NCBI GenBank assembly: GCA_004376105.1
Contig: SOKA01000037.1
Location: 1 to 34,839 of the forward strand
From: Dehalococcoidia bacterium
GTDB taxonomy: Bacteria; Chloroflexota; Dehalococcoidia; Dehalococcoidales; E44-bin46
Direction of reading: 5' to 3'
Length of the DNA: 34,839 nt
This document shows positions 1 through 34,839 of the stretch, in pieces; position 1 is the stretch's first letter, and every line of letters begins with the position of its first letter. The position numbers and the translations under genes were made by a program. The notes below the pieces were generated by a model. The model had not been told where the DNA came from and searched no databases. It worked only from the letters and a program-made list of their open reading frames with translations.

Positions 1-2
1 TA

Positions 3-464
3 CATAACAGCCAGTAATACGGCGCTATCTTCACAATCACCATAACCAACCCCATCTTGGTCAATAGTAGTAGCCAGCTCATCGGCATTTTGGGCAAACT
101 CTTCATGCTTAAACTGGTCTATATCAGAAGTATACCTTACCCTATCCCGGACAAAGCGAAATACTGCTTCCGCCCTCTGTATTTTGTCCGGGTTTTTGGC
201 GGCAATTTGCTCACCTAAGCTGTAGGCTAGAGCAGCTTCTTTCCCCAGGCTCTCGTAGGCTATGACCGGACGGAAGGTCGTCTTAGTTAGTTGATAAAAA
301 CCATCTTCACCAAGGGCGCTGGTTCTACATATTTCCCAGTTATCAAAAACTTCACCATTTATCTCGTGGAAACCGGCTGATGGAGTTGCCGATGCATAAC
401 TAGTAACGGCTAACCCAGCTACCAATACCAATATTAAGCCTAGTAAAATTTTAGTCCTGTTCAT
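3..464 (-). CDS. Transglutaminase-like domain protein, exported, partial (3' end beyond window start)
   Basis: Not in ORF track. Reverse-strand reading from ATG at 464 gives MNRTKILLGLILVLVAGLAVTSYASATPSAGFHEINGEVFDNWEICRTS...RAEAVFRFVRDRVRYTSDIDQFKHEEFAQNADELATTIDQDGVGYGDCEDSAVLLAVM, open to the window edge. It has a signal-peptide-like N-terminus and a GDCED transglutaminase-type Cys motif. Confidence 0.8.
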   Translation of the reverse strand, partial: MNRTKILLGLILVLVAGLAVTSYASATPSAGFHEINGEVFDNWEICRTSALGEDGFYQLTKTTFRPVIAYESLGKEAALAYSLGEQIAAKNPDKIQRAEAVFRFVRDRVRYTSDIDQFKHEEFAQNADELATTIDQDGVGYGDCEDSAVLLAVM

Positions 465-468
465 ACTC

Positions 469-954
469 TCAAAATGGTGTTGTTAATGCGGCATGGAGTA
501 TTAAGCCAAAGAAAATGAGGTAGCCAAAGACGTAGATACCTACTGCCACAGGACTTTTGTTGATGCTTATAAATGGTATTTTGGGTGTCAGTTTATCCAC
601 AATGCGCAGCAACGCTATTCCAATTCCCAGACTTATGGCAAAGCTTATTGCGGCTAACCCCCAGGTTCTAAAATCAAAGATATAGCCTACTATGGAGCCA
701 CCGATCGCAGTGTATGCAGTAGCAGCTCCATGGATGACAAGACCAACCAGGATGAAAAAACCAGCAATGAATAGCCCGGTAGCAATGGGGCTTTCTCCAA
801 TACGCTGGCGCTCATGAATATGAGGGGTAAGGGCATCTAGTGCCCTAATCCCAAGCCAGGCAAGGAGAGTGCAGATGAAGACGAGCACTATAATTCTGGC
901 TAGCCATATCAAAACAGTTAACCAGAAAGGGAGGGCTAAACCTAGCTCAGGCAT
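469..954 (-). CDS. Integral membrane protein with internal duplication (DUF350-like)
   Basis: 161-aa ORF with several hydrophobic segments. Two similar halves: SPIATGLFIAGFFILVGLVIHGA and SPVAVGIYVFGYLIFFGLILHAA. Family assignment is tentative. Confidence 0.75.
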   Translation of the reverse strand: MPELGLALPFWLTVLIWLARIIVLVFICTLLAWLGIRALDALTPHIHERQRIGESPIATGLFIAGFFILVGLVIHGAATAYTAIGGSIVGYIFDFRTWGLAAISFAISLGIGIALLRIVDKLTPKIPFISINKSPVAVGIYVFGYLIFFGLILHAALTTPF

Positions 955-1098
955 AAAGTACCTTCCATATTGTCATTGTCTATATTAGGTTAGCTGTAAT
1001 AGGGTGATAAAAGCAGGGACATTAAATGGAACTAAGTTTTTATTTAATAACCCTAGTATATCCCTTTCCCTTGACTAAGACAAGGTTTTAAGGAATTT

Positions 1099-1749
1099 TT
1101 ATTCTTCCTCCCAGGCATCCTTACCGATAAGGGAGACAAAGCGGCAGCCGCCCAAATTCTGAACTATATTCTTCTTTCTATGCTTGGTGATTTTATATAA
1201 CTCTTGCACATAGCGCGAGCCTACAGGAATCACCAGCCGTCCACCAATTGCTAGTTGAGCCAGAAGGTCAGCTGGCACTCTGGGGGCACCAGCGGTAACC
1301 ATTATAGCGTTATAAGGTGCCCCACTTTGCCAACCCAAGGTCTCCTTAGCCAGGTGGACCTCAATATTGGTATAGCCTAGGCTATCCAATACCCTCTTGG
1401 CTGCCTCAGCCAGAGGTGGCAGGCGCTCGGTGGTAATCACTAACCGGGCTAATTCAGCTAGAATGGCTGCCTGATAGCCACTGCCTGTCCCTACCTCCAG
1501 CACCTTTTCATTGCCAGTAAGTTCTAAAGCCTCAGTCATAAGGGCAATAATAAGTGGCTGTGAAATTGTCTGGTCAAAGCCGATAGGCAATGGCCTATCT
1601 TCATAGGCTAGGTATTGCTCTTCTGGTGGCACAAAACGTTCTCGCGGAATGCGAGCCATAGCTGCTAATACCCGTTCATCTCTAATTTCAGTGCTAAGGT
1701 GCCTAATTAACTCGGCTCTCATTGCTTCAAAGTCCATGGTGAGCACCAC
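1099..1749 (-). CDS. pcm: Protein-L-isoaspartate O-methyltransferase
   Basis: PRERFVPPEEQYLAYEDRPLPIGFDQTISQPLIIALMTEAL and VLEVGTGSGYQAAILAEL are characteristic PCMT motifs. The start may be the internal Met at about 1737. Confidence 0.95.
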   Translation of the reverse strand: MVLTMDFEAMRAELIRHLSTEIRDERVLAAMARIPRERFVPPEEQYLAYEDRPLPIGFDQTISQPLIIALMTEALELTGNEKVLEVGTGSGYQAAILAELARLVITTERLPPLAEAAKRVLDSLGYTNIEVHLAKETLGWQSGAPYNAIMVTAGAPRVPADLLAQLAIGGRLVIPVGSRYVQELYKITKHRKKNIVQNLGGCRFVSLIGKDAWEEE

Positions 1750-1762
1750 TCCTAGGACGAAA

Positions 1763-2038
1763 TTAAGATAAAACCAAAGCTAGCACTACCAGAGTAACCA
1801 GCATTATCCCGCCTAGAATACCGATTCTTCGCAGCTCAGTAGCTATGTGAGGGTAACGAGCTACAGTCGGGGTTGGTTCCTTTACCGAAGGAGCAGCCAC
1901 CTTGGAGGGGGCAGCCGGCTCATAGGTTTGAGCAACGGCTTGCTGTTGAGTAGCTGTGGCGGTAGAGATTTGCTTTCTTTTTCTTTTTTTACTTTGGGGT
2001 AAATGCTTTCCCCGGCGACGTCGTGATTTACTAGCCAT
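1763..2038 (-). CDS. Small basic protein with C-terminal transmembrane anchor, unknown function
   Basis: 91-aa ORF between pcm and xer, same strand. Arg/Lys-rich N-terminus (SRRRRGKHLPQSKKRKRKQ), Ala/Pro/Thr linker, C-terminal hydrophobic helix. Confidence 0.65.
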   Translation of the reverse strand: MASKSRRRRGKHLPQSKKRKRKQISTATATQQQAVAQTYEPAAPSKVAAPSVKEPTPTVARYPHIATELRRIGILGGIMLVTLVVLALVLS

Positions 2039-2052
2039 CTAGAGCCTCCGCA

Positions 2053-2964
2053 TTACTTAGCCCTGGGGTGGGATTTCTCATAGGTGCGTCGGATATGCTC
2101 CGTAGTAAGGTGGGTGTAAACTTGCGTAGTAGAGATGTTAGCGTGACCCAATAATTCCTGGACTGACCTCAGGTCAGCCCCACCACTCAGCATATGAGTA
2201 GCAAAGCTATGTCTCAGGGTATGAGGGGTAATCTCTTTATCCAGCTCGGCTGATTTAGCATAACCTTTTAATATTTGCCAAAGTCCCTGTCTAGTCAGTC
2301 TCTCACCACGGCGGTTAAGAAACAAAGCCTTCTCAGTATCATTATGGGTCAGGCGAGGGCGAGATTCTTTTACATATTCTTCTACTACCAAAGCTGCTTG
2401 TTTATAAATAGGGATAAGCCGCTCTTTATGCCCCTTACCAAAGCAGCGCACATAGCCACCCTCTATATCTATATCACTCACGTTCAAAGATACCAACTCG
2501 CTCACCCTCATGCCACTGGCATATAATAACTCCAGTATTGCCCTATCCCTTTTGGCTTCTGGCGTAGACAGCTTAGTTGGCTGTTCCAACAAGCGGCGAA
2601 CCTGGCTAATTGAGATAGGTTTAGGCAGTGACCTCCCCACTTTAGGTGAATCAACCTTGTGTGAAGGGTTGTCTTTTATGTTGCCTTCAGCCACCATGAA
2701 GTTAAAGAAAGACCTGGCAGCAGCTACCTTGCGGGCTACTGTAGTGGCAGCATAGTTCCTCTGCTTAAGATTAAGCAGATGGCTTAGCATCCCTTGCCGA
2801 TTAAAGCTAGCCCACGAGGTAGTGAAGTCACGCTTGGCAGCTTCTTCCTCAACAAAGCTAGCTAATTGATAGAGGTCATTGCGATAAGCAGCTACTGTGT
2901 TTTCAGAAAAGCCTTTCTCCACAGTAAGATAAGTTAGAAAACTGTTAATATCCTCTTTCACCAC
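2053..2964 (-). CDS. xerD: Tyrosine recombinase XerC/XerD family
   Basis: N-terminal SAM-like domain. Catalytic residues present: ASGMRVSEL, HTLRHSFATHML, LGHANISTTQVYTHL. GGAGGAGGTG ribosome-binding site upstream. XerC versus XerD not resolved. Confidence 0.92.
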   Translation of the reverse strand: MVKEDINSFLTYLTVEKGFSENTVAAYRNDLYQLASFVEEEAAKRDFTTSWASFNRQGMLSHLLNLKQRNYAATTVARKVAAARSFFNFMVAEGNIKDNPSHKVDSPKVGRSLPKPISISQVRRLLEQPTKLSTPEAKRDRAILELLYASGMRVSELVSLNVSDIDIEGGYVRCFGKGHKERLIPIYKQAALVVEEYVKESRPRLTHNDTEKALFLNRRGERLTRQGLWQILKGYAKSAELDKEITPHTLRHSFATHMLSGGADLRSVQELLGHANISTTQVYTHLTTEHIRRTYEKSHPRAK

Positions 2965-3099
2965 ACCTCCTCCAGCTTTTTATACATTTTAACATAACTA
3001 AAAAGAAAATTCAGCCCGGTAAAGCTTCCTTGATAAACGACCTGGCACATAGAGTTTTTATTAGGTAATTAGGTTTGTGCTATACTTAAGTAAAGGTAG

Positions 3100-3861
3100 A
3101 TGAGCAAGTTTATACGTAAGTTAAGTCAGGCTTGGCAGAGTGGGCTCCAGCCTATGGGGTTTAGGGCGGGGCAATCGGGCTCACAAAGGCCCAAAATGCT
3201 GCTCATTGCCAGTTTGGCTCAGGTTAATGTTGATAGCTTGGCTGATTATGTGGCTGGGGCTGATGCTGGGCTGTTACGTATTTCCAAATTGAGCTCGGGA
3301 ACTGAAACCCTTAAAAAAATGTCTCAAGCTGTGCCTGATATTCCCTGGGGTGGGTGGCTAAGAGATATTAGCTGGGGAGAGATGAAGCCGATGAAGATGG
3401 TTGGTTGTGATTTTGTGGTTTTCCCGGCGGCTAATACCTCGTTGGCAATACTTCAAAATAGTGAAGTGGGTAAGATATTAGAGGTAGAGGCATCGCTCAG
3501 TGAAGGTTTGTTGAGGACAATTGATGAGTTACCTGTGGATGCCGTGCTTATCACTGGCGAACAGAAAGAGGATTATTTTCTTACTTGGCAGCATCTAATG
3601 CTCTTTTGGCGCTTTGCCGATTCGTTGGCTAAACCCTTGTTAGTCTCAGTACCATCAAGAGTGATGACTAACGAGCTTCAGGTGCTGTGGGAAGCGGGGG
3701 TGGGTGGTGTGATAGTGGAGGCAGGGGTTGGGGGATTAAAGGAGTTGCGACAGGCGATTGATAAATTAACCTTTCCCCCGCAACGTAGGCGGAGAAAGGC
3801 GGGGGCTTTGCTGCCTCACATTAGTGGTGCGGGGCCGGATGCAGCCACTGAAGAAGAGTAG
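3100..3861 (+). CDS. Conserved hypothetical protein, possible TIM-barrel-like fold
   Basis: 253-aa ORF with coding-like composition and alternating strand/helix segments. No family recognised. Confidence 0.65.
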   Translation: MSKFIRKLSQAWQSGLQPMGFRAGQSGSQRPKMLLIASLAQVNVDSLADYVAGADAGLLRISKLSSGTETLKKMSQAVPDIPWGGWLRDISWGEMKPMKMVGCDFVVFPAANTSLAILQNSEVGKILEVEASLSEGLLRTIDELPVDAVLITGEQKEDYFLTWQHLMLFWRFADSLAKPLLVSVPSRVMTNELQVLWEAGVGGVIVEAGVGGLKELRQAIDKLTFPPQRRRRKAGALLPHISGAGPDAATEEE

Positions 3862-4037
3862 TTTTTGTGCTCACCTCAACTAGTAGCCATCTCAAGCCTA
3901 AGGCTATTGCCGCCGAATTATCAAAAACTCCAGCTAAAGGGTAGACCTTTTTGTATTGTCTTTGGTAGACTCCTTTTGAGAATCATAATTGAGAATCGCA
4001 TGGTAATCGCGTCGTTTATAGCTTTTCTGGCCGGGGC

Positions 4038-4066
4038 TTGACAAATGGGTATACCTTTTGTATTAT
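4038..4066 (+). promoter_or_regulatory. Sigma70-type promoter (TTGACA-N17-TATTAT)
   Basis: TTGACA at 4038-4043, 17-nt spacer, TATTAT at 4061-4066, followed by AGGAGG and the ATG at 4096. Confidence 0.85.
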
Positions 4067-4095
4067 TTTTAGTAGACTATTTTTAGGAGGATGGT

Positions 4096-4449
4096 ATGGG
4101 TAAGCTTATCGTTTATAGTTTTAAGATTGAGAAAGAGCAGCTTGATCGTGCCAAGAGGTTTCTTGCCCGCCAGGGAGCACTGCTTCAGGACAGCTTGCGG
4201 GACTTTATTGAGGTCGCTGCTGATTGTGAGCAATGCCTTGAACTACATGAAGAAGAGGCATCAATTAGTGAATTGCAAAGTGCCTTCGCTACCCTTCTTG
4301 CCAAATCCAAGGATGCATGGTATCTGAATAGCCTTCTTCAGGAAGCGGTGATGAAGATAGCAAAGATGAGTAAAGTGCCTCTAGATTTTATTATGAATGT
4401 GCTGGGCGAGGCACGACGAGTTAAGCCGGTAGTGGTGCGCAGGATGTAG
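4096..4449 (+). CDS. Hypothetical protein, helix-rich, possible ribbon-helix-helix-like N-terminus
   Basis: 117-aa ORF with ribosome-binding site (TTTTAGGAGG) and a strong promoter. MGKLIVYSFKIEKEQLDRAKRFLARQGALLQDSLRDFIEVAA resembles a strand-helix-helix layout. Family not established. Confidence 0.7.
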   Translation: MGKLIVYSFKIEKEQLDRAKRFLARQGALLQDSLRDFIEVAADCEQCLELHEEEASISELQSAFATLLAKSKDAWYLNSLLQEAVMKIAKMSKVPLDFIMNVLGEARRVKPVVVRRM

Positions 4450-4505
4450 CCATTCCTGCAGGATAGCAAGTAACTAGAGCACGTTTTTAGTAGAGAAGGT
4501 TAATT

Positions 4506-5186
4506 ATGGGGAAAGTAGCCATTAGTGCTGATTCTGTTTCCCTGACTCCAGAAAAGGCAAGGGAATATGGTTTTACCATGATTCCCTTGCCTATTATTAT
4601 GGGTGGTAAACAGTATCTGGATACAGAGATAAATATGGATGAGCTTTATGCCCGATTGGATACCAAGGAGAACCTGCCTAAGACCTCGACGGCTAATGTG
4701 GAGGAATTTTTGCGGTTTTTTGCTGAGCTCAGCCAGAAGGCAGAGGCTATCTTTCATATCTGTATGTCCTCAGTTTTTAGCCCCCAATATAATAACGCTT
4801 TAAAAGCTAAGGAACTGGCTGGTGAAAAATTACCGGGGACAAGGATTGAGGTGGCTGATTCACGCACAATAGGGATAGGGGTTCACTTCCTTTTCTATTA
4901 CGACAAGGGAGGCAGAGTATTTGAGGCTCGCACCTGGGCTGAAGCCGAGTCAGCAAGCAGCTTTAGGTCTATCGTTGAAGTTGACGCTTCCACGGGGGGA
5001 ACGGTGAAGCCCGTAGCCAGGGCTAAGACCGTAGCCCAGATAATGGATAAGCTGGTTGAGATAACCAAAGAAAGGGCTAACGGCAACAAGTTGTGTGCTG
5101 TCATCGGTCATACCAGAGTCCCTGACCGGGCTGAGAAGCTGAATGGTAAAGGGCTTATTGACTATACCTTCTCCACTAGGGCTTGA
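4506..5186 (+). CDS. DegV/FakB family protein, internally shortened paralog
   Basis: MGKVAISADSVSLTPEKAREYGFTMIPLPIIMGGKQYLDTEI..LPKTSTA..CMSSVFSPQYNNALKAKELA..YYDKGGRV..VDASTGGTVKP aligns with the 6206 and 7336 genes but lacks about 37 and about 26 internal residues. Confidence 0.85.
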   Translation: MGKVAISADSVSLTPEKAREYGFTMIPLPIIMGGKQYLDTEINMDELYARLDTKENLPKTSTANVEEFLRFFAELSQKAEAIFHICMSSVFSPQYNNALKAKELAGEKLPGTRIEVADSRTIGIGVHFLFYYDKGGRVFEARTWAEAESASSFRSIVEVDASTGGTVKPVARAKTVAQIMDKLVEITKERANGNKLCAVIGHTRVPDRAEKLNGKGLIDYTFSTRA

Positions 5187-5242
5187 TTAGGCTAGTTGTT
5201 TGCGACAATTAAGCTCTGTTTATCATCCGAAGGAGGTATCTC

Positions 5243-6193
5243 ATGGTCAGAGCTGACCAGAGGATAAGGATAGTGGTAGATGCTATGGGTGGTGATTATG
5301 CCCCTAGCGAGATAGTTAAGGGTGCGGTCTTGGCTGCGGAGAAAACTGACGTAGAGGTCGCCTTAGTTGGCCCTACAGATATCGTGGAAGCAGAGCTGGC
5401 TAAGTATGATGCCTCTCATTTACCCATTGGCTGTATCAGGGCTGATGAATTTATCAAAGAGGGTGAAAATCCGGCTCTAGCTGTGCGCCGCAAGCCTAAT
5501 GCCTCTATAGCGGTGGCGGCAAAGATGATGAAAGAAGGGGAGGCGGAGGGCTTAATTAGTGCCGGTCCTACAGGAGCAATAGTCGCCAGTGCCATCCAGT
5601 ATCTGGGTATGATGGAAGGGATAGAGCGTCCAGTAATCGGTGGGGCTATCTTTGATCCGGCTCCTAATACGGTAGTTTTTGATTGCGGGGTTAATATTGA
5701 TTGTAAGCCATATCACCTGTTAACCTTCGCCGTTGTCGGTTCTGTCTACTGTAAAAAGCTGTTGAATATCACTAATCCCACCATAGGTCTATTAAACATC
5801 GGCGCCGAGGAGAGTAAGGGTAATCAACTGACGAAGGAAACCTATCGTCTGCTACAGAGAAGCGGTTTGAATTTCATTGGCAACATAGAGGGCAACCAAA
5901 TCATGAGCGGGCGAGCCAATGTCCTTGTCTGTGATGCTTTTGTCGGTAATATACTGTTTAAGTTCGTTGAATCATTAGGCTTATTTAAAGACTCAGCCGG
6001 AAGGGACGAAAAACGTGACCTGGGTGGTGGTCTCATCTGGGGGGTTAATGGCATTGTCCGGAAGTTACACGGGTCTAGCCGAGCTCCTCATGTGGCGGTA
6101 AAGATAAATCATGTCAAGCAGGCGGTTGAAGTCGACCTGATAGGTGCCATCAAATCAGAGTTAACTACCATTATAAAGGAAATCAAATTATAA
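5243..6193 (+). CDS. plsX: Phosphate acyltransferase PlsX
   Basis: IRIVVDAMGGDYAPSEIVKGAVLAAE..VGP..ISAGPTGAIVASAIQYLGMMEGIERPVIGG..GNIEGNQIMSGRANVLVCDAFVGNILFKFVE. AAGGAGGT ribosome-binding site. Confidence 0.96.
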   Translation: MVRADQRIRIVVDAMGGDYAPSEIVKGAVLAAEKTDVEVALVGPTDIVEAELAKYDASHLPIGCIRADEFIKEGENPALAVRRKPNASIAVAAKMMKEGEAEGLISAGPTGAIVASAIQYLGMMEGIERPVIGGAIFDPAPNTVVFDCGVNIDCKPYHLLTFAVVGSVYCKKLLNITNPTIGLLNIGAEESKGNQLTKETYRLLQRSGLNFIGNIEGNQIMSGRANVLVCDAFVGNILFKFVESLGLFKDSAGRDEKRDLGGGLIWGVNGIVRKLHGSSRAPHVAVKINHVKQAVEVDLIGAIKSELTTIIKEIKL

Positions 6194-6205
6194 AAGGGGG
6201 TTAAT

Positions 6206-7072
6206 ATGAGAGAAGTAGCTATTATAGCCGAGAGTGTTGCTACCATAACACCAGAGGTAGCCCAAAAATATGACATCTCAGTGGTGCCCTTCCATATTAT
6301 AATGGATGGCAAGGACTATATAGAAACGGAGATAGATAAGGAACAGCTTTTTGCCCGACTTAGGAGTAAGGAAAACCTACCCACCACCTCACCTCCCTCT
6401 CCCGGAGAGTTCTTGGAATCCTTCACGAGGGCAAGCCAGCAGGCAAAGGCTATCTTAGTTGTTACCCTGACCTCTAGCTATTCCCAAGCCTATAATTCGG
6501 CACTAAACGCTAAAAAGTTGGCTCAGGAGCAATTACCCAACACCACCATTGAGGTATTGGACTCTCAGACTGTTGTCGGCGCCGAGATGCTTATTACCAT
6601 TGAGGCGGCAAAGGCAGCCAACGAAGGTAAAAGCCTCCCTGAAGTGACTGAAGTTGCCAATAAGATAAAGCAGCGTGTTTCCGAGTTTGCCCTGCGACCA
6701 TCTCTCTTTCACTTTGAGCACTACGGGAGAACGGGTAAGGCTAAAGGCTGGGCTAAGTCGGCAATCTCCACAGTAACCGTTCTAGAGACAGACGCCGCCA
6801 CTGGCGGTGCCGCCAAACCTGTATTAAGAGACAGAAAGCCAGCTAAGGCAGTAGAAGCTACGCTTGACCTCATAGAGGAAAGGACTAAAGGGAAGAGGTT
6901 GATTGCTGCCATAACCCATGTCAGTGTCCCTGATGAAGCTGAGAGGATAAAAAAGAAGCTATTGTCCCGGTTTAACCTAGCTGATGAAATTTATGTTTGC
7001 GAAATGCCCCCCATTGGTGCTGTTTTAAACGGAGAGGGCATAGTTGACATCGGATTCTACGCCGAGGATTGA
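6206..7072 (+). CDS. DegV/FakB family protein
   Basis: MREVAIIAESVATITPEVAQKYDISVVPFHIIMDGKDYIETEI..TTSPPSPGEF..TSSYSQAYNSALNAKKLA. Confidence 0.93.
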   Translation: MREVAIIAESVATITPEVAQKYDISVVPFHIIMDGKDYIETEIDKEQLFARLRSKENLPTTSPPSPGEFLESFTRASQQAKAILVVTLTSSYSQAYNSALNAKKLAQEQLPNTTIEVLDSQTVVGAEMLITIEAAKAANEGKSLPEVTEVANKIKQRVSEFALRPSLFHFEHYGRTGKAKGWAKSAISTVTVLETDAATGGAAKPVLRDRKPAKAVEATLDLIEERTKGKRLIAAITHVSVPDEAERIKKKLLSRFNLADEIYVCEMPPIGAVLNGEGIVDIGFYAED

Positions 7073-7091
7073 CCTGCCGCTAGGAGGTGAA

Positions 7092-7167
7092 CCTCTCCTT
7101 CAAAGGAGAGGGGGAGATATTAAAAAAGAGGGGCTTCGCCCCCCTTAGACAACCCCTTACCAAGGGG
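7092..7167. repeat. Dispersed intergenic two-hairpin repeat, copy 1
   Basis: CCTCTCCTTCAAAGGAGAGG palindrome (7092-7111), then AAGAGGGGCTTCGCCCCCCTT hairpin, then CCCCTTACCAAGGGG (7153-7167). Shares its core with the copies near 23575 and 33700. Confidence 0.8.
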
Positions 7168-7335
7168 AAGGACAAAAAGGGGGTTGAATTGGCAGTGATG
7201 AAAGCATTTTTAGGTGTAGCCTACGCTCTGGGGTTCTTTTTCCGTATATTGTGGTCGGTTATAGTCAGACGTCGGTAATAGAGGCTTCGCCTGCGTTCAA
7301 AAAAGACGTTGCGAGAGTGGCTTGAGGAGGCTAAT

Positions 7336-8208
7336 ATGAACAAAGTAGCTATTATGACTGATACCACTACCAACATGCCTCAAGAAATCGCTGATAAATA
7401 CAATATCAAACTAGTAGCTGCGGGCATTATTATGGATGGCAGGGCATATCCTGAAACTGAGATAAATCTAGCCGATTTTTATGAAAGATTACCCAAGTGG
7501 AAGGAAGCAGGAAATATGCCCACGTCTACAGCTGTCCCTGTAAGGGTTTTCTTAGAGGCATATCGCCAACTAAGCCAGAAGGCAGAGGCTATCTTGTATA
7601 TAAGTCAAAGTGTAAAGTTTAGCCTGTCACTAAATGCAGCGGTGCAGGCTAAAGCGATGGTTCAGGACGAGCTAGCTCAAACTGCTATTGAGGTGATTGA
7701 TTGTGGCACCGTTTGTGGAGCTGAGATGCTTATTGCCTTAGAAGCTGCCAGGGCTGCTGCCGCCGGTAAGAGCCTCTCCGAGGTGGTTGAAGTTACTCAC
7801 AATATGGTAAAAAATATCAACTATATTCTCCTATCTGATGACCTTTACTATTTAGCCAAGGGAGGCAGGATACATAGAGCCCGCCCCTGGGCAGCTTCTA
7901 AAATTACTAACACGGTGCTTCTGACAGTGAGTGCTGCCACCGGTGGGGAGCACAAACCCCTAGCCAGGTGTAGGACGAAAGGTCAAACACTGGAAACACT
8001 GTTTGATGTGGTGAGGCAGAGAAGTGGGGGGAAGAAACTATATGTTGCTATAGACCACGCTAATGTGCCTGCTGAAGCTGAAGAACTTAAACAAAAGGTA
8101 CTATCACAGTTCGAATGTGTAGAGGCTTTTATTAATCAGATTAGGCCGGTGGTAACTCTTCATACTGGTGTAGGGACTCGTATCTTTAGCTGGTGGGGTG
8201 AAGACTGA
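7336..8208 (+). CDS. DegV/FakB family protein
   Basis: ORF-track start 7309 is probably upstream of the true start. ATG at 7336 follows GAGGAGG: MNKVAIMTDTTTNMPQEIADKYNIKLVAAGIIMDGRAYPETEI..STAVPVRVFLEAY..LAKGGRIHRARPWAAS..HTGVG. Confidence 0.92.
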   Translation: MNKVAIMTDTTTNMPQEIADKYNIKLVAAGIIMDGRAYPETEINLADFYERLPKWKEAGNMPTSTAVPVRVFLEAYRQLSQKAEAILYISQSVKFSLSLNAAVQAKAMVQDELAQTAIEVIDCGTVCGAEMLIALEAARAAAAGKSLSEVVEVTHNMVKNINYILLSDDLYYLAKGGRIHRARPWAASKITNTVLLTVSAATGGEHKPLARCRTKGQTLETLFDVVRQRSGGKKLYVAIDHANVPAEAEELKQKVLSQFECVEAFINQIRPVVTLHTGVGTRIFSWWGED

Positions 8209-8253
8209 GGCAAATCAGGGGCTTGATTGGGTTAGTTGTTTACAATCTGCCCT

Positions 8254-9393
8254 CTAATGGGATGACAATTGCCACGATTTTCCTTCAGTGGTGATAGCCG
8301 GAGCAACCATCATCTCAACCTTATGCATTTCTTGGATGGTAAGTACACCGCAAATACCCATTGCCGTGCGAACAGCCCCGATAAGGTTTTGACTGCCATC
8401 GGTGACTGAAGTAGGACCGAAGAGAATTTGCTGTAGTGGACTAGTAGTGCCCACTTTTATTCGAGTTCCTCTGGGGAGTGCCGGGTGGGGGTGGGACATA
8501 CCCCAGTGATAACCCAGCCCTGGTGCTTCTTTGGCTTGAGCCAAAATGGAGCCTATCATTACCGCATCAGCACCGGCAGCCAAGGCTTTGCACAAATCTC
8601 CACCTTTACGAAAACCGCCGTCGGTAATTATCGGCACATATCTGCCGGACTCACGCCGGTATTCCTCTCTAGCCGCAGCACAATCCATAGTGGCTGTTAT
8701 CTGGGGGACACCGACGCCGAGGACTTCCCTAGTAGTGCAGGCAGCACCTGGTCCGACACCTACCAAGACCCCGGAGATTCCCGTTCTCATAAGCTCTAGA
8801 CAGGCATTATAGCTTACACAGTTACCAACGAGTATAGGCATAGGTATAGATTTACGAAGCTCGGAGAAGATTAGTCCACGATAGCTTTTAGATATATGCC
8901 GGGCACTGGTAACCGTGGACTGAACTACAAGAATATCAGCCTGAGCTTCAGCAACTATGGGAGCAAAGCGTTTGGTATTGGTTGGTGCCACAGAAACGGC
9001 GCATACTGCCCCTGACTTTTTAATGGCTTGTATTCGTTCGCCAATAAGGTTCTCCTTAATCGGTTGAGAATAGACCTTTTGGAGTAAAGGGGTAATTTCA
9101 GCATCAGGTGCTTGCGCAATTTCGGATAGTATTTCCTGGGGGTTATCATACCGAGTTTGCAGTCCTTCTAGGTTGAGAACAGCGAGCCCACCCAGCTTGC
9201 TCATCAGAATGGCGAAGTTGACATCGGTCACGGCATCCATTGCTGAAGCTATAACGGGGATAGACAAGGTAAAGCCCTCTATCTTGAAATCAATGTTTGT
9301 CTGGTCTGGGTTGACAGTTACATCTCCGGGCACTATAGCCACTTCATCAAATCCATAGGAACGCCGTAATTGCTTAAACTGAGGAGTAGCCAT
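8254..9393 (-). CDS. guaB3: GuaB3-type IMP dehydrogenase family protein (no CBS domains)
   Basis: IPVIASAMDAVTDVNFAILMSKLGGLAVLNLEG..GVLVGVGPGAACTTREVLGVGVPQITA..ITDGGFRKGGDLCKALAAGADAVMIGS. 379 aa, with the compact layout of the GuaB3 family. Confidence 0.9.
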   Translation of the reverse strand: MATPQFKQLRRSYGFDEVAIVPGDVTVNPDQTNIDFKIEGFTLSIPVIASAMDAVTDVNFAILMSKLGGLAVLNLEGLQTRYDNPQEILSEIAQAPDAEITPLLQKVYSQPIKENLIGERIQAIKKSGAVCAVSVAPTNTKRFAPIVAEAQADILVVQSTVTSARHISKSYRGLIFSELRKSIPMPILVGNCVSYNACLELMRTGISGVLVGVGPGAACTTREVLGVGVPQITATMDCAAAREEYRRESGRYVPIITDGGFRKGGDLCKALAAGADAVMIGSILAQAKEAPGLGYHWGMSHPHPALPRGTRIKVGTTSPLQQILFGPTSVTDGSQNLIGAVRTAMGICGVLTIQEMHKVEMMVAPAITTEGKSWQLSSH

Positions 9394-9615
9394 TTTTGTC
9401 CTTTCTTAAAAGGGAACTATATCAAAGGCAATAGTTCAAAGTCAAGGAACTTTAGTTGAGATTATTTAGCAACCTATCTAGTTTAATGATAGGCATCTTA
9501 TGAAGTCAGGCTAGCAATAACAAAATAGCCAAACACAACCCACTGATAGCTTTTTATCTAGTGACCGAGCTAGCTTATATTAATAACTCGGTTATTATTG
9601 TGGGCGGGGGTAGTT

Positions 9616-10479
9616 TTAATCTTGGCTATAAAATCCCAGTGATAAACAGCGTGGTCCACCTACCACACAGCCTACTGATGACCATTCCGTGATATGGAGT
9701 TCGCTGACTTCAAACTGGGAGAGGAGCTTCTTCTTTAATACTTCGGCTTCCTCAGGGTTGTTAGTATAGCCGATGGCTGCGTGTAGCTTCTTGTCCCCAC
9801 TTTTTTCCTTCACCATCTCCAGCAGTGCTTCTATTGCCTTAGCTTTAGTTCTATTCTTGGAGATGAATTTCCCTTTTCCGCCAGAGGCGGCATCCATTTC
9901 CAAAAGGGGGTATATCGGGATTGGAGCTTTGGCTATGCTCGGTTCTCCACCTGACCTCCCCGCTCTTTCAAGGAAGAATAGAGTCTCTGGCACATTCACA
10001 TAGGTTATCCGCTGCACTACCTGGTGAGCAATCTCAGTCACCTCGGATAGGCTCTTGCCTTCACTAGCTGCCCTGGCGGCAGCCAGGACGACAAGCAGCT
10101 CACCAGAGATAACGCTGCGGGAATCGACCACTTCAATGGCGGTATCGGGCAATTCCTGCTTGGCTGTCTCTTTAGCTTGCAGTGCCGCAGTATAGTCTAC
10201 GGACATAGTTGAGGACAATGAAATAAATAAGATGCCCTTTGCCTTTTGACTAGCTTTCTTATAGGCTTCCAGTATTTCACCTGTACTGCAAGCTGAGTGA
10301 GTAGGCAGGTTCTGGTAGGACTCAAGTCGGGCAAATAACTGCTCTCTATTAAAGGTGTTATCCAGGTAATCCTTGCCATCAAAGATGAGGTGGTAGGGTA
10401 GCACTATAACGTCATATTCCTCGGCTAGCTCTGGGGATGTGGAAGATAGGCTGTCAGTAATAACCATTACCTCTTTCAT
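9616..10479 (-). CDS. DegV/FakB family protein
   Basis: ATG at 10479 follows AAGGGGAG: MKEVMVITDSLSSTSPELAEEYDVIVLPYHLIFDGKDYLDNTF..LPTHSAC..SLSSTMSVDYTAALQAKE. The longer ORF-track start (10530) is less likely. Confidence 0.92.
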   Translation of the reverse strand: MKEVMVITDSLSSTSPELAEEYDVIVLPYHLIFDGKDYLDNTFNREQLFARLESYQNLPTHSACSTGEILEAYKKASQKAKGILFISLSSTMSVDYTAALQAKETAKQELPDTAIEVVDSRSVISGELLVVLAAARAASEGKSLSEVTEIAHQVVQRITYVNVPETLFFLERAGRSGGEPSIAKAPIPIYPLLEMDAASGGKGKFISKNRTKAKAIEALLEMVKEKSGDKKLHAAIGYTNNPEEAEVLKKKLLSQFEVSELHITEWSSVGCVVGGPRCLSLGFYSQD

Positions 10480-10526
10480 TATTAATCTCCCCTTTTCCTT
10501 ATATGGATAGAAAATATTAAATATTA

Positions 10527-10555
10527 ACAATAGACAATAATAAGCCTTTTGTCAA
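10527..10555 (-). promoter_or_regulatory. Sigma70-type promoter for the degV paralog (TTGACA-N17-TATTGT)
   Basis: Reverse strand TTGACA (10555-10550), 17-nt spacer, TATTGT (10532-10527), upstream of the 10479 start. Confidence 0.7.
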
Positions 10556-10616
10556 TCGGTGTAGATGAGTGGTAAAGTATAGGTTATAATAGCTGAGTTA
10601 AGGGAAATAAAAGGCG

Positions 10617-11429
10617 ATGGCTCTTTATGTTGTAGCTACTCCTATTGGTAATCTGGAGGATATTTCCCTGCGTGCTCTGCGCACTTTGCGGGAGGTGAAG
10701 CTTATCGCGGCTGAGGATACCCGCAGGACGAGGCAGCTTCTTGTCACTTATGATGTTAAGACACCGGTGACAAGCTATCATGAGCACAATAAGTGGGCTA
10801 AGCTAGATTATATTCTAGATTGCCTTGAAGGTGGGGATGTAGCTCTTGTTTCTGAGGCTGGGATGCCAGGCATGTCTGACCCTGGCTATGAACTGATTGT
10901 GGCGGCTAATCACCGAGGCATCCCGGTGGTTCCTATTCCCGGGCCTTCGGTGGTCATTACGGCGCTGGTTGTCTCTGGGCTGCCCACGGAGAGGTTTATC
11001 TACATTGGCTTTCTGCCTCACAAGGCTGGTAGCCGGCGGCGGCTTCTAGAATCGGTGGCTGATGAGTATGGCACTATAGTAGTCTTGGAGTCTCCTCATC
11101 GGCTACGAGCTGCCCTGAATGATATATTGCTGGTTCTTGGAGATAGAAAAGTAGCCGTTTGTCGTGAACTTACCAAGATTCATGAAGAGGTTTTCCGGGG
11201 GACAATAAGCCAAGCCATAGAACACTTCATACAGCCGAGAGGAGAGTTTACTCTAGTTATTGAGGGTAAGGGAGAGAAGGAGAAGCCACAGTTGACAGAA
11301 GCTATTGAGAGGCAGTTACATAGTTTGCGCCTGTCTGGAGTAATGGCTAAAGAAGCTATAGCCAGGGTAGCTGGAGAAACGGGTTTATCAAAGAGGGAGC
11401 TGTATCGAGCCTGGCTCAAGCTCCTTTGA
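10617..11429 (+). CDS. rsmI: 16S rRNA (cytidine(1402)-2'-O)-methyltransferase
   Basis: MALYVVATPIGNLEDISLRALRTLREVKLIAAEDTRRTRQLLVTY..SEAGMPGMSDPGYELI..IPGPSVVITALVVSGLPTERFIYIGFLP. TATAAT at 10585-10590 upstream. Confidence 0.96.
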   Translation: MALYVVATPIGNLEDISLRALRTLREVKLIAAEDTRRTRQLLVTYDVKTPVTSYHEHNKWAKLDYILDCLEGGDVALVSEAGMPGMSDPGYELIVAANHRGIPVVPIPGPSVVITALVVSGLPTERFIYIGFLPHKAGSRRRLLESVADEYGTIVVLESPHRLRAALNDILLVLGDRKVAVCRELTKIHEEVFRGTISQAIEHFIQPRGEFTLVIEGKGEKEKPQLTEAIERQLHSLRLSGVMAKEAIARVAGETGLSKRELYRAWLKLL

Positions 11430-11453
11430 GGTTTTCTGGAGAGGAGTTATTAG

Positions 11454-11654
11454 ATGCGCCGAGGGTGTATGTCTTTAGGAGACGTCCGGTGTGATGATTG
11501 TCACCGAATTATACCACATTCAGAGCGTTATTTGGTTATTGAAGACACGGGTGGTGTGGTGTTACGTCTATGCGTCGATTGTAGCCTGAAGAAGGGTTAT
11601 GCTCACTATAAAGTGGAGAAGGGTGAGCAGGTGCTAACCTTCTTTTCTGAGTGA
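11454..11654 (+). CDS. Small zinc-ribbon-like protein, unknown function
   Basis: 66 aa with CDDC...CVDC pairs. GAGAGGAG ribosome-binding site. Sits between rsmI and metG on the same strand. Confidence 0.75.
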   Translation: MRRGCMSLGDVRCDDCHRIIPHSERYLVIEDTGGVVLRLCVDCSLKKGYAHYKVEKGEQVLTFFSE

Positions 11655-11675
11655 GTATTAGCTAGAAAGAAGATT

Positions 11676-13355
11676 ATGGGTGACAGAATTTTTATCGGCG
11701 TGGCTTGGCCCTATGCTGATGGTCCATTACATCTGGGGCATATTGCTGGGGCATATTTACCATCGGATATATTTGCCCGCTACCATCGCACTAAGGGGAA
11801 TGAGGTATTAATGGTATCGGGTTCGGACCAGCATGGCACACCAATAACTATTAAGGCTGAGCAAGAGGGAAAGAAGCCTGAAGAGATAGCCAATCAATAT
11901 CATCAGCAGTTTCTTGATTCGTGGCAGAAGTTAGGTATTTCCTTTGATTTATTTACCAGTACCGGCACCGCCAATCATGCTGAGGTATCACATGACTTTT
12001 TCCTCACCCTTTTTAATAGGGGCTATATTTATAAAGCTACTGTGTCACAGCCCTTTTGTCCTCATTGCCAGCGCTTTTTGACCGACCGCTATATTGAGGG
12101 CACCTGCCCCTACTGTTATTCTTCTGGGGCTCGGGGTGACCAGTGTGATAAGTGTGGCAAACCTATAAGTCCGGTTGAGCTGATTGACCCTCATTGCCAA
12201 TTATGTGCTACCACTCCCCAGTTTAAGGACTCAGAGCACTTCTTTTTTAGATTGAGTGCCTTCAGGGATAGGCTTTTAGTTTGGATGAAACGGCAGACCC
12301 ACTGGAGACAGAATGTCCTTAATTTTACTATGCGCTATGTGGAAGAGGGGCTGAAGGATAGGGCTATTACCCGTGATATAGGTTGGGGAATACCTGTGCC
12401 ACTGGATGGCTTTAAGGGCAAGTGTCTTTATGTGTGGTTTGAGGCTGTCATCGGTTACCTCTCGGCGACTAAGGAGTGGGCTAAGTCTAGCCGAGATGAG
12501 GGAAAGTGGCGCTCTTTCTGGCAGGGTAATGAGGCAAAGAGTTATTACTTTATTGGTAAGGATAATATTATCTTTCATACCATTATCTGGCCAGCGATGC
12601 TGATGGGCTACGATAGTCTGAATCTGCCTTATGACATACCAGCTAATGAGTTCTTGACTATTGAAGGCAAGAAGCTTTCTACCAGTCGTCATTGGGCAGT
12701 GTGGCTGCCTGATTATCTTTCGCGCTATGAGCCTGATCCGTTGCGTTACCTATTGTCCATAACCATGCCAGAAACAGGGGATACCGATTTTTCATGGCAT
12801 GAGTTTGTTCGGCGTAACAATGATGAGCTGGTAGCTACCTATGGGAACCTGGTTCATCGGGTGCTCACTTTTGTCTATCGTAGCTTTGAGGGCTGTGTGC
12901 CAATGCCTAGGGAATTTGATAGCCGTAGTCAGGCGGTTATTGATGTGGCTAAGGATACCCTTAATACAGTGGACAAGCTTCTTTACCGTTGCCATTTTAG
13001 GGAAGCACTAAGGTCGGCTATGTCCTTAGCTCAGGAGACTAATCGCTACCTAGAAGAGAAATCGCCCTGGAAAGCAATTAAACAGGATAGGCAGGCTTCA
13101 GCCAACTCTCTGTATGTGGCTATTTGCGTAATTTCCTGCCTGAAAACGATGCTATATCCCTTTTTACCCTTTAGCTCTCAGAAACTACACGAGTATCTGG
13201 GCTTTGAGGGCAGGGTTGAAGATGATGGCTGGCAGCTACATTTCCCATTACCGGGGCAGAAATTACTTCCCCCTGAGCCCCTATTTTCTAAATTAGATGA
13301 AGGGTTGATAGAAGAGGAGGTTAGTCGGTTGGGGCATGTTAAGCACAATTTATGA
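11676..13355 (+). CDS. metG: Methionyl-tRNA synthetase
   Basis: VAWPYADGPLHLGHIAGAYLPSDIFARYHR, four-Cys zinc-binding region (CPHC, CPYC, CDKC, CQLC), KLSTSR signature. Confidence 0.97.
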   Translation: MGDRIFIGVAWPYADGPLHLGHIAGAYLPSDIFARYHRTKGNEVLMVSGSDQHGTPITIKAEQEGKKPEEIANQYHQQFLDSWQKLGISFDLFTSTGTANHAEVSHDFFLTLFNRGYIYKATVSQPFCPHCQRFLTDRYIEGTCPYCYSSGARGDQCDKCGKPISPVELIDPHCQLCATTPQFKDSEHFFFRLSAFRDRLLVWMKRQTHWRQNVLNFTMRYVEEGLKDRAITRDIGWGIPVPLDGFKGKCLYVWFEAVIGYLSATKEWAKSSRDEGKWRSFWQGNEAKSYYFIGKDNIIFHTIIWPAMLMGYDSLNLPYDIPANEFLTIEGKKLSTSRHWAVWLPDYLSRYEPDPLRYLLSITMPETGDTDFSWHEFVRRNNDELVATYGNLVHRVLTFVYRSFEGCVPMPREFDSRSQAVIDVAKDTLNTVDKLLYRCHFREALRSAMSLAQETNRYLEEKSPWKAIKQDRQASANSLYVAICVISCLKTMLYPFLPFSSQKLHEYLGFEGRVEDDGWQLHFPLPGQKLLPPEPLFSKLDEGLIEEEVSRLGHVKHNL

Positions 13356-14298
13356 ACCTATTCAGGAGGACTTAGTCAAGGTAGAGGATAGGCTGAGGTC
13401 AGTCGGCGAGGTTGATTTTCCCTGGCTGTCTAAGCTGTTAGATTATAGCCTGGGGGACGGCGGCAAGAGGATTCGTCCCGCCCTTGTTCTTTTATCGGGT
13501 AAGTTTTATAACTATGACCTTAGTTACCTTCTGCCTATGGCTACATCCGTTGAGGTTCTGCATACGGCTACCCTAGTTCATGATGATGCTATTGATAACT
13601 CCCTGGTTCGCCGGGGTCATCCCACGATTAATAAAGTGTGGGGTGAAGACAAAGCAATACTTCTGGGGGACTACCTGCTGGCTAAGTCAGAAGAGCTTGT
13701 AGCTGATACTCAAAATCTGCGAGTAATAAAGCTCTTTGCCCAAACCATTATGGCTATTTCTAGCGGAGAGTTAAATCAAGCCTTTAGCGCTTTTAATTTG
13801 GAGCAGACTCGTCAGCAATACTTGCAAAGGATTTCCGGTAAGACTGCTTGTTTACTTTGCCTAGCTACTGAGTCAGGGGCTATTTTGAGCCAAGCTCCGG
13901 GAAAATCGGTCGAGGCGCTAAAAGGATATGGTTATAATCTTGGTATCGCCTTTCAGATTGCGGATGATATCCTGGATTTTGTTGGCACCGAGGCGGAAAT
14001 GGGCAAGCCCGTAGGCTCAGACCTGGCTCAGGGCACCCTTACCCTGCCGGCAATACTTCTTTTGGAGCGCTACCCTGAGGATAATCCGGTAAGGAGGTTG
14101 TTTCAGAACGAGGATAAGCAAAAAAATATAGAACTGGCGTTAGAACTAGTTCGTAACTCGTCAATTATTCAGGAATGTTATGCCGTTGCCTCAGATTATT
14201 GTGCCCGGGCTTGCCAAAATCTTAACCTATTGCCAGATAATGCCAGTCGCCGGTCGTTAATAAAATTAGCCGATTATGTGGTAAGTCGAAGAAAATAA
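13336..14298 (+). CDS. Polyprenyl (trans-isoprenyl) diphosphate synthase
   Basis: LVHDDAIDNSLVRRGHPTINKVWG (first DDxxD) and FQIADDILDFVG (second DDxxD). Overlaps the metG 3' end by 20 bp. Confidence 0.93.
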   Translation: MLSTIYEPIQEDLVKVEDRLRSVGEVDFPWLSKLLDYSLGDGGKRIRPALVLLSGKFYNYDLSYLLPMATSVEVLHTATLVHDDAIDNSLVRRGHPTINKVWGEDKAILLGDYLLAKSEELVADTQNLRVIKLFAQTIMAISSGELNQAFSAFNLEQTRQQYLQRISGKTACLLCLATESGAILSQAPGKSVEALKGYGYNLGIAFQIADDILDFVGTEAEMGKPVGSDLAQGTLTLPAILLLERYPEDNPVRRLFQNEDKQKNIELALELVRNSSIIQECYAVASDYCARACQNLNLLPDNASRRSLIKLADYVVSRRK

Positions 14299-14336
14299 TT
14301 GGGGGTGAGGCCTTTAATTATTCGCCCTCAACCCAA
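14299..14336. terminator. Candidate bidirectional terminator between convergent genes
   Basis: TTGGGGGTGAGG ... CCTCAACCCAA imperfect inverted repeat spanning the convergent junction of polyprenyl synthase and moaE. Overlaps the moaE 3' end. Confidence 0.35.
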
Positions 14337-14725
14337 ATGCTACCGTCCTGGTAGGTTTCCCTTCTCTGGGTAGGCATTGTTTGCTTGAACTGGTCAATAA
14401 CATACTGGCAGGCGGCAAAGCCCTCCTGGCGGTGGGCAGCAGCTACAGCAATAACCAGATTAATATCCCCCACTTTTAGCTTGCCTGTCCTATGACATAT
14501 AGCCACGTTACTGAGTTGCCATTTTTGCCTGGTTTCGCTAGCTATCTCCAGCAGCCTGTTTTCTGCCTTTCCCTCGGTATCGCTGTATTCTACTGAAAGA
14601 ACCTGTTTACCTCGGGAGTGTTTGCGAATCAGCCCGATATAGGTAACCACGCAACCACTACTATCAGTTTTAACTTTATCAATCACAAGCTCAGGGGAAA
14701 TAGGCTTTTGTGTAATTTCTATCAT
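14318..14725 (-). CDS. moaE: Molybdopterin synthase catalytic subunit MoaE
   Basis: [114 protein letters not shown] overlap with the ftsH stop. Confidence 0.94.
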
Positions 14726-16638
14726 GCCATATCGGGTGCAGCTGGGGCTTGTTTGGGGAGGGGTTGAGGTATGATTGGTGCTTTCTTAGTTTTGGTCGTA
14801 GTTTTTGCTGGCGTGGGGGCGGGTGTGGCTGCGGCTTCTGGCAGAGGCGATGGTACCGGTTGGTTAAGTAATAAGTCCAGTTCTTCACCCTCCAGGCTCT
14901 CGTGAGCAATAAGCTTTTGGGCAACATATATTAATTTTGGCTTGTTTTCAGTTAGAATCTTTTTGGCTGCTTTATAAGCGTGCTGAATAATATTATGGAC
15001 CTCCCCATCAATCTCCTGGGCTACCTTCTCGCTATAGTTCCTCTGCTCGGTGATTTCGCGACCGAGGAAGATTAGTTCCTCCTTATGCCCGAAGGTTCGT
15101 GGTCCTAGTTTATCACTCATTCCGTACTCAGTCACCATCTTGCGGGCAAGCGTGGTTGCCCGCTCAATATCATCGTAAGCCCCGGTGGTCGTTTCATTGA
15201 AGATTAACTTCTCAGCAGTATGACCGGCTAGGAGGGTGGCTACCATATCGTTGAATTGGGAGCGTGTCATCAGATATCGGTCTTCGGTGGGTAGTTGCCG
15301 GGTATGGCCGAGAGACATCCCACGAGCCACTATGGAGATTTTATGTACTGGGTCAGCATTAGGTAGCATTTTGGCAACTAGGGCATGTCCTGCCTCGTGA
15401 TAGGCAGTGATTTCCTTTTCCTTAGGGCTTATCCTCCGGCTCTTCCTCTCTGGGCCAGCAATCACCCGGTCTATGGACTCCTCAAACTCCTGCATTTCAA
15501 TAACTTGCTTGCCCCGCCTGGCAGCCATAATAGCTGCCTCATTGACCAGATTGGCTAGGTCAGCGCCACTAAAACCGGCTGTCTGTCTAGCTAGTACCTC
15601 TAGACTAACCGATTCAGCCAGTGGCTTACCGTTGGAATGAACTTTAAGGATTGCTTTTCGACCGTTGATATCTGGTCGATCCAGGATTACCCGGCGGTCG
15701 AAGCGCCCAGGGCGAAGTAAAGCCGGGTCGAGTATATCAGGTCGGTTGGTAGCGGCGAGAATAATCACGTTAGTATTGGTGTCAAAGCCATCCATCTCCG
15801 TCAGAATCTGGTTAAGGGTTTGCTCCCTCTCATCATGACCGCCGCCTAGTCCAGCACCACGGTGACGACCTACAGCATCAATCTCATCAATGAAGACAAT
15901 GCAAGGGGTATTACGTTTGGCCTGGTCAAAGAGGTCACGCACCCTAGAGGCACCAACGCCAACAAACATCTCCACGAATTCGCTGCCACTAATAGAAAAG
16001 AAAGGCACCCCAGCTTCACCAGCTATTGCCCGAGCCAGTAGCGTCTTTCCTGTGCCTGGCGGACCTACTAGCAGTAACCCCTTTGGGATACGGGCTCCTA
16101 GTTTCTGAAACTTCTCACGCGACTTGAGGAATTCTACTACTTCGTGTAACTCCTGCTTGGCTTCCTCTACCCCGGCGACGTCATCAAAGGTTACCGTTGG
16201 TGTATGAGCTGGAAACAATCGAGCTCGGCTACGGCCAAAACTCATGGCTTGGCTATTAGCTCCCTGTGCCCTGCGGAATAGGAAGAACAGCAAACCACCA
16301 AAGAGTATAAGGGGAAGGAAGTTTATCAGCAGACCCCAGTTAAACCCTGACGGTTTTACCTTAGGTCCTCCTTCCTCAAAGATATACCCTAGTTCCTGGA
16401 GGTCAACTGCACTCAGACTACCTATGACTGTTTTTAGCTCTGTACCTGCGGTAGAGGTCATGAGTAATTGTTCGCCATCTATTACAGTCTCCTCTATCTC
16501 GCCATTCCGGGACATGGCAATAGCTTCACCCAGGCTTATTTCTTCAGGTTTCTTGGTTGCGGGCGTGAAATAAGCGAAAAGAGCCATAGCGGCCACTGCG
16601 ATAACTATAAATATTATGATATTACGACTCAACCTCAT
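14722..16638 (-). CDS. ftsH: ATP-dependent zinc metalloprotease FtsH
   Basis: [50 protein letters not shown] and [12 protein letters not shown]. Pro/Ala/Thr-rich C-terminal tail. Confidence 0.97.
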
Positions 16639-16743
16639 TTTTATCCTTCACCCCAAGTAGTAGTTGGCCTTAGCTTTAACTCTTAGTGGTGTTTATATTA
16701 TACCAAAAAATAGCAGTAAATGGAAAAAATTCAGCGAATGGTC

Positions 16744-17583
16744 TTAATCTGATTTTAGCCGGGTATTATAGGTTGTTTGCAGAAGCAGAGCATCCTCTTC
16801 CAGATTTGGGCTTTCGCAGATAACAATACCCTTGACCTCGTAATCCTTTAATGCTTGGAGAAGTTCAACATACTGGAAATCTGACTCTTTTAGGTTCAGA
16901 TGTTTTATTTCTCCCTTCGGTCCATAGGCAATACCAGAAACATGAATGTGCATATTATCCAGGGCGGCTCTGCCTAACCGCTGTTTAACTTGTAGCAGAA
17001 TGGAGACAAACTCTGGGTAAGAATTGAACTCCCTAGTCCGAGCATGCCAATGGGCAAAGTCTATACAGGGAGCTAATCCTTCTAGCTCGGTGCATAGGTT
17101 AAATATTTCGTCTGGGGTTCCAAACCCAGAGGGCTTACCCGGGACCTCTGGCCTAATCCTTACTCGATTATTTTCCCTTTTAAGCTGGTTTAGTGTTTCG
17201 GCTAAATATTTTTTCACTGTATTATAGGCTTTTTCAGGTGGGTCACCGAGATAATAAGCAGTGTGGAAAACGACGCTTTCAGCCCCACATAGAGAGGCGA
17301 TACGGGCTGTCTGTAATAGTCGCTCTTGGCTAGCCTTTATCTTTTCTGGCTCACGGGCGTTAAAGTTTATAAAGTAAGGAGCGTGAGCTGATAGCTTTAT
17401 ACCTGTCCTGGTTGCTGTTTCCGCAACCGGGTAAGCACCTGCCTTATCCATCTTTACACCGCGGACGAATTCTATCTCCATGCAGCCAAGTCCAAGCTCG
17501 GCAATACGCTCAATTCCTGATGTGGTTGATGATGATTTGGCGCTATGAGGAACGCCGCCTGTTCCAAAAAGTAGCCCTGCCAT
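16744..17583 (-). CDS. Endonuclease IV-like TIM-barrel protein (AP endonuclease family 2)
   Basis: MAGLLFGTGGVPHSAKSSSTTSGIERIAELGLGCMEIEFVRGV..SAHAPYFINFNA..ESVVFHTAYY..IDFAHWHAR..DNMHIHVSGI..ICESPN: metal-ligand pattern of endonuclease IV. Confidence 0.85.
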   Translation of the reverse strand: MAGLLFGTGGVPHSAKSSSTTSGIERIAELGLGCMEIEFVRGVKMDKAGAYPVAETATRTGIKLSAHAPYFINFNAREPEKIKASQERLLQTARIASLCGAESVVFHTAYYLGDPPEKAYNTVKKYLAETLNQLKRENNRVRIRPEVPGKPSGFGTPDEIFNLCTELEGLAPCIDFAHWHARTREFNSYPEFVSILLQVKQRLGRAALDNMHIHVSGIAYGPKGEIKHLNLKESDFQYVELLQALKDYEVKGIVICESPNLEEDALLLQTTYNTRLKSD

Positions 17584-17729
17584 TTATTTCTAATTCTTCT
17601 ACTTATTTTGAATATAGTATATCATAGCATTTATTTCGGCAATAACCTGCTCTTGCATAATGCCTATCCTCTGTTTATTATAGCTTAAATAGGTGGGTTT
17701 TGCCTATATTCACGGTTGTTGGGGTGAGG

Positions 17730-17758
17730 TTGATAAAATAGACTAAATAGGATACACT
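17730..17758 (+). promoter_or_regulatory. Candidate promoter, possibly leaderless (TTGATA-N17-TACACT, ATG 6 nt downstream)
   Basis: TTGATA 17730-17735, 17-nt spacer, TACACT 17753-17758, ATG at 17765. Confidence 0.6.
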
Positions 17759-17764
17759 AAAAAT

Positions 17765-18532
17765 ATGATGTACCTTGGCACTTCAGGGTTTAGTTATAAC
17801 GATTGGGTGGGGAACTTTTACCCAGTGGGTATGCCCAAAAGGGAATGGCTTACCTATTATGCTCGTGAGTTTAATACCTGCGAAGTAAATTCATCCTTTT
17901 ATGCGTTGCCTACGCCTTCCAGCTTAAAAGCAATGGCAGGGAAAACAGGTGAAGGTTTCCTATTTTGTTTTAAGGCGAATCAAGAAATGACCCACCAGCG
18001 GGGTGACAATGCCCCCATTTTTAAGGCATTTTGCCAGGTGTTAGAGCCTATCATCACTGCTGGGAAGCTGGGTTGTATCCTGGCTCAGTTTCCATATAGT
18101 TTCAGTTTTAATCGCCGTAACTGGGAGTACCTCAGCCTGTTTAAGGAAAGGTTAGGTGAACTACCGGTGGTGATTGAATTCCGTAATGCCCGGTGGCTGA
18201 GAAGTGAGGTGTTTGACTGGCTCCGTCATCATGAGTTAGGCTTTTGTTGTGTCGATGAACCACCGCTACCTAATCTTTTACCGCCACTAGCTGAGGTAAC
18301 AAGTAAGATAAGCTATGTCCGCTTTCATGGGCGTAATAGTGCTAAGTGGTGGCAGCACGAGCAGGCTTATGAGAGGTATGATTATAGCTATACACCACAG
18401 GAACTCAGCGAATGGCTACCTAGGATTCAAAAGCTGGATAGTGTAGCTGAAAAGACCTTTGTCTTCGCCAACAATCACTGGCGTGGGCAGGCAGTTAGCA
18501 CCATCCGTCAATTGCGGCTGATGCTGGACTAA
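17765..18532 (+). CDS. DUF72 (YecE) family protein
   Basis: MYLGTSGFSYNDWVGNFYPVGMPKREWLTYYAREFNTCEVNSSFYALPTPSSLKAMAGKTGEGFLFCFKANQEMTHQ..SYVRFHGRN. Confidence 0.94.
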   Translation: MMYLGTSGFSYNDWVGNFYPVGMPKREWLTYYAREFNTCEVNSSFYALPTPSSLKAMAGKTGEGFLFCFKANQEMTHQRGDNAPIFKAFCQVLEPIITAGKLGCILAQFPYSFSFNRRNWEYLSLFKERLGELPVVIEFRNARWLRSEVFDWLRHHELGFCCVDEPPLPNLLPPLAEVTSKISYVRFHGRNSAKWWQHEQAYERYDYSYTPQELSEWLPRIQKLDSVAEKTFVFANNHWRGQAVSTIRQLRLMLD

Positions 18533-18548
18533 TGTGCCTCACTTAACA

Positions 18549-18577
18549 TTGCTCTCTCAGATAACACTAGGTATAAT
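18549..18577 (+). promoter_or_regulatory. Candidate promoter (TTGCTC-N17-TATAAT)
   Basis: TTGCTC 18549-18554, 17 nt, TATAAT 18572-18577, about 78 nt upstream of the proposed start at 18655. Confidence 0.55.
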
Positions 18578-18654
18578 AGCTTACTTGTCAGCCTAAATGG
18601 GAAAATCAGAAACTGGCTATCTCAAACTTGACAGGCGAGCAAGAGGAGGAAGAA

Positions 18655-19023
18655 GTGACTACGAGTTTTAATTTACTTCGCTCTCGTTTGGAGAGTGAGC
18701 AGAAGCGCTTAATTGGTGAATTAGAGCAATTAGAGGCTAGCGTCCGTCCTGCAAGTGAGAGGCGGGAGGGTAGTCCCTTTGGCAAAAGGGAGGAGGAAGC
18801 TACAGAGACCCTCGAGTTAGAGACGCGGCTGGCTTTAGAGAAGCGTATTAGAAACCAACTGGCTGAGATTGAGCACGCTTTATCTAAATTTGAAGAAGGA
18901 ACCTATGGCTTATGTGACATTTGTGGTCAACCTATAGACCCAGCCCGATTAGAAGCTCTTCCCCAGGCAAACCTGTGCTTGAGTTGTAAGGCTAGTCAGG
19001 CAAAGAATGCAAAAGGTAGATAG
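18655..19023 (+). CDS. DksA/TraR C4-type zinc finger family protein
   Basis: GTG start at 18655 follows AAGAGGAGGAAGAA and fits better than the ORF-track TTG at 18628. EIEHALSKFEEGTYGLCDICGQPIDPARLEALPQANLCLSCK. Confidence 0.9.
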   Translation: MTTSFNLLRSRLESEQKRLIGELEQLEASVRPASERREGSPFGKREEEATETLELETRLALEKRIRNQLAEIEHALSKFEEGTYGLCDICGQPIDPARLEALPQANLCLSCKASQAKNAKGR

Positions 19024-19543
19024 TCTTCGGGGTAAGTGGTGGCGGAATGCGGTCTTTTTCCTTACTGCAATATTGGTGGTGGTTGGAGATCAGCTTAGCA
19101 AGATATGGATAAGGTCTAATTTAGCTATAGGGCAATCGTTACCTGAGACGGGATTCTTTCGGATAGTCCATACCCATAATACCGGAGCTGCCTTTGGTTT
19201 GTTTCAAGGGCAGTCGTTCGCTCTAACTATAGTTGCCTTCGTCGGCGTGGCTATTCTTCTGTTCTATGCCTTTTTTGTTTGTCGTCGGTTTCCCTTCTTA
19301 AATAATATGCTGAGCAGGGTAGCTCTGGGTTCGATTCTTGGCGGCACGGTGGGTAACCTGATTGACCGACTACGCTTTGGCGGTGTTACCGACTTTATCG
19401 GTGTTGGTATCTGGCCGCCATTTAACGTTGCTGATTCGTCAATAACCGTCGGTGTTGTTGTATTTGCTGGCTCTCTATTGTATCTACTCTTTAGCCAGAG
19501 GCAAGAGACAAAGAGAGATAAAACAGTTTCCCAGAAGAATTAA
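19007..19543 (+). CDS. lspA: Lipoprotein signal peptidase (signal peptidase II)
   Basis: VVGDQLSKIWIRSNL..FRIVHTHNTGAAFGLFQGQ..GNLIDRLRFGGVTDFIGVGIWPPFNVADSSITVGVV: catalytic Asp motifs. Confidence 0.96.
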   Translation: MQKVDSLRGKWWRNAVFFLTAILVVVGDQLSKIWIRSNLAIGQSLPETGFFRIVHTHNTGAAFGLFQGQSFALTIVAFVGVAILLFYAFFVCRRFPFLNNMLSRVALGSILGGTVGNLIDRLRFGGVTDFIGVGIWPPFNVADSSITVGVVVFAGSLLYLLFSQRQETKRDKTVSQKN

Positions 19544-19568
19544 GCTTTCCCGGAGTGGCTTAAGGGGG

Positions 19569-20480
19569 GTGAGGTTTATACCCCGTCTCAAGGTATTTAG
19601 CTTTGTGGTTGATGAGCCAGGGGCTCGTCTTGATAAGTATGTGGCTGAGAAGTGTCTAGACCTTTCCCGGCCCCAGGCTCAAAAGCTTATTGCTGATGGC
19701 TATATCACGGTTAATGACCGTGTGGCTAAGGCGGGACTTAGACTTCATATTGGTGATAGGGTGAATATTACTATACCTCCCCCTCCGCCCAGCCCCTTAT
19801 CTCCTGAGGCGATTCCGTTAAATATTATCTACGAGGATGATGACCTTTTAGTCATAGACAAACCAGCCGGGCTGACTATTCACCCAGCACCGGGACACCC
19901 AAGTCATACCCTAGTAAATGCTATTCTGTCCTACTTGCCCAACCTGCCTGATACTGGGGACTCATTGCGACCGGGAATTGTGCATCGTCTGGATAAAGAC
20001 GCCTCAGGGGTGATGGTGGTGGCTAAGAATAGTGTGGCTCAGGCTAATCTGATTAATCAATTTAAAGCTCGCTCGGTAGTAAAAGCCTATCTGGTGTTGG
20101 TTAAGGGACATCTCACTCCGGATGAGGGCGTTATTGAGGCACCTATTGGGCGTGACCCTCGCAACCGAAAACGCATGGCAGTGGTGGCTGAGGGCAGAGA
20201 GGCGCGAACCAACTATCATGTCATTAAGTATATAGGAAACTATACCCTGCTTGAGGTCAGACCTGAGACCGGTCGCACTCACCAGATTCGGGTTCACCTT
20301 TCAGCTATTGGCTACCCGGTGGTAGGAGATAGCGTGTATGGAGTAAAATCACCCTATCTCTCCCGGCAATTTCTGCATGCCTGCCGCCTGGGCTTTAAGT
20401 TACCATCCAGCGGCGAGTATGTAGAATTCACCTCCGATCTCCCCCCAGATTTGGAGCAAGCACTAAAAGACATTGCCTAG
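19569..20480 (+). CDS. rluD: RluA/RluD family pseudouridine synthase
   Basis: S4 domain (RLDKYVAEKCLDLSRPQAQKLIADGYITVNDRVAKAGLRLHIGDRVNI) and catalytic GIVHRLDKDASGVMVVAK. The track start (19452) lies inside lspA. A GTG at about 19569 or 19603 is more plausible. Confidence 0.92.
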   Translation: MRFIPRLKVFSFVVDEPGARLDKYVAEKCLDLSRPQAQKLIADGYITVNDRVAKAGLRLHIGDRVNITIPPPPPSPLSPEAIPLNIIYEDDDLLVIDKPAGLTIHPAPGHPSHTLVNAILSYLPNLPDTGDSLRPGIVHRLDKDASGVMVVAKNSVAQANLINQFKARSVVKAYLVLVKGHLTPDEGVIEAPIGRDPRNRKRMAVVAEGREARTNYHVIKYIGNYTLLEVRPETGRTHQIRVHLSAIGYPVVGDSVYGVKSPYLSRQFLHACRLGFKLPSSGEYVEFTSDLPPDLEQALKDIA

Positions 20481-20584
20481 AATCTGGATAGGTGAGGTGG
20501 TAGAATGGGTGAAAAGAAGAGTTGAGATGACTAAGGTTAGAGCGTTTGGATGTTATCTGAAACATTTCTCTTAGTAGGGCATAA

Positions 20585-21370
20585 ATGGAGTTAAATATAC
20601 AAACATATCAAGAATTAGCAGAAAAATATTTAAAGTATCAGTTTGCACTTTACCCGATGAAGTTTGATGCTACGCCAGAGTTGCAAATAGCAATAATGCA
20701 ATCTCATCAATCCAATACTGACACAATGTTTTCACTTAGAGAGATAATTGCGTTGAAAAATGTGAACGATGTTTATTGCCTTTCTCGATCTATGTTCGAA
20801 TCGGTTGTAAACATGGGGGTGTTGGTAACTGACAAAATAAAGGATGGAGCAAAACGTTTCCTGGGATTTCAATATGTTGAAGCATGTAGAATACTGGATC
20901 ACCTAAAACAAATCGACCCAGAATTCGCCAGTAAGGTTTACGACCCTGAGGAAGTTAATGCCATTATAGCGGGACGAAACGCTTTTGTTTCAAAATATGG
21001 CAATGTTGGTGATTGGTGTGGTCTTAATTTAATCGAGAGGGTTAGACTGATTGATGAGAGTTTTCCACCCACTTGTTCAACTACAAAATTCTTTGAGTAC
21101 TTCTATTGCCAAGTATATAGGAAAGGTTCAGGCGCAACACATCGAACTTCTACCGGATTAGGGCGGTCTATCGTCTGGACAAAATCAATGGTTGGCGATT
21201 TGATTTTCATCGAGCCCACTCCGAATATGAACCATCTAGTTTTCGCTAGTATTCACTCCCTAATTGTTTATTTAGCGAGTATCAGATTTATAGGCCAGAT
21301 TTTAAAAGGTAACGAGACGGAATCTTATTATCAAAAGGAAACTGCTTGCATTATTGCAGGAAAAGAATAG
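20585..21370 (+). CDS. DUF5677-like hypothetical protein
   Basis: 261-aa ORF with RSMFESVVNMGVLVTD and YRKGSGATHRTSTGLGRS segments. Visibly more AT-rich than its neighbours. Confidence 0.7.
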   Translation: MELNIQTYQELAEKYLKYQFALYPMKFDATPELQIAIMQSHQSNTDTMFSLREIIALKNVNDVYCLSRSMFESVVNMGVLVTDKIKDGAKRFLGFQYVEACRILDHLKQIDPEFASKVYDPEEVNAIIAGRNAFVSKYGNVGDWCGLNLIERVRLIDESFPPTCSTTKFFEYFYCQVYRKGSGATHRTSTGLGRSIVWTKSMVGDLIFIEPTPNMNHLVFASIHSLIVYLASIRFIGQILKGNETESYYQKETACIIAGKE

Positions 21371-21475
21371 ATGGCAAGTACGTCAGATAACACAGCATGT
21401 ACGCTATGGGCTAATGTCCTTGCCCTTTGGGACATTGCTTTGTAACTTCTTTCGAGCTCCGGAGAGATGTTTTAG

Positions 21476-22921
21476 ATGAATAAATCAGTTAGGGTGCGGT
21501 TTGCACCTAGTCCTACAGGTTATCCCCACGTGGGCAATATCAGGACTGCCCTGTTTAACTGGCTCTTTGCCCGACACTATGGGGGTAGCTTTATTGTCCG
21601 TATTGAGGATACCGATGTCGCCCGTAAGGTTAAGGGTGCGGTGGAAGTTATCCTTGATAGCCTGTGCTGGTTGGGATTGGATTGGGATGAGGGTCCCTAT
21701 TTTCAATCGCAGCGCTTAGAATTATACCGTGAGGCAGCCAAGCGTCTGATTTCACAGGGAGATGCTTATTATTGCTATTGTTCCCCCCAGCGCCTGGAGG
21801 AGATGCGGGCTGAGCAGGTTAGGCGTAAGCAGCCGCCGGGCTATGACCGACACTGCCGCAATTTAAGTCAGAAAGAGCGGGCTGAAAAGGAGGCTGAAGG
21901 CATTACACCAGTAGTTCGTTTCCAGACCCCGCTTAGCGGGCAGACCAAGTTTAGTGATTTAATTTGGGGTGAGGTGGTATTTGAAAATGATACCATTGAT
22001 GATTTCGTATTGCTTAAATCGGATGGCTATCCTACATATCATCTAGCCAGTGTGGTTGATGACCACCTGATGGAAATAACTCATGTTCTCAGGGCTGAGG
22101 AGTGGCTATCCAGCACCCCCCGCCACCGGCTTCTGTATCAGGCTCTGGGATTTGAGCCACCGCAGTTTGCTCACCTGCCGATGATACTGGGGGCTGACCG
22201 TGCCAAATTGAGTAAAAGACACGGGGCAGTGTCTATAACTGAGTATCGGGAGCAAGGCTATCTACCTGAGGCTATGGTGAACTTTCTGGCTTTGCTGGGC
22301 TGGTCCCTGGATGATAAGACTGAGATTTTACCTGAGCAGGAGCTTATAAACAGCTTTTCCCTGGAGCGTGTCAGTCGGACAGCGGCCGTCTTCAATCGGG
22401 ATAAGCTCAACTGGATGAATGGGGTATATATCCGGAGGTTGAGCGTGGAAGATTTTACTCAGCGGGCGCTCCCCTTTCTGGATAGTGGCTTACCTCCTGA
22501 GGTGAAACGACCGTTATCCATTGAATATATCAGGCAGATTATGCCTCTTATTCAGGAGCGAGCCCGAACCCTGGCTGAGGTAGCTGAGCTGGCTCAGTTT
22601 TTCTTCGTTGACAAGCTTGATTATGCTCCTAGCCTGTTAATAGGTAAGAGTATGAGCCAGGAATTAGCCACTCAAGCGTTAGAGACGGCAAAGCAGAGGC
22701 TGGGGCGATTAGAGGTGTTTGATGCTGAGTCTCTGGAGGCTATGCTTAGACCTCTAGCTGTAGAGTTAGGGCTGAAGACAGGGCAGCTTTTTGGTGTGCT
22801 CAGGGTAGCCGTTACCGGGCGAACAGCGGCGCCGCCTCTATTTCAAACTATGTCGGTCCTGGGCAAGGAGCAGTGCCTTAAGCGAATTGAAACCGCGCTA
22901 GATAGACTCCATAGGCTGTGA
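21476..22921 (+). CDS. gltX: Glutamyl-tRNA synthetase
   Basis: VRVRFAPSPTGYPHVGNIRTALFNWLFARHYGGSFIVRIEDTD..LGADRAKLSKRHGAVSITEYREQGYLPEAMVNFLALLGWS. Confidence 0.97.
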   Translation: MNKSVRVRFAPSPTGYPHVGNIRTALFNWLFARHYGGSFIVRIEDTDVARKVKGAVEVILDSLCWLGLDWDEGPYFQSQRLELYREAAKRLISQGDAYYCYCSPQRLEEMRAEQVRRKQPPGYDRHCRNLSQKERAEKEAEGITPVVRFQTPLSGQTKFSDLIWGEVVFENDTIDDFVLLKSDGYPTYHLASVVDDHLMEITHVLRAEEWLSSTPRHRLLYQALGFEPPQFAHLPMILGADRAKLSKRHGAVSITEYREQGYLPEAMVNFLALLGWSLDDKTEILPEQELINSFSLERVSRTAAVFNRDKLNWMNGVYIRRLSVEDFTQRALPFLDSGLPPEVKRPLSIEYIRQIMPLIQERARTLAEVAELAQFFFVDKLDYAPSLLIGKSMSQELATQALETAKQRLGRLEVFDAESLEAMLRPLAVELGLKTGQLFGVLRVAVTGRTAAPPLFQTMSVLGKEQCLKRIETALDRLHRL

Positions 22922-22973
22922 GTGTCAAATGGGTATATCTTCGTTAGGCAAAAGCAGATGAAGGAGGTATATA

Positions 22974-23540
22974 GTGAAAGCTATAGCTATTGTTGGTAGT
23001 CCGAGGGAGAAGGGAAATACAGAAATTCTGGCTAGACACACCCTGAAGGCTATAGAAGAGGAGGGATTGGACACCGAACTTATAAGTTTAGCTGATTTAG
23101 ATATCAAGCCGTGCAATACCTGTATGGTCTGTAAAAAAGAAGAACGATGTCCTATCGATGATGACCTATTTCCGATATATATCAAGATGAAAGAGGCTGA
23201 TGCTATAATATTGGCCTCACCAGTATACTTTGGTTCAGCAACAGCTTTATTAAAAGCCCTCATGGAGAGGGCTGGTTATATTGCGTATTGGAATGGTAGG
23301 GCGTTTGAGGGTAAGGTGGGTGGACCCTTGGTGGTAGCCCGCCGGGCTGGTCAAAATTTTACCTTATCTCAGCTGGCTTATTGGTTTTATATTATGGGAT
23401 GTTTTGTTCCCGGCTCAACCTATTGGAATATTGCCTTTGGCGAGCGAAAGGGTGAGGTAGAGAAAGACGAGGAAGGGCTTAAAACAGCGTGGAACTTCGG
23501 TAAAAATGTTGCTCTTTTGGTTAAAAAACTGAAGACCTAG
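22974..23540 (+). CDS. Flavodoxin-like NADPH-dependent FMN reductase / iron-sulfur flavoprotein
   Basis: GTG start after AAGGAGGT. IAIVGSPREKGNTEILARHTLKAIEEEGLDTELISLADLDIKPCNTCMVCKKEERCPIDDDL..AIILASPVYFGSATALLKALMERAG. Confidence 0.92.
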   Translation: MKAIAIVGSPREKGNTEILARHTLKAIEEEGLDTELISLADLDIKPCNTCMVCKKEERCPIDDDLFPIYIKMKEADAIILASPVYFGSATALLKALMERAGYIAYWNGRAFEGKVGGPLVVARRAGQNFTLSQLAYWFYIMGCFVPGSTYWNIAFGERKGEVEKDEEGLKTAWNFGKNVALLVKKLKT

Positions 23541-23574
23541 TTTACTTCGCAAGGAATAATTGATATTTTCTAAC

Positions 23575-23666
23575 CTCACCCCCTTTATCCCCCTCTCCAT
23601 GATATGGATATATATTCCTATCATGAGGGGGAAAGTAATTTAAAAAGAGGGGCTACCGCCCCTCTT
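23575..23666. repeat. Dispersed intergenic two-hairpin repeat, copy 2 (diverged)
   Basis: CCTCACCCCCTTTATCCCCCTCTCC... then AAGAGGGGCTACCGCCCCTCTTAGAC (perfect 9-bp arms, 23645-23666). The first hairpin is replaced by a longer arm (CCCCCTC..ATGATA/TATCAT..GAGGGGG). Confidence 0.75.
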
Positions 23667-24507
23667 AGACACCCTGATAAATAGAGTTATCATACGGCTG
23701 GCATTGAGGGCAGAAGTAGGTGCCACGATTTCGGACAACTATTCGCTCAATGAGAGTGCCGCAGACAGGGCAAAGGTTGCCACTAAGGCGGTGGGCAACC
23801 TGAAACTGAAGGTGAGCCGTGCCCAGTTCCCCACTGGGGCGAAGGTAGGTATCCACGCTGGCTCCTTTATAACCAATAGCTGACAATAGCACTCGCTTAA
23901 TGCTGTGATGGAGCCTTTTTGCCTCATCTTGAGACAGGCTTTTTCCCGACCTTAGGGGGTGGATTCTGGCAGCAAACAGAGCTTCATCGGCATACATATT
24001 GCCGATGCCGGCAATGAAGGTCTGGTCGCAGAGGAGAGCTTTTATCGGTGCCGTGCGATTATTCAGGCGCTTTAGCAGAATCTGGGGGGTAAAGCTGGCT
24101 TCCAAGGGTTCAGGTCCAAGCTTACCGACAATAGAATTGGTGTCTTCTACCAGCCACATTACCCCGAGCTTACGTGGGTCGCGAAAGCAAAGCTGGATTT
24201 CTTTATCCAGGTAGAGTATAGCGCGGATAAATTTATCGGGTTCAGTCGAGGCTGGTTTTAATAGCAGAGAGCCAGTCATTTTCAGGTGGATAATTAGTGC
24301 TTTACCGCTGGTCAGGCTAAAGATGAGATATTTGCCGCGCCGAGCCACCCCGGTGAGCCTTTGCCCTATGAGTCGGGAGCAGAATTCTTCAACCGATGGC
24401 AGGCGTACTATCCCAGCCCAGAACAGAGTGACGCTGCTAACACGACGACCGACAATAAGGGGCAGTAACTCGTTCTTTATGCTCTCTACCTCGGGAAGCT
24501 CAGGCAT
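23665..24507 (-). CDS. mutM: Formamidopyrimidine-DNA glycosylase
   Basis: MPELPEVESIKNELLPLIVGRRV..FIAGIGNMYADEALFAARIHPLR..zinc finger CPVCGTLIERIVVRNRGTYFCPQCQ. Confidence 0.97.
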   Translation of the reverse strand: MPELPEVESIKNELLPLIVGRRVSSVTLFWAGIVRLPSVEEFCSRLIGQRLTGVARRGKYLIFSLTSGKALIIHLKMTGSLLLKPASTEPDKFIRAILYLDKEIQLCFRDPRKLGVMWLVEDTNSIVGKLGPEPLEASFTPQILLKRLNNRTAPIKALLCDQTFIAGIGNMYADEALFAARIHPLRSGKSLSQDEAKRLHHSIKRVLLSAIGYKGASVDTYLRPSGELGTAHLQFQVAHRLSGNLCPVCGTLIERIVVRNRGTYFCPQCQPYDNSIYQGV

Positions 24508-24514
24508 TTTAGGG

Positions 24515-27226
24515 TTATTCCATCTCCCCCCAGTTATTGCCGGTCTTGATGTCCACTTTTAATGGGAGGCTAAGGGCTAAAGCAGTGGACATTACTTGTG
24601 GCACCAGCTGGCGCATTGTTTCCAGCTCCTCCTGGGGCACTTCAAAGACAAGCTCATCGTGCACCTGAATCAGGAGCTTACTTTTCAGTTGGCGCTTGTC
24701 CATTTCCCGGTATAGGTTAATCATAGCCATCTTTATAATGTCGGCTGACGTCCCTTGCACTGGCATATTTATTGCCATGCGCTCAGCAGCTTCCCTAACC
24801 TGTCGGTTGGGAGAGTTGATTTCAGGGATAAAGCGTTTTCTGCCCAGTAACGTTTGAACATAGCCTAATTCCCCTGCCTGCTTTTTGGTAGACTCAAGGT
24901 ATTGCTTTACCCCGGGGTATTTTTCAAAGTATGAGGTAATGAATTGAGCCGCCTCTTCCCGCGATAGTTCTGTTGCCTGCTCCAGCCCGTAGTCACTCAT
25001 ACCATAAATAACGCCGAAATTAACTGTCTTGGCCAGGCGGCGCATATCCGGGGTTACTTGTGTAGCACCCACGCCGAAGAGCTGGACGGCGGTGGCAGTG
25101 TGAATATCCTCATCCCGATGGAAGGCGTTTAACAGGCTTGAGTCCTGAGATAGGTGGGCAAGGGCACGGAGGTCAATCTGTGAATAGTCTCCAGCTAAGA
25201 GGCAAAACCCGGGTGGAGCAATAAAGGCTTGCCTAACTTCCCTTCCCGCTTCACCTCGGACAGGGATATTTTGCAGATTGGGCTCGCTGGAGGAAAGCCG
25301 ACCAGTAGCTGTCCTTGTTTGATTAAAGCTGGTATGCACCCGACCTGTTTTGGGGTTTATTAAGCTGGGTAGGGCATCAATATAGGTTGACTTGAGCTTG
25401 GCTAACTGGCGGTAGTCTAAAATAAATTCTATTATGGGGTGGACTCCGCGCAGTTCCTCCAGTACCGAAGCACCGGTGGAATAACCGCCCCTAGTTTTAC
25501 GGGCTGGTGGCAGTTTCAGCTCCTCAAATAGGATAGAGCTTAGCTGCTGGGGTGAGTTTATATTGAAGCGGTGACCTACACTATTATATATTTCTGTCTC
25601 CAGCTTGAGTAACTGCTCACTGAGGCGATGGGACATCTGCCTCATTAGCTCTATATCCAGAGCTACACCGTTCCTCTCCATACTGACCAGCACTGGCACC
25701 AGTGGCATCTCAACCTCAGAGAACAGTTGCCATAGCCCCTGCTGGTGAAGCTCTGCGCTTAGTAATTCAGCCAGTTGTCCGGTGATATCAGCGTCAGCAC
25801 AGGAGTAATCGGCAGCCCGATTTACCTCTACCTGTGACATAGAAAGCTGCTTAGCCCCCGAGCCAATAAGAGCAGAAATAGGCGTCATTTCAATGTCTAG
25901 CTTGCTGAAGGCGAGGGCTTTCAAGCTTAAAGATTTTTCGCCCAGAAGGTAGGCAGCGAGCATAGTGTCAAAGGTCAGGTTATTGACCTTTATCCCATAC
26001 TCAGCCAGCACCGTCATATCATACTTGCCGTTGTGGGCAAGCTTAGCTAAGGTAGCATCTTCAAGTGGAGACTTAAGCCCATTGATGACCTGGTTGAGGG
26101 GCAGTTGTTCCACCTGTCCCCAGCCGACATGACCGACAGGGATGTAGTAAGCCTCGCCCGGGGCTAGCGATATAGATATACCTACCAGTTGGGCTAACAT
26201 AGCGTTTAGGCTTGTTGTCTCTAAGTCAAAGGCAAAGGACTTAGCTGCTGACAGGCGGTTTAGTAGCTCATCAAAGGCTGAAGTGGTATTTATAATATGA
26301 TAGGCTTGTTGGGGTCTGGGCTCAATTTTAGCCTGAGGGAGGCTTTCAGGTGCTTCCATTTCGGGCAATTTAGGTAATAGGCTAAGAAACTCCAACTCAC
26401 GGAAAAGCTCAGCTACCTGATGGCGGTCATAATGGCTAATCTGGCAGTCATCAAGGTTAAGGGTAACTGGTGTCTGGGTAACGATAGTCGCCAGCTCTTT
26501 ACTCTGGCGAGCAAGGGCTTCATTTTGTCGTAATAGCGCCTGGAGCTTGGGTGGGGTCACCTCGTCTATATGGGCATAGATTTCTTGCATGGTGCCAAAT
26601 TGCTGGATGAGCCTGACTGCTGTTTTCTCACCGATGCCAGGGACGCCGGGGATGTTATCCGAAGGGTCGCCCTTTAATCCTTTAAGGTCGGCAATGTGCT
26701 CAGGTTTGATGCCATATTTCTGGCTTACTGCAGCTTCATCATAGAGCGCAGTATCGCCAAAGGTTCGCCTGGGGGTAAATACTTTTACTTTAGGTGACAC
26801 CAGTTGCATAGCATCAGCATCGCCGGTAACAATTATAGTATCAATACCCTGGTGGCTGGCCTGCTGGCTGAGTGTGCCCAGAACATCATCTGCCTCATAG
26901 CCATCGAGTTCAAAGATAGGGATATGGAAGGTTTCCACCAACTGTTTTACCCGCTCTAGTTGGTTGACCAGTTCGTCAGGGGTTGGGGGGCGCTGTGCCT
27001 TATACTGGTCAAACATTTGGTGTCTAAAGGTAGGTGCCTTCTTATCGAAGGCGATGGCATAGTGGGTAGGTTTAAGCTCGCTTATTGCTTTCAGTAGTAT
27101 AAGGGCAAAGCCATAAATGGCACCTACCACCTCCCCGGTTTTACTCACCGTGAGCGGCGGTAAGGCGTGAAAGGCACGATGGACGAGGGCATTGCCGTCA
27201 AATAACACCAACCGAGGCTTTTTCAT
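24515..27226 (-). CDS. polA: DNA polymerase I with 5'-3' exo, 3'-5' exo and polymerase domains
   Basis: LVLFDGNALVHRAFHALPP; exo motifs FDLETTSLN, AHNGKYDM and YSCADADIT retained; DYSQIDLRALAHLS, RRLAKTVNFGVIYGMSDYGL, QVHDELVFEV. Confidence 0.97.
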   Translation of the reverse strand: MKKPRLVLFDGNALVHRAFHALPPLTVSKTGEVVGAIYGFALILLKAISELKPTHYAIAFDKKAPTFRHQMFDQYKAQRPPTPDELVNQLERVKQLVETFHIPIFELDGYEADDVLGTLSQQASHQGIDTIIVTGDADAMQLVSPKVKVFTPRRTFGDTALYDEAAVSQKYGIKPEHIADLKGLKGDPSDNIPGVPGIGEKTAVRLIQQFGTMQEIYAHIDEVTPPKLQALLRQNEALARQSKELATIVTQTPVTLNLDDCQISHYDRHQVAELFRELEFLSLLPKLPEMEAPESLPQAKIEPRPQQAYHIINTTSAFDELLNRLSAAKSFAFDLETTSLNAMLAQLVGISISLAPGEAYYIPVGHVGWGQVEQLPLNQVINGLKSPLEDATLAKLAHNGKYDMTVLAEYGIKVNNLTFDTMLAAYLLGEKSLSLKALAFSKLDIEMTPISALIGSGAKQLSMSQVEVNRAADYSCADADITGQLAELLSAELHQQGLWQLFSEVEMPLVPVLVSMERNGVALDIELMRQMSHRLSEQLLKLETEIYNSVGHRFNINSPQQLSSILFEELKLPPARKTRGGYSTGASVLEELRGVHPIIEFILDYRQLAKLKSTYIDALPSLINPKTGRVHTSFNQTRTATGRLSSSEPNLQNIPVRGEAGREVRQAFIAPPGFCLLAGDYSQIDLRALAHLSQDSSLLNAFHRDEDIHTATAVQLFGVGATQVTPDMRRLAKTVNFGVIYGMSDYGLEQATELSREEAAQFITSYFEKYPGVKQYLESTKKQAGELGYVQTLLGRKRFIPEINSPNRQVREAAERMAINMPVQGTSADIIKMAMINLYREMDKRQLKSKLLIQVHDELVFEVPQEELETMRQLVPQVMSTALALSLPLKVDIKTGNNWGEME

Positions 27227-27334
27227 AGTCTCATTATAGCAGAGTGAGAAGGATTTGGGTTAGCAAAGTCAGGCAAGTCAAACTGTTAGCGAAGCTACCA
27301 GCTGACTAAAGTCTTCCCAAAGATTCGTATGATT

Positions 27335-27778
27335 CTATTTTGTGGTTGGCAATCCTTCCGCCTTCCACTGATCAATCCCGCCCGACATATTGTAGACTTC
27401 CCTGAAATTGAGCTCCGCCATTATATCTAAAGCGTTTCCGCTTCGACCTCCACTCCGGCAATAAATGAGATAGGTTTTATTCTTATCCAAAGTATTAAGC
27501 TCATCCCTGAAAGTTTCAGAGAGGAAATCTATATTGATAGCCTTTTCTATATGCTCATCGGCAAATTCTTCCGGCGTTCGCACATCAATAATCACAAAAT
27601 CGGGATTGTCCAGGTTGTCCTGTATTAAGATAAACGCTTCTTGTGGAGTAATATCTTCAATTATCTGGGTTGGAGTTTCGATTTCTTTGCCAGCGCAGCC
27701 ACCTATCAAAACAAATCCAATAATCAGTGATGCCGAAAGCACCAATATCATTAAGTTTTTTAGACTCTTTTTTGCCAT
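27335..27778 (-). CDS. Rhodanese-like domain lipoprotein
   Basis: Lipobox (LIGGC) after a signal peptide; single rhodanese domain (IDVRTPEEFADEHIEKAINID..YCRSGGRSGNALDIMAELNFREVYNMSGGIDQWKAEGLPT). Confidence 0.92.
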   Translation of the reverse strand: MAKKSLKNLMILVLSASLIIGFVLIGGCAGKEIETPTQIIEDITPQEAFILIQDNLDNPDFVIIDVRTPEEFADEHIEKAINIDFLSETFRDELNTLDKNKTYLIYCRSGGRSGNALDIMAELNFREVYNMSGGIDQWKAEGLPTTK

Positions 27779-27806
27779 AAGTTATTACTCTTCTTCTTTT
27801 TAGTCT

Positions 27807-27888
27807 TTAAGACAGGGTTTGGAGCATCAAGGCATTGCCATCAAACAGCACCAACCGAGGCTTTTTCATAACTTCATTATAGCAGGGT
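27807..27888 (-). pseudogene. Second copy of polA promoter and start region (5' remnant)
   Basis: 27831-27888 matches 27188-27245 with 7 differences in 58 nt. It encodes MKKPRLVLFDGNAL and then runs into an unrelated stop (MKKPRLVLFDGNALMLQTLS*). Confidence 0.85.
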
Positions 27889-27907
27889 TGAGGGCATAGT
27901 AGATAGA

Positions 27908-28165
27908 TTAAAAATCGCTGGGCGGGGCTCTCTGGATGGGTTTTAGGTAGGAGGTATCATTATGTCTAATGAGGATGAACCGTTCATTTTCATAAGTAAA
28001 GGTGGTGATTCCACACACGTCCTGCTTTATGTTCCAGAAGTGGGAATTATCCAGCCCCAATAGAGCACATATCAGCACCTTATTGACAACGCGATGAGAT
28101 ACTAGGACTACAGTGCCCTCATATTTGGCTATTATATTACCCACCACACCAATGGCTCTTTTCCT
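27908..28165 (-). pseudogene. 3' remnant of a histidine phosphatase (phosphoglycerate mutase-like) gene
   Basis: Encodes KRAIGVVGNIIAKYEGTVVLVSHRVVNKVLICALLGLDNSHFWNIKQDVCGITTFTYENERFILIRHNDTSYL, matching the C-terminal half of the family. The N-terminal RHG domain is absent. Confidence 0.7.
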
Positions 28166-28388
28166 GCGCCGCAAAAGCACCGATAGCTGCTAGAACTGGA
28201 GCTGCCAGAATCACTGCCGCCGTTACTGGCGCGCCTATCGTCAGTGGAATCTCAAGTACAGTTTTCCCTTTGTGAATCACCCGGACCTTTCTGATGTTAC
28301 CTTCGTGGATGAGTTGCTTGATTTTCTCAACTAACTGGCTTCCTGATACGGTAAACTTTTCGCTTTTAGTCTTTTCATTATTGGTCAT
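28137..28388 (-). CDS. DUF4342-like protein with apparently replaced C-terminus
   Basis: EKFTVSGSQLVEKIKQLIHEGNIRKVRVIHKGKTVLEIPLTIG..APVLAAIGAFAA, then QEKSHWCGG* read out of frame into the histidine phosphatase remnant. Confidence 0.7.
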   Translation of the reverse strand: MTNNEKTKSEKFTVSGSQLVEKIKQLIHEGNIRKVRVIHKGKTVLEIPLTIGAPVTAAVILAAPVLAAIGAFAAQEKSHWCGG

Positions 28389-28547
28389 TGGTAGCCTCTC
28401 TTTATTTAATTGTAAATGATTAAGGGTTTATATTCTAGAGGCTATACGAAATTTCTCTAAAAGCTGTTTAAACTTCCCTTGATAAGAAACCCCTTTACTT
28501 AATAGTTGTTTTTCGTGATATACTATAGGGCTATAAAGGGGGTTAAT

Positions 28548-29489
28548 TTGGAGGGTAAGGACCTACTTTCAGTATCTGACCTCGGCAGTTTGGATATTGA
28601 CTTACTTATTTCAGATGCTGTAGATATGAAAGCCAGGGGCTGGCTTTCTTTACTTAGTGGCAAGACATTAGCCCTTATGTTTGAGAAGCCATCGTTAAGG
28701 ACTCGGGTTAGCTTTGAAGTAGCAATGCGACAGCTAGGTGGGCAGACCATTTACCTGTCTTCGGCTGAGGTTGGTCTGGGAGAGCGCGAGTCAGTTTCAG
28801 ATGTAGCCCGTGTGCTCAGTGGCTATGTAGATGCTATTGCTGCCCGCACCTTTTCTCACCAAACTTTAGAGATTCTGGCTAGCTATTCTAATGTGCCAGT
28901 GATAAATGCTCTATCTGATTTGGAACACCCGTGCCAGGCGCTGGCTGACCTTTTTACTATTTATGAGAAGAAGGGGGAGCTTCGGGGCTTGACCCTAGCC
29001 TTTGTTGGTGATGGCAATAATGTGGCTCACAGTCTTCTATTAGCTGCTTCGCTTACCGGGATGAATTTCAGGATTGCTTCTCCAACTGACTACAGGGTTC
29101 AGGAGAGAGTATTGCACCTGGCTCAAGGCTATGCTTTTGATAGTGGTGCTGAAATATTCTACACTGAGGAGCCGCGACTGGCAGTTAGTGGGGCTGATGT
29201 AGTTTATACTGATGTGTGGACGAGTATGGGGCAGGAGGCTGAGGCTGACCGGCGACGCCAGACGTTTGCCAGCTACCAAGTGAATAGTGAACTTCTGTCT
29301 TTAGCTAAGGGGGATGCCATATTGATGCACCCCTTGCCAGCACATCGGGGCGAGGAGGTGGCTGAGGGCATTTTAGACAGTCCACAATCAGTAGTCTTTG
29401 ACCAGGCTGAGAATAGGATGCATCTGCAGAAAGCGCTGTTGGCGGTAATGCTGGGTGGTCTGGAGATACCGCTGGCTGGCTATCGGTAG
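28548..29489 (+). CDS. argF: Ornithine carbamoyltransferase
   Basis: KDLLSVSDL..MFEKPSLRTRVSFEVAMRQLGGQTIYLS..HPCQALADLFTIYEKKG..HPLPAHRGEEV. A TTG at 28548 after AAAGGGGG is a more likely start than the track start 28506. Confidence 0.94.
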   Translation: MEGKDLLSVSDLGSLDIDLLISDAVDMKARGWLSLLSGKTLALMFEKPSLRTRVSFEVAMRQLGGQTIYLSSAEVGLGERESVSDVARVLSGYVDAIAARTFSHQTLEILASYSNVPVINALSDLEHPCQALADLFTIYEKKGELRGLTLAFVGDGNNVAHSLLLAASLTGMNFRIASPTDYRVQERVLHLAQGYAFDSGAEIFYTEEPRLAVSGADVVYTDVWTSMGQEAEADRRRQTFASYQVNSELLSLAKGDAILMHPLPAHRGEEVAEGILDSPQSVVFDQAENRMHLQKALLAVMLGGLEIPLAGYR

Positions 29490-29499
29490 GGGGGCTGGT

Positions 29500-30813
29500 G
29501 TGAGTAAACCGATTGTGGCTATTATTGGTAGACAAAATGTAGGTAAATCTACCCTGCTCAATCGGATGGCGGGTAAGCCAATAGCCATTGTCGAGGATTT
29601 GCCGGGGACAACCCGTGACCGGGTAATGGCTAATGTTTCGTGGCAAGGGACTGAGTTTACTGTAGTTGATACCGGCGGTCTAGAATTAAAACCCCAGCCC
29701 ACTATCGGTCAGGGGGTTAAAGAGCAGGTAGAGATAGCTATTATTGAGGCTGATGTTATTATTTTTTTAGTGGATGTCAAGGATGGGGTAACGCCCTCTG
29801 ACCTGGAGATAGCTGATATGCTTCGTCGGGTAAGCAAACCCATGGTGTTAGTGGCTAATAAGGCGGATAATGAGAGGCTTGAAACCCAAGCGGTAGAATT
29901 TTATGAATTGGGGCTAGGTGAGCCGTTGGCGATTAGTGCCTATCATGGTCGGGGGATGGCTGAACTGCTGGATAGGGTTATCCCGCTATTACCAGCGCCA
30001 TCGGTGGTTGAGGCTGAGCCTGAGATTATGAAGGTGGCTATTGTTGGTCGACCTAATGTCGGTAAGTCGACGCTATTAAATGCCCTTTTGGGCGAAAAGC
30101 GAGCTATTGTTGATGAGAGTCCAGGGACTACCCGCGACGCTATAGATACTCTATTTGACTTTAGTGGGCAGAGTGTGTTACTTATTGATACCGCTGGTAT
30201 CAGGCGGCGGGGACGGCTAGGGGTGGGAGTGGGACGGTATAGTATAATCCGTGCCTTGCGAGCTATTGACCGGGCTGATATAGCCTTACTTGTTCTTGAT
30301 ACTACTGAGTTGGTTACGGCTCAAGATATGCATATTGCTGGTTATATTCAGCAAGCAGCTAAGGGGATTGTGCTGGTGGTTAATAAGTGGGACCTAGCTG
30401 AGGCTAAGAGCACAACTGAATGTAGTCGATACATCAGGAGCCAATTCAAGTTTATGTCTTATGCGCCAGTGCTGTATATTTCAGCTAAGTTTGGGCAGGG
30501 GGTAGACAAGGTTATGCCTCAGGTGTGTCAAGTATATGAGGAGAGGCTTAAGCGATTGCCTACCGCTGCCGTCAATAGTGTAGTTCAGCAGGCAGTAGCC
30601 GCGCACAGCTTACCCCGAAGGGGTAGCAAGCAGCTAAAGATTCGATATGCGACTCAAGCTGAAGTAAACCCGCCGACCTTTGTCTTTTTTGTTAATGATG
30701 CTAGTCTAATACATTTTTCCTATCAGCGCTACCTAGAGAATAAGCTGCGTCAGTCATTTGGCTTCGCTGGCACACCAATCCGTCTTGTCTTTAAAACTAG
30801 GGGTGAGCAATGA
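29500..30813 (+). CDS. der: Ribosome biogenesis GTPase Der (EngA)
   Basis: Two G domains (GRQNVGKSTLLNRMAG, GRPNVGKSTLLNALLG) and a KH-like C-terminus. GTG start at 29500 preceded by AGGGGGG. The track start 29455 is inside argF. Confidence 0.96.
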   Translation: MSKPIVAIIGRQNVGKSTLLNRMAGKPIAIVEDLPGTTRDRVMANVSWQGTEFTVVDTGGLELKPQPTIGQGVKEQVEIAIIEADVIIFLVDVKDGVTPSDLEIADMLRRVSKPMVLVANKADNERLETQAVEFYELGLGEPLAISAYHGRGMAELLDRVIPLLPAPSVVEAEPEIMKVAIVGRPNVGKSTLLNALLGEKRAIVDESPGTTRDAIDTLFDFSGQSVLLIDTAGIRRRGRLGVGVGRYSIIRALRAIDRADIALLVLDTTELVTAQDMHIAGYIQQAAKGIVLVVNKWDLAEAKSTTECSRYIRSQFKFMSYAPVLYISAKFGQGVDKVMPQVCQVYEERLKRLPTAAVNSVVQQAVAAHSLPRRGSKQLKIRYATQAEVNPPTFVFFVNDASLIHFSYQRYLENKLRQSFGFAGTPIRLVFKTRGEQ

Positions 30814-31517
30814 TAATCACCAAGTTTATTATGGTAGCGGTAATTGGTTACCTTTTGGGTTCTATCCCCTTTGGCTTACTGGTAAGCAGACGGGTGGGCA
30901 AGGTAGATGTCAGGCAGTATGGTAGTGGCAGGACAGGAGCGGCTAATGTGCTACGGATAGCCGGTGGCAAAGTGGCGGCTATGGTCCTTGGTCTAGACCT
31001 GTTAAAGGGGGCGCTGGCGGTAGTATTTGCTGGGTTAATAGTTGGTAGAGACTATCTGGTGGTAGGTGGTTTTGGCTGGGGAGTGCTAGTTGCCCAGGTT
31101 ATAGCTGCCCTAGCGGCAATGGCTGGACATAACCGGTCAGTATTTCTTAGGTTTCGTGGTGGTGGGAGGAGCGTCGCCACCTTTTTTGGTGGGTTACTTG
31201 CTTTATGCCCACCAGCAGCACTATTTGGCGGTGAGGTTTTTATTATCGGAACTGGCTTAACCAAGTTTGTATCCCTAGGCTCTATTGCTGGCGCAGTAAG
31301 TACCTATGCGATATTAGTCCCCCTCATTATTAGGAACAGATTCCCCATTGAGTATCTGGCTTATGCCTTAATAGGCACCATAGTAATTATGGTTATGCAT
31401 CGGGATAATATTGCCAGGTTAATGTCAGGCAAGGAGCGTAAGCTAGGCGATAAGGCTAAGGCAAAGGGTTTATCCTTGCCGACTAACCCCGAAAGCCAGG
31501 ATTCTCAGGGACCTTAA
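30810..31517 (+). CDS. plsY: Glycerol-3-phosphate acyltransferase PlsY
   Basis: YLLGSIPFGLLVSRRVGKVDVRQYGSGRTGAANVLRIAG..AAMAGHNRSVFLRFRGGGRSVATFFGGLL. ATGA overlap with der. Confidence 0.95.
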   Translation: MIITKFIMVAVIGYLLGSIPFGLLVSRRVGKVDVRQYGSGRTGAANVLRIAGGKVAAMVLGLDLLKGALAVVFAGLIVGRDYLVVGGFGWGVLVAQVIAALAAMAGHNRSVFLRFRGGGRSVATFFGGLLALCPPAALFGGEVFIIGTGLTKFVSLGSIAGAVSTYAILVPLIIRNRFPIEYLAYALIGTIVIMVMHRDNIARLMSGKERKLGDKAKAKGLSLPTNPESQDSQGP

Positions 31518-31538
31518 ATGAAGAGCATGGGGTAAGAT

Positions 31539-32591
31539 ATGCCCAAGATTGCCATCATTGGCACCACTTCTTGGGGAAAAACCCTGGGGGTGGTGTTAGC
31601 TCATAAGGGACTGCAGGTTAGGCTATGGGCACGGACTCAACGAGAAACCACTGAATTGAGAAGTGCCGGACCTAATCCTGCTCTGCTTCCTGGTATTACC
31701 TTTCCGCCTCAGCTATCTATTACCAGCTTGTTAGGCGAAGCATTAGCTGATGTAAAGGCAGTAATTCTGGCTGTGCCATCCGAGACTATGCGGCACAATA
31801 TAAGATTGGTTCAAGGTTATCTTAATGGGTCGATGATAGTAGTGAGCGCAGCTAAGGGCCTGGAGATAGGTAGCAGCAAACGCATGTCACAGGTAATTGC
31901 TGAAGAGATAGACCCTCGTTTTTGGTCTAATATTTGCGTGCTTTCCGGCCCCAATCTTTCCCGGGAGATTATTCGCGATTTACCAGCGGCTACGGTGGTG
32001 GCTGCTGAGGATGAAGCTGTAGCCAGAGAAGCCCAGAAGCTGTTAACAGCTCCTAACTTTTGTGTATATACCAATACTGATGTCATAGGTGTAGAACTGG
32101 GGGGGGCATTAAAAAATATCATTGCTCTGGGTGCTGGCATGGTTGATGGGCTAGGCTATGGCGATAATGCCAAGGCAGCCTTTATTACCCGCGGCCTAAT
32201 TGAGATAGCGGCTCTAGGGGTTGCTCTTGGGGCAAATCCTCTCACCTTTGTTGGGTTAGCTGGCTTTGGTGATTTAATAGCCACCTGTGCCAGCCCGTTG
32301 AGCCGTAACCACTATGTGGGGGTAGAGTTAGCCAAGGGGCGCTCGTTGAAGGAGATAACAGATTCGATGACCAGCGTGGCTGAGGGAGTAAATACTACTA
32401 TTGCTGCCTGGAACCTAGCTCGGCAGCTCGGGCTGGGGATGCCTATTACTGAAAAGATTTATCAAGTGCTATTTGAGGGTGTTGACCCTCGCCAGGCAGT
32501 GGATGAACTAATGGCGGCTGAGGGTAGGCATGAATTAGCTGGTCAGAAGTGGGAGCTGGTTTCCTTTTTCAGGCATCGGAGGCATTCCTGA
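31539..32591 (+). CDS. gpsA: Glycerol-3-phosphate dehydrogenase [NAD(P)+]
   Basis: IAIIGTTSWGKTLGVVLAHKGLQVRLWART..VSAAKGLEIGSSKRMSQVI..VLSGPNLSREI..GALKNIIALGAGMVDGLGYGDNAKAAFITRGLIEI. Confidence 0.95.
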   Translation: MPKIAIIGTTSWGKTLGVVLAHKGLQVRLWARTQRETTELRSAGPNPALLPGITFPPQLSITSLLGEALADVKAVILAVPSETMRHNIRLVQGYLNGSMIVVSAAKGLEIGSSKRMSQVIAEEIDPRFWSNICVLSGPNLSREIIRDLPAATVVAAEDEAVAREAQKLLTAPNFCVYTNTDVIGVELGGALKNIIALGAGMVDGLGYGDNAKAAFITRGLIEIAALGVALGANPLTFVGLAGFGDLIATCASPLSRNHYVGVELAKGRSLKEITDSMTSVAEGVNTTIAAWNLARQLGLGMPITEKIYQVLFEGVDPRQAVDELMAAEGRHELAGQKWELVSFFRHRRHS

Positions 32592-32601
32592 GTTTGGTTT
32601 A

Positions 32602-33681
32602 TCAACCTTTAGGGAGGCCTTTAGCTGGGCCTAAGGTATCAGCCAACTCGTGGAATAGCTGACGCTGTTTTGCGGTTAACGAGTCTGGGGTAACTACAAG
32701 TAGCGTAACTAGCTGGTCACCGCGTCCTCTTCTATGGAGATGAGGGATACCCTTATTTTTAAGCCGGAAGACCTTACCCGTTTGACTGCCAGCTGGGAGC
32801 TTGAGCTTGGTTTTACCATCAAGGGTGGGCACTTCTACCTCAGCACCGAGAGCAGCTTGAGCAAAGTTGATTGGTAGCTCATAAAGGATGTTATCACCAT
32901 CCCGGGTGAAGAACTCATGCTGTTCAACTACCAAAGTGATGTAGACATCACCTGAGGGACCGCCTCTTGTTCCGGCTTGACCTTCACCCCTGAGTCGTAT
33001 TTGAGATTCATTAGCAACCCCGGCTGGGATTTTGACTGAGAGGCTACACTGGCGTTTCTCTTTACCTGTGCCTCGGCACTGGGGGCAGGGCTCAGTTATA
33101 ATCCTGCCCTCGCCGTGGCACCGGGGGCAAGTAGTAATATTAGTGAAGCGACCAAAGATGCTCTGCTGAACACGGCGCACCTGCCCGGTGCCATTACAGT
33201 TGGGGCATCGAGTGGGTTGGCTACCTGGCTTGCAGCCAGTGCCCTGACATAGGGAGCAGTTCTCAGTGCGTAAAATATTTATCTCATTCTCGCAACCAAA
33301 AGCTGCCTCCTCAAAGGTAATAGTAGTATTGTAGTGGAGGTCAGCGCCGCGCTGTGGTGCTTGGCGGGTAGTCGTAGCCGCTCCGCTAAAGAAAGCATCA
33401 AAGATATCGCCAAAACCGCTAAAGTCAAAGCCCTCAAAGCCCCGCCCGAAAAACCCCTCGGCACCACCATGCCCAAAGCGGTCATAGGCAGCACGTTTAT
33501 CAGGGTCAGAGAGCGCTTCGTAAGCCTCATTTACCTCCTTAAATCTTTCCCCGGCATTATCATCACGGTTATGGTCGGGGTGATACTTAAAGGCTAGCTT
33601 ACGGAAAGCCCTCTTTATTTCCTCATCGGTAGCATTTTTAGGGATACCGAGGACTTCATAATAATCCCGTTTTGTTGGCAT
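32602..33681 (-). CDS. dnaJ: Chaperone protein DnaJ
   Basis: J domain with HPD (YHPDHNRDD), Gly/Phe region, four CxxCxGxG zinc motifs, C-terminal substrate-binding domain. Confidence 0.97.
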
Positions 33682-33699
33682 ATTGTTTTCTACCTCACC

Positions 33700-33775
33700 C
33701 CCTTAATCCCCCTCTCCTTTGAAGGAGAGGGGGAACGGGTTATGTAAGAGGGGCGAAGCCCCTCTTTAACGCCCT
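33700..33775. repeat. Dispersed intergenic two-hairpin repeat, copy 3 (between dnaK and dnaJ)
   Basis: CCCCCTCTCCTT-TG-AAGGAGAGGGGG perfect 12-bp arms (33708-33733) and AAGAGGGGC-GAA-GCCCCTCTT perfect 9-bp arms (33746-33766). Confidence 0.85.
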
Positions 33776-33783
33776 ATTTACTT

Positions 33784-34839
33784 CTAGACCTCGCGGAACT
33801 CGCCTTCTACGGTGCCTTCTTCGCCTCCTTCTTTGCCAGGGGGTGGCGGTGGTGGCTGTTGTTGGTAGATGGCAGCACCTATTTTTTGCATAGCGTTGGA
33901 TAGCTCTTGTGTTGCCCGGCGGATGGCATCTATATCGGTGCCTTGAAGTGCTGAGCGTACGGCGGCTATTTTAGTTTCTGCCTCTTGGTTCAGGTCTGAA
34001 GGTATCTTATCCTTCTGCTCCCGCAGGGTCTTTTCAGCAGTATAAGCTAGGGTATCAGCCGCGTTGCGCGTCTCTACCTCTTCACGCCGCTTGGCATCCT
34101 CAGCAGCGTATGTCTCTGCTTCCCGCTGCATCCGCTCTACTTCTTCCTTGCTCAACCCGCTAGAAGCAGTGATAGTTATTTTCTGCTCCTTGCCGGTGCC
34201 TTTATCGTGGGCCTTAACGCTGAGGATGCCATTGGCATCAATATCAAAGCTGACCTCAATCTGAGGCAGGCCCCGTGGTGCCGACAGGATACCATCAAGC
34301 ATAAACCGGCCTAGGGTTCTGTTATCAGTTGCCATAGGTCGCTCTCCCTGGAGCACATGAATCTCGACACTGGGTTGATTATCAGCGGCAGTGCTGAAAA
34401 TCTGGCTCTTAGCTGTAGGGATGGTGGTATTGCGGGGGATGAGAGGGGTTGCCACACCACCAAGGGTCTCGATGCCCAGAGTGAGGGGAATAACATCAAG
34501 TAGGAGAACTTCTTTAACCTCTCCTTTGAGCACCCCGGCTTGAATAGCAGCGCCTATAGCTACTACCTCATCAGGGTTAACCCCCTTATGGGGTTCTTTA
34601 TCGAAGAGTTGCTTCACCTTCTCATAAACCAGTGGGGTTCTGGTTTGCCCACCAACCAGAATCACCTCGTTAATCTGGGCTGGGGTCTTTTCGGCATCAG
34701 TCAGCGCCTGGCGGCAGGGACCCAGACTTTCCTCCACAAAGTCCATTATCAGTTGCTCCAGCTTAGCTCGGGTGAGGTTGATGCTAAGGTGCTTGGGACC
34801 GCTGGCATCAGCGGTGATAAAGGGAAGGTTTACCTCGGT
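33784..34839 (-). CDS. dnaK: Chaperone protein DnaK, partial (5' end beyond window)
   Basis: Reading frame stays open past the track start to the window edge ([37 protein letters not shown]). [43 protein letters not shown]. Confidence 0.96.

Follow-up and report, generated by a model that had tools for sequence, protein, structure and literature searches.

Four genes of the DegV family, to which the fatty acid-binding FakB proteins belong, lie around a plsX gene in the stretch of DNA considered here (the window, 34,839 nucleotides from a Dehalococcoidia bacterium; features are collected in Table 1). This arrangement raises the question of whether the locus encodes a lineage-specific set of fatty acid carriers and, if so, how such carriers are coupled to the PlsX enzyme beside them. 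A first-pass annotation of the sequence had proposed that the DegV genes arose by local duplication and that their products feed PlsX and PlsY with different acyl groups.

Table 1. Features of the locus and of related genes in the window
Feature	Coordinates	Strand	Description
Upstream region of orfB	4034..4095	+	Putative TTGACA-N17-TATTAT promoter-like site
orfB	4096..4449	+	117 aa; precedes plsX2 at most of the plsX2 loci
degV1	4506..5186	+	Truncated DegV/FakB-like gene, 226 aa, two in-frame deletions
plsX2	5243..6193	+	Acyl-ACP:phosphate transacylase homolog without alpha9-alpha10 membrane stem; PF02504 E 3e-77
degV2	6206..7072	+	Intact FakB-like protein, 288 aa; starts 12 bp after plsX2; PF02645 E=1e-50
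degV3	7336..8208	+	Intact FakB-like protein, 290 aa; PF02645 E=1e-55
guaB3	8254..9393	-	IMP dehydrogenase-related; TIGR01304 441 bits; syntenic marker, outside module
degV4	9616..10479	-	Intact FakB-like protein, 287 aa; PF02645 E=1e-53
plsY	30810..31517	+	Acyl-phosphate:glycerol-3-phosphate acyltransferase; PF02660, TIGR00023 over cut-off; same pathway, 20 kb away
gpsA	31539..32591	+	Glycerol-3-phosphate dehydrogenase; PF07479 E=1.5e-55

A private clade of DegV proteins

All four DegV genes are recovered by Pfam profile search (PF02645, E-values from 8e-32 to 1e-55) and score above the curated cut-offs of both Pfam (111-190 bits versus 27) and TIGR00762 (115-204 versus 99.7), so that the proposed cluster around plsX is real, with the qualification that only three of its members are intact. 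The fourth, degV1, is shorter by ~37 and ~25 codons, in frame, than its intact orthologs of ~289 residues (G002 L012:9023-10012, 67%; G058 L014:7265-8134, 60%), and its Pfam match is confined to the N-terminal half. In this genome degV1 is best read as a decaying or reshaped copy.

The four proteins share a short motif (DASTGG, DAATGG, SAATGG and DAASGG) that takes the place, in the alignment, of a canonical strand-turn, represented in S. aureus FakB1 by KPVLKFED-GKI; that turn is ~3 residues shorter, and its KP is absent from most of the window DegVs. As had been suspected from the window sequences, the motif is a mark of lineage. It is found solely inside a clade of 37 proteins, where it occurs in 18 (strict pattern) to 27 (loose pattern) of the members, and in 0 of 54 other DegV sequences. 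This clade, which belongs to a small group of uncultured Dehalococcoidia-like bacteria and is so far known from only two families of the order, holds all four window genes with support of 100/99 in the DegV phylogeny. The support is unchanged after the motif columns are dropped, and an origin of the clade as an artefact of the motif is rejected.

Local duplication in a recent sense, on the other hand, is contradicted by the phylogeny. Each window DegV falls in its own ortholog group, with orthologs in a different taxonomic family (12 rows with support of 100/99 for the degV3 group, 7 rows with 100/100 for that of degV4), so the duplications are older than the split between the two families. 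The oldest of them could have been local in origin.

Comparison with FakB proteins is consistent with a retained fold and a partly altered binding site. The ligand-free AlphaFold2 model of DegV2, the copy modelled among the four, has a pLDDT of 95.4, and its top PDB matches are FakB2 in complex with FakA (7w7h chain E) and FakB1 with palmitate (5uto), at a TM of 0.87. In S. aureus FakB1, R173 is needed for catalysis and R205 for FakA binding (PMC9136124). The position of R173 is Arg in 37/37 clade members, and that of R205 is Arg in most rows of the clade and Lys in most of the DegV1 group. Within the carboxylate network, Thr62 and Ser95 are mostly kept, the latter being mostly Gly in the DegV3 group, and the carboxylate-contacting His270 is lost in the DegV2 and DegV4 groups. 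The scores of the window DegVs against the FakB1 equivalog NF038249 (37-97 bits) fall far under its cut-off of 350, so these proteins are not filed as FakB1.

Pathway partners and gene neighborhoods

The suggestion that no canonical FakA lies nearby is true locally and fails for the genome as a whole, since a full FakA is encoded on contig C46 (TIGR03599, 607.7 bits) and an absence of FakA is therefore rejected. The same genome also encodes a more typical DegV outside the window and a second, full-length plsX (PlsX1) within a fab gene cluster. The presence of plsY and gpsA in the window is confirmed by profile matches (PF02660 and PF07479). Of the proposed diversified lipid-binding set, the FakB fold is confident in the one modelled copy; the relation to PlsX is less straightforward than had been proposed, because the adjoining plsX is a stemless paralog and the normal full-length gene resides elsewhere, in the fab cluster.

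Linkage of the clade to lipid-synthesis genes, namely plsX, fabF and plsY-like genes, is a repeated pattern. A DegV gene flanks plsX2 in 6/9 plsX2 loci; the other three (G149, G152 and G153:C63) have no adjacent DegV, so the linkage is not obligatory. Orthologs of degV1 come after fabF in four f37 genomes, in two of which a plsY-like gene lies beyond fabF. The neighborhood of guaB3 is alike in G040 and G060.

Upstream of plsX2, orfB has orthologs at 9 loci (63-88% identical, dN/dS ~0.14) and no confident match to Pfam, PHROG or PDB. It is possibly a small DNA-binding regulator, given a ribbon-helix-helix likeness that was judged by eye and solely from its N-terminal sequence. Both TTGACA and a -10-like element are found again 5' of orfB in nine genomes; the remaining upstream region does not align. 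An operator motif upstream of orfB, GTAKAC-N18-GTARAC, was dropped as a regulon signal: its 2-mismatch matches in the window are at chance level, and those in the whole genome are no better than a reversed control.

A PlsX without its membrane stem

PlsX2 scores best against TIGR00182, the plsX equivalog (266.1 bits versus a cut-off of 243.4), and retains the family-invariant core residues in a 28-sequence PlsX alignment. In place of the alpha9-alpha10 stem it has 14 residues versus 40 in B. subtilis PlsX, and the gap spans residues 253-261, the membrane peptide that lies in the stem of the B. subtilis enzyme (PMC6702220, PMC10146087). Substitution of K257 by Ala in this peptide abolishes membrane localization of B. 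subtilis PlsX while catalytic activity is retained (PMC6702220). In the PlsX2 model, the stem site is a low-confidence loop around residues 246-261.

The stem is missing from the window PlsX2 and from its eight orthologs, all with a 13-14-residue replacement and together representing two families; because the nine loci, drawn from eight assemblies, all show the same gap, an artefact of alignment or assembly is rejected. Reduction to 13-14 residues is confined to the PlsX2 group among the 106 PlsX proteins measured. Uniqueness of stem shortening of any kind is rejected, since partial shortening is found elsewhere, including, in the stretches examined, in sequences without a DegV alongside; stem length thus varies independently. 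The dN/dS of PlsX2 (0.15-0.24) is similar to that of PlsX1 and does not favor a pseudogene. PlsX2 probably works off the membrane.

A possible route for activated fatty acids

The reading adopted here, tentatively and at slightly less than even confidence, is that diverged FakB-type carriers are served by a distant FakA, beside a PlsX2 acting off the membrane. The products of degV2, degV3 and degV4 would constitute a lineage-specific set of carriers. A FakB-like pocket in each would probably accommodate a long-chain acid for delivery to the genome's only FakA, which is encoded outside the window, and the acyl-phosphate so made would be converted to acyl-ACP by PlsX2. A normal PlsX takes acyl-phosphate from the membrane by means of its stem; PlsX2, having none, should be cytosolic and depend on a soluble source of acyl-phosphate; a neighboring FakB-like carrier, handing it over directly, would be the simplest one. 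The full-length PlsX1 of the fab cluster would retain the usual membrane task, feeding PlsY. The further proposal of a membrane-independent relay, in which FakB-type carriers pass acyl-phosphate directly to cytosolic PlsX2 and ACP is loaded apart from a membrane-docked PlsX1-PlsY route, is considered unlikely.

An ordinary multi-FakB system, a somewhat unlikely alternative, would make the DegV paralogs FakB isoforms of differing chain preference for one FakA and PlsX2 a redundant duplicate, neighbors only because a plsX was already present between guaB3 and rsmI. One FakA with 2-4 FakBs is indeed usual in Firmicutes (PMC12594616), and in f39 genomes a full-length plsX, fabF and fabG sit between guaB3 and rsmI; as PlsX2 groups weakly (76) with those plsX copies, the proximity of DegV and PlsX2 can be inherited history. 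This explanation has more difficulty with a stem replacement kept in two families under purifying selection, and with DegV genes that flank plsX2 outside the guaB3 locus too (G002, G038, G058 and G153).

That the clade no longer works with FakA, its members having become lipid sensors, or proteins that chaperone or store fatty acids or other lipids, is improbable. The DegV gene that adjoins fakA in genomes of f39 and f8 has no counterpart between fakA and recG in G000, G001, G058 and G151, and loss of His270 in two groups and the raised dN/dS of degV2 and degV4 (~0.26-0.57 versus 0.11-0.13 in guaB3) would fit such a change, but the R173 position is invariant, R205 is mostly conserved and FakA itself is retained in the genomes checked. 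It is still less probable that PlsX2, instead of being a long-chain acyl-ACP enzyme, acts as a soluble phosphotransacylase on acyl groups that are short or branched, with incidental DegV neighbors, for despite matching the model of glycine/sarcosine/betaine reductase component C through the stretch where the stem is deleted (E=5e-13) and sharing a fold with phosphotransacetylases (TM ~0.65), PlsX2 is 63% identical to PlsX1 of its own genome, nests among PlsX of the order and finds its best structural matches in PlsX (TM 0.83-0.86).

Comparison with known systems

The favored reading, of diverged carriers beside an off-membrane PlsX2, has precedents in part. DegV2 is like S. aureus FakB1, S. 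suis FakB2 and T. thermophilus DegV in fold (TM 0.87-0.90), and the window set has in common with these proteins PF02645, the invariant Arg173 position, mostly Arg at 205, and Thr62 and Ser95 for the most part. Identity to the solved FakB/DegV structures is 17-24%, and the window proteins differ in the 3-residue-longer DA(A/S)(T/S)GG turn that replaces the KP strand-turn, in the group-specific loss of His270 and in not lying beside fakA. The clade would thereby supply natural His270-less variants for testing how FakB holds the carboxylate.

Likewise, PlsX2 shares its core fold, TIGR00182 membership and family-invariant residues with the PlsX enzymes of B. subtilis (6A1K) and E. faecalis (1U7N), whereas their stem with its membrane-binding peptide is missing. 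A 2023 review called it unclear if PlsX is ever released from the membrane and for which steps of catalysis it has to disengage (PMC10146087); PlsX2, if active, would be a natural test of the need for the stem in catalysis and of acyl-phosphate passage between soluble proteins.

In the multi-FakB systems of Firmicutes, one FakA is accompanied by two FakBs in S. aureus, three in S. pneumoniae and four in E. faecalis, and one FakA with several FakB-like proteins is found here too, so that the DegV clade would carry the multi-FakB idea beyond Firmicutes. Unlike in those systems, the additional genes all belong to a single private clade and lie beside or near a second, stemless plsX. Several FakBs per FakA are already known, whereas the DegV clade, like the PlsX that lacks a stem, is a new variant; a private FakB-type branch beside such a PlsX suggests a soluble handover of activated fatty acids between proteins.

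A stemless PlsX beside the DegV genes

The unusual part of this locus is the plsX product that lies beside the DegV genes. PlsX2 scores above the PlsX cut-off and is 63% identical to the full-length PlsX1 encoded elsewhere in the same genome. After the conserved GN...K...E segment, 14 residues lead up to the GG(G/A) strand, compared with 40 in Bacillus subtilis PlsX in an alignment with a provisional B. subtilis sequence; alignments to PDB entries break at the same place, after chain position 240-242, and regain the match at about 272-275. The stretch gone from PlsX2 is the α9-α10 stem, part of which is the amphipathic peptide 253-261, by which PlsX is positioned on the membrane (PMC6702220, PMC10146087). 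Within this peptide, the K257A substitution abolishes membrane localization, and the activity of the pure protein is normal (PMC6702220). In the predicted structure the PlsX core is kept (TM 0.83-0.86) and a low-confidence loop takes the place of the stem.

The same 13-14-residue replacement is found in eight other PlsX2 proteins (genomes G001, G002, G038, G058, G149, G152, and two loci of G153), and the PlsX2 sequences form one group with support of 100. Among the matches listed for 393 genomes drawn from the class, no further one with a PlsX2-like score fell outside families f1 and f37 of the order. Partly shortened stems, some 10-16 residues shorter than that of B. subtilis, occur in other Chloroflexota, one Syntrophothermus record, and one Vicinamibacteria record (L031_2190, L059_9001, L067_6294; L214-L218), so that what is unusual about PlsX2 is how much of the stem is gone.

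Features of the DegV/plsX2 locus and of related loci
Feature	Location	Strand	Basis
degV1, DegV family	window 4506-5186	+	Pfam
plsX2, PlsX	window 5243-6193		Pfam
degV2, DegV family	window 6206-7072	+	Pfam
degV3, DegV family	window 7336-8208	+	Pfam
degV4, DegV family	window 9616-10479	-	Pfam
orfA, 253 aa	window 3100-3861		no family match
orfB, small protein	window 4096-4449		no known family
putative cyclase	L099 10387-11025		PF04199
putative cyclase	L102 10266-10904		PF04199

A single DegV clade in two families

The first-pass annotation had described four DegV genes around plsX that share a motif, and had suggested that they form a lineage-specific clade. Pfam bears out the gene assignments, and the motif is seen in all four products. 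In an IQ-TREE phylogeny of 91 sequences (88 encoded in genomes of the order, plus three with solved structures), the four proteins, rather than scattering among distant DegV clades, fall with their orthologs in one 37-row clade (support 100/99), which is recovered with the same support when the motif columns are left out. The clade comprises DegV1 (8 rows), DegV2 (6), DegV3 (12), DegV4 (7), and a fifth group (4), each ortholog group having full or near-full support. The motif occurs in 18 of the 37 members by a strict pattern and in 27 by a loose one, and in none of the 54 other DegVs. When 156 genomes of the order were searched with a profile, matches above 340 bits were confined to f1 and f37. 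As the ortholog groups of the window genes each span both families, those duplications predate the family split, unless the families exchanged genes. The degV2 gene of this genome is closer to that of G058, from another family (82%, dS 0.27), than to those of its own (68-70%, dS 0.4), which hints at such exchange.

The position of Staphylococcus aureus FakB1 Arg173, needed for the kinase reaction, is invariant across the clade, and that of Arg205, needed for binding FakA and the membrane (PMC9136124), is mostly Arg. Of three residues in the network that surrounds the carboxylate (PMC8892158), Thr62 and Ser95 are retained in most members, although DegV3 mostly has Gly in place of Ser95; the DegV2 and DegV4 groups have lost the third, His270. 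The AlphaFold2 model of DegV2, a confident one (pLDDT 95.4), matches FakB2 from a FakA-FakB complex and palmitate-bound FakB1 (TM 0.87), predicting a similar fold.

Relative to its G002 ortholog, degV1 is not intact: two in-frame deletions have removed about 37 and about 25 codons; dN/dS in the remainder is near 0.15-0.19. Seen in a single assembly, these deletions may represent decay, reshaping, or assembly error. Directly after degV1 and degV3 come the two copies (window 5179-5201 and 8219-8241) of a 23-nt direct repeat (91%), which may be left from former exchange or duplication. For degV2 and degV4, synonymous divergence is low and amino acid divergence high, with dN/dS up to 0.57. A weak additional match to PF13684, a FakA-like C-terminal family, is seen for DegV4 (E=2e-5) and for a G002 DegV adjoining plsX2 (L012 7074-8036).

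Neighborhoods and history of the locus

In two f39 genomes the same neighborhood (orfA, guaB3, rsmI) has a full-length plsX with fabF and fabG after it; that of G040 also shares metG, ispB, and ftsH. PlsX2 groups weakly (76) with these f39 copies. Likely, the plsX at the guaB3/rsmI site gave rise to PlsX2, and the fab cluster that contains PlsX1 was retained in another part of the genome.

Six of the nine plsX2 loci have adjoining DegV genes; in G149, G152, and one of the G153 loci, a putative cyclase gene follows plsX2 instead. A DegV1 ortholog directly follows a second fabF in four f37 genomes (G149, G152, G153, G154; L159, L158, L128, L130), with a divergent PlsY-like gene on the other side in G152 and G153. 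In G038 the DegV copy beside plsX2 is broken by two stops (L013 7638-8489), and another site carries a broken plsX and then an intact degV1 (L016 3521-4798).

The orfB gene is conserved in nine loci (the window, L011, L013, L014, L099, L100, L102, L103, L155). In most of them it lies upstream of plsX2, and a TTGACA promoter-like site recurs; in G151 (L155) it adjoins a gene of the DegV3 type, and the stretch examined there contains no plsX2. In f1, f37, and f39, orfA is conserved at 53-82% and lies near guaB3 or xerC.

Relation to the Fak system

The genome, of which the window is contig C42 (0.98 Mb in 91 contigs for the genome, an estimated 93% complete), encodes a fifth DegV on contig C45, with the top Pfam score of the five (264 bits) and the usual motifs LSGT, KP, and HIGPG. 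The earlier suggestion that a canonical FakA may be lacking nearby holds for the neighborhood alone: a full-length FakA (TIGR03599, 608 bits), the sole Dak2-domain match found, is on C46. PlsX1 is encoded on C75, next to the genes for a FabL/FabG-like reductase, FabF, and FabG; plsY and gpsA are in the window, about 20 kb from the DegV/plsX2 genes. The organism thus has parts for both de novo synthesis and the Fak route. A DegV gene adjoins fakA in f39 and f8 genomes (L190, L191, L197-L200; L007 among the loci compared) and in G038, which retains it; none lies between fakA and recG in G000, G001, G058, and G151.

In Firmicutes, FakB carriers are established as holding a fatty acid for use by FakA; the resulting acyl-phosphate is either taken by PlsY or turned into acyl-ACP by PlsX (PMC10146087, PMC12594616). 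A stemless PlsX2 should stay out of the membrane; without membrane insertion it would depend on a soluble donor of acyl-phosphate, for which the neighboring FakB-like proteins would be obvious candidates. We infer a relay from these carriers to PlsX2. Nearly as likely, several FakBs serve the one FakA and PlsX2 is a redundant copy. In the literature covered, open access with few subscription papers, neither a stemless PlsX paralog nor this DegV clade was described; multiple FakBs for one FakA are already known, with two in S. aureus, three in Streptococcus pneumoniae, and four in Enterococcus faecalis (PMC12594616).
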